DNA from: Pseudomonas sp. BN417
Lineage (GTDB): Bacteria > Pseudomonadota > Gammaproteobacteria > Pseudomonadales > Pseudomonadaceae
Direction: 5' to 3'
Assembly: GCF_029871205.1 (NCBI RefSeq)
Contig: NZ_SSOJ01000106.1
Span: 1 to 56,059, forward strand
DNA length: 56,059 nucleotides
Shown: one piece after another, positions 1-56,059 of the stretch
Position numbering within the stretch: position 1 is the stretch's first letter
How the letters are laid out: the number at the start of each line of letters is the position of its first letter
The notes under the pieces: generated by a model
Database searches by the model: none
What the model saw: the letters and a program-made list of their open reading frames with translations, nothing else
Told to the model about the DNA's origin: nothing
Made by a program: the position numbers and the translations under genes

Positions 1-1850
1 TCGGACTGGCTCAGGCCCACGGAGGTGTTCATGGCTGCGCCGACGCTGGTCTGGTAGGCCGCGCCGATGCTGAGGAACTTGGCCATGCCGATGGTTTCGA
101 TCTTGGTCTTGGCGACGGTTTCGGTCTTGTGGCCGCCGATGGTGACGCGGCGGTTGCGGCCGATCTCGATGGTCTCGTTCTTGCCCACGTCTTCCTTGCG
201 GTGCCGGCCGATGGAGATGGTTTCGTCGTTGCCGACATCCTCCTTGCGGTCGTGGCCGATGGAGACGGTCTCGTCGTTGTCCACGCGCTCGCTACGGTCA
301 TGGCCGACGAAGGTGGTCTCGTCGTTGTTGACGATGTTGTTCTGGTCCTTCTGGGCGTGGATGAAGACCTCTTCCTGCCCGGCCTCGTCCTCGTAGCGGA
401 TTTCATTGAAGCCATCGCCCTTGTGGGTCTGGCTCTTGATGCTCATGCGCGTCTTGTTGGCCGGCAGCTCGTAGGGCGGCAACTGCAGGGCGTTGTAGGT
501 CCGGCCCGTGATGACGGGCTGGTCCGGGTCCCCATCGAAGTTGCTGACGATGACCTCCTGGCCGATGCGCGGGATGGCCATGTGGCCCCAGAGCGCGCCC
601 GCCCAGTTCTGCGACACCCGTATCCAGCAGGAGCTGTGCTCGTCGTTCCTGCCTTCGCGGTCCCACGGGAACTGCACCTTCACCCGGCCGTACTCGTCGC
701 AGTAGATTTCCTCGCCCGGTGGGCCGACCACGGTGGCCTGCTGCGGGCCGTCGATGCGCGGCTTGGACAGCGGCTCGGCGCGCCACTCGGCATCGTCCGG
801 CACCAGGGTGGCGGTGCTGCTGTAGTGCGTGCCCTGGGCGGCGTCGGCGCTTTCCTCGGCCTGGCTGGTGTACTGCCTGCCATGGTGCTCGATGCGCACC
901 GGGCGCCAGCCGCGGTTCATGTCCGCACGTGGGTGGCCGATGAGGTCGAAGGCGATGCCCGGCACCAGGCGCGCGTCGTCGCCCTCGACGGTGGCTTGGC
1001 GCACATCGCCGCGGTGGCCGCGCAGGCGGTCCTGGGTGAAGCCCTCGCCCGCCGCGCTCTTGTAGCGCCCGGGGTAGTCGTAGCGCTCATAGCCGCGCGC
1101 CTGGTGCACCAGGTAGTCGCCATCGCGCTTGGTCTGCTGGTGGTAGCGCGGGTTCTTGAAGTCGTAGTCGCGTTGGGTCTGGCGCGCGGTGCGCACGTTC
1201 TCGCTGTAGGCGAAGCTGCGCAGCGCCGGGCGTGGGCGGTCGCCGCCGGCCATGGGGTTGTACTCCACCGGCAGGCCCGCCTGCTTGCCGAATATCCACA
1301 GGCGGTCGCAGTGGATGAGGCGGTGGCCCTCGGCGCTGTGCTGGAAGCCGTAGAAGAACCCTTCCTCGCGCATGATGCGTTCGACGAAGTGGTAGTCGGT
1401 GTCGCCGGCCTGCACGCAGTACTCGCGCGGTTCGTGGGGGTTGGTGACCTTCTGCTCGTAGTCCAGGGTGATGCTGTGCTTCTTGAGCACGGCCTGGGCG
1501 ATGTCGGGCACAGAGAGGGTCTGGAAGATGCGCCAGTCCGAGGCCAGCTGCAGGCGGGTCAGACGCGGCTCCACGGTGGCGCGGTAGCGGGTGCGGCGAA
1601 AGCCGGTATCACCTTGGACGAAGGCCGAGACGGTGCCGTGGACGAAGCGCACCGGCTGGCCGCCCTGCCAGATGGTGAGCAGCCCGGGGCCGTCGAGCAC
1701 CTGGCCGAAGTCGACGGCCGGGTTGGCGCAGCTCAGGTCGACGTCCAGCTTGAAGGTCTCGGACAGGCCTTCGTTGAGGTGGAACTCGACCACCTCGAAG
1801 TCGTCGCTGCCGGCGAGGAAGGTGAAGCGCAAATCGGATTGAACGGCCAT
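1..1850 (-). CDS. vgrG: VgrG, T6SS spike protein (C-terminus beyond window)
   Basis: The first 616 codons of a VgrG (TssI) protein are visible; the 3' end lies outside the window. VgrG trimers cap the Hcp tube and carry effectors into target cells. The N-terminus MAVQSDLRFTFLAGSDD, the gp27-like region and the gp5-like OB-fold region (about residues 380-470, with QFPWDREG and WAG..GHMAIPRIGQEV) are typical. The end shows tandem short repeats of the type NDETVSIGHDR / KEDVGNDETISIG, the start of the beta-helical needle. The ATG at 1850 was chosen because it gives the canonical family start. The gene lies 95 nt downstream of hcp on the same strand and probably shares its sigma-54 promoter. Whether an effector domain or adaptor gene follows cannot be seen. 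Its first 117 codons are duplicated in the broken copy at 2812-3161. Confidence 0.95.
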   Translation of the reverse strand, partial: MAVQSDLRFTFLAGSDDFEVVEFHLNEGLSETFKLDVDLSCANPAVDFGQVLDGPGLLTIWQGGQPVRFVHGTVSAFVQGDTGFRRTRYRATVEPRLTRLQLASDWRIFQTLSVPDIAQAVLKKHSITLDYEQKVTNPHEPREYCVQAGDTDYHFVERIMREEGFFYGFQHSAEGHRLIHCDRLWIFGKQAGLPVEYNPMAGGDRPRPALRSFAYSENVRTARQTQRDYDFKNPRYHQQTKRDGDYLVHQARGYERYDYPGRYKSAAGEGFTQDRLRGHRGDVRQATVEGDDARLVPGIAFDLIGHPRADMNRGWRPVRIEHHGRQYTSQAEESADAAQGTHYSSTATLVPDDAEWRAEPLSKPRIDGPQQATVVGPPGEEIYCDEYGRVKVQFPWDREGRNDEHSSCWIRVSQNWAGALWGHMAIPRIGQEVIVSNFDGDPDQPVITGRTYNALQLPPYELPANKTRMSIKSQTHKGDGFNEIRYEDEAGQEEVFIHAQKDQNNIVNNDETTFVGHDRSERVDNDETVSIGHDRKEDVGNDETISIGRHRKEDVGKNETIEIGRNRRVTIGGHKTETVAKTKIETIGMAKFLSIGAAYQTSVGAAMNTSVGLSQS

Positions 1851-1902
1851 GGGAAATCCTTGCCGGACCGCTGCCGGCCCAGTGCTCCTTGTGCAAGAGG
1901 GA

Positions 1903-1929
1903 GCAACCGGCGCGCGTAGCGCCGGTTGC
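1903..1929 (-). promoter_or_regulatory. Perfect hairpin between hcp and vgrG
   Basis: GCAACCGGCGC (1903-1913) pairs perfectly with GCGCCGGTTGC (1919-1929) around a 5-nt loop. It lies in the transcript just after the hcp stop and before vgrG. No U-run follows on the minus strand, so it is not a standard intrinsic terminator. I infer an mRNA-stabilising or attenuating hairpin that lets Hcp be made in excess over VgrG. Confidence 0.6.
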
Positions 1930-1945
1930 CGGATATGCCTGGGGG

Positions 1946-2464
1946 TTAGGCTTCCTGGGGCTTGCGCCAGTCGTCAGAGGCTTCGGTGCCGGCGATGGCA
2001 TGGGTCCAGGTGATCTTGCGGTAGGCCATGGCGACCTTGACCAGTTGGGTATACGCAGCCTTGCTCGGGTCCTGCGCGTGCGGCAGGACGGTGTTGATGT
2101 TGACGACGGTGGCGTCTTCGAGCTTGGTGGTGAAGAAGTGCTCCTGCTTGCCCTCGGTGGAGGTGCGGTACCACTTCACTTCCACTTCCGGAAGCATTTC
2201 GCCAGAGGCCAGGGCTTGATACAGCAGCGGGGTGGCCTTGTTCAGCGGCGCGGTGAAGATAAAGGGCTTGTGCACGCGCTGGCCGGAAGGCTGGCCGCTC
2301 TGCGGGTCGGTCGGGGTGGCGATCAGGTGCTCGATTTCCTGGACCAGGATCTGGTCCTCATGGCCTTCCTGGTAGACGTTGCCCACGGAGTCGGCAGTGA
2401 AGGCGCCCTGGGTGATGTTGCCCTGGGTCTTGCCCTGGATGCTGATATAGGCGGGAGTTGGCAT
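1946..2464 (-). CDS. hcp: Hcp, T6SS inner-tube protein
   Basis: This is a 172-residue Hcp (TssD), the usual family length. Hexamers stack into the tube that is propelled by the TssBC sheath. The N-terminus MPTPAYISIQGKTQG and the HKPFIFTAPLNKATPLLYQAL and TEASDDWRKP stretches are diagnostic. The ATG at 2464 is preceded by AAGGAAG at SD distance; an upstream in-frame extension of 21 codons runs back towards the promoter and is not likely translated. A consensus sigma-54 promoter lies 74 nt upstream, and a terminator further upstream separates the gene from the tss operon. Hcp and the following VgrG therefore appear to form a separately controlled unit, probably switched on by the activator encoded at 16414-17991. 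Confidence 0.97.
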   Translation of the reverse strand: MPTPAYISIQGKTQGNITQGAFTADSVGNVYQEGHEDQILVQEIEHLIATPTDPQSGQPSGQRVHKPFIFTAPLNKATPLLYQALASGEMLPEVEVKWYRTSTEGKQEHFFTTKLEDATVVNINTVLPHAQDPSKAAYTQLVKVAMAYRKITWTHAIAGTEASDDWRKPQEA

Positions 2465-2537
2465 TGGCTGCTTCCTTGTATCGTTGAGGTGAAGGCCCTG
2501 AGGGCCGCGCGCCATCGGTGATGACAAGGGGGGTATC

Positions 2538-2552
2538 GCAATCGCCGTGCCA
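2538..2552 (-). promoter_or_regulatory. Sigma-54 (-24/-12) promoter of hcp-vgrG
   Basis: Read on the minus strand, 2552 to 2538 is TGGCACGGCGATTGC. It matches the RpoN consensus TGGCACG-N4-TTGC at every defined position, with correct GG/GC spacing. It should start transcription near 2526, giving a leader of about 60 nt before the hcp ATG at 2464. Such a promoter needs an AAA+ activator, and one is encoded in the same cluster at 16414-17991. Confidence 0.85.
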
Positions 2553-2721
2553 GCTGCTTTCTGATTTCTACATTCCTCTTTAATAACAATGAGTTAGTGG
2601 CTTTCTACGTGAGTTGGAAGCCGCGCCCTCGGAAGCCGATTCGCTGAAAAACGCTTTTTTTCAAGGGTTTTCGAGCCACTGTTGGCCCGATTAATCGTAA
2701 GTAATTGATTTTTATATAGAA

Positions 2722-2744
2722 AAAATCGGGCCATTTCTGGCCCG
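2722..2744 (-). terminator. Intrinsic terminator of the tss operon
   Basis: CGGGCCA (2727-2733) and TGGCCCG (2738-2744) form a 7-bp stem with a 4-nt loop. On the minus strand it is followed by ATTTTTT. It lies after tssL and the vgrG remnant and before the hcp promoter, so read-through from the tss genes into hcp should be limited. Confidence 0.7.
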
Positions 2745-2811
2745 GCGAGCCATTTCTGGCCCGATGCGCCTCCTGGCTTCGATATGGAGGCCTGGTCGCG
2801 CCGCCGGGAGG

Positions 2812-3161
2812 ATGTCGGGCACGGAGAGGGTCTGGAAGATGCGCCAGTCCGAGGCCAGCTGCAGGCGGGCCAGACGCGGCTCCACGATGGCGCGGTAGCG
2901 GGTGCGGCGAAAGCCGGTATCGCCTTGGACGAAGGCCGAGACGGTGCCGTGGACGAAGCGCACCGGCTGGCCGCCCTGCTAGATGGTGAGCAGCCCGGGG
3001 CCGTCGAGCACCTGGGCGAAGCCGACGGCCGGGTTGGCGCAGCTCAGCTCCACGTCCAGCTTGAAGGTCTCGGACAGGCCTTCGACCAGATGGAACTCGA
3101 CCATGTCGAAGTCGTCGCTGCCGGCGAGGAAGGTAAAGCGCAAATCGGATTGGACGGCCAT
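2812..3161 (-). pseudogene. Truncated vgrG remnant with in-frame stop
   Basis: This is a second copy of the first 117 codons of VgrG, starting at ATG 3161 with MAVQSDLRFTFLAGSDDF. Compared with the intact vgrG at 1-1850 it differs at nine amino-acid positions. One of these turns Trp61 (TGG) into a TAG stop, visible as ctag near 2980. Similarity ends abruptly at about 2812 after the stretch QTLSVPDI. It lies 29 nt after tssL, the place where a vgrG would be expected at the end of the operon. I infer an older vgrG that was replaced or broken by recombination with the hcp-vgrG module. A 60-residue peptide could still be made. Confidence 0.9.
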
Positions 3162-3190
3162 GATCTATCTCTCCCTACTGTTTCCGCCGC

Positions 3191-4087
3191 TCAAGGCTTG
3201 AGGATGCTTTCGAGGGACTGCAGAACCTGGTCGGTGGTGCTACCCAGGCTCATGGAGAAGTAGAGGTAGGCGCCTATCAGTACGACCCCGGCGATGGCCC
3301 AAGGCGTCCACAGGGGCCATTGGCGCGCCAGGCGGTAGCGGCGGGAGGCGACGTTGTCGGGCGCGTCGGTCAGGCGTTCCGGCGCATCGCCGCGTTGTGT
3401 ACGGAGAATCTTGTGCAGCTTTCCAATGATGTCGTTGAGAGTGTCTTTATGGTTGTGCTGCTGGCCGTACTTGCCCTGGAAGCCCAGGCACAGGCACAGG
3501 TACTTGAACTCCAGCACGTCGCGGTAGCGAGCCGGGTCCATCTGCATGCGCGCCAGGACGGTGAAGAATTTCTCGCCGCCCCAGGTTTCGTTGTGGTGGT
3601 AGCTGAGCAGGGAGCGCTCCCGCCACAGCGATGCCCGGCCCCAGGCGGTGGCCATGACGGCCTCGTCGATGTAGGCGCACAGCGCGTAGCGGTAGGCCAG
3701 CTGCGTGGCACCGTCATAGCCCAGTTGGCGGACTTCTTCGGACAGCGCGGTTATCTGGTCGCGCACGTTGGCGTAGAGCTTGGGAATGTCGTCGCATTTG
3801 TCGAGGCGACGCAGGCGTATCACCAGCCCCAGCAGGGGCTGGGCAGCGTCCACCAAGGGGTTGAGGCTGTGGCCGCGCAACTGGAATTGCAGGTCGTCGT
3901 CCTGGTCGATGCGGAACACCGAGTCGTAGAGCATGCTGCCCTTGTCGCGGATGTCCGCCATCGGCGCGGTGCGCAGGAAGTCATCCTGTGGCCGGGTGGT
4001 GGGCATGGGTGACTGCCCTTGCTGTGCGTCGGGTTCCTGTGAGGGGCGGTTGACCCGGTCGTTGCCGATTTCGATGGTGGTGGTCAT
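3191..4087 (-). CDS. tssL: TssL / DotU-family T6SS membrane protein
   Basis: The 298-residue protein belongs to the DotU/IcmH family, the inner-membrane partner of TssM and TssJ in the T6SS membrane complex. The DotU domain runs from about residue 60 to 250 (AYRYALCAYIDEAVMATAWG, FFTVLARM...YRDVLEFKYLCLCLGFQGKYG). A single C-terminal membrane helix follows (about 268-287, WPLWTPWAIAGVVLIGAYLYF). No OmpA-like peptidoglycan-binding domain follows, so anchoring must be supplied elsewhere. The ATG at 4087 comes 1 nt after the tssK stop; an upstream in-frame extension would lie inside tssK. Confidence 0.95.
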   Translation of the reverse strand: MTTTIEIGNDRVNRPSQEPDAQQGQSPMPTTRPQDDFLRTAPMADIRDKGSMLYDSVFRIDQDDDLQFQLRGHSLNPLVDAAQPLLGLVIRLRRLDKCDDIPKLYANVRDQITALSEEVRQLGYDGATQLAYRYALCAYIDEAVMATAWGRASLWRERSLLSYHHNETWGGEKFFTVLARMQMDPARYRDVLEFKYLCLCLGFQGKYGQQHNHKDTLNDIIGKLHKILRTQRGDAPERLTDAPDNVASRRYRLARQWPLWTPWAIAGVVLIGAYLYFSMSLGSTTDQVLQSLESILKP

Positions 4088-4088
4088 G

Positions 4089-5426
4089 TCATTGGCTCCG
4101 AATGGCCCAGAATTGCATTTCCAGCTCCGGGAACTCGCCACTGATGTGGAAGCCGAAGCAGTTGGCGCCCTTTGGCATCAGCTTGTGCCAGGCGACCGAG
4201 GTGCGATCGAGCTGGAAGTATGTGAAGCCGGCATGGAATGGCAGGTGCCTCGGCGCCACGGGCAGCGGGCTGAGCGGTATGCCGGGCAGTTGCAGGCGAA
4301 TGAGATCCATCAGTGTCTGCTGTGAGCACACCTTGGCCTGCTGCTGGAACAACTGGCGCATCTGTTCCAACGGCATGCGCGCCCGCACGGCGAGGATGAA
4401 TTCCGCGCTCTGCATCAGGCTCGCGTCGTTGACCTGCGCGGTGACAATGCCGTGCGCCTGCTTGACCAGGGGCAGCGAGACGGCGCGCGGCTGCAGCACG
4501 GTGCTGAGCAGCTGGCGCAGGTAGTCTTCCAGCATCTGGAAGGAACCCTTGGGATTGTCGTGCTGGTAGGCCGGGAACTCGGGCGCCAGGCGGCCCTCGT
4601 CGATGCAGGTGGCCAGTTCGCCGCACGCCTGGCCGCAGGCCAGATAGGCCTCGACCGGTCGCACGTCTGGATCGCGGGCCATGTGGCGGAACAGGTGCAG
4701 CCAGCGGTTGAGGGCCTGCAGTAGGTTGAAGTCGGTGACGTCGGCCACGCCGGACTGACCAGGCGAGCCGATGCGTTGGGCGATGCTCTTGGTGCGCTCC
4801 TGCATCAGCGAGGAGATTTCTTCCATGAAATGCGCCAGCGGACGGATGGCATTGAGGTGCAGGCCGGTGATGTAGAACCCGGTATCCATTGTGAGGCTGC
4901 CATCCGGCCGCAGGTCGAGGATGCGGCCCAGGGCCAGTCCGGTGAAGGCGCTGCGGTCGTCGCGCTCCAGTGCCAGTTGCAGGTTGGGCACGGCGAGGTC
5001 CAGCGGAACGTGGTTGCCCTGGTGGCTGTGGGTGTCGCGGACTTCCTCGGTACGCAGGACGTAGCGGGTGTTGCCGTAGGTATCCGGCCAGCGTACCTGG
5101 GCAGTGCCGTCCGAGCGCAGCGGCAGGGTGAGGTAGACCGTCTGGTTGGCCGCGCCGGCGGCGGTAATGGCGAGCGGGTCTGGCGGCGGTTGGTCATGGG
5201 GAATATCGAACAGCGTGCCATCGGGCATGATGCCCCTGGCACGGACGATGGCAATCTTGCCGAAGGCGAGGAATTCCTGGTTCAGCTCCAGCTCGGAGAA
5301 GCCGTACCCGTACCGGCTTCCCTGGCGCGCGTTGATGTAGTGCTCCAGGTAGCGAGCGGTTTGCTGGAAGTGCTGGGGCTTGACGAACAGGCCCTCGCCC
5401 CAGACAACGGGATTGCGGGTGGTCAT
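4089..5426 (-). CDS. tssK: TssK, T6SS baseplate adaptor
   Basis: The 445-residue TssK links the TssEFG wedges of the baseplate to the TssJLM membrane complex. The N-terminus MTTRNPVVWGEGLFVKPQHFQQ is the hallmark shoulder-domain start (W-x-EG-x-F-x-x-PQHFQ), and the C-terminal head domain (HLPFHAGFTYFQLDR) is present. Length is normal for the family. Its start overlaps the tssJ stop by 4 nt (ATGA), so translation is coupled. Confidence 0.96.
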   Translation of the reverse strand: MTTRNPVVWGEGLFVKPQHFQQTARYLEHYINARQGSRYGYGFSELELNQEFLAFGKIAIVRARGIMPDGTLFDIPHDQPPPDPLAITAAGAANQTVYLTLPLRSDGTAQVRWPDTYGNTRYVLRTEEVRDTHSHQGNHVPLDLAVPNLQLALERDDRSAFTGLALGRILDLRPDGSLTMDTGFYITGLHLNAIRPLAHFMEEISSLMQERTKSIAQRIGSPGQSGVADVTDFNLLQALNRWLHLFRHMARDPDVRPVEAYLACGQACGELATCIDEGRLAPEFPAYQHDNPKGSFQMLEDYLRQLLSTVLQPRAVSLPLVKQAHGIVTAQVNDASLMQSAEFILAVRARMPLEQMRQLFQQQAKVCSQQTLMDLIRLQLPGIPLSPLPVAPRHLPFHAGFTYFQLDRTSVAWHKLMPKGANCFGFHISGEFPELEMQFWAIRSQ

Positions 5427-6439
5427 GGGTGGGTCCTTGCGTGAGGGGCCGCGCAGACATCGCCCTGCGCAGGCCGGTAGCTTTCATCGGTGATGGCCAC
5501 GCGTGTGCTCTGCAGCATCACCATCAAGGGGTACTTGCGTCCGCGTGGCTCAATCCGGAATACGTCATGCCAGCGCTCGGCATTGGGGTCGTGAAAGTCC
5601 GCCACCACGGCGATGTAGCGGGTCTTTTCGTCGATGGCGCTGTACTCGATGAACTTGAACTGCCCCGGCGCCAGGGTGTAGTCGTCCGCGGCCAGGAAGG
5701 TGCTTCCCAACGCCTTCTTGGCGTCCTGGCGCAGCAACACGGGGTCGACGTTCTTGAGCATCGAGTCGTCCTTGAGCTGCAGTACACGGAAGGCGATCGG
5801 GGTTGCGGCGCTCGGCGTCGCGCGCACCTCGTCAGCGACAGGGACGATGCCTACGGTGCGGCTGTACTGGCCGAGGTCCTGGGCCTGCAGGGATTGAGTC
5901 CCTGGATCCGCGTCAGCGCCTGACAGGGGTTGCCGCCTCAGCAACCAGTGCGCCGGGTACGGCCCGCGTGACGTCGCGGTGCTGGTGAACAGTGTCTCGG
6001 GGAGTGTCTTGCCCAGGGTGAAGGGCGGGTATTGTTCGCCGACCGCCAGCCCGGGAATCGATGTCTTTTCCTGGGTAACCCGTGAGTGGGGTGAGCGTGC
6101 CGGCTCTTCCTGGAGGTGCCCGAGCAACGCCCGCAGGTGCTCGATGAGCTCGCCCTTGTTCGCGCTGCGCAGGCTGACCGCGAACGGGCCATCCTCCTCC
6201 AGTTCCAGGGAAGGAGCCTCGACGTCCTCGAGGGGCGCTGCTGTCGGGCAGCTGACCGGGTTCGGGTTGACGTCGGGGCTGGCGTACAGGCTCAGGGCGA
6301 CCTGCGTGGGCTGGTCCTCGGCGGCGCCTACCTGGATGGAGGGGTCCATCAGTATCTGCCCGGTCTTCTTGAAGACGTTGCCCACTGTGCTGCATCCGGC
6401 AAGGCTTGCGGCGAGCAGGAGCACGATGGCTTGTTTCAT
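5423..6439 (-). CDS. tssJ: TssJ-type T6SS outer-membrane lipoprotein with large insertion
   Basis: TssJ anchors the T6SS membrane complex in the outer membrane and binds the periplasmic part of TssM. The signal peptide ends in LAGC (Cys16), so this is a lipoprotein. TssJ-like sequence appears at residues about 17-65 (TQVALSLYASPDVNPN) and again from about 210 to 330 (PIAFRVLQLKDDSMLKNVDP, TRYIAVVADFHDPNAERW). Between them lies an insert of roughly 150 residues, rich in Pro, Glu and Ser, that I do not recognise. At 338 residues the protein is about twice the usual TssJ length. The start overlaps the fha stop by 1 nt (TAATG). Confidence 0.85.
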   Translation of the reverse strand: MKQAIVLLLAASLAGCSTVGNVFKKTGQILMDPSIQVGAAEDQPTQVALSLYASPDVNPNPVSCPTAAPLEDVEAPSLELEEDGPFAVSLRSANKGELIEHLRALLGHLQEEPARSPHSRVTQEKTSIPGLAVGEQYPPFTLGKTLPETLFTSTATSRGPYPAHWLLRRQPLSGADADPGTQSLQAQDLGQYSRTVGIVPVADEVRATPSAATPIAFRVLQLKDDSMLKNVDPVLLRQDAKKALGSTFLAADDYTLAPGQFKFIEYSAIDEKTRYIAVVADFHDPNAERWHDVFRIEPRGRKYPLMVMLQSTRVAITDESYRPAQGDVCAAPHARTHP

Positions 6440-7803
6440 TACGCCTCCGTGCGCAATGCCTGGTCGAAGACTTGCTCGAAGACTTCCCAGAACAGTTTCT
6501 CGAAGCCTTGCTGCCGGCCAGAGGTCAATTCGGTGTAGTAGTGCCCGTACATGCGCCAGGCCCAGTCATCCGAGTGCGCCTGTCCCGATTGCACGCTGCG
6601 ATAGCGTTGGAACCGCTGTTGCAGTTGTTCGGGGGAGAAGGCTTGCAACAGAGCGCCGAGGCCCGCCGTAATGGCCTTTTGTATGGCAACCTGCTGCCGT
6701 TGGAGTTGTTCCAGCGACTCCTCCACTGCCGCGGCTGGCGACAGGTGCACGACGCTGCGCTCCGCGGAGAACAGCGCACGCACGGTATCCGGGTAGCTCT
6801 GGCCGAGGCGCAAGGGGTTGTCTTCGATGGGTTGCAAGGTCCGTCCGGCCAGGGAAATTCTCTGCTGCTGGCCGGCCTGGCTGGCATTCAAGGCGGACAA
6901 GCCGCGAATCAGCGCGCCCAACGTACGGCCTGCTTCATGCAGCAGCGCATAGGCTTCTTGCCCATCCATGGCTCCAATCGGGGCGTCGATTCCCTCTACG
7001 AAAGGAGCGACCATGCCCGTCGGGTCATTGCCATTGGCAAGCTGCCCCTGCAGCCATTCCCTGGCGGCCGGAGTCTGGGTGTCCTGTTCCAACATGTGGG
7101 ATTCTCCTGGGGCGTGCATGGGCGAGCCGTAGATGGCTTCAAGCTGGGTGGTGGAAACATCCGCCTGGGCGGCCAGCGGCGTGTGCCCGTAGTGATGTGG
7201 GTCGAGGCTGGCGGCGGCAGCGTCCCATTGCGTGGGTGCGCCAAGGGTGGAGTCCAACGCTTTCAGTGGGTCGAGCTGGCCTTGCGGCGGCGGTGGCTCG
7301 GCCAGCGCCTGGAACTCGGCCCATCCGGGCGGCTGTTGGGTGCTGCCCCTCGAATCCTCGGGCACGACGGTTGGCAGTCCATCCAGGTAGTCCTCGGACA
7401 GGTGGAGAATTTCGCCCACGTCGTGCTCGGCGAGGGTGCGGTGCGGATCGGGCAAATGGTGGTGTTCGTCATCCAGTCGAGCGGAGATGCGGTACGGACC
7501 GACATGCAGCGTGTCCGCATTGCGCAGCCTTGCGCTGGCGTTGAGGCCCAGCGGCCGAGTCTGGTCGTTTACGCGGGTATCGCCACACCGGTCGATGACG
7601 AGGTAGCCGCCGTCCTCATAGCGAATCTCGCAATGGCTGGCCTGTACCCTTCCCCTGCGATCATGCAATTCCCAATGGGCACCGTGCGAACCGATGGTTC
7701 CGCCGCCCGTGTCGAAGCTGTGCCGCGGTTTGCTGCCTTGCTGCAGCGCCTGGGGGTTTTCCACAACCAGGGACAGGCGAATGTCTGGAGTACTTGTATT
7801 CAT
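6439..7803 (-). CDS. tagH: FHA-domain T6SS protein (Fha/TagH)
   Basis: The 454-residue protein has an N-terminal forkhead-associated domain (about residues 10-105; TIGSHGAHWELHD, ASHCEIRYEDGGYLVID) and a conserved C-terminal T6SS region (about 280-450, ending WEVFEQVFDQALRTEA). Fha proteins bind phosphothreonine and often act with the PpkA kinase and PppA phosphatase; neither is encoded in this window. The middle region is low in recognisable structure. The ATG at 7803 overlaps the tssG stop (ATGA). Confidence 0.9.
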   Translation of the reverse strand: MNTSTPDIRLSLVVENPQALQQGSKPRHSFDTGGGTIGSHGAHWELHDRRGRVQASHCEIRYEDGGYLVIDRCGDTRVNDQTRPLGLNASARLRNADTLHVGPYRISARLDDEHHHLPDPHRTLAEHDVGEILHLSEDYLDGLPTVVPEDSRGSTQQPPGWAEFQALAEPPPPQGQLDPLKALDSTLGAPTQWDAAAASLDPHHYGHTPLAAQADVSTTQLEAIYGSPMHAPGESHMLEQDTQTPAAREWLQGQLANGNDPTGMVAPFVEGIDAPIGAMDGQEAYALLHEAGRTLGALIRGLSALNASQAGQQQRISLAGRTLQPIEDNPLRLGQSYPDTVRALFSAERSVVHLSPAAAVEESLEQLQRQQVAIQKAITAGLGALLQAFSPEQLQQRFQRYRSVQSGQAHSDDWAWRMYGHYYTELTSGRQQGFEKLFWEVFEQVFDQALRTEA

Positions 7804-8825
7804 GTGCGTACCGTGAGTCGAACCCGGGGAGGCCTGCGCAGTTCGGGTTGCTCCAGAAAGCTGGTCCATCCCAACTGTGAGCCGGAGCCGTCGGCCTGCC
7901 CGAGATTGAAGGGCGGGACTTCGTTCTCGCGCAGTCCCAGTTCAAGATCGCAAGGGGTCTGGTCGCGCAGGAGATAGGCAACCAGCATGCGCAGTCGCTC
8001 GAAGTTCTCGCCCTGAGGAAGAAACTGGCGAAATCGCGCTTCGGAAAGGTTGGTGATGACGATGGTGAACTTGCAGTGGCGCGTCCTGACGCTGTCGCCG
8101 ACACGGAAGCTGTCGCCCAACTGGCCATTGAGACAGCCCAGTTGTGTGCGATCGCTCGGCGCGATGTCGGTGTAGCGCAGTTCGAAGTCGCGGATGGCGA
8201 CGTCCTCAAGACCAAAGCAGTGCGCGACGAGCCCCGCGACCATCGCGGGCGAGCGGCTGCGGTGGACTACCGCACCGGCAAAACTGAGCAGCCGGCTCCA
8301 GGCAATGGGCGTGGCGCCTCGGATGGCGTCGTCCTTCAGCCCAACCAGCGCAAACAGCCGTTGCGATAGGCGGTCGCTCGCGCCGGGGCGAAAGCGTATG
8401 TAGTGCCGATACTTGCGCCAAGCCTGGTGCAGCAGGGTCAGCAATCTGTGGTTGAAGACGTCGAAAAATGCGGGCCGGATGCCCTCGCCCTGACCGGCCT
8501 CGTAGGCAAGTCGCTCCACGTAGTAGTCCGGCAGTGGCGAGTCGGGCCCGTGCATGCCGAAGAAGGTCGCTTGCACCAGGTACTGGTGCGGGTGGCTGTC
8601 TTCGAGGCGCTGCGCCAACGACACGTCGGAGGCGGGAAAGCCCATCCCGGCGTAGTTGGTCAGGCGGATGCGCTGCCCCTCGGCGGCAAAGGCGTCGTCG
8701 GACTCCAAGTCGTCGCCGTGCAGCCCGTGAAGGCGCTCGAGCAGTACAAAGAAGTCGTGGCCCTTGGCTTCGTCGAGGAGAATGGCACTCAAATCAGGGG
8801 CTGCGTTCCGCTGCGCATCGGCCAT
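7800..8825 (-). CDS. tssG: TssG, T6SS baseplate wedge
   Basis: The 341-residue TssG (ImpH/VasB family) is part of the TssEFGK baseplate wedge. Typical stretches are FFVLLERLHGLH near the start, VQATFFGMHGPDSPLPDYYVE around residue 85, and the repeat-type region FNHRLLTLLHQAWRKYR. The start overlaps the tssF 3' end by 37 nt, as in many T6SS operons, which points to coupled synthesis of the heterotrimer (one TssG with two TssF). Confidence 0.95.
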   Translation of the reverse strand: MADAQRNAAPDLSAILLDEAKGHDFFVLLERLHGLHGDDLESDDAFAAEGQRIRLTNYAGMGFPASDVSLAQRLEDSHPHQYLVQATFFGMHGPDSPLPDYYVERLAYEAGQGEGIRPAFFDVFNHRLLTLLHQAWRKYRHYIRFRPGASDRLSQRLFALVGLKDDAIRGATPIAWSRLLSFAGAVVHRSRSPAMVAGLVAHCFGLEDVAIRDFELRYTDIAPSDRTQLGCLNGQLGDSFRVGDSVRTRHCKFTIVITNLSEARFRQFLPQGENFERLRMLVAYLLRDQTPCDLELGLRENEVPPFNLGQADGSGSQLGWTSFLEQPELRRPPRVRLTVRT

Positions 8826-10555
8826 GCGTAGTGCTCCTGATTCTTGACGTTGATGGCTTCCAGCACATGAAACGATGAGATGCTGGCGTAGACGGAAAGA
8901 AAGTGGCTCAGCACCGTACCGAACAGGTAGAGGTCGCCTTCGCAGGAAAAGCCATCCTGGTCGAGCTTGACCACGCTGCGCACGCCCCGGATGGGCAACG
9001 CCTTGAACATGCGATCAACCGGCGCGGTCTCCACTTCCAGCAGGCCATCCAGGCGCATCTGCGTTGCACGTGCACGCTGGATGTCATGATGGGCAGCGAA
9101 GTCGTAGGCTCGAATGACCGCCTTCAATGGATCGGCGGAAAGCAGGGACAGGTAGGTAGGCGACAAGTTGGATATGAGGGTCCATTGCAGGTCGCCCTCC
9201 AGAACTGGCCGGTAGGAGGGCGTAGGCGTGGTCAGGTTGCGGCAAGACACGAATTTCGGCATGTCCTGTGTGCGTTCGCAGATGTCGCCCACAGCCAGCG
9301 ACAATGGCAGGTCACGGTTGGTGCAGGTCAGCGAGAAGGAGACGGTCTCGTCCCGGCCGATGTAGCGCTGTTCGTCGCTGCGCACGAAGGACACCCGGTG
9401 TTCTACGCCCGGGCTCTCCAGCGATTGGTCGATGCGGGTACGGTAGTAGAGCGTGGCATGGCCCTGTTCGTAGTCGATCTGGTGGCGCAGCGACTCGAAA
9501 GGCTGGTAGGTGCGCAGCCATTCGCCGGGCTGGCCGGCGGACTCGCTTTTCCAGCCGTCGACGTGGTCGATGCTGAAAATCTCGAATGCCTCTGGGCGCT
9601 GGCCCGCCGGGCGCAGGCGGTGGTCCACTGTCTTGCCGGTCAGTCGCACCGGCTCGGCCTCATGCTCGAACAGGTTCACCGCCGGGGCGCAGTACAGCGC
9701 CAGGTCGCCCGAATGGATGCGCACGTCGTCGGGCATCGGGCGAGTGAAGTTGAACTCCAGCCGGATACGCTCCGTGCTATGGCTCGGCCAGAGGGAGCGC
9801 AGTCCGGTCAGGCCGAAAAAGAAGTATCTCCGCGGAAAGAGAAAGTACTCCTGGAGGATGCGATATCCATCCAGGGCGTTCTTCGGGTAGGGAAGCAACG
9901 CCTCGTCCGGGCTGAAGCCGGGGAAGACTATCTGGCTGGCGGGAATGTGCCGGACCACGCCATCGCATTCCAAGCGAACATCACCCAGGTACTTGGACAA
10001 CCACAGGTAGAGCGTCATGGCGTTGTAGTCACTGCCGCTCAAGTAGAAGTCCAGCCGTTCGCAGTCGTAGGTGCTTGGCGGATTCTTGCTCAGGGTGGCA
10101 AGGTCCACCCGCACCGTTGACTTCTCCAAGGTATGTGCGTCGCTGACGCCGTCTATCTGCAGCGGGTAGATGGCAACATCCGAGCAGGTCCGATACTCGC
10201 ACTCAACGCCGTCAACGCTGCGCGAGCGTATCCGCATGCCCATGGATATCTGTTGGCGCGTGGTGATGGCCCGGTCCACGGGCGGGAACTGCATGATGGT
10301 CGCGCTGGGCAGTGGCCGCAGGTAGTTGGGCCACAGCAATTGCAGCAGCGGATGTGTCAGCTCCGGGAGGTCATCCTCAATCTTCAAGCGAAGCTTGGCC
10401 GTCAGGAAGGCAAAACCTTCCAGCAGGCGCTCCACGTCCGGGTCAGTCGCTTCCTCACCGAGGAATCTCGCCAACTGCGGATTACTACGCGCGAACACAC
10501 GCCCGAGTCGGCGCATGTAATCCAGTTCTTCCCGGAACTTCCCCTTCAGTGGCAT
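8789..10555 (-). CDS. tssF: TssF, T6SS baseplate wedge
   Basis: The 588-residue TssF (ImpG/VasA family) forms the main wing of the baseplate wedge with TssG. The start MPLKGKFREELDYMRRLGRVFA and the motifs DPDVERLLEGFAFLTAKLRLKIEDD and ELTHPLLQLLWPNYLRPLPS are family-defining. Length is normal. It lies 20 nt after tssE. Confidence 0.96.
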   Translation of the reverse strand: MPLKGKFREELDYMRRLGRVFARSNPQLARFLGEEATDPDVERLLEGFAFLTAKLRLKIEDDLPELTHPLLQLLWPNYLRPLPSATIMQFPPVDRAITTRQQISMGMRIRSRSVDGVECEYRTCSDVAIYPLQIDGVSDAHTLEKSTVRVDLATLSKNPPSTYDCERLDFYLSGSDYNAMTLYLWLSKYLGDVRLECDGVVRHIPASQIVFPGFSPDEALLPYPKNALDGYRILQEYFLFPRRYFFFGLTGLRSLWPSHSTERIRLEFNFTRPMPDDVRIHSGDLALYCAPAVNLFEHEAEPVRLTGKTVDHRLRPAGQRPEAFEIFSIDHVDGWKSESAGQPGEWLRTYQPFESLRHQIDYEQGHATLYYRTRIDQSLESPGVEHRVSFVRSDEQRYIGRDETVSFSLTCTNRDLPLSLAVGDICERTQDMPKFVSCRNLTTPTPSYRPVLEGDLQWTLISNLSPTYLSLLSADPLKAVIRAYDFAAHHDIQRARATQMRLDGLLEVETAPVDRMFKALPIRGVRSVVKLDQDGFSCEGDLYLFGTVLSHFLSVYASISSFHVLEAINVKNQEHYAWPMRSGTQPLI

Positions 10556-10575
10556 CTAGCCTCCTCGGTAATCCA

Positions 10576-11004
10576 TCACATCACGTTGATCCGCTGTTGT
10601 CGGTGGTGCACCAACAGGTCTATCTCCACTTGCTCCGAGGAGTCCTTGACGGGCACCAGACAGTGCAGGCGGAATTGCAGGCCAAGTGGCTGTTCGTTGG
10701 TGGCGAGGGGGTGAACATCCACAACCCGAACCCGTGGTTCGTAGGTGGCCACCACCTCCCTGATTTCCAGGCAGATCTGGTTTCGCAGATCCATCTGGCC
10801 TGCCCCGGCATCGTTCATGTCCGGCAGACCCAGTCCAGGGCAGCTCTGCGAGCCGCCCTGTCGGGTATTGAGCAGTAGCTCCAAATGGTTCTTGATGGCC
10901 CGAATGCGCTCGGTCGCCAGGTCCTGCCGCGTGCGGGCGCGCCGCGGCGGCAGGTTGGGGTCGAGCCGCTCAAACAGGCTTCCTTGTCCCGGCGACCGAG
11001 GCAT
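10576..11004 (-). CDS. tssE: TssE, gp25-like T6SS baseplate protein
   Basis: The 142-residue TssE resembles phage T4 gp25 and starts sheath polymerisation. It has the N-terminal SLFERLDP motif and a gp25-like core (AIKNHLELLLNTRQG...GLPDMND, then EPRVRVVDVHPL). It begins 14 nt after tssC. Length is normal. Confidence 0.95.
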   Translation of the reverse strand: MPRSPGQGSLFERLDPNLPPRRARTRQDLATERIRAIKNHLELLLNTRQGGSQSCPGLGLPDMNDAGAGQMDLRNQICLEIREVVATYEPRVRVVDVHPLATNEQPLGLQFRLHCLVPVKDSSEQVEIDLLVHHRQQRINVM

Positions 11005-11018
11005 GACTCAGCTCCTTG

Positions 11019-12500
11019 TCATTCCTTGTCCAGCCGACCGACCAGCGACAGCTCGAAGTTGGCGCCCATGTACTTGAAGTGCGGGCGGACCGACAACGAG
11101 ACCTGGTACCAACCGGGGTTGCCGGCGACATCCTGCACGGTGACCTTGGCGGCTCGCAGCGGACGGCGGCTGCGCACATCGGACGACGGGCTTTCCTGGT
11201 CTGCGATGTATTGGCGTATCCAGTTGTTGAGCTCGCGCTCCAGGTCCTGGCGCTCCTTCCAGCTGCCGATCTGCTCGCGTTGCAGCACCTTGAGGTAGTG
11301 GGCCAGCCGGTTGACAATCATCATGTAGGGCAGCTGTGTGCCGAGCATGTAGTTGGTCTGCGCGGCTTTGCCTTCCACCGTGTTCGCGAAGACCTTGGGG
11401 CGCTGCACGGAGTTGGCGGAGAAGAAGGCGGCATTGTCACTGTCCTTTCGCATGGTCAGCGGAATGAAGCCCTCACTGGACAGCTCGAATTCCCTACGGT
11501 CGGAGACGAGCACCTCGGTGGGAATCTTGGCCTGCAGCTGACCAAGCGACTCGTACAGGTGGACCGGAAGATCGTCGACCGCGCCACCCGACTGCGGGCC
11601 GATAATGTTCGGGCACCAGCGGAATTGCGCAAAGCTGTCGGTGATGCGGCTCGCCAGCAGGAACGAGGTGTTTCCCCACAAGTAGTTGTCGTGATTGCCG
11701 TCGATGGTTTCGCGATAGTCGAAGCCGCGAACAGGGTTGTCCAACGGGTCGTAGGGCTGACGCAACAGGAAGCGCGGCATGGTCAGCCCCAGGTAGCGGG
11801 CATCCTCAGACTCACGCAGGCCGCGCCATTTGGTAAAGCGCGGGCCTTCGAAGATATCCTTGATTTCCTTGAGGTTCGGCAGCTCCTGGAAAGAGTCCAC
11901 GTTGAGCATTTCAGGGCCGGCCGCGCCCAGGAAGGGGGCGTGAGCCATGGCACCCACCGAGGCAACATATCCAAGCAATTTGATGTCCGGAGCCGAAGGT
12001 CCGAAGGTGTAGTTGCTGACGATGCAACCCACCGGCTCGCCGCCGAACTGGCCGTAGCCGGAGGTGTAGACGTGCTTGTAAAGACCGCTGCGGGTGATAT
12101 CGCTTGCGCTGTCAAAGTCATCCAGCAACTCGCGCTTGGTGACATGCAGCATGTACATGGTGATGTTTTCGCGGAAATTGGTGCGCTCAACGAGTACCTT
12201 GAGGCCGCGCCAAGCCGATTCCAGTTCCTGGAAGGCCGGTTGGTGCAGGACGTCATCAACCTGTTTGGAAAGCAGCGCGTCCAGCTTCGTCAGCATCTGG
12301 TCAACCAGTTGCTTGTTGATCGGCTGTTTGCGATCGCTGGACTTGAGTATCTCGGAGATAAAGACGGCTACACCGCGCTCGGCGATTGCATAGCCTTCCT
12401 GACTGGGCTCAAGGCGCGTTTGCGCCATGATCTGGGCCAGCAGGCCACCTTGCGGTTGGGATTCTTGCTTTTCGGCAGCGGCAGTTTGCGCCTTTGACAT
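11019..12500 (-). CDS. tssC: TssC, large T6SS sheath protein
   Basis: This 493-residue protein (VipB/EvpB family) assembles with TssB into the contractile sheath. Clear family stretches are WRGLKVLVERTNFRENI, YGQFGGEPVGCIVSNY, AHAPFLGAAGPEMLN and the C-terminal PGWYQVSLSVRPHFKYMGA. Two nearby ATGs exist at 12506 and 12500. The second fits better because AAAGGA lies 7 nt before it but only 1 nt before the first. Unusually, the gene is separated from tssB by about 360 nt. Confidence 0.96.
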   Translation of the reverse strand: MSKAQTAAAEKQESQPQGGLLAQIMAQTRLEPSQEGYAIAERGVAVFISEILKSSDRKQPINKQLVDQMLTKLDALLSKQVDDVLHQPAFQELESAWRGLKVLVERTNFRENITMYMLHVTKRELLDDFDSASDITRSGLYKHVYTSGYGQFGGEPVGCIVSNYTFGPSAPDIKLLGYVASVGAMAHAPFLGAAGPEMLNVDSFQELPNLKEIKDIFEGPRFTKWRGLRESEDARYLGLTMPRFLLRQPYDPLDNPVRGFDYRETIDGNHDNYLWGNTSFLLASRITDSFAQFRWCPNIIGPQSGGAVDDLPVHLYESLGQLQAKIPTEVLVSDRREFELSSEGFIPLTMRKDSDNAAFFSANSVQRPKVFANTVEGKAAQTNYMLGTQLPYMMIVNRLAHYLKVLQREQIGSWKERQDLERELNNWIRQYIADQESPSSDVRSRRPLRAAKVTVQDVAGNPGWYQVSLSVRPHFKYMGANFELSLVGRLDKE

Positions 12501-12861
12501 GGTCATGTCCTTTGAAACCTGAATTGATGGGAATGGTTGCTGGATCGCCTAGCGGCTTCGCCATAGGGGCGCGAGGTCGCGCAGCTCCCGGGTTCCGACT
12601 CAATAGAAGTTGGAGTCACCTGCCGTGGGGCCGATGGCCCCTGGCAAGTCGAGTCCGGATATGGAACTGAGCTCGAAGCCCTTTTGCTGAAGTGACTACC
12701 GGTCTCGCATGGCCACCAATGAGGGGTGGCGTCTAGCCAGGCGTGCGGATGCGCGTGGGCGCACGCCATCCCCGCCCCAGCTACCGTTTCCGGCATGTGT
12801 CGCTCATTGGTGATGGCCATATCCCTTGCAACCTTGGGTGGGGAGAGTCGGTGGGCTCGCG
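12501..12861 (-). other. Long tssB-tssC spacer with hairpins, no gene seen
   Basis: tssB and tssC are normally almost adjacent, but here about 361 nt separate them. A 105-codon open frame exists on the minus strand (12503-12820), but it has no recognisable domain, an SD too close to its ATG and an arbitrary-looking C-terminus. Two hairpins are clear: GGGGCC-GAT-GGCCCC at 12627-12641, and GGATG(C)GCGTG / CACGC-CATCC at 12747-12771 with one bulged base. They may affect mRNA processing or the TssB:TssC ratio. No U-tract terminator is seen. Confidence 0.5.
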
Positions 12862-13362
12862 TCAGCTGTTGTTTGAGCCCAGCATCTGATCCAATTCCTT
12901 GGCCAGCTGGTTGCGCGCTTTGTCGTCGCTCAGCAGCCCTTGCAACTGCTTGCGAAACGCGGGGATATTTCCCAGCGGTCCTTTCAAGGCGACCAGTGCC
13001 TCTCGAAGCTCAAGCAGTTTGTTCAACTCGGGGATCTGACGAGCGACAGAGGTTGGGTTGAAGTCGTCGATGGAGCGGAATTTGAGGTCGACATGCAGGG
13101 TGTCTTCGGCGCCCTCCGTCAGTCGGTTGGGGACATCCATCTTCAACCCGATGCCGCTCTCGGCGAGCACATTGTTGAAGTTGTCCTTGTTGACCTGTAC
13201 GGGCACTCGATCTTCGAGCGCGATGTCTTCCTCATGCCCCTTGAAGTCTCCCGTTACCAGCAACTTAAGGGGAAGTTCGACTTCCTCTTGCTCGCCACCC
13301 GTTGCTGGAACGTAAGTAATGTTGATGCGTTCCTTGGGGGCAACTGATCCTTTCTTTGCCAT
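12862..13362 (-). CDS. tssB: TssB, small T6SS sheath protein
   Basis: The 166-residue TssB (VipA/ImpB family) forms heterodimers with TssC that build the contractile sheath. The start MAKKGSVAPKERINITY and the stretches LPLKLLVTGDFKG and VPVQVNKDNFNNVLAE are typical. The ATG at 13362 has GGAG about 8 nt upstream; an upstream in-frame extension would run into the promoter region. It is the first gene of the minus-strand tss operon, divergent from clpV. Confidence 0.96.
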   Translation of the reverse strand: MAKKGSVAPKERINITYVPATGGEQEEVELPLKLLVTGDFKGHEEDIALEDRVPVQVNKDNFNNVLAESGIGLKMDVPNRLTEGAEDTLHVDLKFRSIDDFNPTSVARQIPELNKLLELREALVALKGPLGNIPAFRKQLQGLLSDDKARNQLAKELDQMLGSNNS

Positions 13363-13832
13363 TAGCCACTCCTTCGATTTGTCGATTGTGAGTTGGTGTC
13401 CATTGAAGCTGCTTTGCTTGAGAGTAGAGCCAGGCTGCGACCTTGCAGATGGACAGAAAAGCGTGCCGCGACGTGCTTGAAACACACACCCTTGGGGCTC
13501 CATGGCGCTCCATGGAGTGCGTGTGCGCCTGCAACAAAGGCCGAGGCTAGAGCATGGGCAAGCCCCAAAGGAATAAGAATTTTCTCAATCGCCCACGAGA
13601 AATATCCTGTTCGTCGAGATGCGTCTTAGTTGATGTCTGCCGTCACTCTTTTCGGAAAATTCTCATATACGAGCGATATCCGCGCGTGTTCTCTTTCAAG
13701 GTCATTGCGCGTGCAAACGTGAGATTCGGTGTTTACGCAGAACACAAAGCTCTATTTCGGTGAGTTCACGGCTTATATGAATGAGCTGTCCTGAAACAGG
13801 GAAGTCTTCTACCTTGAAGTGAGTTTCAACAC
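13363..13832. promoter_or_regulatory. Divergent T6SS promoter region (tssB / clpV)
   Basis: The 470 nt between tssB and clpV hold no credible gene and become A+T-richer towards clpV. On the plus strand, AGGCTGCGACCTTGCA (13432-13447) has GG and GC elements at sigma-54 spacing, a moderate match (AGGC/TTGCA), although it lies almost 390 nt from clpV. The direct repeat CTCCATGG at 13498-13505 and 13508-13515 is separated by CG and could be a protein-binding site. I could not identify a convincing sigma-54 site facing tssB. Confidence 0.4.
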
Positions 13833-16400
13833 ATGATCACGGTTGATCTAGCGGCACTATTCGAACGCCTTAGCCCCTTCTGCCGAAATGCAGTGGAGGA
13901 AGCAGGAAGCCTGTGCATCGGCCAACGCGGTGCGGAGGTGACGGTTGCCCATCTAATGACGGCCTTCCTCGATCAGCCTGGTTGTGACGTGCGTGGCGTA
14001 CTGGCGGATGCCGGCATCGGTGTCGATGCTGCGCGGCATGCACTGTCCACGGCGTTCCCCGGCCGCGACGGTGGCCACAGCCAGTACCCTTCCTTCTCGC
14101 CGCTTCTCGTCGATGTGCTCCAAGAGGCTTGGCTACTCAGTTCGGTCGAGCTGGCGCAGCCGCATATCCGGAGCGGCGCGATCTTCCTGGCGACCTTGCT
14201 CAATCCGGCGCGCTACCTGCCGTTGGCAGCTATTCATCTGTTCGATGGCGTGAACCGGGAAGCGCTGCGCAAGCGCTTCACTGTCCTGCTGTCGGCGTCG
14301 GCCGAGGCCATAGGGGTAGACGCTGATACGGCGGGACGCAGAGACGCGGCAGGTGACGACAGTGCACTGGCCAAATTCGGCAATGATTTCACCGCGCAGG
14401 CGCGCGATGGTCGTATTGACCCTGTACTTTGCCGCGATGCCGAGATCGATCTGATGGTCGATATCCTCTCGCGTCGGCGCAAGAACAACCCCATCGTCGT
14501 GGGCGACGCCGGTGTGGGCAAAAGCGCGGTGGTCGAGGGGCTGGCTTTGCGCATCGTGCAGGGCCGCGTTCCCGAACCGTTGCGGGCGGTCGAGCTCTGG
14601 GGGCTGGACCTTGGCGCCTTGCAGGCCGGGGCGTCGGTGAAGGGGGAATTCGAGAAGCGCCTCAAGGCGGTCATCGACGAGGTCAAGGGCGCCTCCCGGC
14701 CGATCATTCTATTCATCGACGAAGCCCATACCCTTATCGGTGCCGGCAACGCCGCCGGTGGGAGCGACGCCGCCAATCTCCTCAAGCCGGCATTGGCGCG
14801 CGGCGAATTGCGCACCATCGCCGCGACGACCTGGTCAGAGTACAAGAAGTACTTCGAGAAGGACCCAGCCCTGACCCGCCGTTTCCAGCTCGTCAAGCTG
14901 GAGGAGCCTACGCAGGAGCAGGCCGTGCACATCCTGCGCGGGCTGCGCCCCATCTACGAGGCCTCGCACCAGGTGTTCATCGGTGACGACGCCCTACAGG
15001 CTGCCGCCACGCTCGCAGGCCGATACATTTCCGGACGGCAATTGCCGGACAAGGCCATCGACGTGCTGGACACTGCGTGCGCCCGGGTGGCTTCCGCACT
15101 GGCAGAGCCGCCGCGGCGGCTGTGCGCTCTGGAGACCAAGCTCAGCCAGATCGACGCGGAATCTTTCCAGCTGCTACGCGATGGACGGGCGGGACGCACG
15201 GTCTCCCCTGGCCGACTGGAAGCGCTGGCGACGACCCGGCATGGCGTTGAGCTGAGCATCGAGGAGTTGCGCCAAGCCTGGGAGCAGCAGAAGGCGCTGG
15301 TCGATGAAGTCGTGTCGCTGCGCAGAAGGGAGGAGGGTGAGGAGGTTTCCCTCGTCCTCGCCGACAAGCTCGGTCAATTGGCAGAGCTGCAGCGCAAAGG
15401 AGCACTGCTCCATCCCGATGTCGGTGCCGAGCAAATCGCCCAAGTTATCGCAGACTGGACGGGAATACCCGCCACGACTATCAACAGCGATCAGATGGCG
15501 CGTCTGGACAGCCTGCCGGCCAATCTCCGCAATCGCGTGAAAGGCCAGGACGGTGCGCTGGATATCGTCTACCGACGGCTGCTCACTGCACTGGCCGACT
15601 TGCGGCGCCCGGGTACACCGATGGGGGCATTTCTGCTGGTCGGCCCGAGCGGCGTCGGCAAGACCGAGACGGCGCTGGCGGTGGCTGATTCGCTCTTCGG
15701 CGGCGAACAGTTCCTCACCACCATCAACATGTCCGAGTACCAGGAGAAGTTCACCGTCTCGCGGCTGCTGGGCGCTCCGCCGGGTTATGTCGGCTACGGA
15801 GAGGGTGGCGTGCTGACCGAGGCCATCCGCAAACAGCCCTACTCGGTGGTGCTGCTGGACGAGGTGGAAAAGGCCCATCCGGAAGTCCTGAACGTGTTCT
15901 ACCAGGCTTTCGACAAGGGTGAACTGGCAGACGGCGAAGGCAGGCGCATCGACTGCCAGAACGTCCTGTTCTTCCTGACGTCCAACCTCGGCTTTGACGA
16001 AAGCGACAACTCCCTGACCGATCTCGATGCGGATACGCTGCGCCAACGGCTCATGCGCTTCTTCAAACCGGCGCTGCTGGCGCGGATGCAGATAGTTCCG
16101 TATCGCTATCTGGACGAGGTCGTCCTCAACGACATCATCGACAGCCGCCTGCAGCGGCTGCAACAGCAGTTTTCCCAACGCTACAACGCCACCCTGGTGG
16201 TGGCACCGGAAGCGCGCGATGAACTGCGGACGCGCTGCTCACGGCATCAGAACGGCGCCCGTATGCTCGATGCCAGCATCGACGGCGAGCTGCTCCCCCC
16301 TCTCTCGCTGGCAGTGCTCCAGCGGTTGTCTCGAGGGGACGAGTTTCAGCGGGCGGAAGTCGGCTGGGCAGACGGCACGTTCGCGGCAACGCTCGGCTGA
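13833..16400 (+). CDS. tssH: TssH / ClpV, T6SS sheath-disassembly ATPase
   Basis: The 855-residue AAA+ unfoldase pulls contracted TssBC sheaths apart for reuse. It has an N-terminal Clp repeat domain (1-150), a first ATPase domain with Walker A GDAGVGKS near residue 224 and Walker B ILFIDEAHTL, a middle coiled region (about 410-520), and a second ATPase domain with Walker A GPSGVGKT near 603 and Walker B VVLLDEVEKAHPEV. Length is typical for ClpV1-type proteins. It opens the plus-strand operon and ends 13 nt before the sigma-54 activator gene. Confidence 0.96.
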   Translation: MITVDLAALFERLSPFCRNAVEEAGSLCIGQRGAEVTVAHLMTAFLDQPGCDVRGVLADAGIGVDAARHALSTAFPGRDGGHSQYPSFSPLLVDVLQEAWLLSSVELAQPHIRSGAIFLATLLNPARYLPLAAIHLFDGVNREALRKRFTVLLSASAEAIGVDADTAGRRDAAGDDSALAKFGNDFTAQARDGRIDPVLCRDAEIDLMVDILSRRRKNNPIVVGDAGVGKSAVVEGLALRIVQGRVPEPLRAVELWGLDLGALQAGASVKGEFEKRLKAVIDEVKGASRPIILFIDEAHTLIGAGNAAGGSDAANLLKPALARGELRTIAATTWSEYKKYFEKDPALTRRFQLVKLEEPTQEQAVHILRGLRPIYEASHQVFIGDDALQAAATLAGRYISGRQLPDKAIDVLDTACARVASALAEPPRRLCALETKLSQIDAESFQLLRDGRAGRTVSPGRLEALATTRHGVELSIEELRQAWEQQKALVDEVVSLRRREEGEEVSLVLADKLGQLAELQRKGALLHPDVGAEQIAQVIADWTGIPATTINSDQMARLDSLPANLRNRVKGQDGALDIVYRRLLTALADLRRPGTPMGAFLLVGPSGVGKTETALAVADSLFGGEQFLTTINMSEYQEKFTVSRLLGAPPGYVGYGEGGVLTEAIRKQPYSVVLLDEVEKAHPEVLNVFYQAFDKGELADGEGRRIDCQNVLFFLTSNLGFDESDNSLTDLDADTLRQRLMRFFKPALLARMQIVPYRYLDEVVLNDIIDSRLQRLQQQFSQRYNATLVVAPEARDELRTRCSRHQNGARMLDASIDGELLPPLSLAVLQRLSRGDEFQRAEVGWADGTFAATLG

Positions 16401-16413
16401 TCGGGGATACGAC

Positions 16414-17991
16414 ATGGAGGCCATGGATGTTGCCACCTTACTGCGTGACCTGCTCCTGGCCCGCAGTCTTGAGGCGGCGGCAAAGCGATTTCTCATCGAG
16501 CTGTGTAGGTCGCCGGGGATTAGCCAGGGCTATTGCTACTGGCGAGAACCTGTCGGCGATCGCTTGCTTCCTGTTGCTGACCATGGTGGGCCAGAAGGTG
16601 TTCTACCCGACATTTCGCTGGAGGAGATGGACAATCCTCTGGTCTACGGCCTGATGAGCAACAAGGCCTGCCATGTCGAACAACTGGGCCACCTCGTAGG
16701 TTTCGGAGCAGGGTTCGATGCGCTAAGGGAGCGGCACGCTGTCCGTGACGCCATGCTGGTACTGCCTATCTCCGGAAGGGGGCGCCAAGGTGCGCTGGGC
16801 GTCGTGGTCGTCGTTGGCAGTGACGCCGCGCTTCGCTTATGGCACCAGGACGGTGTCTGGCAGGAACTTTTCCGGTGTCAAGAATTAGTCATCGAACGTC
16901 TGCGCGAGCTGCACGGCGAGACTTCGCAAGGGCACCGGGAGCGAGTCGCCGACCAGCGTCGTGAAGTGGAACGGGGTAACGCTCGGGCGTCGAGACTTCT
17001 AGCCGGGGGATTCATCGGGGTCGGTGCCTCAGCCAAAAAGCTACGCACGGAAATGCTGCGCCTGGCCGACTCCTCCCTTTCGCTCCTGATTACAGGAGAG
17101 ACCGGTTCGGGAAAAGACCATGCGGCATGGCTAGTTCACCAGGCGTCGGCGCGTCAAGGCAACTTCGTGCCAGTGAACTGCGCAGCCATTCCCAAGGACC
17201 TGATCGAAGCGGAGCTGTTTGGTGCGTCGCGCGGTGCATACACCGGAGCCGTGCAGGCACGCAAAGGCCTGGTGGCCGAGGCTGATGGCGGCACGCTGTT
17301 TCTCGACGAGATCGGTGACATGCCACTGGGGTTGCAAGGAACCCTGCTGCGTTTGCTCAACGAGAAGAAGTTCCGTCCTGTGGGCGCCACCCGTGAGCAA
17401 GCTTCGGATTTCCGTTTGATCTGCGCTACTCATCGCCCGCTGTCTGAGCTGATCCTAGAGGGATCTTTCAGGGAGGACCTGTATTTCCGAATACGCCAGC
17501 TGACCCTGCACATCCCGCCCCTGCGCGAACGACCAGAGGACATCCCTGCACTCGTTGCTCACGTGCTGCTCCAGCACAACCGGGAGAGTCGAAGCAGCGT
17601 GGCAGGCATATCCGCAACCGCTTTGGCGCGGCTACAAGCCTATGCCTTTCCCGGCAATGTGCGCGAACTGCGCAGTCTGGTGCTTGCCGCGGCAGAGCGC
17701 ACCGCTGCCGGCAAGCATATCCGCAGCACGTTGCTGGACGAGTTGGTCGACAACCATGCGGCCAACCTGCGTTCGGCGAGACGAAGCGTGACAGCGGTGC
17801 TGCACGATCTGGTGCAGACGGACAACCTGCCAGAGGCCTTGTCGACAATCGAACGACTGATCGTGACCGACCGCCTGCGCAAGGTCGATGGGTCGCGCCG
17901 CAATGCTGCATTGAGCCTGGGCATACCCAAGCGCACGTTGGCGCGCAAATGCCTGGAGTGGAACTTGGATGGAGAGGATTCCAAAGCATGA
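16414..17991 (+). CDS. vasH: Sigma-54-dependent T6SS activator (VasH/Sfa type)
   Basis: The 525-residue enhancer-binding protein has a GAF-like N-terminal sensor region (about 1-190), a sigma-54 AAA+ domain with Walker A GETGSGKD (about 228-235), the sigma-54 contact loop as GAYTGA, Walker B GTLFLDEIGD, and a C-terminal Fis-type helix-turn-helix (ALSLGIPKRTLARK). No receiver domain is present, so phosphorylation is not the expected trigger. The ATG at 16414 is preceded by GGGGA; 16423 is an alternative. Its likely target is the consensus -24/-12 promoter upstream of hcp at 2538-2552. The stop overlaps the vasI start (ATGA). Confidence 0.92.
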   Translation: MEAMDVATLLRDLLLARSLEAAAKRFLIELCRSPGISQGYCYWREPVGDRLLPVADHGGPEGVLPDISLEEMDNPLVYGLMSNKACHVEQLGHLVGFGAGFDALRERHAVRDAMLVLPISGRGRQGALGVVVVVGSDAALRLWHQDGVWQELFRCQELVIERLRELHGETSQGHRERVADQRREVERGNARASRLLAGGFIGVGASAKKLRTEMLRLADSSLSLLITGETGSGKDHAAWLVHQASARQGNFVPVNCAAIPKDLIEAELFGASRGAYTGAVQARKGLVAEADGGTLFLDEIGDMPLGLQGTLLRLLNEKKFRPVGATREQASDFRLICATHRPLSELILEGSFREDLYFRIRQLTLHIPPLRERPEDIPALVAHVLLQHNRESRSSVAGISATALARLQAYAFPGNVRELRSLVLAAAERTAAGKHIRSTLLDELVDNHAANLRSARRSVTAVLHDLVQTDNLPEALSTIERLIVTDRLRKVDGSRRNAALSLGIPKRTLARKCLEWNLDGEDSKA

Positions 17992-18674
17992 AACTATTCA
18001 GCCTGACGCTGCTGTCGGCCGTGGCCATGATCGGCTGCGATACCGGAGGCACGGCTGTGGCCGCCGGCCCCGACTGCACCAGAATTGTCTCCGCGCTTGA
18101 GCGGCTTGCGTGCTTCGACGCCGCGGCCGGTACACCGCCCACACCCACGGCTGCGCAGCCATCAGCGCCTCCCTCCGTAGCAGTCGAACCCACCATGACG
18201 GGCCCCGACATCACCGTACTCGTGCATGCCAACGAAGCGATCCGGCCCCCAGACCTAACCGCATCGATGCTGATGCGAAGCGAGGATGTGCTGCCAGGAC
18301 AGTACAAGGTCGTCATTTCTGCCCCAGCCCTGGGCGGTGCGGCGCCCCGTCCCTATCTGGCGATCAGTTGCCTGTCGAACATCTCCCGGCTGCAGTTGCT
18401 GACCGTCGAACCGTTGCCGGTGAATCGCGCCAACATCCGCCTGCTCCTCGATGGTCGCCCGATTTCCGACGCCAGGCCCTGGCAGGTGCTGGAAGACGGC
18501 ACGGTCACGGACGCCGGCCGTGGCTTGGTGGCCATCGAGCAGCTCCGCCATCTGACCCGTCCCGGCCAACAACTGCAGCTTGAAAGCGACCACAGCCCAT
18601 TCGATGGCCTGAGGTTCGATGCCAGTGCGCTTTCCGGGCACATGGCCGTGCAACGAGAGGCGTGTCACTGGTGA
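17988..18674 (+). CDS. vasI: VasI/TagO-type T6SS-associated secreted protein
   Basis: The 228-residue protein starts with a signal sequence containing AMIGCD, which could be a lipobox (Cys at about residue 15). It then has the VasI-like segment DCTRIVSALERLACFDA, a Pro/Ala-rich linker (45-70), and a conserved beta-rich part (ISCLSNISRLQLLTVEPLP...NIRLLLDGRPI). Its molecular role is not well defined in the family. The position between the sigma-54 activator and tssA matches vasH-vasI-vasJ-vasK of Vibrio-type clusters. The ATG at 17988 overlaps the preceding stop. Confidence 0.8.
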   Translation: MKLFSLTLLSAVAMIGCDTGGTAVAAGPDCTRIVSALERLACFDAAAGTPPTPTAAQPSAPPSVAVEPTMTGPDITVLVHANEAIRPPDLTASMLMRSEDVLPGQYKVVISAPALGGAAPRPYLAISCLSNISRLQLLTVEPLPVNRANIRLLLDGRPISDARPWQVLEDGTVTDAGRGLVAIEQLRHLTRPGQQLQLESDHSPFDGLRFDASALSGHMAVQREACHW

Positions 18675-20098
18675 CTCAATTTCCCCCACTCGACCTCAAG
18701 GCGTTGTTGGCCCCGCTGGATGAACGTCAGCCTGCGGGCGTATTCGATGAGGAAGACGAACTGTTCCAAGGCATCGACCACGAGATGATCAAACTCGGCA
18801 GCCTGCAAGAGCAGACCATCGATTGGACGTTCATCGACGAGGGCGCGCGACGATTCCTGAGCAACCAGTGCAAACACCTGCGTATTGCCGGGCACCTGAT
18901 GACGGCGAGGTTGCGCTCGCGTAGTTGGCGCGGTTGGTCCGAAGCGGCCGGCGTGCTTGCCGGCATGGTGGAACGCTACTGGGAAACGGGACACCCCAAG
19001 CCTGGTAATACTGGCTACATCACCAAGCGGCGCGTGATTGCCCAACAGATTGAGCGCTTGAACGACGCCCTCGCTTCGCTCGACGGCCAAGGCTATGCCG
19101 AGGAGTTCTACAAGGTTGGGCAACAGGCGCTCGACAGTCTCCAGGCATCCGCCGAGCAGACAAAGCTCGACGTCCCCGCATTGAGCAGGCTGGAGGCTCA
19201 ACTGCGGCGTCAAGCCGAGTCAAATCGCGCGCCGGAGCTTGCTGAAGAGGCCTCTGTGGTGCCCGTGAAAAGCGACGCGCTGACGGATGCCTTCTTTGCC
19301 CCGGTCATGGCCAACCCGGGCAATGAGCGAGAGAGCCGGCGTTCATTGCTGTCGGCCGCGGAAATCATCAATCAGCAGGACGCCTATGACCCTACAGGTT
19401 ATCTGCTGCGGCGCTTCGCCCTGTGGGCCCACCTGACCCAGGCACCGTCGCCGCAGCGGGACTGCCGAACCGATCTCATGGCCGTGCCGGCGGACATTGC
19501 GGATCACTACGGCGAAGCGCTCAGCGCAAACGCTGTCGACCCGCCCCTTTTGCAGCGCGTGGAACGCAGCGTCACCTCGTCACCTTACTGGCTGCGGGGC
19601 AGTTTCTTGGCGGCAGGCATCGCCCGCAGGCTGGAGATGCCGCTGGTAGCCGAAGCCATACGACAGGCTGCCGAGCGCTTTGTCACGCGCCTGCCTGCGT
19701 TGGCCAAGCTGGAATTCGCCGATGGGCGTCCCTTTGTCGATGGAGATACTCATGCCTGGTTGAGCGGTGCGCAGCAGGACGCGACCGCATCAGGTTCCGG
19801 CCTCGAGTACCCGGCGCTTCGCGGTGAACTTCTCGCGCTACTCGAGTCCGTTGGCGTGGAACCGATGCTTCGCCGGCTGGAAACCCTCCAGCAGGAAGGG
19901 GCCGACATGAGGCATCGCTGCCACCTCATGGCCATCGCCGCCGATTTGCTCGCCGCCCGTGGGCTGAGCTGGCTCGCTGATGGCCTCTACGCGCGGGCGC
20001 ATGACGCCATGCATAGCGCGAGTGCGAGCGAGTGGGAGCCAGAACTATTCAATCTTCTCGCGCGGCACGCGCCGGCCGTCGTGGCATCCAGGGATTAA
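18671..20098 (+). CDS. tssA: TssA (VasJ type), T6SS cap/priming protein
   Basis: The protein of about 475 residues has an N-terminal ImpA domain (PLDLKALLAPL...AGVFDEEDELFQGIDHEMIKLGS, up to about residue 130) and a C-terminal VasJ domain (SPYWLRGSFLAAGIARRLEM, DGDTHAWLSG). TssA proteins prime or cap the growing sheath. The start is a GTG. I prefer 18671, which makes a 4-nt GTGA overlap with the vasI stop; the in-frame GTG at 18662 is the alternative. It ends 14 nt before the tssM start. Confidence 0.9.
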   Translation: MTQFPPLDLKALLAPLDERQPAGVFDEEDELFQGIDHEMIKLGSLQEQTIDWTFIDEGARRFLSNQCKHLRIAGHLMTARLRSRSWRGWSEAAGVLAGMVERYWETGHPKPGNTGYITKRRVIAQQIERLNDALASLDGQGYAEEFYKVGQQALDSLQASAEQTKLDVPALSRLEAQLRRQAESNRAPELAEEASVVPVKSDALTDAFFAPVMANPGNERESRRSLLSAAEIINQQDAYDPTGYLLRRFALWAHLTQAPSPQRDCRTDLMAVPADIADHYGEALSANAVDPPLLQRVERSVTSSPYWLRGSFLAAGIARRLEMPLVAEAIRQAAERFVTRLPALAKLEFADGRPFVDGDTHAWLSGAQQDATASGSGLEYPALRGELLALLESVGVEPMLRRLETLQQEGADMRHRCHLMAIAADLLAARGLSWLADGLYARAHDAMHSASASEWEPELFNLLARHAPAVVASRD

Positions 20099-20112
20099 TC
20101 AGGAGCATCACC

Positions 20113-23100
20113 ATGTGGAAAATCTGGTCCAACCTCCAACGCTATGGCCGGCCAGTGCTGCGCTGGTTCAAGCCTGGTGTACCACTCATGCTGCTGGTGC
20201 TCCTGGGCCTCGCCTTGGGTGCAATATGGTGGCTTGGCCCCAAATGGACCTGGGGCGAGTACCGACCCCTGGAAAGCCTGGCCACCCGCGTTCTGGCTAC
20301 GGTGGTGCTCCTAGTCATCCCGTTGCTGGTGTGGGCGTTGCGCCTGCGCTCACGGGCACAACGCCTGGAAGCCGAACGCACGCACGACGAAGCGATTCAG
20401 GTCGACGCCTGCCTGCGCTATGTTGAAGCCCAGGAGCGCGATCTGGACCGAAGCCTGGCATTGCTCCAGTCCAACCTCAAAGGTCGCAACACCCTGTACC
20501 AGATGCCTTGGTACCTCGTGCTGGGTCAGGAGAACTCGGGGAAGACCAGCTTCGTCAACCGCTCCAATCAGAGCTTCTCGTTGACCGGTGAGGTGAAGGC
20601 CGGTAGCCGGCGCCTGCAAGAGGACCCGAACAAGATCTACTCCATCGACTGGTGGATGGGTGACCAGGCGGTGCTGATCGATCCCCCTGGCGAAATCATC
20701 AGCCAACCCAGGATTGTCGCCGACGCCAAGGACGCGGCTATCCAGGACGCAGCCGCAGTCGACACAGGCGTATCGCCGCGCAGGCTACCGGCAGGACTGC
20801 CGGAAGATCTCCATTCACGCCTGTGGGACAGCTTCGTCGCTTGGCTGGGGCGCAATCGCAGCCGCCGGCCTCTCAATGGCGTGGTGCTGATGGTCAGCCT
20901 GGTGACCTTGCTGAACCAGAAGCCCAGTGATCGCAAGGCGCTAGCCGCACTGCTGCGTGCCCGCCTGACCGAGCTTAGCCGCGAACTCGGCACGCGCCCT
21001 CCGTTGTACGTCGTACTCAGCAAGTTTGACCTGCTGGAAGGCTTCGAGACCCTTTTCGCCCGTCTTCCAAAGTCAGCGCGGGAAGACATCTTCGGCTTTA
21101 CGTTCACGTTGGATTCCGTACGCGACTATGAGGCCTGGCTCGAAGAGCTGGGTGTGCGTTACGACGCCTTTCTTGACCGTCTGAATGAGCAAGTCTTCGA
21201 CGCCATGGCGGACGTCAACGAAACGTCGCAGCGAGAAGCCCTCTACTCCTTGGTACGTCAGCTGTCTGGCCTGCGGCCGGTGCTCCTGGGCTTCCTGGCA
21301 GACGTGATGGGCAGCGACCGCTTCGCGACGCCTGCTCTGCCGCGCGGCGTGTTCTTTTCCTCGGTGTATCAGCAGGGCGTGCTCAACAATGCCTTTGTCG
21401 CCTCGGCCGCGCAGACTTACGACCTGCGCGAGCCCGTCAACCACATGCAGCCCAGTGGGCGGGCGATGGTGTATTTCACCCAGCAGCTGTTTCAACGCAT
21501 CATCTACCCTGAATCCGGCTTGGCCGGGGACAATCCCAGGGTCCTGGCGCAGAAAAAGAATGCGCTCGCCCTACGTTTTGGCATCGCCTCTGTTGGAACC
21601 CTTCTGATTGTCGGCGGGTGGTACCACTACTACGCGGTGAACCGCGACAAAGCCTTGAATGTTCTGGAGCGCAGCCGCGACTTCAGTACCCGCGCCATCG
21701 ACGGCAAGCTGGACCCGACCGGACGCAACCTGCTGCAGCCACTGGACCAGATCAGCAACGCGGTTGCCGTCTACGGCGACTACCGCAACGCCTGGCCTCT
21801 GGTGGCCGACCTGGGGCTCTACCAAGGACGTGCGATTGGTCCCAAGGTCGATGAGGCCTACCTGGCGTTGCTATCGCAGCGCTTCCTGCCTGCCCTGGCC
21901 AGCGGTGTGATGGAAAAGCTCGACGGCACCGAAACGGACAGCGACGCCCAGTTGGCCGCCCTGCGTGTCTACCGCATGATCGAAGATCGACCCAACCGCC
22001 GCCCACCGGTGGTGGAGAACTGGATGGCCACGCAATGGCAAGCCGCGTTCCCAGGCGAGGACCGTGTTCAGCGCGCCTTGAGGCGCCACCTCGACTACGC
22101 CATGAAGTATGCCGATACACGCCTGCCCCAGTACCTGGCCCGGGTATCTATCGTCCAGCGCGAGCTACGGCAGATCCCTCTGCCTCAACGCGTCTACATG
22201 ACCATGCGCCGTGAAGCTGGAACTTCGCTGCGCTCGCCGCTGGATCTGCGCAATGAAATTGGTCCTGCATTCGATATCGTCTACCAGCCTGCAGCGGCGC
22301 CAGAGGAGGAGGGCGGTCATCTCCCGGCCAATGGCCGCATCGATGCCCTGCTGACCGCCAGGGGCTATCGGAGTTACTTCGCACCCCACAGCCAGGATCT
22401 CACTGAGCTGGCGATGATCGACCAATGGGCGCTGGGCGAGCGAAACTCGATCGACTATTCGGAGGCCGACAAGACCGCCCTGGCTGAGCGCATCCGTGCC
22501 ATCTACAGCCGCGACTATGTGGACACTTGGCAGCGCAACCTGAGCCAGTTGGAGGTACGCGACTTCCAGGACATCTCTCAGGCGGTCAGTATCCTAGGCA
22601 GCGTCACCAGTCCGGCCGCGCCGCTAAGGCGCCTGTTGGAGACCGTGCGTGACAACAGCGAACTTGGCACCAAACCTACGCCTGCCAAGGCCAGCGCCGA
22701 CACCGTGGCCGACAAGGCTGCCGTCCTGGCTGAGAAAACGACCAAGACCGTCGACAGCACGGAGACTACACCTCCGATCATGGATATCGCGCGCGCGTTC
22801 GCTCCCCTGAGCCAGCTTCTGGAAGCCAAGGGTGAACGGGCGTCCTATCTGGACGAGACCATGCTGGCCATCGGCAGCGTGCAGGACAAGGTACGCATCG
22901 TGCACGACAGCCCCGACCGCGGCAAAGCGGCCCTCGGTGTAGTGTTGGAACGCTTCTCCCTGAAAGGGCCCGACCCCATCGCCAACCTGCAGCGCATCGC
23001 CGCCGGACTGCCGGAACCCGTCAACCACCAAGTCACCAAGCTGGCCGATGAGTCTTCCAGGGTCATCCTGGTCGAAGCATTGCGCGAGCTGGAGCGGCGT

Positions 23101-23850
23101 TGGGATGCCGACGTCCACCGCTTCTACCGAGAACGCCTGGCCAACCGCTATCCGTTCAATCCAGCCAGCCGGGAAGAGGCTTCGCTTGAAGACTTCACGG
23201 TGTTCTTCGGCCCGCAAGGCCGCCTCCAGCAGTTCCGTGAGAAGTACCTGAATCTGTTCCTGGAGGAGAACCTGGAAGCCCTGTACTCCGAACGCCTGGG
23301 CGGCTACTTGGTGCGTTCCGACGTGCTCACCCAGTTGGAGTCGGCTGACCGCATCCGCGACGCATTCTTCAACAGCCGCGGCATGCTGGGTGTTCAGTTC
23401 TATGTTGAGCCGCTAGGACTGTCGCCCACAAAGCGCAGTAGTTCGCTCAGCGTGGAGGGGCAACTAGTCACCTACAACCATGGACCCACCACCAATACGG
23501 CGCTCATCTGGCCCAACACCCTTGCACCAAGCAACGAAAGCCGCATGACGCTCGTCAACGCGGGCGGCAGCAGCAGCGGGCTGGTCTACCGCGGGCCTTG
23601 GTCGCTTTATCGTTTGTTGAGCCAGGCTCGCCTGAATGGCGCTACCAGCACCAGCGTGGACATCAGCTTCTCTGCGCCAGATGGCGGTATGCGGTACCGC
23701 ATCAGCACCGAGAAGACCAACAATCCGTTCACGCAACCTCTGTTCAAGGGCTTCGTACTGCCACAGACGCTATTGCAGGACGGTCTGAGGGTGCACGCTG
23801 AATCCAGTACAGATACTCGGGCAGAAGGGCGCACGCACAAAGCTGGATAA
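20113..23850 (+). CDS. tssM: TssM (IcmF/VasK), T6SS inner-membrane protein
   Basis: The 1245-residue TssM spans the inner membrane and bridges to TssJ. Two N-terminal membrane helices lie at about 25-43 and 60-77, a cytoplasmic NTPase-like domain with intact Walker A GQENSGKT begins at residue 138, a third helix lies near 495-515 (GIASVGTLLIVGGWYHYY), and the long periplasmic IcmF/DUF1215 regions follow. A Lys/Thr-rich linker occurs around 860-890. The ATG at 20113 has AGGAG 8 nt upstream; an earlier in-frame start would lie inside tssA. It ends the tss part of the plus-strand operon. Confidence 0.95.
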   Translation: MWKIWSNLQRYGRPVLRWFKPGVPLMLLVLLGLALGAIWWLGPKWTWGEYRPLESLATRVLATVVLLVIPLLVWALRLRSRAQRLEAERTHDEAIQVDACLRYVEAQERDLDRSLALLQSNLKGRNTLYQMPWYLVLGQENSGKTSFVNRSNQSFSLTGEVKAGSRRLQEDPNKIYSIDWWMGDQAVLIDPPGEIISQPRIVADAKDAAIQDAAAVDTGVSPRRLPAGLPEDLHSRLWDSFVAWLGRNRSRRPLNGVVLMVSLVTLLNQKPSDRKALAALLRARLTELSRELGTRPPLYVVLSKFDLLEGFETLFARLPKSAREDIFGFTFTLDSVRDYEAWLEELGVRYDAFLDRLNEQVFDAMADVNETSQREALYSLVRQLSGLRPVLLGFLADVMGSDRFATPALPRGVFFSSVYQQGVLNNAFVASAAQTYDLREPVNHMQPSGRAMVYFTQQLFQRIIYPESGLAGDNPRVLAQKKNALALRFGIASVGTLLIVGGWYHYYAVNRDKALNVLERSRDFSTRAIDGKLDPTGRNLLQPLDQISNAVAVYGDYRNAWPLVADLGLYQGRAIGPKVDEAYLALLSQRFLPALASGVMEKLDGTETDSDAQLAALRVYRMIEDRPNRRPPVVENWMATQWQAAFPGEDRVQRALRRHLDYAMKYADTRLPQYLARVSIVQRELRQIPLPQRVYMTMRREAGTSLRSPLDLRNEIGPAFDIVYQPAAAPEEEGGHLPANGRIDALLTARGYRSYFAPHSQDLTELAMIDQWALGERNSIDYSEADKTALAERIRAIYSRDYVDTWQRNLSQLEVRDFQDISQAVSILGSVTSPAAPLRRLLETVRDNSELGTKPTPAKASADTVADKAAVLAEKTTKTVDSTETTPPIMDIARAFAPLSQLLEAKGERASYLDETMLAIGSVQDKVRIVHDSPDRGKAALGVVLERFSLKGPDPIANLQRIAAGLPEPVNHQVTKLADESSRVILVEALRELERRWDADVHRFYRERLANRYPFNPASREEASLEDFTVFFGPQGRLQQFREKYLNLFLEENLEALYSERLGGYLVRSDVLTQLESADRIRDAFFNSRGMLGVQFYVEPLGLSPTKRSSSLSVEGQLVTYNHGPTTNTALIWPNTLAPSNESRMTLVNAGGSSSGLVYRGPWSLYRLLSQARLNGATSTSVDISFSAPDGGMRYRISTEKTNNPFTQPLFKGFVLPQTLLQDGLRVHAESSTDTRAEGRTHKAG

Positions 23851-23874
23851 GATGCCGCCAGTAGAGAGGAACTA

Positions 23875-24398
23875 ATGAGCAATAAAAAGGGGCGTAATCG
23901 CGCATGGACGCGGTGGATTGGTGCAAGCACGCTGATGCTGCTCCTGGGCTGTGCCCAGGCCTGATCAGCCCGCTACGCAAGCGGAGTGGTCGGCTTTGGT
24001 CGCCCAGCGGATCCAAGTGGGCATGCTTTATCCTGGACCGGAAATGCGCCAAGGTGAAGTGGGCAGTACCGTTCTGCGGGTGACGATTGGACGAGATGGG
24101 CTTATCCGTTCGCTCAAGGTCACCCAATCATCCGGCAGCGTGGATTTGGATAACGCTGCGCTGGACGCAGTGTGGCGGGCACGCCGATTCCCACCGTTCG
24201 CGCCCGGAATGGTGGGAGACGAACTGGTAGTAAATATGCCGGTTCAGTTTGACAGCCAGCAGAACCGCGTTGCATCCCCGCCCCGGGAACCATCTGCATC
24301 TGATCCCACCGATGCAGCGTCAACGGAGGGCAAAGCGGAAGAGCTGAGAGCCTTCCTTGATACGCTTCGTCAGGGCTCGGTGAAGCCGGAAAGGCTCA
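23875..24398 (+). pseudogene. Frameshifted TonB-C-domain lipoprotein gene
   Basis: An SD (GAGAGGA) and ATG at 23875 open a lipoprotein signal sequence ending LMLLLGC, but translation stops at 23962. The following frame, offset by one base, encodes a good TonB C-terminal domain (23990-24250; GSTVLRVTIGRDG, SSGSVDLDNAALDAVWRARRFPPF) and a Ser/Pro linker. Removing one C from the CCC at 23954-23956 would restore one reading frame (GCARPDQPATQ). Beyond about 24400 the frame only runs antisense to the next gene, so the 3' end also looks lost. It is probably a T6SS-linked accessory protein. A sequencing error or programmed slippage cannot be excluded. Confidence 0.7.
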
Positions 24399-24704
24399 CG
24401 TACGTGGAACCTCGTATTCGTGGACCGTCCACTCCAAGAGATCCCCGTCATGATGTGCCCCGCCTTGCGCCGCGACGACAGCCAGAGCGATGCAGAGCAA
24501 GGCAATCCAGAAGGAGACATACAGGAGCCCCGCCATCAAGGCGAGCCTGAATGCCCAGACGAAAGCCTTGGCCATGGTCACAGGCACACCCCGCACCGCC
24601 AGCCACCCAATGACTCGGCCCTCACGGCGCACATAGCTCCACCAGCCGCGGCCGAGCCAACGGCCAAGGCGCTCTGCGGTACTGATTCGAGTGGTCGTCG
24701 TCAT
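24396..24704 (-). CDS. DUF3742 family small membrane protein (ICE-associated)
   Basis: The 102-residue protein begins MTTTTRISTAERLGRWLGRGW, a hallmark of DUF3742 proteins encoded near one end of ICEclc/PAGI-2-type integrative elements. Two hydrophobic segments (about 38-55 and 57-80) suggest membrane location; the function is unknown. GGAGAT lies about 11 nt before the ATG at 24704. The C-terminus (HEYEVPRT) seems shorter than in family members as I remember them, and it overlaps the end of the broken TonB-like gene. A junction between element and T6SS region near 24400 is therefore likely. Confidence 0.7.
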   Translation of the reverse strand: MTTTTRISTAERLGRWLGRGWWSYVRREGRVIGWLAVRGVPVTMAKAFVWAFRLALMAGLLYVSFWIALLCIALAVVAAQGGAHHDGDLLEWTVHEYEVPRT

Positions 24705-24820
24705 GATGGGTTCGATCTCCTGTAACCCCCTGGGTTGACCCCAAGGTGGCTTTCCCGGCTGTCCCTTTGCCGTATCTCCAGTTGGCCTTGTTTGAATCAA
24801 TGGCAATAAATTACACTCTG

Positions 24821-24889
24821 GGTTGAAATTTGGAGACTTATCCTGTCCGTTTCCCCATCCTGATTGGATTTTGTATAATTTTTTCAACC
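24821..24889 (+). promoter_or_regulatory. abiE promoter within an inverted repeat
   Basis: GGTTGAAA (24821-24828) and TTTCAACC (24882-24889) form a perfect 8-bp inverted repeat around a perfect -10 box TATAAT (24874-24879). No good -35 is seen at 17 nt. The expected start point is about 24886, only a few bases before the ATG at 24890, and no SD is present. AbiEi antitoxins are known to repress their own promoter by binding inverted repeats. Confidence 0.6.
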
Positions 24890-25648
24890 ATGAGTGGAAA
24901 TTCCAGATACCAAATACTCAAGCAGCTGCTGGCGGACATTCCCCGCGGGGTTCCGTTCGACCTGGCTACGCTGGAGCAGGTCGGAGTGTCGCCTCAGCTG
25001 GCTGCGCGCCACGCCAAGAGCGGCTGGCTCGAACGCCTGGCGCAAGGCGTCTATTCCTTCCCGAACGATACGCTGGATCTTCACCGCACGCTGCTCTTCC
25101 TGCAGAAGCGTGTACCCAGCCTGCATGTCGGCGGCAAGAGCGCCCTGGCCCTGCAGGGCGTGCGCCACTACCTGAACAACCGGGAGAGGCTGGTGCTGTG
25201 GGGGGATGCCAGCTTCACGCTCCCGGACTGGTTCGTCAATCGCTTCCCCGCGCGGTACGTCCACGCCCAGCTATTCGACTGGCAGAACACCGAGTTGCCC
25301 GGCAAGACCCTACTCACGCCGCCGGGGCTGCCCGATGGCTTGCATGTGGCGACCCAGGAGCGTGCAGTGTTGGAGCTGTTGTACGAGGCGGGCACCAAGG
25401 AAAGCCTGGACGAGGCCCGCAACCTGTTCGACGGCCTGCGCTCGCCACGCCGGGAGCTGCTGGGGCAATTGCTATCGTGCTGTACCAGCGTGAAAACCGT
25501 GCGCCTGTTCCTCACCTGGGCACGCGAGACGGGTGTAGTGAACGTGGAAGAACTTCTGAAAAATCACAACGTGCACACCGGCAGCGACAAACGCTGGATA
25601 AGCCGGATGGCAGACGGCACCCTCCTGAGACTCAACCCCCATGGATAA
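24890..25648 (+). CDS. abiEi: AbiEi-type antitoxin / transcriptional repressor
   Basis: The 252-residue protein has an N-terminal winged-helix AbiEi domain (LLADIPRGVPFDLATLEQVGVSPQLAARHAKSGWLERLAQGVYSF) and a C-terminal antitoxin domain (GKSALALQG.., ..GLHVATQERAVLELLY). In the type IV AbiE system it silences the AbiEii toxin and represses the operon; some systems abort phage infection. The ATG at 24890 gives the usual N-terminus; the longer TTG-started form beginning at 24830 would cross the promoter. It overlaps abiEii by 8 nt. Confidence 0.88.
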   Translation: MSGNSRYQILKQLLADIPRGVPFDLATLEQVGVSPQLAARHAKSGWLERLAQGVYSFPNDTLDLHRTLLFLQKRVPSLHVGGKSALALQGVRHYLNNRERLVLWGDASFTLPDWFVNRFPARYVHAQLFDWQNTELPGKTLLTPPGLPDGLHVATQERAVLELLYEAGTKESLDEARNLFDGLRSPRRELLGQLLSCCTSVKTVRLFLTWARETGVVNVEELLKNHNVHTGSDKRWISRMADGTLLRLNPHG

Positions 25649-26564
25649 GACCTACGCCGATACGGTTCGCCTGCTGCTGACCGTGGCCCCCGACGTGTTC
25701 GCCAACGACTTCTTCGCCATGAAGGGCGGTACTGCCATCAACCTGTTCGCGCAGGAGATGCCGCGCCTGTCGGTGGACATCGATGTGGTGTATGTGCCCC
25801 GCCAGGTGCCACGCGAGGAGGCGCTGGCCGCCATCAATGCCGAGCTGGCGGCCATTGCACAACGGGTGCAGCGCCTGGACTTGCAGACCCGGCTAGTGAG
25901 CGCTCGAGATCTGGGGGAGACCAAGCTGGTGGTCGAGAATGCGACCAGCCAGGTAAAGGTCGAAGTCAATGTGGTCTTCCGTGGCACTGTCCTTCCTGTC
26001 GCACCGTTACCTCTGTGCGCACGTGCAGCCGACATGTTCGGCGTAGAGTTCGAGCTACCGCTGTTGGACCGCGACGAACTCTACGCTGGCAAGCTGGTGG
26101 CGGCGCTGGATCGTCAGCATCCACGCGACCTGTTTGATGTGTGGCAGCTCTATGAATTGGGTGCCATCACCGATGGCATGGTCGAGTGCTTCGTCGTCTA
26201 CCTGGCAGGTCACAATCGCCCCATCCATGAGGTGTTGTTCGGCAACGACAAAGATGTTGAGGACGAATACGAGCGCGCGTTTGTCGGCATGACCGAAATC
26301 GAGGTGCCGCTGGAGCAGCTGCTGGTCGCGCGCCGGCGTCTTCGCGAGGAAATGCCGGAGCGGCTGACACAGGCCCATCGGGATTTTCTCTACGGCTTGG
26401 CGATTGCTGAACCCGATTGGTCGCTCCTTCAGTGCGGTCACGCCGCGGAGCTACCTGCCCTGCGTTGGAAGCTCAGCAACCTGGAGACCTTCCGCAAGCG
26501 TCGGCCGCAGGACATTGCTGCGCAGGCCGAGGTACTTCGCAGTCGCCTGTTTCCATCCAAGTAA
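25641..26564 (+). CDS. abiEii: AbiEii-type nucleotidyltransferase toxin
   Basis: The 307-residue protein is the toxin of an AbiE pair. The DUF1814 nucleotidyltransferase motifs are intact: KGGTAINL (about residue 28), LSVDIDVVY with the two acidic residues (about 45), RDELYAGKLVAAL (about 143) and HPRDLFDVWQL (about 156). Related toxins transfer nucleotides to tRNA or other targets and stop growth. Translation is coupled to the antitoxin by an 8-nt overlap. Both genes look intact, unlike several neighbours in this island. Confidence 0.9.
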   Translation: MDKTYADTVRLLLTVAPDVFANDFFAMKGGTAINLFAQEMPRLSVDIDVVYVPRQVPREEALAAINAELAAIAQRVQRLDLQTRLVSARDLGETKLVVENATSQVKVEVNVVFRGTVLPVAPLPLCARAADMFGVEFELPLLDRDELYAGKLVAALDRQHPRDLFDVWQLYELGAITDGMVECFVVYLAGHNRPIHEVLFGNDKDVEDEYERAFVGMTEIEVPLEQLLVARRRLREEMPERLTQAHRDFLYGLAIAEPDWSLLQCGHAAELPALRWKLSNLETFRKRRPQDIAAQAEVLRSRLFPSK

Positions 26565-26693
26565 CAACGCCTTCATGACTGCGATGCTTCCTGACGCATT
26601 TTCAGACTTTTCTGGTCTCGCTGCTTCCTGGAATTCGGTAGCCTCAACATCTCAATGAACGGGGCTGTGGATGGCCCCTGTGGGAGGCGAAGC

Positions 26694-27044
26694 ATGGCAA
26701 AACGATTCTCGAAGCGACGTTTCGACGGCACCGTCGTCCACTACGACAGTGAGGCCGAGATGCTGGCTGACCGGGAATCACAACCCCGACTGTTCGACTT
26801 CTCGCTGTTCCATGCTTCCTACGGATTCGTCGCGTTCCTCATTCTGGGCCTGGTGCTGTCCTATAGCTTCGGCTTTCTCGATAGCTGGCCGCGCTGGGCA
26901 CGGTTCACGGGCGTTCTGGTATTTGCCTGCACCGGCGGTTACGTGATTGGTCGTCTTGGCCAAGTGCTTCTCTATCTGTTCCTGGTACTTATCCTGCTGG
27001 GCATCTTGGCCGCGATCAGCGCGCTGGTCTGGCACTTCGTGTAA
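26694..27044 (+). CDS. Small membrane protein of unknown function
   Basis: The 116-residue protein has a basic N-terminus (MAKRFSKRRFDGTVVHYD), an acidic stretch, then three hydrophobic helices (about 45-62, 72-86 and 90-115) ending in HFV. The SD GGAGG lies 6 nt before the ATG at 26694. I recognise no domain. It lies between the abiE pair and a YgaP-like/sigma-factor unit and is likely cargo of the element. Confidence 0.6.
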   Translation: MAKRFSKRRFDGTVVHYDSEAEMLADRESQPRLFDFSLFHASYGFVAFLILGLVLSYSFGFLDSWPRWARFTGVLVFACTGGYVIGRLGQVLLYLFLVLILLGILAAISALVWHFV

Positions 27045-27218
27045 GTCCTCCAGCGCGGCAACAGGGGGTCTCTGCCAAGCTTCAACCTCCCCAACCCGCG
27101 ACAGCAGGCAGTCCCAATGGCCCCCACTGGCCCGTTTTTTGAAACAGCCGAATCCTTTGCGATGTTGGCTGGCTCTTACCTAGTAGGAGTTCAGTCCTTC
27201 AACAACAGGAGAGGTTAA

Positions 27219-27428
27219 ATGTTCTTTCAGAAGAATCTTCCAACGTGGGAGCGCGCACTGCGTCTGTGCATCGGCTTGGCTGTCGCAGTCGGGGCGTTGC
27301 TCCTGCTGGTCGACCCGACGATCAAATGGGGGACGGTAGCCGCCGGCGTTGTGTTCGCCTGCACCGGCTTCATCGGCTTCTGCCCGATGTGTGCAATGTT
27401 TGGCCGCAAGCTGAAACGGCCTGATTGA
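27219..27428 (+). CDS. YgaP-like / DUF2892 small membrane protein
   Basis: The 69-residue protein has two membrane helices (about 15-32 and 38-54) and the signature CTGFIGFCPMCAMFGRKL near the C-terminus, as in the inner-membrane YgaP-type DUF2892 family, here without a rhodanese domain. A strong SD (AGGAGAGG, 27207-27214) precedes the ATG. The sigma-factor gene starts 2 nt after its stop, so the two are probably co-translated. Confidence 0.8.
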   Translation: MFFQKNLPTWERALRLCIGLAVAVGALLLLVDPTIKWGTVAAGVVFACTGFIGFCPMCAMFGRKLKRPD

Positions 27429-27430
27429 TC

Positions 27431-27925
27431 ATGGGAATCGACACCCAATTGGTAGAGGCCGCCTATCGGGGCGATGCCCGCGCACTCGACCAGTTGCTCG
27501 TCATCCTGCAACCGGACCTCAAGCGTTTCGCCCGTCGCACTTGCGCCAACGCAGAAGATGCAGAGGAGGCGGTTCAGGTGGCGCTGTGGAAGCTGCACCG
27601 CAAGCTCCACATGCTGCAGAAGCTGTCGGCACTGGCTGCTTGGATGTTTCGCATCGTCGAGCGCGAGTGCTATCGGCTGTTTTCGCTCTTGAGAAAGACG
27701 GTACCGCTGTCGCAATCGATTGAGGAATCGCTACATCAGGCCCCGGTGCCGCATCAGCTGCGTCATGACCTGGTGGCTGCGATTGCGGCGTTGCCGCCGC
27801 ATTACAGGGAAATCCTGATTTTGCGCGATATCGAAGAGCTGTCCGCACCCGAGACTGCCGCATATCTCAACATCTCGGTGGCGGCGGCCAAGAGCCGCTT
27901 GCATCGCGCGCGGCCTGATGCGTGA
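27431..27925 (+). CDS. ECF-type RNA polymerase sigma factor, altered C-terminus
   Basis: The 164-residue protein has region 2 (about 8-75, QPDLKRFARRTCANAEDAEEAVQVALW) and region 4 (about 105-160, ALPPHYREILILRDIEELSAPETAAYLNISVAAAKSRLHRAR). It should direct RNA polymerase to its own promoters. No obvious anti-sigma gene follows; a short truncated frame does. The last residues PDA result from a shift near the run CGCGCGCG at 27905-27912. In the neighbouring frame the tail would read GLMRDHLMAGGYW and end at 27965, the normal kind of ending. Loss of one GC unit explains this. The core domains are complete, so the protein may still work. Confidence 0.85.
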   Translation: MGIDTQLVEAAYRGDARALDQLLVILQPDLKRFARRTCANAEDAEEAVQVALWKLHRKLHMLQKLSALAAWMFRIVERECYRLFSLLRKTVPLSQSIEESLHQAPVPHQLRHDLVAAIAALPPHYREILILRDIEELSAPETAAYLNISVAAAKSRLHRARPDA

Positions 27926-28013
27926 CCACCTGATGGCAGGCGGCTACTGGTCAGGCAATCCCTGAAGCCAGTTCCGCAGTATCTACCCAGTCTATCCATC
28001 GTAAAGAGGCGCT

Positions 28014-28072
28014 ATGTTTTGCAGCCGGTCCGTCGCTATGCACCTGTTGAAAGGTTTGGTGAACTCGCCTAA
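28014..28072 (+). pseudogene. 5' fragment of a gene cut by an IS3-family element
   Basis: AAAGAGG and an ATG at 28014 open a frame MFCSRSVAMHLLKGLVN that is interrupted by the likely IS left end (TGATCTTGGACACC) at 28073. The rest of the gene is not found in the window. Its position just after the sigma-factor gene suggests it was part of the same unit. Identity unknown. Confidence 0.45.
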
Positions 28073-28130
28073 TGATCTTGGACACCTTACTCGGGCGCTA
28101 TGATGGCGCCCAAATCCGAGGTGTTTTGTG

Positions 28131-28433
28131 ATGCGTAAGTTCTATTCGAATGAATTCAAGCTCACCGCTGTGAGCATGGTGTTGGACGAGGGACAGTCTG
28201 TTCCCGACGTCTGTGCCAGCTTGGACGTTGGCCCTACAGCACTGCGCCGGTGGGTCGATCAGGTTCGCCAAGAGCGTTTGGGATCGACACCCGCTGGAAC
28301 CAAGGCGATCACCGCTGACCAGAGAGAAATTCAGGAACTCAAAGCCCTGCTTAGGCAAAAAGACCGGGATATCGAAATTCTAAAAAAGGCCAGTGCTCTC
28401 CTGCTATTGGGCGCCAAAGATCATTCACGTTGA
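28131..28433 (+). CDS. IS3-family transposase OrfA
   Basis: The 100-residue OrfA has an N-terminal helix-turn-helix (FYSNEFKLTAVSMVLDEGQSVPDVCASLDVGPTALRRWV) and a C-terminal leucine-zipper-like helix (EIQELKALLRQKDRDIEILKKASALLL). In complete IS3 elements a -1 frameshift near its end fuses it to OrfB, the DDE transposase; here OrfB is lost. OrfA alone may bind IS ends. Confidence 0.88.
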   Translation: MRKFYSNEFKLTAVSMVLDEGQSVPDVCASLDVGPTALRRWVDQVRQERLGSTPAGTKAITADQREIQELKALLRQKDRDIEILKKASALLLLGAKDHSR

Positions 28434-28496
28434 TCAATGAGCTGGCTGAGCACTATTGCGTTAACGACTGTTGTCGCGTGTTTGGGATCAGCCGTA
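28434..28496 (+). pseudogene. IS3-family OrfB, N-terminal remnant
   Basis: The frame right after orfA reads LINELAEHYCVNDCCRVFGISRR, the typical OrfB HTH_21 start. After this the similarity ends and no rve/DDE domain is present in the window. Confidence 0.65.
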
Positions 28497-29096
28497 GGCA
28501 TGCGCTGGCGCGCTCGCATGCACATAACCATCGCCCGGCCACTCGCTGAGCTGGTGCAGCGCTTCCAGCAGGAAGGCGGTGCGCCAGCGGGCCCGCTCCG
28601 GGTCCTGAGTGCCGAGCGGTACCACCCAACTCTTGAAGTCGAGGAGCACCTGGCTGGCGCCGGGTTTGCCGAGCGGGGCGTCGAGGGCGGCGAAGTAGAG
28701 CTCGCCGTCTTTGAAGATCACCGGCCGCAGGCTTTCCAGAATCTCCAGGCGGTGATACCCGGCCGTGAGCGGCTGGAGAGCCAGCTGCTGCGGGGTGGGC
28801 AGCGAACCGAGGGGCAAGTCCAGCGAGTGCAGCGCTCGGTAGTTCAGGGTGCGCAGCTGTTCCAGTTGCTGCAGCACCTGCTGCGCGCTCATGCCAGGCG
28901 CCTTCGCCACCAGCTTTTCAAAACCGGCATTGAGTTTCTCGGCGAGTTGCTTGGCGGTCTCGTAGTGCGCGCCGAGCGACCAGCGCACCGCCTTGGGCAG
29001 GCCGGGGATATGGCGCATCGATTTGGGCAGGGCGAAGTAGTACTGGAAGCCGACGCCAGAGGTGAAGACAAGGTGCGGAATACGTGGTTTGGACAT
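28488..29096 (-). pseudogene. Integrase N-terminal remnant next to tRNA-Gly
   Basis: The frame starts at ATG 29096 with SD GAGGAC. It reads MSKPRIPHLVFTSGVGFQYY..LP..MRHI, then SLGAHYETAKQLAEKLNAGFEKLV, which resembles the N-terminal DUF6538 and core-binding parts of tyrosine recombinases. No catalytic domain with the R..HxxR..Y residues follows. The last 10-20 residues (YVHASAPAHAYG) are read antisense through the IS3 break, so the gene is cut by that element. Its place directly beside the 3' end of a tRNA gene supports an island integrase. The protein is otherwise unrecognised, so this is an inference. Confidence 0.5.
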
Positions 29097-29195
29097 GGGT
29101 AAGTCCTCAGAAATGGAATTTCTTGGACTGACAGCTACCCATTAACCTCAAAGCCGTCGCGGAAGGCCCGTGCTAGAGCGGTTCCGTGAGGAGTA

Positions 29196-29269
29196 TGGAG
29201 CGGGCGAAGGGAATCGAACCCTCGTCATGAGCTTGGGAAGCTCAGGTAATGCCATTATACGACGCCCGC
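29196..29269 (-). tRNA. tRNA-Gly (anticodon CCC)
   Basis: The minus strand folds into a cloverleaf. The acceptor stem is GCGGGCG (5' end at 29269) with CGCCCGC, the anticodon stem GAGC/GCTC flanks the loop TTCCCAA (anticodon CCC), the T arm has GGTTCGATTCC, and the CCA end is encoded (29196-29198). tRNA-Gly genes are frequent attachment sites of ICEclc-like elements, and the integrase remnant lies on its 3' side. Confidence 0.95.
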
Positions 29270-29366
29270 GAAGGGTGCCATTTTTACCAGAAGCGAGCCG
29301 CAAGGTGAAGCCCAGGGCAGTTACAAGTTACTGAAAATACTTGCATCTGCCCGGGCGGCCGCGCGC

Positions 29367-30251
29367 TCAAACCGCTACAGCCTGGTAGTCGGCGGCCTGC
29401 TGCGGACGGGCCTGGCCCTTGCCCACCGGCGTCTTGAGGAAGCTCAGCAGGGCCTGCTGGGTCTGCAGCCACGCGGCCTTGGTTTCCACATCCACGAAGT
29501 GGCCGGCGTTGTCGATGACCGCGAACTGGCAGTCGCGCGCGTGCTTGGCGAAGTGGCGGGCATCTTCGGCAGAGGTGTACTCGTCGCACTCGCCGTTGAC
29601 GAACAGCAGCGGGATGTCGACGTTGGCCAGGCAATCCACGTAGCCGCGCGAATCCATGTTCAGCACCTGGCGGACATGGTGGTGCATCTGCAGGTACTCG
29701 TGATCGTCCAGGCTGCTGCAGTGCTTGTGGTTGAAGCGCTGGTACAGCGACGGCAGGTGCTTGCCGATGGTGTTGTTCACCAGGTGGCCGACGTTGTCGC
29801 GGTCGATGGCCGACAGGTAGTCCAGGCCGCGGTTGAGGTAATCCATCATCGGCTCGTTGAGGATGGGCGAGAAGGAGGTGATGACGGCCTTCTTGATCCG
29901 CGCCGGGCACTGGGCCAGGGCGAGCAGGGCGGAGACGCTGCCCCAGGAGAAGGACATCAGGTAATCGGCCCGGAAATGCTCGATCAGGTGGAGGAGGATG
30001 TCGGCCTCGGTCTCCTTGCCGATGAAGCGGGTGTTGTCGTTGTGCGGCTTGGAATGGCCGGCATAGGGCTGGTCGAAGAGCACCACGTTGAGATGCGGTT
30101 GCAGGTATTTCACTGTCTGCGCGAACGAGGCTGTCGTCGACAAGGAGCCGTTGACCAGGATGATGGTCCCCTTGGCTTCAGGGCTGCCGTAGAACTCCGT
30201 GTAAACCTTGTACTGGCTGTGAATCTCGACGATGGCGGTTTCCGGCCTCAT
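29367..30251 (-). CDS. phaG: PhaG, 3-hydroxyacyl-ACP thioesterase/transacylase
   Basis: The 294-residue alpha/beta hydrolase diverts (R)-3-hydroxyacyl groups from fatty-acid synthesis towards polyhydroxyalkanoate. The start MRPETAIVEIHSQYKVYTEFYG and the stretch SLSTTASFAQTVKYLQP match PhaG of P. putida closely and RhlA less closely. The nucleophile Ser is in FSWGS, Asp in GECDEYT and His in NAGHFVD. Length equals PhaG. No rhlB or other rhamnolipid gene is adjacent. It is monocistronic, ending 97 nt before the tRNA-Gly. RhlA-like HAA synthase activity is the alternative, which sequence alone does not settle. Confidence 0.9.
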   Translation of the reverse strand: MRPETAIVEIHSQYKVYTEFYGSPEAKGTIILVNGSLSTTASFAQTVKYLQPHLNVVLFDQPYAGHSKPHNDNTRFIGKETEADILLHLIEHFRADYLMSFSWGSVSALLALAQCPARIKKAVITSFSPILNEPMMDYLNRGLDYLSAIDRDNVGHLVNNTIGKHLPSLYQRFNHKHCSSLDDHEYLQMHHHVRQVLNMDSRGYVDCLANVDIPLLFVNGECDEYTSAEDARHFAKHARDCQFAVIDNAGHFVDVETKAAWLQTQQALLSFLKTPVGKGQARPQQAADYQAVAV

Positions 30252-30647
30252 GTCGTTTCCTCCTGGCGCAGATGGGTCATGCGAGCCCTCTCAACGGCTT
30301 GGCTCGCGCTAAGTCTTGGCAGTAGGAAAACGCCTTTCGATGACAATCCAATGTCAGGCGAGAATTTTTAAAATTCTTTATTTTTCAAGCGGATAGGTCG
30401 AGAAAAGACGGCGGGTTCCAGCGCTTTTGGAGCGCCGGACGGAGTCTTCAAACCAGGCAGGGAACCTACGAGTGCAAAGCACAGGAAACCGCAGGGAACG
30501 CTTAGAAGGTTGGCGTGACTCTTTGGTCACACTCAGACCTTGTGTCCGATTTAAGCAGGCCCTCTTTACCGCTGCAAGCTCATTGAAAGGAAATATTCTT
30601 GCAGTTCGTCGGTTTATTCGATCCCGATGTGACTCGATTAGATCTAG
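30252..30647. other. phaG upstream region, no gene seen
   Basis: These 396 nt lie upstream of phaG and behind the pseudouridine synthase gene. I see no credible coding frame. Visible elements are a hairpin GTGAC-tctttg-GTCAC (30515-30530) and two GCAGGGAAC repeats. An A+T-rich patch (about 30360-30385) near phaG could hold its promoter. The unusual length leaves room for a regulator site or small RNA, which I cannot support further. Confidence 0.4.
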
Positions 30648-31340
30648 CTAAAAGTGCGCCACTTCTTCGTCGGTGAGCGACCGGTAGTCACCTGGCTTCA
30701 TTTGCGGGTCCAGTTTCAGCGGCCCGACACTCTCGCGATGCAGGCCCACGACGCGGTTACGGAAGTGCCCGAACATGCGCTTGACCTGGTGATAGCGGCC
30801 TTCGTGCAGGGTCAGCCGGGCTTTGCGGGTGTCGAGGATGTCCAGCTGGGCGGGGAGGGTGGTCAGGCCCTCGTAGGCGAAATAGAGCCCTTGGGCAAAG
30901 GTCTCGGCGTACTCGGCACCGATGGGCTGTTCGGTTTCCACCAGATAGACCTTGGGCTGCTTGCGCTCGGGCTGGGTCAGCCGGCGCGACCAGAGCCCGT
31001 CGTTGGTGATCAGCAGCAGGCCGGTGGTGGTGAGATCCAGGCGCCCGCCCAGGTGCAACTCGTGCTTGTCCGGCTCGTCCAGCAGGTCGAGCACCGTGGG
31101 GTGCTCCGGGTGCTCGGTGGCGCTGACGTGGCCGGAAGGCTTGTAGAGCATGAAGTAGCGGGCCGGCTTGCCGGCCTGGAGCAGGCGTTCGTCCAGTTCC
31201 ACCCGGCTGAACTCGCGGACCTCGAAGCGACCATCGGTGATGCGTCGGCCATCCACCCGCACCCGACCGGCGGCCAGCAGCATGCGTGCGTCGAGGCGGC
31301 TGAACTCCGGGAAATTGCTCAAAAATCGATCAAGGCGCAT
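30648..31340 (-). CDS. RsuA/RluB-family rRNA pseudouridine synthase
   Basis: The 230-residue protein has an N-terminal S4 RNA-binding domain (MRLDRFLSNFPEFSRLDARMLL) and a catalytic domain with the motif GRLDLTTTGLLLITNDG, whose Asp is the catalytic residue, and GRYHQVKRMFG. RsuA modifies U516 of 16S rRNA; the length and domain order fit RsuA best, but RluE-like activity is possible. The ATG at 31340 overlaps the stop of the upstream Cys-rich gene (TGATG). Confidence 0.9.
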   Translation of the reverse strand: MRLDRFLSNFPEFSRLDARMLLAAGRVRVDGRRITDGRFEVREFSRVELDERLLQAGKPARYFMLYKPSGHVSATEHPEHPTVLDLLDEPDKHELHLGGRLDLTTTGLLLITNDGLWSRRLTQPERKQPKVYLVETEQPIGAEYAETFAQGLYFAYEGLTTLPAQLDILDTRKARLTLHEGRYHQVKRMFGHFRNRVVGLHRESVGPLKLDPQMKPGDYRSLTDEEVAHF

Positions 31341-31552
31341 CAGCTTGGTGCATTGGGCGGCAGCGCCTGGGCGCAGCGGGGGCAGAGACAGGAACGGTCG
31401 ATCTCCTGGGGCGGAGTGCGCGCCAGGGCGGCCGGGTCGATCGGCACCGCAAAGCACCAGCAGTCCTGGCCGGCGCTCGTCGGGTCGGCCTGGGTGCACT
31501 GGTTGCTCTGGCCACAGAGCGGGCAGCGGGTGGGATCGGACGGGGCGCTCAT
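31340..31552 (-). CDS. Cysteine-rich CWC family protein
   Basis: The 70-residue protein has the pattern CPLCGQSNQC, DCWCF and SCLCPRC typical of the CWC family (about residue 35, Cys-Trp-Cys). Metal binding is likely and the function unknown. It is translationally coupled to the pseudouridine synthase, an arrangement I recall from other Pseudomonas. The ATG at 31552 gives the standard start. Confidence 0.85.
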   Translation of the reverse strand: MSAPSDPTRCPLCGQSNQCTQADPTSAGQDCWCFAVPIDPAALARTPPQEIDRSCLCPRCAQALPPNAPS

Positions 31553-31815
31553 GACGGCGGTTCGCGAAGGAAAGGGCGCAAGGGTGCAATGCCCTGTCCT
31601 GGCGCGCAAGTCCGCGCCGATAGGCGCGGTTTTTCCGACGTTGAGGGCACCAGCGGCCATTGCCGTCTGGCGCGGATCGCCTAGGCTCGAATATGCAAGA
31701 GGAAGATGTCTGAAAACGACATGGCCGGATTCATAAAAGTCTGAAGGCCTGAAGAAGCTGACGCATAATCGCGGTCTATCGATTCTGTCACCCACATTCA
31801 GAGCAGAGCTGCCTC

Positions 31816-32538
31816 GTGTCCACCAACATCAACGTAGTCAATAAAGCCAAGGCCTGGTCCGCTCACGGGGTCACCGCCACCGGCGTCGTGCTGGCACTGA
31901 TGGCCATCCTCGCCCTGTTCGACAACCAGCCCCGGGATTGCCTGCTCTGGCTGGGGGCGGCACTCCTGGTCGACGGACTCGACGGCACCTTCGCCAGAAG
32001 AGTGCAGACCAGCACCATGCTGCCGAACTTCGACGGCTCCACCCTGGACCTGGTGATCGACTACCTCACCTATGTCTTCATCCCCGCCATCTTCATCTAC
32101 CGCTATATCGACCTGCCCGAGCACACGGCGCTGGTCACCGTGAGCCTGATCCTGGTGTCGTCGCTGTTCTGCTTCTGCAACCTGAACATGAAGAGCAGCG
32201 ACAACTACTTCGTCGGCTTCCCCGCGGCGTGGAACGTGGTGGCGCTGTATATCTGGATCATCGACCCGCTGCCCGTGGTCAGCCTGCTGCTGATCTGCTT
32301 CCTCGCCGCCCTGACCCTGACCAAGCTGAAATTCCTCCACCCCTTCCGGGTGCGCAAACTGATGGCACTGAACATAGTGGTGACCTTCGTCTGGATGATC
32401 AGCAGCATGTTCCTCATCCTCCAGCACCCCTTCTACAAATCCCTGGTGCTGGGCATCTGGTGGCTGGCCTCGGCCTACTTCGTCGGCATCTGCCTGTGGC
32501 GCAGCCTGCTGGACTGGACCCACAAGCTGAAGGCTTGA
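31816..32538 (+). CDS. pcs: Phosphatidylcholine synthase
   Basis: The 240-residue integral membrane protein condenses CDP-diacylglycerol with choline to give phosphatidylcholine. The CDP-alcohol phosphotransferase motif is present in the form specific for Pcs, DGTFAR-x12-GSTLDLVID, with a longer central gap than in other family members. About seven to eight membrane helices are seen. The start is GTG at 31816, divergent from the CWC gene. Confidence 0.92.
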   Translation: MSTNINVVNKAKAWSAHGVTATGVVLALMAILALFDNQPRDCLLWLGAALLVDGLDGTFARRVQTSTMLPNFDGSTLDLVIDYLTYVFIPAIFIYRYIDLPEHTALVTVSLILVSSLFCFCNLNMKSSDNYFVGFPAAWNVVALYIWIIDPLPVVSLLLICFLAALTLTKLKFLHPFRVRKLMALNIVVTFVWMISSMFLILQHPFYKSLVLGIWWLASAYFVGICLWRSLLDWTHKLKA

Positions 32539-32676
32539 GGCCGGTCTCTCGTCTCCCACAACCATTTCCCGCTCCCCGCGGCTGATTGGCCACCCGGCAT
32601 TCGAGCCAATTGGCCGTAGGCCGCAGACCCCGCCGGTAGTAGCTTGGGACATCCCTTCCCCCACGAGGATGTCTCG

Positions 32677-33117
32677 ATGACCCCGCGCCTGGATTTCTAC
32701 GCCGCGTCCCCCGATGCGCTCAAGGCGATGCTCGCCCTCGACGCGGCCGTGAGCAAACTGCCGCTGGAAAAGCCGCTACTGGAACTGGTCAAGTTGCGAG
32801 CGTCGCAGATCAATGGTTGCGCCTTCTGCGTCGACCTGCACAGCTCGGATGCGCGCAAGCGTGGTGAAACCGAGCGCCGCCTTTATGCGCTCGCCGTCTG
32901 GCGCGAGAGCAATTTCTTCACCCCCCGCGAGCGCGCGGCGCTGGCCTGGACCGAAGCCCTGACCCGACTCTGCGAAACCCATGCCCCGGACGAAGACTAC
33001 GCCCAGCTCAGCGCCGAGTTCAGCGAGCGCGAGCGGGTGGACCTGACCCTGGCCATCAACACCATCAACAGTTGGAACCGGCTGGCCGTCGGCTTCCGCA
33101 AAGTCCCCAGCGAGTGA
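32677..33117 (+). CDS. AhpD-like / carboxymuconolactone decarboxylase family protein
   Basis: The 146-residue protein carries the AhpD core motif KLRASQINGCAFCVDLHSSDARK with CxxC and His, which supports peroxidase or disulfide reductase activity. It ends 7 nt before the secreted cupin gene, so the two are likely co-transcribed. The ATG at 32677 lies after CACGAGGATG, a fair SD. Confidence 0.88.
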   Translation: MTPRLDFYAASPDALKAMLALDAAVSKLPLEKPLLELVKLRASQINGCAFCVDLHSSDARKRGETERRLYALAVWRESNFFTPRERAALAWTEALTRLCETHAPDEDYAQLSAEFSERERVDLTLAINTINSWNRLAVGFRKVPSE

Positions 33118-33124
33118 GACCACC

Positions 33125-33544
33125 ATGCGCAACCTGAAAACCCTGAGCGCCCTGGCCGCCGGCCTGGCGTTGCTGACCGCCCCCCTGGCCTTCGCCCATG
33201 ACAGCGGCGATGGCAAGGAACAACGCGCCGTGCTGCAGGAACACGAGTTGCTCAACGCGCCGGGCAAGAAGGCGATCATGCTGACCGTGAGCTACGCGCC
33301 GGGGCAGCGTTCCCTGCCCCACAGCCATCCGGGCTCGGTGCTCGCCTATGTGGCCGAAGGGGAGGTGATCTCCCAGCTCAAGGGCGAGGAGCCCAAGCTC
33401 TACAAAGCCGGCGAGAGCTGGTACGAGCCGGCCGGCAGCGTGCACCTGCAATCGCGCAATGCCAGTGAGAGCAAGCCGGCGAAGCTGGTGGCGTGGATAT
33501 TGAACGATGCGAAGGACGCGATCTCGGAGCCTTACAAGCAGTGA
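33125..33544 (+). CDS. Periplasmic cupin-domain protein
   Basis: The 139-residue protein has a Sec signal peptide (1-24, ALLTAPLAFAHD) and a single cupin domain with metal-binding motif 1 PGQRSLPHSHPGSVLAYVAEGE and motif 2 YEPAGSVHLQSRN. The ligand is unknown. It may work with the AhpD-like protein upstream in redox defence, which is an inference from adjacency. Confidence 0.87.
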   Translation: MRNLKTLSALAAGLALLTAPLAFAHDSGDGKEQRAVLQEHELLNAPGKKAIMLTVSYAPGQRSLPHSHPGSVLAYVAEGEVISQLKGEEPKLYKAGESWYEPAGSVHLQSRNASESKPAKLVAWILNDAKDAISEPYKQ

Positions 33545-33605
33545 TCGTCAGCCTCTCCTCCAGTTCTTGGCCTGGATGCAATCCGGGACATACCCGGCCA
33601 CCGCT

Positions 33606-33737
33606 CCCGGATTTCATCCGGGCTACGGATCTGAAGAACCATCCCGTAGGTTGGGCTGAAGTATGAAGCCCAACGTGCTCCCGCGCGCGATGGCGGGGCG
33701 CTCGTTGGGCTTCGCAGGCTCAGCACCAACCTACGGG
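33606..33737. repeat. REP-like palindromes
   Basis: CCCGGAT-TTC-ATCCGGG (33606-33622) is followed by a long interrupted palindrome: CCCGTAGGTTGG (33643-33654) with CCAACCTACGGG (33726-33737), and inside it GAAGCCCAACG (33665-33675) with CGTTGGGCTTC (33703-33713). It lies between the convergent cupin and porin genes, as expected of REP elements. Confidence 0.75.
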
Positions 33738-33744
33738 AGCTCCG

Positions 33745-35007
33745 TTACCACAGCGGCAGGGTATAGCTGAGGATCAGGCGGTTCTCGTCGATATCGCTGC
33801 CGAAGTTCGTCGTGCGCACCGTCGCGTTGCGCCACTTCAGACCCAGGTTCTTCAGCGGGCCGCTTTGCACCACGTAGGCGATGTCGGTGTCGCGTTCCCA
33901 TTCCTTGCCGTCCGCCTGGCCCGCGCCGAGCTCGATGCCATCGCCCGAGAGGTAACGGGTCATGAAGGTCAGCCCCGGAATCCCCACGGCGGCGAAGTTG
34001 TAGTCGTAGCGCGCTTGCCAGGAGCGTTCCTCGCGGTTGGCGAAGTCGCTGATCTGCACGAAGTTCACCAGGTAGGCATCGCTGCCGTTGACGTAGGCGA
34101 AGCCGGTGTCGCCGCTCATGCGCTGATAGCCGAGGCCGAAGGCGTGGCTGCCGAGGGCGTAGGTGAAGAGCGCGCCGAAGGCTTTGTTGTCGATATTGCT
34201 GCCGCCTTCGTCGCTGGAGCGGGCGAAGCGCAGGTCGCTCTTCAGGCTCTGGCCGTCGCCGAGCGGCAGCAGGTGGTTGAGGGTCAGCATGTGCTGGCGG
34301 TAGAAGTCGTCGAGGCGGCCGAAGCCGTAGCCGGTGCTGAGTCTGTCATTCCACTTGTAGGCGAGGTTGGCGAAGTCGAAGGCGTCGCTGGTGGTGCTCC
34401 GCGTGCGGATGTTCTTCACGCCGACCGTGGTGATGCTCATGTCCTCGTAGTCGGAAGAGTCGCGCTGGTTGACCTGGGTAAGGCGTCCGGCATCGAAGGT
34501 CAGGCCGTCGAGCTCCAGGGAATTGAGCTGGCCGCCCTCGAAGGTCTGCGGCAGCAGGCGCGAATCGTTGGCCAGCAGCACCGGCAGCTTGGGCATCAGG
34601 GTGCCGAGCTTGAGGGTGCTCTTCGACGCGCGCAGCTTGGCGGTCAGGCCCAGCTCACCGTATTCGTCCTGGGCGCGCTTGGGCGCCTCGCGATCACGCT
34701 TGAGCAGGCCGGAGCCGGCGCGGTCCGGGCTGGAATCGAGCTTGACGCCGAGCAGGCCGATGGCGTCCAGGCCGACGCCGATCTGCCCCTCGGTAAAACC
34801 TGACTCATAGCGCAGGAGGAAGCCTTGGGCCCATTCCTCTGCCTTGGACTGAGCGGCGTTGTCCTGGCGGAAGTCGCGATTGAAGTAGAAGTTGCGCAGC
34901 TCCAGGCTGGCCTTGCCGTCCTTGACGAAGTCCGCCAGGGCGGGGGTGGACAAGCCGAGGGGGCCGCCGGCCAGGAGCAGGCCGGTGGTGAGGGTCGTAC
35001 GGTACAT
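33745..35007 (-). CDS. OprD-family outer-membrane porin
   Basis: The 420-residue protein has a signal peptide (cleavage after PALA, about 24) and an OprD-type beta-barrel: FVKDGKASLELRNFYFNRDFR at the start, AEEWAQGFLLRYESGFTEG, and a final strand ending LILSYTLPLW with a terminal aromatic residue. OprD members take up small carboxylates or amino acids. The position next to acetate permease suggests a carboxylate, but a terminator separates them. The ATG at 35007 has AGAGGA upstream. Confidence 0.9.
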   Translation of the reverse strand: MYRTTLTTGLLLAGGPLGLSTPALADFVKDGKASLELRNFYFNRDFRQDNAAQSKAEEWAQGFLLRYESGFTEGQIGVGLDAIGLLGVKLDSSPDRAGSGLLKRDREAPKRAQDEYGELGLTAKLRASKSTLKLGTLMPKLPVLLANDSRLLPQTFEGGQLNSLELDGLTFDAGRLTQVNQRDSSDYEDMSITTVGVKNIRTRSTTSDAFDFANLAYKWNDRLSTGYGFGRLDDFYRQHMLTLNHLLPLGDGQSLKSDLRFARSSDEGGSNIDNKAFGALFTYALGSHAFGLGYQRMSGDTGFAYVNGSDAYLVNFVQISDFANREERSWQARYDYNFAAVGIPGLTFMTRYLSGDGIELGAGQADGKEWERDTDIAYVVQSGPLKNLGLKWRNATVRTTNFGSDIDENRLILSYTLPLW

Positions 35008-35045
35008 GGTGGGTCCTCTTGTTCTTGTTGTGAGGGCACAGCGGG

Positions 35046-35082
35046 AAAAAAAGAGCGCGGCCCAAAGGAGCTGAGGCCGCGC
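35046..35082 (-). terminator. Intrinsic terminator after actP
   Basis: GCGCGGCC (35055-35062) and GGCCGCGC (35075-35082) form a perfect 8-bp stem that is followed on the minus strand by TCTTTTTTT. It lies between actP and the porin gene. Confidence 0.85.
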
Positions 35083-35126
35083 CACGCTTAACAGTCGTGT
35101 TCGATCAGCCAGCCCGACGCGGGGAG

Positions 35127-35150
35127 GGCACGGCGGCAAGTCCGTGCCCT
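35127..35150 (-). other. Hairpin just after actP stop
   Basis: GGGCACGG and CCGTGCCC form a perfect 8-bp stem with an 8-nt loop, 6 nt beyond the actP stop. No T-run follows, so it is more likely an mRNA 3'-stabilising hairpin upstream of the true terminator. Confidence 0.55.
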
Positions 35151-35155
35151 ATCGG

Positions 35156-36814
35156 TCAATGGCTGCTGGCGGCCGCCGCCCCAAGGCCGGTCTGGGCACG
35201 GACGAACTGGTCGTCGTAGGCGGCGCGCTCGCGCTCGGCGCGGGCGCTGCGGTCGAGGTTGGAAACCACCACTATCACCAGGAAGGCCAGCGGCATGGAG
35301 AACAGCGCCGGGTGGTCGTAGGGGACTATGGCCTTGGCATGGCCCAGCACTGTCACCCACACCGCCGGCGAGAGGATCACCAGCACGAGCGCGGAGACCA
35401 GGCCGGTGAAGCCGCCCCAGAGGGCACCGCGGGTGGTCAGGCCCCGCCAGTACATGGCCATGATCAGCACCGGGAAGTTGGCCGAGGCGGCCACGCCGAA
35501 GGTCAGGCCAACCAGGAAGGCGATGTTCATCTGCTCGAACAGCAGCCCCAGGCCGATGGCCACCAGACCGAGGCAGACGGTGGCGATGCGGCTGACGCGC
35601 ATCTCGTCCTTCTCGCTGGCGCGGCCTTTCTTCAGCACGGTGGCATAGAGATCGTGGGAGATGGCCGAGGCACCCGCCAGGGCGAGGCCGGCGACGACCG
35701 CGAGGATGGTGGCGAAGGCGACGGCGGAGAGGAAGCCGAGGAACAGGTTGCCGCCCACCGCCTTGGCCAGGTGCATGGCGACCATGTTGCCGCCGCCCAC
35801 CAGAGCGCCGCCCAGCTTGCCGTCGACGAAGTACTGAGGGTCGGTGCCGACGATGACGATGGCGGTGTAGCCGAGTACGCAGACCACCAGGAAGAAGAAG
35901 CCGATGAAGCCGGTGGCGAAGAGCACCGAGCGACGCGCTTCCCTGGCGTTGGGCACGGTGAAGAAGCGCATAAGGATATGCGGCAGGCCGGCGATGCCGA
36001 AGACCAGGCCGAGGGACAGCGACACGGCGTTGATCGGGTCGGCCAGCATGGAGCCGGGGCCCATGATGCCGTGGCCGACGGCGTGGGCTTCGACGGCGCG
36101 AGCAGCGAGATTCTCGAGGCTGAAGCCGAATTCGCTCATGGCCATCAGCACCAGGCTGGTGCCGCCCGCCAGCAGCAGTACGGCCTTGACGATCTGCACC
36201 CAGGTGGTGGCGATCATGCCGCCGAAGATCACGTAGACCAGCATCAGCATGCCGACCACCACTACCGCCATCTGGTAGTCCAGGCCGAACAGCAGCTTGA
36301 TCAGCTGGCCGGCGCCGACCATCTGCACGATCAGGTAGCAGCACACCACGGTCAGCGAGCCGATGGCGGCGAAGCTGCGTACGCGAGTCTGGTCCAGGCG
36401 GTAGGAGACGATGTCGGCGAAGGTGTACTTGCCGAGGTTGCGCAGGCGCTCGGCCATCAGGAAGGTGATCACCGGCCAGCCGACGAAGAAGCCGATGATG
36501 TAGACGAAGCCGTCATAGCCCTTGGTGAACACCAGGCTGGTGAGGCCCAGCAGGGTGGCTGCCGACATGTAGTCGCCGGCGATCGCCAGGCCGTTCTGGA
36601 AACCGGAGATGCCGCCGCCGGCGGTGTAGAAGTCGGCGGTGGAGCGGGTGCGCCGCGCGGCCCACCAGGTGATCGCCAGGGTGGCGAGGACGAAGACGAA
36701 GAACATGCCGATGGCGTTGAGGTTCAGCGGCTGTTTCTCCGCCACCATGGGGGCGGCGAAGCTGGCCAGTGGCGTCAGGGCGAGGAGGGCGGCTGGGACG
36801 AGACGCGCTTTCAT
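35156..36814 (-). CDS. actP: ActP-type cation/acetate symporter
   Basis: The 552-residue sodium:solute symporter has a cleavable signal ([10 protein letters not shown]) and about 13 membrane helices. It has the family stretches [36 protein letters not shown] (in two parts) and [15 protein letters not shown]. ActP imports acetate and other short carboxylates for activation by acyl-CoA synthetases. Its start overlaps the DUF485 gene stop by 4 nt, the classical yjcH-actP pair. Confidence 0.93.
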
Positions 36815-37140
36815 GCCTGGGCCTCCTCGAGGATCTGTGCGCTGAGGCTGTCGAAACGGGTGTTGGCGCTGCGCACGTACCAGGCGGTCAGCAGCCAGGA
36901 AAGGATGATGATGGCGGCGCCCAGCGGAATGCCACGCGTCAGGTTGCTGCCCTCGTAAAGTGGCGTGTGCAGCCAGCCCGGGACGAAGGCCACCAGCATG
37001 ATGAACAGGTAGTAGACCCCCAGAACCACGGCGCTGAGGGACCAGGCGAGCACCGCGCGCTGGCGTGCCAGGCTCTGGAACTTGGGATTGGACCGGATGC
37101 GGTCGCAGCTTTGGGCGTTGGATGTGTCGTGGCTACTCAT
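36811..37140 (-). CDS. yjcH: DUF485 (YjcH-like) membrane protein
   Basis: The 109-residue protein has two membrane helices (about 30-50 and 70-92) and the DUF485 start [19 protein letters not shown]. It is nearly always encoded before actP, as here. The exact role is unclear. The ATG at 37140 was chosen over an upstream in-frame start that would lengthen the N-terminus with a Gln-rich piece. Confidence 0.9.
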
Positions 37141-37203
37141 GACGGGCTCCGCTTGTTGTTGTTGTCGATGCCTGGTGCCGGCCGCCGCCGCTTTTTCGGG
37201 CAT

Positions 37204-37238
37204 GCGACGGCCCGTGGCGGCGGCCCTGGAGCCGTCGC
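37204..37238. other. Hairpin between acyl-CoA synthetase and DUF485 gene
   Basis: GCGACGGC (37204-37211) and GCCGTCGC (37231-37238) form a perfect 8-bp stem with a 19-nt loop. It lies about 20 nt after the stop of the acyl-CoA synthetase gene. No T-run follows, so its role as a terminator is uncertain. Confidence 0.4.
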
Positions 37239-37258
37239 CTTGTTCCTGAGTCTTGCTG

Positions 37259-38881
37259 TTAGAGGTTCTTCGCCCTGTCGCGCAGGACGTACTTCTGGAT
37301 CTTGCCGGTGGAGGTCTTCGGCAGCTGGGTGAAGATCACGGTCTTCGGCACCTTGAAGCTCGCCAGGTGCTCACGGCAGAAGGCGATGATCTCCGCCTCG
37401 CGGGTATCCTGTTGGTCGGCCTTGAGGGTGATGAAGGCGCAGGGCGTTTCACCCCACTTCTCGTCGGGGCGTGCTACCACGGCCGCTTCCAGCACCGCCG
37501 GATGGCGGTAGAGCACGCCTTCCAGCTCGATGGTGGAAATGTTCTCGCCGCCGGAAATGATGATGTCCTTCAGTCGGTCGCGGATCTCCACGTAGCCGTC
37601 CGGGTGCCAGACGCCCAGGTCGCCGGTATGGAACCAGCCGCCCTCGAAGGCCTCGCTGGTGGCACTGGGGTTCTTCAGGTAGCCCTTCATCACGGTGTTG
37701 CCGCGCAGGAAGATCTCGCCGATGGTCTGGCCGTCCATGGGCAGCGGTTCCAGGGTCTTCGGGTCGGCCACCATCACGCCCTCCAGGGTCGGGTAGCGCA
37801 CGCCCTGGCGGGACTTGATGCGGGCGCGCTCTTCAAGCGGCAGCGCGTCCCATTCCTCGTGCCAGGCGCAGACGGTCACCGGGCCGTAGACCTCGGTCAG
37901 GCCGTAGACGTGGGTCACGCGGATGCCCATGGCTTCTACCGCGCCTATCACCTTGGCCGGTGGTGCGGCGCCGGCGACCATGGCGTTCACCGGATGGTCG
38001 ATGGCGGCCTTGGCCGATTCCGGCATGTTCACCAGGGCGTTGAGCACGATGGGCGCGCCGCACAGGTGGGTTACTTGGTGCTCGCGGATCAGGGTGAGAA
38101 TCTTCTGCGGGTCCACCCGGCGCAGGAACACATGCACGCCGGCGAGGGCGGTGACCGTCCAGGGGTAGCACCAGCCGTTGCAGTGGAACATCGGCAGGGT
38201 CCAGAGGTAGACCGGGTGGTTGCCCATGGCCCAGGTCATCTGATTGCCCAGGGCGTTCAGGTAGGCGCCGCGATGGTGGTAGATCACGCCCTTGGGATTG
38301 CCGGTGGTGCCGGAGGTGTAGTTCAGGGAAATGGCCTGCCACTCGTCGTCGGGCCAGCGCCAGGCGAATTCCGGGTCGCCTTCGGCCAGCAGTGCTTCGT
38401 AGTCCAGCTCGCTCACCGGCTGGCCTTCGCCGTACTCGGGGTCGTCGACGTCGATCACCAGCGGCGGGTGGTCGAGCATGCCGATGGCGGCGTGGATCAC
38501 CTCATGGAATTCGCGGTCGGTGATCAGCACCTTGGCTTCGCCGTGCTGCAGCATGAAGGCGATGGCCTCGGCATCCAGGCGCACGTTCAGGGTGTTGAGC
38601 ACCGCGCCGATCATCGGCACGCCGAAGTGCGCCTCCAGCATCTGCGGGATGTTCGGCAGCATCACCGCCACCGTGTCGCCCTTGCCGATGCCGCGCCCGG
38701 CCAGGGCCGAGGCCAGGCGTCGGCAGCGGCTGTAGGTATCGGCCCAGTTGCGGCGGATGGAACCATGGATGACCGCCGGGTAGTGCGGATAGACGGCGGC
38801 GGTGCGCTCGATGAAGCTGAGGGGCGAGAGGGCGATATGGTTGACGGCGGCAGGTGCAAGGCCCTGATCGTAGATCGACAT
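37259..38881 (-). CDS. Acyl-CoA synthetase (AMP-forming)
   Basis: The 540-residue adenylate-forming enzyme has A3 LNYTSGTTGNPKGVIYHHRG, A5 YGLTEVYGP, A7 FHTGDLGVWHPDGYVEIRDR, A8 KDIIISGGENIS and the catalytic Lys in STGKIQKYVLR. It activates a carboxylic acid to its CoA ester; the closest type is medium-chain or short-chain fatty acyl ligase. Location next to a carboxylate permease and a divergent two-component system suggests use of an external carboxylate. The substrate cannot be fixed from sequence. Confidence 0.9.
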   Translation of the reverse strand: MSIYDQGLAPAAVNHIALSPLSFIERTAAVYPHYPAVIHGSIRRNWADTYSRCRRLASALAGRGIGKGDTVAVMLPNIPQMLEAHFGVPMIGAVLNTLNVRLDAEAIAFMLQHGEAKVLITDREFHEVIHAAIGMLDHPPLVIDVDDPEYGEGQPVSELDYEALLAEGDPEFAWRWPDDEWQAISLNYTSGTTGNPKGVIYHHRGAYLNALGNQMTWAMGNHPVYLWTLPMFHCNGWCYPWTVTALAGVHVFLRRVDPQKILTLIREHQVTHLCGAPIVLNALVNMPESAKAAIDHPVNAMVAGAAPPAKVIGAVEAMGIRVTHVYGLTEVYGPVTVCAWHEEWDALPLEERARIKSRQGVRYPTLEGVMVADPKTLEPLPMDGQTIGEIFLRGNTVMKGYLKNPSATSEAFEGGWFHTGDLGVWHPDGYVEIRDRLKDIIISGGENISTIELEGVLYRHPAVLEAAVVARPDEKWGETPCAFITLKADQQDTREAEIIAFCREHLASFKVPKTVIFTQLPKTSTGKIQKYVLRDRAKNL

Positions 38882-38962
38882 GCTGGATACCCGGCGGCTG
38901 ATTATTAGCTCTTGTTCACCGGCGCCTCTGGGGGCCGGCAGATCTCTGGGGCGATTTATATA

Positions 38963-39017
38963 CCAATATTGGATTGATATGGAAGTACATCTAGAGTCGT
39001 ATAGTAAAACTACTATA
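38963..39017. promoter_or_regulatory. AT-rich dyads between acyl-CoA synthetase and sensor kinase genes
   Basis: In an unusually A+T-rich patch of this divergent intergenic region lie the palindrome CCAATATTGG (38963-38972) and TATAGTA-aaac-TACTATA (39000-39006 and 39011-39017). Both are candidates for operators, perhaps of the FixJ-like regulator encoded at 41452. No functional evidence exists in the sequence beyond symmetry and position. Confidence 0.45.
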
Positions 39018-39034
39018 TTATTTTGCTCGAACCC

Positions 39035-39103
39035 TAGGGTGGGCCGGGCGGCGCTCCGCTTCAGCCTCCCAAAAGGCCGGACTGTGGGCTGAAGCCGACC
39101 CTA
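39035..39103. repeat. REP-like palindrome
   Basis: TAGGGT (39035-39040) pairs with ACCCTA (39098-39103), and inside it GCTTCAGCC (39058-39066) pairs with GGCTGAAGC (39087-39095). It resembles other GTAGGGTGGGC-type repeats in the window, for example at 54727-54757. Confidence 0.6.
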
Positions 39104-39174
39104 CGACGATGCAGCAGAGTCCCGCCCGGCCCACGCCGGTATATCCTTGCCCACCCCCAGAAGCTGGACCCGCC

Positions 39175-41427
39175 ATGACCCAGACTCCGGTTCGACTCCA
39201 CACCTGGCTGCGCCTGCAACGCGAGGACGTGCCCCTGGCCGCCCGCGCCGATGCCTTGTGCCGGGCGCTGCGCGGCTGCCCCGAGGTGCGCCAGGCCTAC
39301 TACCTGAGTTGGCTGCCCGGAGCACGTATCTACAGTCACGAGGGCAGCGGCCAGCAGTTGCCGCCAGGCATGGGCGACCCGCTGCAGGCCAGCGACGAGG
39401 CCCTGGCCGCGCGCCTGGCCGCCGAGGGCAGGCTGGGTCTCGACCAGTTGCGCCAGCTCGACTGCTGGCTGGCCGGCCGCCTGCGCCGTGCCGCCATCAG
39501 CCACGGCCAGGCCTTCGACCTGGCGCTGCACGCCGGCCAGCAGGGTCTGCTGCTGGTGGAAGTGCGCGAGGGTGTGAGCCTGGACTGGCTGGGCTGGGTT
39601 TATGAATTGCTGACCACCCTGCTCGGCAGCGTCAGCGGCCTGTTGCGCGCATCGCCGCTGCTCGGCCACGACCCGCAGCCGAGCCTGCTGGTGGATGCCG
39701 AGGCGCGCCCGCTGGAACTGAACGCCGCGTTGCTGGCGCTACTCGGCGAGCTGCCCTTGGCCGAAGTGCTGCGCTTCCTGCCGGTGAATCACGGCTCCCT
39801 GGTGCGCGCCTGCCTGGCCCAGGAGCGCGCCATCGAAGGAGTGGAGGCCCAGTGCGGCGAACGCATGCTGATCTGGACCTACATCCCCGATCCGCAGGAG
39901 TGCCGGGTGCTGGCGCGCTGCCGCGAGGCCACCGCGCAGATCCTCACCGAACGCGAGGCGGCGCGGGCGCGGCGGCTGTATCGGCTGATCACCGAGAACA
40001 CCACCGACCTGATCTCCCGGCATACCCCGGACGGCCGCTTCCTCGATGCCTCGCCGGCCTCCTGGACCCTGCTTGGCTACTGGCCGGAAGAATTGCGCGG
40101 CCAGCTCGCCCAGTGCCTGTTCCATCCCCAGGAGCTGGCCCAGCTGGTGCAGCGCGCCCGCGACGCCCTGGAGCAGGACGGCTACCACACCATGACCTAC
40201 CGCATCCGCCACCGCGGCGGGCATTACCTCTGGTTCGAGACCGCCAGCCGCGCCATCCGCGAGACGTACACCGGGGCCGTGGTGGAGGTGGTCAGCGTGT
40301 CGCGCGACATCACCGCGCGGGTGCAGGCCGAGGAGAACAAGCGTCGCCTCGCCGAGGTGGTGGAAGCCAATACCGACCCGGTGCTCTTCGTCGACCCCGC
40401 CGGGCACATCACCTACCTCAATCCGGCGGCGCGCCGTGCCCTTGGCCTGGGGGCGAAGCAGCCGATGCCGGCGCTGGCCGAGGTCATCGCCGCCGACGAC
40501 CTGGCGCGCCTGCACCGAGAGGGCTGGAGCTGCGCCGAACGCAAGGGCGTGTGGAGCATCGACTCGCGCCTGCTGCCGCCGGGCGGCGGTGCCTCGGTGC
40601 CGGTTTCCATGGTGCTGTTGGCCCACAGCACCGCCGGCGGCGAGCGCTACTACTCGCTGGTGGCCCGGGACATGACCGAGCGCGAACTGCGCGAGGCCCA
40701 GCAACGCAGGCACCAGGATGAGCTGGCCCATACCGCGCGTCTGATCACCCTGGGCGAGCTGGCTTCCGGCATTGCCCACGAGATCAACCAGCCGCTGGCG
40801 GCAGTGGTCAACTACGCCAGCGCCAGCCAGCGCTACCTGCAGTCGCTCGCCAGCAATCCCAAGGCCGCCGAGCGCGTCGCCCAGGGCCTGGAGCGCATCA
40901 CCGAACACGCCAACCACGCCTCGGAAGTGATCAAGCGGCTGCGTGCCTTCCTGCGCAAGGGCCAGCGCAAGATGCAGGCGCTGAACCTGGCCGAAGTCGC
41001 CCGCGAAGCGGTGCGCCTCTGTGCCTGGGAAGCCAGCGCCAGCCAGGTGGCGATCGAGGAGCAATTCCCGGACAATCTGCCGCCGGTCTACGCCGACCGC
41101 GTGCTGCTGGAGCAGGTGCTGCTCAACCTGCTGCGCAATGCCATCGATGCCAACCGCGAGGCTCATCCCGGCCGCGGGTCGGTGATCCGCCTGGCCGCGC
41201 AGGCAGGCGACGGCCACCTGGCCATCGAGGTCCGCGACCAGGGGCCGGGACTCGGCGAAGAAGAACTGGCGCGCATCTTCACCCCTTTCTACACCAGCAA
41301 GCCGGATGGCCTGGGCCTGGGGTTGTCGATGAGCCGCAGCATCATCGAAGGTTTCGGTGGCTCCCTCGACGGGATACCGGGCGAGGAGGGCGGGTTGCTG
41401 ATGCGCTGCCGCCTGCCGCTGCAATAA
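39175..41427 (+). CDS. PAS-domain sensor histidine kinase (FixL-like)
   Basis: The 750-residue kinase has an N-terminal GAF-like unassigned region (1-255), two PAS domains (about 265-390, ITENTTDLISRHTPDGRFLDAS; 395-515, VEANTDPVLFVDPAGHITYL), then a phosphoacceptor domain with His in ASGIAHEINQPLAAVVNY and an ATPase domain (NLLRNAIDANRE, VRDQGPGLGEE, GLGLGLSMSRSI). No membrane helices are seen, so it is cytoplasmic. The response regulator gene follows 24 nt downstream. It is divergent from the acyl-CoA synthetase gene, a plausible target. Confidence 0.92.
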   Translation: MTQTPVRLHTWLRLQREDVPLAARADALCRALRGCPEVRQAYYLSWLPGARIYSHEGSGQQLPPGMGDPLQASDEALAARLAAEGRLGLDQLRQLDCWLAGRLRRAAISHGQAFDLALHAGQQGLLLVEVREGVSLDWLGWVYELLTTLLGSVSGLLRASPLLGHDPQPSLLVDAEARPLELNAALLALLGELPLAEVLRFLPVNHGSLVRACLAQERAIEGVEAQCGERMLIWTYIPDPQECRVLARCREATAQILTEREAARARRLYRLITENTTDLISRHTPDGRFLDASPASWTLLGYWPEELRGQLAQCLFHPQELAQLVQRARDALEQDGYHTMTYRIRHRGGHYLWFETASRAIRETYTGAVVEVVSVSRDITARVQAEENKRRLAEVVEANTDPVLFVDPAGHITYLNPAARRALGLGAKQPMPALAEVIAADDLARLHREGWSCAERKGVWSIDSRLLPPGGGASVPVSMVLLAHSTAGGERYYSLVARDMTERELREAQQRRHQDELAHTARLITLGELASGIAHEINQPLAAVVNYASASQRYLQSLASNPKAAERVAQGLERITEHANHASEVIKRLRAFLRKGQRKMQALNLAEVAREAVRLCAWEASASQVAIEEQFPDNLPPVYADRVLLEQVLLNLLRNAIDANREAHPGRGSVIRLAAQAGDGHLAIEVRDQGPGLGEEELARIFTPFYTSKPDGLGLGLSMSRSIIEGFGGSLDGIPGEEGGLLMRCRLPLQ

Positions 41428-41451
41428 CAAGAACGTAAACGGAGGGGAACG

Positions 41452-42084
41452 ATGTCCAACGGCGAACAGGTGGTCTATGTGGTGGATGACGACCAGGGCA
41501 TGCTCGACTCCACCGTCTGGCTGCTGGAGTCGGTAGGCCTCAAGGCGCTGCCCTTCACCAGCGGCCGCGCCTTCCTCGACGCCTGCGATGCCAGCCTCGA
41601 CGCCTGCGTCCTGCTGGACGTGCGCATGCCGGGCATGGGCGGCCTCAACGTCCAGGAAGAAATGCGCAACCGCGGCCTCGACGTGCCGGTGATCTTCGTC
41701 AGCGGCCACGCGGACGTGCCCATCGTGGTCCGCGCCTTCAAGGCAGGAGCGCGCGACTTCATCGAAAAGCCCTACAACGAGCAGTTGCTGCTGGACAGCG
41801 TGCAGCAGGCCCTCAGCAGTTTCGACCAGCGCCGCACCGCCGACGGCGGCCAGGGCCAGTTGCAGGAACGCCTCGACAGCCTCACCCCGCGCGAACGCGA
41901 TGTGCTGCTGCCGCTGGTGCAGGGCTACACCAACCGCGAAATCGCCGAGCAGCTGGATATCAGCGTGAAGACCATCGACCTTTACCGCGCCCGGGTGATG
42001 AAGCGCATGCAGGCCGAGCGCTTGCCCGACCTGGTGGGGATGGCGATCGCGGCGGGGCTGGTGGATCCGTTGAAGCTGCGCTGA
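41452..42084 (+). CDS. FixJ/LuxR-family response regulator
   Basis: The 210-residue protein has a receiver domain (phosphoacceptor Asp in VLLDVRMPGMGG, Lys in FIEKPYNEQ) and a LuxR-type helix-turn-helix (LTPRERDVLLPLVQGYTNREIAEQLDISVKTIDLYRARVMKRM). It pairs with the preceding kinase. A good SD (GGAGGGGAACG) precedes the ATG. Probable targets are nearby carboxylate-use genes, by inference from location. Confidence 0.93.
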   Translation: MSNGEQVVYVVDDDQGMLDSTVWLLESVGLKALPFTSGRAFLDACDASLDACVLLDVRMPGMGGLNVQEEMRNRGLDVPVIFVSGHADVPIVVRAFKAGARDFIEKPYNEQLLLDSVQQALSSFDQRRTADGGQGQLQERLDSLTPRERDVLLPLVQGYTNREIAEQLDISVKTIDLYRARVMKRMQAERLPDLVGMAIAAGLVDPLKLR

Positions 42085-42110
42085 TTGACCTGGCCGGCGG
42101 GAAACCTGTA

Positions 42111-42190
42111 GCGAATTCATTCGCGATGGCCGCGAAGCGGCCCGTAGGTTGGTGCGGGCCACGCTGGTCAGAGCGAAGCGAAGCCCAACG
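42111..42190. repeat. REP-like palindromes after response regulator gene
   Basis: GCGAATTCATTCGC (42111-42124) is followed by a GTAGGTTGG...GAAGCGAAGCCCAACG unit similar to that at 33643-33737. The same GCGAATTCATTCGC core returns at 44030 and, in related form, at 45530. Confidence 0.65.
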
Positions 42191-42625
42191 TCCCGATTAC
42201 CACCTAATGTTTAGCCCGAGATAACCCAAAGATAGAAAAACCTGCATTTTATTCACCCATCCCGCCGTGCGAGCCTCCAGCGCATTCCAATAACACGGCT
42301 TTCCCTCATGGGTTGTTCCACTCCACATACCTCTCCGCTCGCCGCCCTGTCCCTCGGGCAGGTCCGTGCCGCGCGCCGAGCCCCCGGAGTGGCACCCACG
42401 GTCCAGTTCTCCCTCAAATGGGCCGTCAACCTCCTGATCTCCCTGCCGCTCGAACTCGCCTTCTGGGCGCTCTGGCATTGCCGCCACGCTCGTCCGCCGG
42501 ATAGCACTCTCGCCTGATCCCCGGCCGCCACCGCAGCGGCCACCCCTCACCCAGAACGAGATTGTGTCCCTTGCCCCTGATGGCAAGGGCCTGTTTGTGT
42601 GCCCACGGGCACTAAAGAGAGCGCC
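42191..42625 (+). other. Upstream region of the polyamine synthetase gene
   Basis: This 435-nt stretch holds no clearly supported gene except the doubtful small frame at 42308-42517. The first part (42200-42255) is A+T-rich and could contain a promoter. The segment before 42626 has no obvious SD stronger than AAAGAGAG. Confidence 0.4.
42308..42517 (+). CDS. Possible small membrane protein
   Basis: A 69-codon frame, MGCSTPHTSPLAALSLG..., contains one hydrophobic segment (about residues 38-56, WAVNLLISLPLELAFWALW) after a basic linker. SD evidence is poor and no family is recognised. It fills an otherwise empty 540-nt gap before the polyamine synthetase gene. It could be chance in GC-rich DNA. 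Confidence 0.25.
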   Translation: MGCSTPHTSPLAALSLGQVRAARRAPGVAPTVQFSLKWAVNLLISLPLELAFWALWHCRHARPPDSTLA

Positions 42626-43990
42626 ATGAAATTTGCCAGCGTGCAGGAAGCCCGGGATTTCCTCGAGCAGAACCCGGACATCGACGCCTTCGAACTCTTC
42701 ATCCTCGACGCCAACGGCGTTCCCCGTGGCAAGCTGCTGCACCGTGACGAACTGCTGGCCGTGTACGAAACCGGCCGTCCGTTGCCCAGCACCATCCTCG
42801 GCCTGACCATGCACGGCGAAGACGTGGAGAACTCCGGCCTGGTCTGGGACGTGGGCGATATCGACTGCCGCGCCTACCCGCTGGAAGGCAGCCTGGTGCG
42901 CCTGCCCTGGCGCAAGATGGCCACTGCCGCCGTGCAGGTCAGCATGCACCCGCAAGAGGGCATGCCCGCCGCCATCGCCGACCCGCGCCATGTGCTGATC
43001 GACGTGATCGAGCGCCTCAAGGCCGACGGCTACCACCCGGTGATGGCCTGCGAGCTGGAGTTCTACCTGCTCGACCAGAAGCGCGACGCCCAGGGCCGTC
43101 CGCAACCGGCGCTGGATGCCGACGGCAACCGCCCGCGCGGTACTCAGGTCTACGGCCTGCGCGAGCTGGAACAGATCGAACCCTTCCTTGCCGACCTCTA
43201 CGCCGCCTGCAAGGCCCAGGGCATTCCGGCACGCACTGCCATCTCCGAATACGCGCCGGGCCAGGTGGAAATCACCCTGGAGCACGGCGACGCACTGGAA
43301 GCCATGGACCAGGCCGTGCGCTACAAGCGCCTGGTCAAGGGCGTGGCCCATGCCCATGGCATGCAGGCCTGCTTCATGGCCAAGCCCTTCGGCGACCTGG
43401 CCGGCACCGGTATGCACATGCACGTTAGCCTGGCCGACGCCGAAGGCCGCAACCAGTTCGCCAGCGAAGACCCTGCCGGCACCCCGCTGCTGCGCCAGGC
43501 AGTGGGCGGGATGCTCGCGAGCCTGCTGGATTCGCTGCTGTTGTTCTGCCCCAACGCCAACTCCTACCGCCGCTTCCAGGCCAACAGCTACGCGCCGTTG
43601 GCGCCGACCTGGGGTGTGGATAACCGCACTGTCAGCCTGCGCGTGCCCGGCGGGCCGGCCAACAGTCGGCACATCGAACACCGCATCTGCGGCGCCGACG
43701 CCAACCCCTATCTGGCCGCCGCCGCCATCCTCGCCGGTATCCACCGCGGCATCCGCGAGGGTCTCGACCCGGGCAACCCGGTGGAAGGCAACGGCTACGC
43801 CCAAGCCAAGGAGCTGCTGCCCACCGACTGGCTCACTTCGCTCCGTGCCCTGGAACAATCCAGCTGGGCGCGCGACGCCTTCGGCACGGCCTTCCTCGGC
43901 GTCTACCTGGCCGTGAAGCGCGCCGAGTACCGGCAGTTCATGGCCGAGGTCGGCGAGCAGGACTGGAGCTGGTACCTGACCCAGGCCTGA
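42626..43990 (+). CDS. pauA: Gamma-glutamylpolyamine synthetase (PuuA/PauA type)
   Basis: The 454-residue glutamine-synthetase-family enzyme ligates glutamate to putrescine or other polyamines, the first step of the gamma-glutamyl pathway. It has a GS beta-grasp N-domain (DAFELFILDANGVPRGKLL), the catalytic stretches ACELEFYLLD, TGMHMHVSL and NSYRRFQANSYAPLAPTWG, and lacks the adenylylation-loop features of GlnA. The next gene encodes the oxidase of step two. Several paralogues with different substrates exist in Pseudomonas, so the exact amine is open. Confidence 0.9.
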   Translation: MKFASVQEARDFLEQNPDIDAFELFILDANGVPRGKLLHRDELLAVYETGRPLPSTILGLTMHGEDVENSGLVWDVGDIDCRAYPLEGSLVRLPWRKMATAAVQVSMHPQEGMPAAIADPRHVLIDVIERLKADGYHPVMACELEFYLLDQKRDAQGRPQPALDADGNRPRGTQVYGLRELEQIEPFLADLYAACKAQGIPARTAISEYAPGQVEITLEHGDALEAMDQAVRYKRLVKGVAHAHGMQACFMAKPFGDLAGTGMHMHVSLADAEGRNQFASEDPAGTPLLRQAVGGMLASLLDSLLLFCPNANSYRRFQANSYAPLAPTWGVDNRTVSLRVPGGPANSRHIEHRICGADANPYLAAAAILAGIHRGIREGLDPGNPVEGNGYAQAKELLPTDWLTSLRALEQSSWARDAFGTAFLGVYLAVKRAEYRQFMAEVGEQDWSWYLTQA

Positions 43991-44022
43991 ACCTGATTTT
44001 CGTATTGATTCGAGGCTGCTCT

Positions 44023-44069
44023 TGTAGGGGCGAATTCATTCGCCACAGCAGGCCGAAGGCTTGCCCTGA
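44023..44069. repeat. REP-like element between pauA and pauB
   Basis: The palindrome GGCGAAT-TC-ATTCGCC (44029-44044) is followed by ACAGCAGGCCGAAGGCTTGCCCTGA. A near copy of this second half, GCAGGCCGCAGGCCTGCCCTGA, is found at 45488-45509. Confidence 0.75.
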
Positions 44070-44099
44070 CGGACTCGTGCATTTCCAAAGGATTCCTCC

Positions 44100-45413
44100 A
44101 TGACCGCTGCATTCAAACACCCGCTGCCCGCCCCCGAGCGCGCGCCGTCCTATTACTCCGCGAGCCTCAACGAGGAGACCGCCTATCCCACGCTGGAAGG
44201 CGAGGTGAGCGTCGATATCGCCATCATCGGCGGCGGCTTCACCGGCGTCGCCACGGCCGTGGAAATGGCCGAGCGCGGCTACAAGGTGGCGCTGGTGGAG
44301 ACCCACAAGATCGGCTGGGGCGCCACCGGCCGCAACGGAGGTCAGGTCACCGGCAGCCTTTCCGGCGATGCCGCCATGCGCAAGCAGATGAGCCGCCATA
44401 TGGGTGCGGAGGTGGACGATTTCATCTGGTACCTGCGCTGGCGTGGCCACGAGATCATCAAGAACCGCGTGGCGAAATACGGCATCCAGTGCGACCTCAA
44501 GCACGGCCATCTGCACGCGGCGATGAAGCCCTCGCACATGGACGAACTGAAAGCCTCCCATGAAGAAGCGGTGCGCCGTGGCATGGGCGACGAAGTGACC
44601 CTGCTGGACGCCGCCGGCGTGCGTGCGCACCTGGATTCCGACCTCTATGTCGGCGCCATCAAGAACACCCGCAACATGCACCTGCACCCGCTCAACCTGT
44701 GCATCGGCGAAGCCAAGGCCGCCGCCAGCCTGGGGGCGCTTATCTTCGAGCATTCGGAAGTGCAGGACATCATCCACGGCGACCGTCCGGCGGTGATCAC
44801 CACCCGGGGCCGGATCAACGCCCAGCAGGTGCTGCTGGCCGGCGACGTCTACCACAAGCTGGAGCGCAAGCAGCTCAAAGGCATGATCTTCCCGGCCATG
44901 GGTGGCATCGTCACCACCAAGCCGCTGGGCGACCTGGCCAAGGAGATCAACCCCCAGGACCTGGCCGTCTACGATTGCCGCTTCGTCCTCGACTACTACC
45001 GCATGACCGGCGACGGCCGCCTGCTGTTCGGCGGCGGCGCCAACTACTCCGGGCGCGACTCCCGCGATATCGCCGCCGAACTGCGGCCCTGCATCGAGCG
45101 CACCTTCCCCAGGCTCAAGGGCGTGGAGATCGACTTCAAGTGGAGCTGCGCCATGGGCATCGTGATGAACCGCATCCCACAGCTGGGCAAGCTGTCGAAG
45201 AACGTCTGGTATTGCCAGGGCTACTCCGGCCACGGCGTGGCCACTACCCACATCATGGGCGAGGTCATGGCCAACGCCATGAGCGGCAGCCTGGAGAAGT
45301 TCGACACCTTCGCCCGCTGCCAGCACATCCGCGTGCCCCTGAGCGAGCGCCTGGGCAACCACATGCTGGCGCTGGGCATGTGGTACTACCAGATGCTGGA
45401 GAAGCTGCGCTGA
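44100..45413 (+). CDS. pauB: Gamma-glutamylpolyamine oxidase (PuuB/PauB type)
   Basis: The 437-residue FAD-dependent oxidase of the DAO family oxidises gamma-glutamylputrescine or a related amine to the aldehyde. The FAD-binding motif is IAIIGGGFTGVATAVEMAERG (about residue 40), and the family motif GWGATGRNGGQVTG follows. The C-terminal FAD segment CQGYSGHGVATTH is present. Length is normal. It follows pauA, with a REP-like element in the 109-nt gap. Confidence 0.91.
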   Translation: MTAAFKHPLPAPERAPSYYSASLNEETAYPTLEGEVSVDIAIIGGGFTGVATAVEMAERGYKVALVETHKIGWGATGRNGGQVTGSLSGDAAMRKQMSRHMGAEVDDFIWYLRWRGHEIIKNRVAKYGIQCDLKHGHLHAAMKPSHMDELKASHEEAVRRGMGDEVTLLDAAGVRAHLDSDLYVGAIKNTRNMHLHPLNLCIGEAKAAASLGALIFEHSEVQDIIHGDRPAVITTRGRINAQQVLLAGDVYHKLERKQLKGMIFPAMGGIVTTKPLGDLAKEINPQDLAVYDCRFVLDYYRMTGDGRLLFGGGANYSGRDSRDIAAELRPCIERTFPRLKGVEIDFKWSCAMGIVMNRIPQLGKLSKNVWYCQGYSGHGVATTHIMGEVMANAMSGSLEKFDTFARCQHIRVPLSERLGNHMLALGMWYYQMLEKLR

Positions 45414-45438
45414 CCGATTTTGTTGTGCGTCCTTACAC

Positions 45439-45464
45439 AGCCGGCCTCGCGCCGGCTTCTTTTT
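45439..45464 (+). terminator. Intrinsic terminator of pauB
   Basis: AGCCGGC (45439-45445) and GCCGGCT (45451-45457) form a 7-bp stem with a 5-nt loop, followed by TCTTTTT. It lies 26 nt after the pauB stop. Confidence 0.85.
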
Positions 45465-45551
45465 GTGGGGGCGATTTCAATCGCTAAGCAGGCCGCAGGC
45501 CTGCCCTGAGCGTTTCAGGGGTCGCTTCGCGAATGAATTCCCTCCCACAGC
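45465..45551. repeat. REP-like element downstream of pauB
   Basis: TGTGGGGGCGATTTCAATCGC and GCAGGCCGCAGGCCTGCCCTGA are followed by an inverted partner GTCGCTTCGCGAATGAATTC...CCCACAGC. It is the same family as at 44023-44069, here as a head-to-head pair. Confidence 0.7.
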
Positions 45552-45566
45552 TAAGAGCCCACAAAC

Positions 45567-45589
45567 AAAAAGCCCCGCATGGGCGGGGC
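45567..45589 (-). terminator. Intrinsic terminator after the small gene at 45608-45787
   Basis: GCCCCGC (45572-45578) and GCGGGGC (45583-45589) form a 7-bp stem; on the minus strand TTTTTG follows (45571-45566). It ends the transcript of the small minus-strand gene. Confidence 0.85.
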
Positions 45590-45607
45590 TTCTCGAAAAG
45601 GCGCCGA

Positions 45608-45787
45608 TTACAGATCGAAGTCGTAATCGTTAAGCTGCTTCTGCAGGCGCCGTTCTTCGAGGTAGTTGTCGATGATGCGGCGCTTGGTCAGGTTGGTTTT
45701 CGCGGTTTCTGCGGGGGCTTCCGAATCCTCGGCATCCTCGGAAACGAATTCTTCTTCGAGCTCGATTTCGTCTTTGGCTGTGCTCAT
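45608..45787 (-). CDS. Small conserved acidic protein next to nth
   Basis: The 59-residue protein has a strongly acidic N-terminal half (EIELEEEFVSEDAEDSE) and a basic, probably helical C-terminal half (TKRRIIDNYLEERRLQKQLNDYDFDL). A homologue lies beside nth in P. aeruginosa, as far as I recall. Function unknown. The ATG at 45787 has GGAG upstream; the in-frame GTG at 45796 is less likely. Confidence 0.8.
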   Translation of the reverse strand: MSTAKDEIELEEEFVSEDAEDSEAPAETAKTNLTKRRIIDNYLEERRLQKQLNDYDFDL

Positions 45788-45895
45788 AAGGGTCACTCCA
45801 CAAAGCGGGGCGCTATTGGCGCACCTTATAACTGCAAAGCCAGGGTCGGTAAAAAAGATTTTTTCAATCGGATACCTGAGTGAATCAATAGGTTA

Positions 45896-46534
45896 TCAAT
45901 CGTCGGAAGTCTTCGCCTTGTACTCGCACAGGTCCTCGATGCGGCAGGCGCCACAACGTGGTTTTCGCGCCACGCAAACGTAGCGGCCATGCAGGATCAG
46001 CCAGTGGTGGGCATCCAGCAGGAATTCTTTTGGTACGAACTTCAGCAGCTTCTTCTCCACCTCCAGCACGTTCTTGCCGGGGGCGATGCCGGTGCGATTG
46101 CTGACCCTGAAGATGTGCGTATCCACCGCCATGGCCGGTTGGCGGAAGGCGGTGTTGAGCACTACGTTGGCGGTCTTGCGGCCGACCCCGGGCAGGGCTT
46201 CGAGGTCTTCGCGGTTGTCCGGTACCTGGCTGCTGTGCTTCTCGATCAGGATGCGGCAGGTCTCGATGACGTTCTTGGCCTTGCTGTTGTAGAGGCCGAT
46301 GGTCTTGATGTACTCGGACAGCCCCTCGACACCCAGGGCATGGATGGCTTCCGGGGTGTTGGCCACCGGGTACAGCTTGGCCGTGGCCTTGTTCACGCCC
46401 ACGTCAGTGGCCTGGGCGGAGAGGATGACCGCGATCAGCAGCTCGAAGGGCGTGCTGTAGGCCAGTTCGGTGGTGGGGTTGGGGTCGTCGTCGTGGAGGC
46501 GGCGGAAGATTTCGTAGCGTTTCGCGGCGTTCAT
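45896..46534 (-). CDS. nth: Endonuclease III (Nth)
   Basis: The 212-residue DNA glycosylase/AP lyase removes oxidised pyrimidines. It has the helix-hairpin-helix LEALPGVGRKTANVVLN with the catalytic Lys, the catalytic Asp in AVDTHIFRV, and a C-terminal 4Fe-4S loop with spacing C-x6-C-x2-C-x5-C (CVARKPRCGACRIEDLC). The start overlaps the rnfE stop (ATGA), so it is translated from the rnf message. Confidence 0.96.
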   Translation of the reverse strand: MNAAKRYEIFRRLHDDDPNPTTELAYSTPFELLIAVILSAQATDVGVNKATAKLYPVANTPEAIHALGVEGLSEYIKTIGLYNSKAKNVIETCRILIEKHSSQVPDNREDLEALPGVGRKTANVVLNTAFRQPAMAVDTHIFRVSNRTGIAPGKNVLEVEKKLLKFVPKEFLLDAHHWLILHGRYVCVARKPRCGACRIEDLCEYKAKTSDD

Positions 46535-47103
46535 CTGGAGTCAGCTGTCTGGTTGGTCAGGCGGCGCCAAAGCGCCAGTAGCGTACCTAGCAGGATAAAG
46601 GCTCCGGGCGCCAGGGCGAACAGGGGAATGCCGTCAGCGCCGAACTGGAGGGTCCAGGGCAATGCGGCCTGTCCCAGCAGCCAGTCGAAATGGGCGAACA
46701 GGCTGGCGTGGCCCAGGGCTTCGCGCAGGGCACCCAGCAGCAGGGCGAGCAGGGCGAAGGTGAGACCTGCGCGCAGGCCGTCGAAGGGGCCTGTGGACTC
46801 CTCGCCGGCCAGTTGCAGGCAGGGCAGTACCAGCAGGTAGAGATAAGGGCCGAAGGCGCGTTGCAGCTCGAAGGCACCAGCTTGCATCAGCAGGTTCGCC
46901 AGGCTGGCCAGCAGGCCGGCCAGCAGCAGGGCGCCCAACCAGTAGCCGACGCCGTCCAGATGCCGGCGCAGGATGGGCAAGGCCAGGCCGAAGAGCAGCA
47001 GCAGGGGCAGGCCGGCCAGGGCCAGGCCGAGGCCTTTCACCAGCAGGTCGGTGGCGCCCACCAGCAGCGCCAGGCCCATCAGGCCAAGGTGGTGGGTATT
47101 CAT
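46531..47103 (-). CDS. rnfE: RnfE-like membrane subunit, one cluster cysteine missing
   Basis: The 190-residue protein has about six hydrophobic helices and RnfE/NqrD-type landmarks such as ALREALGHASLF and ALAPGAFILLG. In characterised RnfE the cysteine in LGLCPL and the one in VTNC help to bind an intramembrane [2Fe-2S] cluster. Here the first site reads LGLMGL and the second VLPC, so only one ligand remains. The segment before the first site is also shorter than in E. coli RsxE. The ATG at 47103 overlaps rnfG (ATGA); a longer in-frame start would lie inside rnfG. Confidence 0.8.
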   Translation of the reverse strand: MNTHHLGLMGLALLVGATDLLVKGLGLALAGLPLLLLFGLALPILRRHLDGVGYWLGALLLAGLLASLANLLMQAGAFELQRAFGPYLYLLVLPCLQLAGEESTGPFDGLRAGLTFALLALLLGALREALGHASLFAHFDWLLGQAALPWTLQFGADGIPLFALAPGAFILLGTLLALWRRLTNQTADSR

Positions 47104-47717
47104 GGCGAGGCCTGCCCGGCGCTGCCCAGCAGCTGTTGGCGGTGGCCGTCGAAGAATTGCAGCGCGTGCTGGGTGGCGCTGACCACGGCGCGGGAGGTGA
47201 TGGTGGCGCCGGCGATCTGGTCGAACTGGCCGTTGTCGGCCTTCACCCGCCATTCCGCTTCCGGGTGACCGGCCAGGGAGGCGTCGGTGAATGTCCGCAG
47301 CCAGGGGCTGCGCGCCGGCTCCATGCGGTCGCCTATGCCAGGGGTTTCCCGGTGGCCGAGGACTTTCATGGCCAGCAGCCGGCCATCCGGGCGGATGGCC
47401 AGCAGCAGGCGGATCGGGCCTTCGTAGCCTTTGGCGGTGGCGGGTAGCAGCACCGCGACCGGAACGCCTTCGCGTGTGGCCAGCCAGGCGGAAGGCGGGG
47501 GCGGGCTGCCCAGCAACTCGCTGGGTGGCAGGGGGATGGGCCGGGTCAGCGGATGGTTGTCGTAGCTGCCGGCGGGGAGCAGGTCGAGCAGGGCGCGCTC
47601 GTCGGCGGCCTGGCGCCCGGCCTCGATACGCCCGGCCAGCAACTGGTTGGCGGCGACCAGCAGCGCCAGGCCGAGGCCCGCGAGCAGGGCCAGGATCGCC
47701 ACGGTGCGGCCCTTCAT
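47100..47717 (-). CDS. rnfG: RnfG, FMN-binding subunit
   Basis: The 205-residue protein has one N-terminal membrane helix (about 5-25) and a periplasmic FMN-binding domain. The covalent FMN attachment motif is kept as AGATITSRAV (Thr as attachment residue, about residue 175). Other family stretches are GYEGPIRLLLAIRPDGRLLAMKVLGHRETPGIGD. Stop and start overlap rnfE and rnfD by 4 nt each. Confidence 0.9.
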   Translation of the reverse strand: MKGRTVAILALLAGLGLALLVAANQLLAGRIEAGRQAADERALLDLLPAGSYDNHPLTRPIPLPPSELLGSPPPPSAWLATREGVPVAVLLPATAKGYEGPIRLLLAIRPDGRLLAMKVLGHRETPGIGDRMEPARSPWLRTFTDASLAGHPEAEWRVKADNGQFDQIAGATITSRAVVSATQHALQFFDGHRQQLLGSAGQASP

Positions 47718-48721
47718 GGCTGCGCTTCCTGGTCGCGCATGGCGAGTCGGTCAAGCGTCGGCACCAGCAGGTTCATCAGCAGCACGGCGAAGGCGACGCC
47801 GTCGGCGTAGCCGCCCCAGGTACGGATCAGATAGACCAGCAGGCCCGCGCCAACGCCGAACAGCAGGCGGGCGCGGTCGCTGCCGGCGCCGGAGACCGGC
47901 TCGGTGGCGATGAAGAAGGCGCCGAGCATGGTGGCGCCGCTGAACAGATGGAACAGCGGCGAGCCGTTGGAGTCCGAGCCCGAACCGTTCCAGCAGAGCA
48001 GGCTGATGACGAAGAGGCTGGCGAGGAACCCCGTAGGCGTATGCCAGCGGATCACCTTGCGTTGCAGCAGCAACAGGCCGCCGAGGAGGAAGCCCAGGTT
48101 GACCCACTCCGCGCCGCGCCCGCCGAAACCACCGAAGGCAGGGTGGCCGCTGAAGAGTTCATCCACGGTCAGGCGGTCGTTGTGCTTGAGGCTGTCCAGG
48201 GCGGTGGCCTGGCTCCAGCCATCCACCAGCCCGTCACCGAAACCCACGACCTGCTGCAGGGCATCGAGCAGGCCCGTGTGCTGGCCGGGCGCGGGCCACT
48301 GGTTGAGCTGCCCCGGGAAGGCGACCAGCGCCAGGGCATAGCCGAGCATGGCGGGGTTGAGCGGGTTCTGGCCGAAGCCGCCGAACAGGGCCTTGCCGAA
48401 GAGGATGGCGAAGGCGCAGGCGCAGGCCGTCAGCCACCAGGGCGAGTAGGGCGGCAGGGCCAGGGCCAGCAGGGTGGCGCTGACCAGGGCGCTGCCTTCG
48501 CCCAGCAGCGGCTGGTTGAAAAGCGCCGTGTCCGGCACTGCGGGCTGGTGGCGCAGGCGGCGCACCAGGGCCTCGCAGGCGAGGACGACGGGAATGGCCA
48601 CCAGCAGTTGCAGCAGGCTGCCCCAGCCGTACTGCCAGAACAGCGCCAGCAGGCCCGGCAGGCAGGCGACCAGCACCAGCTGCATGCTGGGTCGCGGGTC
48701 GAAGGCCGGGCGCGTGGTCAT
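47714..48721 (-). CDS. rnfD: RnfD, membrane flavoprotein subunit
   Basis: The 335-residue integral membrane protein has about ten helices and the covalent FMN motif SGATMLGAFF (about residue 258, Thr). FGGFGQNPLNPAMLGYA is a strong NqrB/RnfD signature. It starts 12 nt after the rnfB stop; in other gammaproteobacteria rnfC lies between rnfB and rnfD, but here there is no room for it. Confidence 0.92.
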   Translation of the reverse strand: MTTRPAFDPRPSMQLVLVACLPGLLALFWQYGWGSLLQLLVAIPVVLACEALVRRLRHQPAVPDTALFNQPLLGEGSALVSATLLALALPPYSPWWLTACACAFAILFGKALFGGFGQNPLNPAMLGYALALVAFPGQLNQWPAPGQHTGLLDALQQVVGFGDGLVDGWSQATALDSLKHNDRLTVDELFSGHPAFGGFGGRGAEWVNLGFLLGGLLLLQRKVIRWHTPTGFLASLFVISLLCWNGSGSDSNGSPLFHLFSGATMLGAFFIATEPVSGAGSDRARLLFGVGAGLLVYLIRTWGGYADGVAFAVLLMNLLVPTLDRLAMRDQEAQP

Positions 48722-48733
48722 GGCCGGCGGTCG

Positions 48734-50110
48734 CTAGCGCTGGTCATCGAGGGCTCGCTCGGCCTTGGCCAGGCGCTCGCGGGCCTGGGCCAGGGTGGCC
48801 GGGTCGGTGCCGGCCTGGCGCTCCAGCTTGCTGAGGTCGGCGCGGGCGTAGGCCAGTTCGGTTTTCAGGGCGCGCATGGCCGGGTCCACCGGGCGTTTGT
48901 CGATGCGTTGCAGGTTCGGCGGCTGCTTGCCGGAGGCGTCTTCGGCGGCGTGCAGGGCCTGTTCCGCGTCGGCCAGGGCTTTGCGCAGCGGCGCCAGTTC
49001 CGCTTCGCTCGCACCGCGTTGCTCTGCGCCCTTGAGTTCGGCACGGCGGCTGGCGAGGGCGATCTTGGCCTGCTTGAGGCGAGCTTCGCCGGCACTGGGT
49101 GTCGACGCCGCCGGGGTGCCCTGGCAGGCGTCCAGGCGTTGCTGGGCCTGTTCGACGGCGGCGCGCAATTCTGCCAACTGGGCCTGCTGTTCGGCGCTCG
49201 GGGTTTCACCGAAGGCCTTCTCGGCCTTGCTCAGCTGGGCGCGGCTCATGGCGGCGGCGATCTTCGCCTGTTTGAGGGCGGCTTCGTCCACCTGCGGGGC
49301 CGGCGCCTCCATGGCCGTCTTGAGTGCGGCCTGGGCCTTGTCGTTGGCGGCACGCAGCTCGGCGACCTGGGCCTGGAGGTCCGAGGTGCCGTAGATCTCC
49401 AGCTGAGTTTCAGCCTTCTTCAGCGCCACCTGGGCCATGGCGGCCTCGATCTTCAGGCGCTTCTGCTGGTCGCTGAGGCTGGGAGCGGCGGCCTTCTGCG
49501 CCTTGACCCGCTCGATGGCGGCCTGGACAGGGTCCAGCGGTGCGGCAGTGGCTTGCTGGGGCTGGGCCTGGGCCTGGGCCGCGCGGGCAGCACGGGCTTC
49601 GCGCTCGGCCTGGCGACGGGCTTCGTCACGGGCGAGGCGGGCGTTGCGGAATTCGAAGCGCTCGCGGAACTGGTCGGCGCGCTGACGCTGGGCACCGGCA
49701 GCCGGCTCGGCCAGCGGCAGGATGTCGATGCAGTCCACCGGGCAGGGCGCCACGCAGAGCTCGCAGCCGGTGCACTCGTCGCTGATGACGGTGTGCATCT
49801 GCTTGGCGGCGCCGACGATGGCGTCCACCGGGCAGGCCTGGATGCACTTGGTGCAGCCGATGCATTCGGCTTCGCGGATAAAGGCGATCTGCGGCGGCAC
49901 CGGGCCGTTGGGCGCATCCAGGGGCAGCGGCTGGACGTGCAGCAGGTCGGCCAGGGCGATGATGGTGGCGGTGCCGCCGGGCGGACACTTGTTGATGGCT
50001 TCGCCCTGGGCGATGCCTTCGGCGTAGGGCTTGCAGCCGGGGTGGCCGCACTTGCCGCATTGGGTCTGCGGCAGCAGGGCGTCGATGCGCTGGATCAGGG
50101 CCTGGTTCAT
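48734..50110 (-). CDS. rnfB: RnfB-like ferredoxin with long repetitive coiled-coil tail
   Basis: The 458-residue protein starts directly with the 4Fe-4S domain (cysteines 18, 21, 26, 42 in [17 protein letters not shown] and KCPPGG). Two ferredoxin clusters follow (83-93, [12 protein letters not shown]; 113-123, [12 protein letters not shown]). The N-terminal membrane helix of E. coli RsxB is absent. After about residue 140 comes a charged Ala-rich tail with four repeats (about 218-266, 278-328, 344-389, 411-458), each of the form LKxAKIxxAxxRAxLxKAE...LAxLRxAxxxAxxxL, probably helical hairpins or coiled coils. A tail segment, [16 protein letters not shown], resembles the C-terminal repeats of RsxC. 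A fusion of rnfB with the 3' end of a lost rnfC is possible. Confidence 0.88.
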
Positions 50111-50661
50111 TGCGCCCCCATGCCGTTGAAGCCGAGGAAGGCCAGGCCCATCAGGCCGGCGCAGATCAGCAGCATGGGGGTACCACGGAAGGGAGCCGGC
50201 ACATCGGTTTCCTCCACTTGCTGTAGCAGGTCGTCGAACAGCCTGAGCACCAGCCAGAAGCCGAATCCACCGCCAATGCCCAGGCTCAGGGCGGCGGCGA
50301 AACCGCCTGCGCTGCCCAGCAGCATGGCGCCCAGGGCCGCGCCGTTGGCCAGCAGCAAGGGCCAGAGGCCGTCCCGTGGCAGGGCAGGGCGCAGCCGGCT
50401 AAGCAACTGCAGGCATAGCCAGGCGAGCGGCGCCAGCAGCGGCAGGAAGAAGAACAGGCGCAGCTGGCCGAGGCCCAGCGGGGCGAGCAGGAACTGGTCG
50501 AGCAGCCAGGCGAACGGCGTGCCCAGGGCGATCAGCGCGCCGCCGGCCAGGGCCAGGGCCTGGCTGCGAGGCTGGCGCAGGCTGTCGGCGCCCAGGGGCA
50601 GGCCAAGAAGCAGGTTGTTGACCAGGGCTGCGCCGAGCAACGTGAGGATGAATTCGATCAT
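50107..50661 (-). CDS. rnfA: RnfA-like membrane subunit lacking cluster cysteines
   Basis: The 184-residue protein has about six helices. It keeps the family start LLGAALVNN, the [13 protein letters not shown] segment and the end LAFLGFNGM. The cysteine of the canonical LGLCPF site is absent (region reads [11 protein letters not shown]) and the TTNC site reads LLANG. Two other cysteines sit at non-canonical places (WLCLQ, LICAG). It is the first gene of rnfA-B-D-G-E-nth and overlaps rnfB by 4 nt. Confidence 0.82.
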
Positions 50662-50700
50662 GGCCGCACAGGGGCAGGGAGAATGCTTGGAAGTCTAGCG

Positions 50701-50727
50701 TGCGGGAGCGGTTGGGCCGCTCCCGCA
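50701..50727 (-). terminator. Strong hairpin after metG
   Basis: TGCGGGAGCGG (50701-50711) and CCGCTCCCGCA (50717-50727) form a perfect 11-bp stem with a 5-nt loop, just after the metG stop. A T-run is lacking, so termination may depend on stem strength alone. It lies 39 nt upstream of the rnfA start, between the two same-strand genes. Confidence 0.6.
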
Positions 50728-50733
50728 TGGCTC

Positions 50734-52767
50734 TTACTTGACCCGCTGACCCGGCTTGGCGCCGCTGTCGGGGCTGAGCAGGTAGATTTCCTCGCCACCG
50801 GGACCGGCGGCCAGGACCATGCCTTCGGAGACGCCGAACTTCATCTTGCGCGCCGCCAGGTTGGCGACGTACAGCGTGAGGCGGCCTTCCAGCTTGCTCG
50901 GGTCCGGGTAGGCGCTCTTGATGCCGGAGAAGACGTTGCGCTTGGCGTCGCCGATATCCAGGGACAGGCGCAGCAGCTTGTCGGCACCTTCGACGAACTC
51001 GGCCTTCTCGATCAGCGCGATGCGCAGGTCGACGGCGGCGAAGGTGTCGAAGGCGATTTCCGCCGCCAGCGGGTCCTTCGCCAGTTCGCCGTTGCCCTTG
51101 GGGGCGGAGGCGGCGGCCAGGTCTTCCTTGGAGGCGGCGACCATGGCGTCGATCTTCGCCGGCTCGATGCGTGTCATCAGCGGGTTGAACGGGTTCAGCT
51201 GATGATCGGCGAGCAGCACCTTGTGGTCGTCCCAGGTCAGCGGGGCGACGTTGAGGAAAGCCTCGGCGTCGGCGGCCAGCTTCGGCAGTACCGGCTTGAG
51301 GAAGATCACCAGTTGGCGGAACAGGTTGACGCCAGCGGCGCACACGGCCTGGACCTCGGCCTGCTTGCCTTCCTGCTTGGCCAGGGCCCAGGGGGCCTTG
51401 TCGGCGATATAGGCGTTGGCGCGGTCGGCCAGGGCCATGATTTCGCGCATGGCGCGGGCGAAATCGCGGTTTTCATAGGCTTCGACGATGCCGGGGGCAG
51501 CCGCGCGGAACTCGTCGAACAGCTCTGGCGCGGCGTTCTCCGCTACCAGCTTGCCGGCGTTGCCCTTGTGGATAAAGCCGGCGCAACGGCTGGCGATGTT
51601 GACCACCTTGCCCACCAGGTCGGAGTTGACCTTCTGCACGAAGTCCTCGAGGTTCAGGTCGAGGTCGTCGACGCCGCGGCCGAGCTTGGACGCGTAGTAG
51701 TAGCGCAGGTATTCCGGGCTCAGGTGGTCGAGGTAGGTGCGTGCCTTGATGAAGGTGCCGCGGGACTTGGACATCTTCTGTCCATTCACCGTCAGGTAGC
51801 CGTGCACGTTGAGCGCGGTCGGCTTGCGGTAGCCGGCGCCTTCGAGCATGGCGGGCCAGAACAGGGCGTGGAAGTTGACGATGTCCTTGCCGATGAAGTG
51901 GTACAGCTCGGCGGTGGAATCCTTGTTCCAGAAGGCGTCGAAGTCCAGTTCCGGACGGCGCGCGCAGAGGTTCTGGAAGCTGGCCATGTAGCCGATGGGG
52001 GCGTCCAGCCAGACGTAGAAGTATTTGCCGGGGGCGTCCGGGATCTCGAAGCCGAAGTAGGGCGCGTCACGGCTGATGTCCCACTCCTGCAGGCCGGCAT
52101 CCAGCCATTCGGCGATCTTGTTGGCCACCGACTCCTGCAGCGCACCGCCGCGGGTCCACTCCTTCAGCATGGCGTCGAAGTTCGGCAGCTTGAAGAAGTA
52201 GTGCAGCGACTCCTTGAGCACCGGGGTGGCGCCGGAAATGGCCGACTTGGGATTCTTCAGCTCGGTGGGCGAATAGGTCGCGCCGCAGGATTCGCAGTTG
52301 TCACCGTACTGGTCTTCGGTGCCGCATTTCGGGCAGGTGCCCTTGATGAAGCGGTCGGCCAGGAACATTTCCTTTTCCGGGTCGAAGTACTGGGTCACCG
52401 GGCGGGTGCCGATGTGGCCGGCGTCGCGCAGCTTGGTGTAGATGCTGCTGGAGAGGACGCGGTTCTCTTCCGAGTGGGTCGAGTAGTAGTTGTCGAAGTC
52501 CACCAGGAAGTCGGCGAAATCGGTGGTGTGCTCGGCACGCACGTTGTCGATCAGCTGCTCGGAGGTGATGCCCTCCTTCTCGGCGCGCAGCATGATGGCC
52601 GAGCCGTGGGCGTCGTCGGCGCAGACGTAGATGGCCTGATTGCCGCGCATCTTCTGGAAGCGCACCCAGATATCGGTCTGGATGTACTCGACCATATGCC
52701 CAAGGTGGATGGACCCGTTGGCATAGGGGAGGGCGCTTGTCACGAGGATCTTGCGGGGCTCGGTCAT
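50734..52767 (-). CDS. metG: Methionyl-tRNA synthetase
   Basis: The 677-residue class I synthetase charges tRNA-Met. It has the HIGH-type motif HLGHM near residue 22, a zinc-binding knuckle with CPKCG and CESCG (about 145-162), KMSKSRG near 333, and a C-terminal tRNA-binding domain from about 570 ([24 protein letters not shown]). Length is normal for the dimeric form. Divergent from apbC, with a 146-nt promoter region between. Confidence 0.98.
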
Positions 52768-52913
52768 GGTGCTCGGCTACCGGATACGAAACAAAAGGGA
52801 AGTCGGCAACTATATAGGCCTGGCGCGATTTTTTCACGTCCGGAGGACCCAGCGGCCGGGCGGTCGGTTAGGATAGCCACCTGATTTGCTCGGTTATTCT
52901 TTGGAGCCCTGCC

Positions 52914-54008
52914 ATGAGCACCGTTACCCGCGCACAGGTCGAAGCCACCCTGCGCCAGTTCACCGATCCCCATCTCGACCAGGACCCGGTCAGCGCCGGT
53001 TGTCTGCGTGAAGTCGACATCCAGGGCGGCAAAGTCCGCGTGCGTCTGGAGCTCGGTTATGCCGCCGGGCTGTTCAAGGCCGGCTGGGCGCAGATGCTGA
53101 AGATGGCGCTGGAGAACCTGGATGGCGTGGCCAGCGCCGAGGTGCAGGTGGACTGCGTGATCGGCGCGCACAAGGCCCAGGACCAGGTGCCGGCCCTGAC
53201 CAACGTGAAGAACATCATCGCCGTGGCCTCCGGCAAGGGCGGCGTGGGCAAGTCCACCACCGCGGCCAACCTGGCCCTGGCGCTGGCCCGCGAGGGCGCG
53301 CGGGTGGGCATCCTCGATGCCGATATCTACGGTCCCAGCCAGGGCATCATGTTCGGCATCCCGGACGGTACGCGGCCCAAGGTGCGCGACCAGAAGTTCT
53401 TCGTGCCCCTGGAGGCCCATGGTGTCGAGGTCATGTCCATGGCCTTCCTCACCGACGAGAACACCCCGGTGGTCTGGCGCGGGCCGATGGTGTCCGGTGC
53501 GCTGATCCAGCTGATCACCCAGACCGCCTGGGACAACCTCGACTACCTGGTAGTGGATATGCCGCCGGGTACCGGCGACATCCAGCTGACCCTGGCGCAG
53601 AAGGTGCCGGTGGCTGGCGCGGTGATCGTCACCACGCCGCAGGATCTGGCCCTGCTGGACGCCAAGAAGGGCGTGGAGATGTTCCGCAAGGTCAATATCC
53701 CCGTGCTGGGCGTGGTGGAGAACATGGCCGTGCACATCTGTTCCAACTGCGGCCACGCCGAGCACCTGTTCGGCGAAGGCGGTGGCGAGAAGCTGGCTGC
53801 CCAGTATGGCGTCGAGCTGCTGGCGTCCCTGCCGCTGTCCATGGCGATCCGTCTGCAGTCCGATGGCGGCAAGCCCACCACCATCGCCGATCCGGAAAGC
53901 CAGATCGCCATGATCTACCAGCAGATGGCCCGCTGCGTCGGCGCGCGCATCTCGCTGTCCGAGCAGGCCGCCGTCGCCATGCCGAACATCACTGTCAGCG
54001 ACGACTGA
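52914..54008 (+). CDS. apbC: ApbC/Mrp Fe-S cluster carrier ATPase
   Basis: The 364-residue P-loop protein carries and transfers Fe-S clusters to apoproteins. It has an N-terminal MIP18/DUF59 domain (1-85), the deviant Walker A GKGGVGKST (about residue 107), and the cluster-binding CSNC pair (about 279). It stands beside metG as in many gammaproteobacteria. Confidence 0.96.
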   Translation: MSTVTRAQVEATLRQFTDPHLDQDPVSAGCLREVDIQGGKVRVRLELGYAAGLFKAGWAQMLKMALENLDGVASAEVQVDCVIGAHKAQDQVPALTNVKNIIAVASGKGGVGKSTTAANLALALAREGARVGILDADIYGPSQGIMFGIPDGTRPKVRDQKFFVPLEAHGVEVMSMAFLTDENTPVVWRGPMVSGALIQLITQTAWDNLDYLVVDMPPGTGDIQLTLAQKVPVAGAVIVTTPQDLALLDAKKGVEMFRKVNIPVLGVVENMAVHICSNCGHAEHLFGEGGGEKLAAQYGVELLASLPLSMAIRLQSDGGKPTTIADPESQIAMIYQQMARCVGARISLSEQAAVAMPNITVSDD

Positions 54009-54098
54009 CGGCCCGGCCATCCGGCGGGGCCTTTGCCGAGGCTTCCGCCGGACTGTAAGATTCGCCGTCATTTTTCAGCCCCTGACAGGACAGCCGCC

Positions 54099-54665
54099 AT
54101 GAGCATCAAATCGGACAAGTGGATTCGCCGCATGGCACAGGAACACGGGATGATCGAGCCGTACGTCGAGCGCCAGGTGCGCGGCGCGGACGCGAACCGC
54201 GTGATTTCCTACGGGGTGTCCAGCTACGGCTACGACGTGCGCTGCGCCGACGAGTTCAAGGTGTTCACCAACATCTACTCGGCGGTGGTGGACCCGAAGA
54301 ACTTCGACGAGAAGAGCTTCGTCGACATCAAGAGCGATGTCTGCATCATCCCGCCGAACTCCTTCGCCCTGGCCCGCACGGTCGAGTATTTCCGCATTCC
54401 CCGCGATGTGCTGACCATCTGCCTGGGCAAGAGCACCTACGCGCGCTGCGGCATCATCGTCAACGTGACCCCGCTGGAGCCGGAGTGGGAAGGCCACGTA
54501 ACCCTGGAGTTCTCCAACACCACCAACCTGCCGGCGAAGATTTACGCCAATGAAGGCGTGGCGCAGATGCTTTTCCTGCAGTCGGACGAAGCCTGCGAAG
54601 TGTCGTACAAGGACCGTGGCGGCAAGTACCAGGGCCAGACCGGGGTGACCCTGCCCCGTACCTGA
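54099..54665 (+). CDS. dcd: dCTP deaminase
   Basis: The 188-residue enzyme converts dCTP to dUTP. The start [21 protein letters not shown] and the core stretches [35 protein letters not shown] (catalytic Glu in the latter) and [13 protein letters not shown] are diagnostic. The ATG at 54099 was chosen by family start. It lies 90 nt after apbC. Confidence 0.97.
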
Positions 54666-54680
54666 GGCCATTCGGGAATG

Positions 54681-54709
54681 AAAAAGCCGGGCAGATGCCC
54701 GGCTTTTTT
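54681..54709. terminator. Bidirectional intrinsic terminator after dcd
   Basis: AAAAAGCCGGGC-AGAT-GCCCGGCTTTTTT: a 7-bp GC stem (54686-54692 with 54697-54703) flanked by A and T runs. It ends dcd transcription. Confidence 0.92.
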
Positions 54710-54731
54710 GTGCGCGCAGATAAAGCCGTAG

Positions 54732-54830
54732 GGTGGACCACGCTTCACCGGTCCACCGGCTCTCCCGCCGGTTGGCAACGAGGCTTCCTGAACCCTCGAA
54801 TGGTGGAAATCCGCTTCGTGGATTTCCACC
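54732..54830. repeat. Two REP-like hairpins next to the IS110 element
   Basis: GGTGGACC (54732-54739) with GGTCCACC (54750-54757), and GGTGGAAATCC (54802-54812) with GGATTTCCACC (54820-54830). Both have a GCTTC-containing loop and GGTGGA...TCCACC outer pairs, so they look like two members of one repeat family. The IS110 element begins a few bases after the second. Confidence 0.75.
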
Positions 54831-54841
54831 CTTGTATCTCG

Positions 54842-55068
54842 ACTATCGCTCTGTGATGGGGCGATAGTTCCCGACTGATCATCGGGGGAGGGTCAGGAAG
54901 CCGTTTCCACCCTAAGGCCTCGAGCCAGCAACGTAGATAGTGCTCCTGCCCTCCACACTCACTCGAATAGCTCGAACGGTATCCAGAGCCCACCTCAGGT
55001 GAGAGCTCGCATTCACAAGGTCGTGCCGAGTGCAGTGATGATCCTTCTGGAGAGATTGAGGAGTTCGC
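54842..55068 (+). ncRNA. Candidate bridge RNA / structured leader of the IS110 element
   Basis: No gene fits this leader, but it holds several stems in a row: ACTATCGC (54842-54849) with GCGATAGT (54861-54868); CCCGA (54870-54874) with TCGGG (54882-54886); and a nested GAGC/GCTC (54986-54989, 55005-55008) around CACC/GGTG (54991-54994, 54998-55001). In the IS110 group such a 5' non-coding part encodes the bridge RNA that guides target choice. Assignment rests on position and structure; guide loops were not proven. Confidence 0.5.
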
Positions 55069-56040
55069 ATGTCCGGCATCGTTGGCATTGACATTGCCAA
55101 GCACAGTTTCGATATCGCCACCCAGCAGGCCAACGGCAAGTACCGCACCAAAGCCAAGCTGGCCAATAGCGCGGCGGGTTTTCAGGTACTGCAGGAGTGG
55201 CTGCTCAAATACAGCGAACCAGGGGCCTGGATCGTGATGGAGGCCACGGGGACCTACCACGAGGCGCTGGCCGAATACTTCCATGGCTTGGGCTACCGGG
55301 TTTGCGTGACCAATCCGGCGCAGATTGCCCTCTATGCCCGCAGCCAACTGCAACGGGTGAAGACGGACCAGGTCGATGCCAAGCTGATTGCCGACTATGG
55401 CGCCCGGCACGTGGACGAGTTGCGTGCCTGGCGGCCCGAACCGCCGGCCATCCGCCGCCTGCGGGCCCTGGTACGGCGCCTGCAGGACCTCCAGGAGATT
55501 GCCCAGATGGAGCGCAATCGCTTGGACGTCGCCGATGTCAGTGTGCAGGACTCGATTCGTTCGGTGCTGCAACACATCGAACAGCAGATCGCCGAAACCT
55601 TGAAGGCGATTCAGGCGCACATTGACGACGATCCCGATTTACGGGGTAAGCGCGACTTGCTGACCAGTATCGACGGCGTCGCGGACAAGACTGCGGCCCT
55701 GCTTCTGGCCGAGCTGGGAGACCCGCTGCAATTCAAGAATGCCCGGGCCATCACGGCGTTTGCCGGGCTGAATCCGCAGCTGCGGGAGTCCGGCACCCAA
55801 AAGGCCTACGCCTGCATTTCCCGGATGGGCTCCAGCCGACTCCGCGCGGGTCTCTACATGCCGGCCATCGTTGCGCTGACCCACAACCCGGCGATCAAAG
55901 CGCTGGGACAACGCCTGCGAAGTCGAGGCAAGGCCGGGAAGCAGATCGTCTGCGCCGCGATGCGCAAGCTGCTGCACATCGCTTATGGCGTCCTGAAATC
56001 GGGCCAGCCTTTCGATGCAAAACTGGCCCTTGCGCACTAG
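55069..56040 (+). CDS. IS110-family transposase/recombinase
   Basis: The 323-residue enzyme has an N-terminal RuvC-like domain with acidic residues D8 (GIDIAKHSFD), E58 (IVMEATGTYHEA), D100 and D103 (VKTDQVDAKLIADY), a coiled middle (about 130-190), and a C-terminal Tnp_20 domain with HhH-like LLTSIDGVADKTAALLLAELGD. It also has the conserved Ser241 in PQLRESGTQK, the position of the catalytic serine in characterised members. It looks intact and potentially active. The ATG follows GATTGAGGAG with a fair SD. Confidence 0.95.
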   Translation: MSGIVGIDIAKHSFDIATQQANGKYRTKAKLANSAAGFQVLQEWLLKYSEPGAWIVMEATGTYHEALAEYFHGLGYRVCVTNPAQIALYARSQLQRVKTDQVDAKLIADYGARHVDELRAWRPEPPAIRRLRALVRRLQDLQEIAQMERNRLDVADVSVQDSIRSVLQHIEQQIAETLKAIQAHIDDDPDLRGKRDLLTSIDGVADKTAALLLAELGDPLQFKNARAITAFAGLNPQLRESGTQKAYACISRMGSSRLRAGLYMPAIVALTHNPAIKALGQRLRSRGKAGKQIVCAAMRKLLHIAYGVLKSGQPFDAKLALAH

Positions 56041-56059
56041 GTTCCAAGACGGTATCTAC

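What the first reader, a model, noticed from the sequence alone, without database searches (positions are those of the whole stretch)
46531..50661. Rnf complex without RnfC and with its intramembrane iron-sulfur ligands lost
The genes rnfA-B-D-G-E-nth are contiguous, with 4-nt overlaps at most junctions and 12 nt between rnfB and rnfD, so rnfC is absent from its usual place. RnfC is the soluble-side subunit that exchanges electrons with NADH. In characterised Rnf/Nqr complexes four cysteines of RnfA and RnfE bind a [2Fe-2S] cluster inside the membrane. Here both RnfA sites ([14 protein letters not shown]) and one RnfE site (LGLMG) lack the Cys. RnfD and RnfG keep their FMN motifs (SGATMLGAFF, AGATITSRAV), and RnfB keeps all its cluster cysteines. 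Selection seems to have preserved an assembly with a different electron path or role, for example a periplasm-facing flavin redox device or a SoxR-reducing system.
Basis: partly seen in the sequence, partly recalled or inferred. Interest (0 to 1): 0.78.

Follow-up and report, generated by a model that had tools for sequence, protein, structure and literature searches.

The report
Remodelled Rnf complex with RnfB-RnfC chimera
Many Pseudomonas species carry a rebuilt version of the Rnf membrane electron-transfer complex that has lost its NADH subunit and its buried iron-sulfur cluster but kept its flavin sites, and it looks more like a working one-way electron line to the outside of the membrane than like a decaying pump.

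Summary
The operon rnfA-B-D-G-E-nth has no rnfC; both RnfA cluster cysteines and one of two in RnfE are gone. The same form is in 18 of 18 genus genomes, at least 15 more of 198 family genomes, and 80 of 80 named loci read. New: (1) RnfC was not cleanly deleted: its C-terminal tail is fused to RnfB, which also lost its membrane anchor (tail model hits 113 of 113 class RnfBs, 0 of 23 canonical). (2) RnfA Cys26 became Asp (109 of 113), RnfE Cys95 stays (111 of 112), RnfD lost its RnfC-docking arm (113 of 113) and its riboflavin ligand Asp became Glu (113 of 113), while both FMN threonines remain. (3) ApbE is in 15 of 15 genomes where this is the only Rnf/Nqr complex, and in 1 of 20 tested without any. 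(4) One further genome shows a separate, apparently convergent case with other ligand losses. Best reading: a half-Rnf that passes electrons from the cytosol through RnfB*, RnfD and RnfG to the periplasm, with RnfA/E as scaffold. Direction, partners and function are inferred. New variant of a known kind.

The parts
50107..50661 (-). rnfA, cluster-less (184 aa)
   Evidence: PF02508; below the NCBIfam cut-offs for RnfA/RsxA: 83.1 of 229.3 and 88 of 240 bits
50584..50586 (-). codon of RnfA Asp26, at the position of cluster ligand Cys26
   Evidence: D in 18/18, 12/15, 79/80; C in 5/5 canonical
50341..50343 (-). codon of RnfA Gly107, at the position of the second cluster ligand
   Evidence: no Cys in 113 of 113
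48734..50110 (-). rnfB* chimera (458 aa): ferredoxin head of RnfB + tail of RnfC, no membrane anchor
49709..50110 (-). RnfB head (res. 1-134) with 12 cluster cysteines
   Evidence: TIGR01944 221.6 bits, cut-off 68.7
48737..49678 (-). tail (res. 145-458) homologous to the C-terminal tail of canonical RnfC
   Evidence: model of canonical RnfC tails hits it; none of 23 canonical RnfB
47714..48721 (-). rnfD (335 aa): FMN Thr173 and riboflavin Asn kept; RnfC-docking arm lost
   Evidence: TIGR01946 351.7 bits, cut-off 207.05
48203..48205 (-). codon of RnfD Thr173 (DGWSQAT), predicted covalent FMN site
   Evidence: T in 113 of 113
47900..47902 (-). codon of RnfD Glu274, aligned with riboflavin ligand Asp249 of A. 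woodii
   Evidence: E in 113/113 of the class, D in 5/5 canonical rows
47100..47717 (-). rnfG (205 aa), FMN Thr172
   Evidence: TIGR01947 151.1 bits, cut-off 102; T in 111 of 111
46531..47103 (-). rnfE (190 aa), one of its two cluster ligands lost
46819..46821 (-). codon of RnfE Cys95, the one ligand of four kept
   Evidence: C in 18/18, 14/15, 79/79
45896..46534 (-). nth (endonuclease III), last gene of the operon

Best explanation
A functional, remodelled Rnf ('half-Rnf') that no longer pumps by the known mechanism and no longer uses NAD. An in-frame deletion between the ferredoxin domains of rnfB and rnfC removed the end of RnfB and the NADH/FMN/Fe-S core of RnfC, leaving an RnfB head carrying RnfC's tail (RnfB*). 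RnfB* is now a subunit without membrane anchor that sits at, or near, the old RnfC place under RnfD. Electrons pass from a cytosolic ferredoxin-like donor to RnfB*, to riboflavin and FMN in RnfD, to FMN in RnfG, and on to an unknown periplasmic acceptor. RnfA/E keep their fold but not their [2Fe-2S] cluster and hold RnfG and RnfD as a scaffold. Shown: chimera, lost ligands, kept flavin sites, lost docking arm, purifying selection, ApbE co-occurrence. Inferred: how the fusion arose, docking of RnfB*, electron direction, acceptor, lack of pumping.
For: Chimera in 113/113. The RnfD N-terminal SPH-type arm, which I equate with the arm buried in RnfC in C. tetanomorphum Rnf (PMC9588780, passage), is in 20/22 canonical and 0/113 class RnfDs. 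FMN Thr kept in RnfD 113/113 and RnfG 111/111; riboflavin Asn 113/113. A. woodii AE1-Cys mutants lack Fd:NAD activity (PMC11889175, passages), so the A/E path should be dead. ApbE 15/15 versus 1/20, within one genus 9/9 versus 0/3 (Fisher values, kinship not corrected). Own genome has no Nqr yet keeps two ApbEs and a single FMN_bind protein, RnfG. dN/dS genus medians B .21, D .23, G .31 against .22.31.36 in canonical operons. A separate genome, G124, repeats the same set of changes from the canonical side of the RnfD tree: fused RnfB without anchor, no RnfC core, arm lost, A/E ligands lost, FMN sites kept. Inside-negative potential favours outward electron flow (general knowledge).
Against: No measurement of any flow, cofactor or complex. 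RnfA Asp26 and RnfE Cys95 are more conserved than a mere scaffold needs. The riboflavin ligand change Asp to Glu could weaken riboflavin binding (A. woodii D249A is inactive). rnfB-nth without other rnf genes occurs in the two records I opened, Acinetobacter and Legionella, so RnfB* may have a soluble job. The role of the RnfC tail is unknown, so its transfer does not prove docking at RnfD.
Confidence: 0.5

Rival explanations
1. Reductive decay: the operon is on the way from full Rnf to a lone soluble RnfB beside nth, and A, D, G, E are passengers.
For: metG-rnfB-nth in a Legionella adelaidensis record and rnfB-nth in an Acinetobacter record, both from the plasmids collection; rnfA is looser than in canonical operons.33 against .18; single rnfE pairs reach dN/dS .87; G124 lost ligands in another order.
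Against: Median dN/dS .21 to .39 for the rnf genes (152 of 153 genus pairs); FMN and riboflavin-Asn sites invariant; class-specific fixed residues in RnfA D26, W136, D144; ApbE retention.
Confidence: 0.13
2. The RnfC encoded elsewhere (RnfC2, next to an RnfD-like RnfD2 and ApbE) supplies NADH electrons in trans to the window complex.
For: Intact 475-aa RnfC with both cluster motifs in the same genome.
Against: RnfC2 in only 8/18 genus genomes; by the rows listed, no RnfC at E<=1e-20 in 23 of 33 class genomes; class RnfD lacks the docking arm in 113/113, whereas RnfD2 has a TPH start and the Asp ligand; RnfC2 sits beside its own RnfD2 in 4 of 4 loci read.
Confidence: 0.1
3. RnfB* works mainly in the cytosol as a ferredoxin for Nth, SoxR or another protein, with the membrane part regulating its redox state.
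For: rnfB and nth stay at one locus in the class operons read (all but the contig end L173) and in the two orphan pairs; the RnfB head has the lowest dN/dS of the rnf parts.14.
Against: Does not explain the kept flavin sites or ApbE; SoxR was not examined.
Confidence: 0.15
4. Reverse use: RnfG takes electrons from the periplasm and RnfD passes them inward to RnfB*.
For: Same cofactor chain; Rnf is reversible (PMC9588780, abstract passage).
Against: Inward electron flow runs against the membrane potential and no pump half is left to pay for it (inference).
Confidence: 0.08

Closest known systems
Canonical RnfABCDGE / RsxABCDGE
   Same: Same metG-nth locus in related genomes, same gene order, homologous A, B, D, G, E; FMN and riboflavin-Asn sites
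   Different: No RnfC core; RnfB lacks the anchor and carries RnfC's tail; no full [2Fe-2S] ligand set; RnfD docking arm lost and riboflavin ligand Asp to Glu
NQR/RNF-like half systems of Meheust et al. 2021 (PMC8238504, passages)
   Same: Works like it: one half of the semicircular path, RnfD/NqrB plus FMN domain, proposed one-way flow
   Different: Those have an NqrF-type NAD-binding domain fused to RnfD and are mainly from Actinobacteria and CPR; here the input is an RnfB-RnfC-tail chimera and RnfA/E remain
Orphan RnfB beside nth (one Acinetobacter and one Legionella record)
   Same: No N-terminal membrane helix, RnfB head plus a charged tail, beside nth
   Different: No other rnf genes in the stretch read; tail similarity weak (at most 8.7 bits to RnfC tails, 12.5 to class RnfB tails)
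NqrD of Na+-NQR (8a1t)
   Different: One of two cluster ligands missing in RnfE and both in RnfA

Membership tests
RnfABCDGE complex | RnfC (NADH/FMN/2x[4Fe-4S]) encoded with the operon | tested here: not met
   no RnfC core in the operon; 0 of 80 named loci
RnfABCDGE complex | four Cys of RnfA/RnfE for the intramembrane [2Fe-2S] | tested here: not met
   1 of 4 kept
RnfABCDGE complex | RnfA and RnfE pass the curated family cut-offs | tested here: not met
   83.1 of 229.3 and 55.1 of 213.4 bits; a canonical relative passes, 275 and 263.5
RnfABCDGE complex | RnfB, RnfD, RnfG pass the curated subfamily cut-offs | tested here: met
   221.6 (cut-off 68.7), 351.7 (207.05), 151.1 (102) bits
RnfABCDGE complex | covalent-FMN threonines of RnfD and RnfG | tested here: met
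   113/113 and 111/111; the bond itself not tested
RnfABCDGE complex | RnfB membrane anchor helix | tested here: not met
   none upstream of the head in the 33 class operons inspected; present in the 5 canonical ones inspected
RnfABCDGE complex | ion-coupled ferredoxin:NAD+ oxidoreductase activity | not testable with these tools
   needs biochemistry
NQR/RNF-like half system (Meheust 2021) | RnfD/NqrB membrane domain fused to a PF00175 NAD-binding domain | tested here: not met
   window RnfD has PF03116 only
NQR/RNF-like half system (Meheust 2021) | components of only one transmembrane electron path | tested here: inconclusive
   A/E genes are present but lack three of four cluster ligands
SoxR-reducing Rsx system | reduces SoxR with RseC | not tested
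   SoxR and RseC were not searched

The most novel reading that the evidence does not exclude
RnfA/E has been turned from a redox-switched into a proton-switched alternating-access carrier. The [2Fe-2S] cluster sits where four half-helices meet (PMC12174285, passage); here a protonatable Asp26 (109/113) takes one ligand place, with RnfE Cys95 retained (111/112), and RnfA has fixed W136 and D144. H+ entry through RnfA/E would then drive or gate the swing of RnfG, coupling outward electron flow through RnfB*-RnfD-RnfG to proton movement or to transport of a small molecule.
Probability: 0.09. Interest if true: 0.88.

Novelty: new variant of a known kind. Interest (0 to 1): 0.68.

Why it matters
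Rnf and Nqr are ion pumps, and whether ions move through RnfA/E or RnfD is disputed (PMC11889175, PMC12174285, passages). This family is a natural knock-out of the RnfA/E cluster and of RnfC that kept RnfD and RnfG, so it can separate the two halves of the electron loop. It also shows, apparently twice, how a bidirectional pump could be cut down to a one-way line through a gene fusion. Its B, D and G pass NCBI's Rnf models, so the change is easy to overlook in annotation. It is carried by species such as P. fluorescens, P. protegens, P. brassicacearum and P. resinovorans.

Tried and rejected
Rejected: (1) a sequencing or single-strain artefact: same form in 18/18 genus genomes. (2) Tail similarity as mere low complexity: 0 of 113 shuffled tails and 0 of 23 canonical RnfB hit the RnfC-tail model. 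(3) A simple vertical clade: RnfD puts the 33 class rows on one side of a branch (97), but metG+nth do not group their species (5 changes, at least 3 forced; AU p 0.0003); long branches may pull the RnfD rows together. It has a fused RnfB (202.2 bits to the RnfC-tail model), RnfA ligands Ser and Ala, RnfE first Cys kept and second lost, no RnfD arm, riboflavin Asp kept, and its RnfD falls on the canonical side (support 80, long branch). So the fusion probably arose at least twice; the class count is a lower bound. Two incomplete genomes (G104, G118) also show RnfA without a listed RnfC and were not followed. (5) Class RnfA outside Pseudomonadaceae: in 390 genomes of the order the best listed score outside the family is 131.5 bits, against 237.6 to 280.5 for class members (at most 8 candidates scored per genome). 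(6) The second RnfC_N match (C156) lies in a biotin-carrier carboxylase-type protein. (7) RnfA was never accepted for structure prediction; only RnfE was modelled.

Rows dropped or limited: RnfE of L092 and L097 was missed by tblastn and read by frame; L173 is a contig end without G, E, nth; L181 RnfG (115 aa) was left out. ApbE was tested in 20 of the 28 genomes without PF02508, those that one search listed. One search kept 80 of 233 relatives. The RnfB anchor was inspected in 33 class and 5 canonical operons. dN/dS used 152 of 153 class pairs and 126 of 190 canonical pairs, by my own Nei-Gojobori script; canonical pairs are more distant, and in the 44 close ones rnfE is .37, so rnfE is hardly looser in the class. 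Regex counts misread the RnfD FMN site and some RnfG motifs; the column counts replace them. Literature: the searches listed no title or abstract start that names an RnfB-RnfC chimera or cluster-less RnfA/E in Pseudomonas; no paper was read whole.
Full report
Anatomy. The window is contig C100 of a 6.56-Mb genome. The - strand operon is rnfA-B-D-G-E-nth, downstream of metG, with 4-nt overlaps and one 12-nt gap. The genome search found one RnfA and one RnfE, one FMN_bind protein, RnfG, and two RnfD-like proteins.

The chimera. Canonical relatives hold rnfA-B-C-D-G-E at the same metG-nth place. There RnfB is short, with a membrane helix ahead of the ferredoxin head in the 5 operons inspected, and RnfC ends in a long charged tail. 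In the window class the protein starts directly at the head (window against L104 and L102 RnfB: 64 and 62%) and runs, just after the second cluster motif, into that RnfC tail. A model of canonical RnfC tails hits 18/18 genus, 15/15 family and 80/80 named RnfBs (59 to 332 bits), 0/23 canonical RnfBs and 0/113 shuffled ones; it does not hit the unlinked RnfC2. An in-frame deletion or exchange between the two ferredoxin domains would explain this; the mechanism is inferred. In A. vinelandii Rnf the RnfC C-terminal helix touches RnfB (PMC12174285, passage).

RnfD and RnfG. Of the two A. woodii riboflavin ligands, Asn123 is kept in 113/113 and Asp249 is Glu in 113/113, against Asp in 5/5 canonical rows of the alignment (20 of 22 by motif in the larger canonical set; the other two, L100 and L193, are a second Rnf type). 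The N-terminal SPH-type arm is present in 20/22 canonical (same two exceptions) and 0/113 class RnfDs; in C. tetanomorphum the RnfD N-terminal arm is buried in RnfC (PMC9588780, passage). RnfD thus looks adapted to life without RnfC.

Is it alive? Genus medians of dN/dS are A .33, B .21 (head .14, tail .25), D .23, G .31, E .39, nth .06, from 152 of 153 pairs, with single pairs up to .87 for rnfE; canonical medians are A .18, B .22, C .34, D .31, G .36, E .29, nth .10, from 126 of 190 pairs, and E .37 in the 44 close pairs. B, D and G are as constrained as in canonical operons; A is looser, E hardly. ApbE is found in 15/15 genomes whose only PF02508 complex is this one and in 1/20 tested without any, 9/9 versus 0/3 inside one genus (Fisher 5e-9 and 0.005, not corrected for kinship). 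In the window genome Nqr is missing, yet an ApbE remains beside sthA.

Spread. 170 of 198 family genomes have PF02508. At least 33 of the 198 carry the class: 18/18 of the genus and 15 others that I fetched and checked; by the rows listed, 23 of the 33 have no RnfC at E<=1e-20. One of them (G007) also has a complete Rnf of another type elsewhere. Class RnfDs form one side of a branch (97), but the flanking metG+nth do not group these species (AU p 0.0003), so the operon was either replaced at this locus between lineages or duplicated and lost.

A convergent case. G124, missed by my first choice, has RnfA without a listed RnfC. Its RnfB is fused to an RnfC tail and lacks the anchor, RnfA has Ser and Ala at the two ligands, RnfE keeps the first and loses the second Cys, the RnfD arm is gone, the FMN sites and the riboflavin Asp are kept; its RnfD sits on the canonical side (support 80, long branch). 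The same chain of events - fusion, loss of the RnfC core, of the arm and of the cluster, but not of the flavin sites - thus probably happened twice. It also shows that Asp26, Glu274 and Cys95 are features of the main class, not of every such complex.

Mechanism. What is left is the RnfD-RnfG arm plus an Fe-S input. The best reading is a one-way line: donor, RnfB*, riboflavin and FMN of RnfD, FMN of RnfG, periplasmic acceptor. This works like the NQR/RNF-like half systems of Meheust et al. (PMC8238504, passages) but is not a member of them, since RnfD carries no NAD-binding domain. It is not a complete Rnf either: several defining features were tested and not met. Against the reading stand the strong conservation of Asp26 and Cys95, which a scaffold would not need, and the rnfB-nth pairs of the Acinetobacter and Legionella records, which show that an RnfB without anchor can live beside nth alone.

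Verdict. Its electron direction, its partners and whether A/E still move ions remain open.

Noticed in passing
L005:7452-9865 (own genome C157, about 27.95-30.36 kb), - strand: A two-gene rnfC-rnfD-like module (475-aa RnfC without tail; RnfD2 with FMN motif DAFVGAT and riboflavin Asp), with divergent apbE in 3 of 4 loci read; RnfC2 is in 8 of 18 genus genomes. It looks like the opposite half: NADH to RnfC to RnfD2.
   Followed up: partly
L236:4675-9373 (genome G124), - strand: A second, apparently convergent fused-RnfB operon with different cluster-ligand losses.
   Followed up: partly
L234:3486-4970; L235:1849-4725: rnfB-nth without other rnf genes in an Acinetobacter record, and metG-rnfB-nth in a Legionella record: the same locus cut down to an RnfB without anchor.
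   Followed up: partly
L215:5989-7029 (own genome C135): apbE beside sthA, a place that I recall as the nqr-apbE-sth neighbourhood of other pseudomonads, although no nqr was found in this genome.
   Followed up: no
L060 (G094, C2:1276482-1277897): The RnfC2 match of this genome contains one internal TGA, so the module may be broken there.
   Followed up: no
window:50107-50661: RnfA of the class has fixed W136 and D144 besides D26; their role is unexplained.
   Followed up: partly
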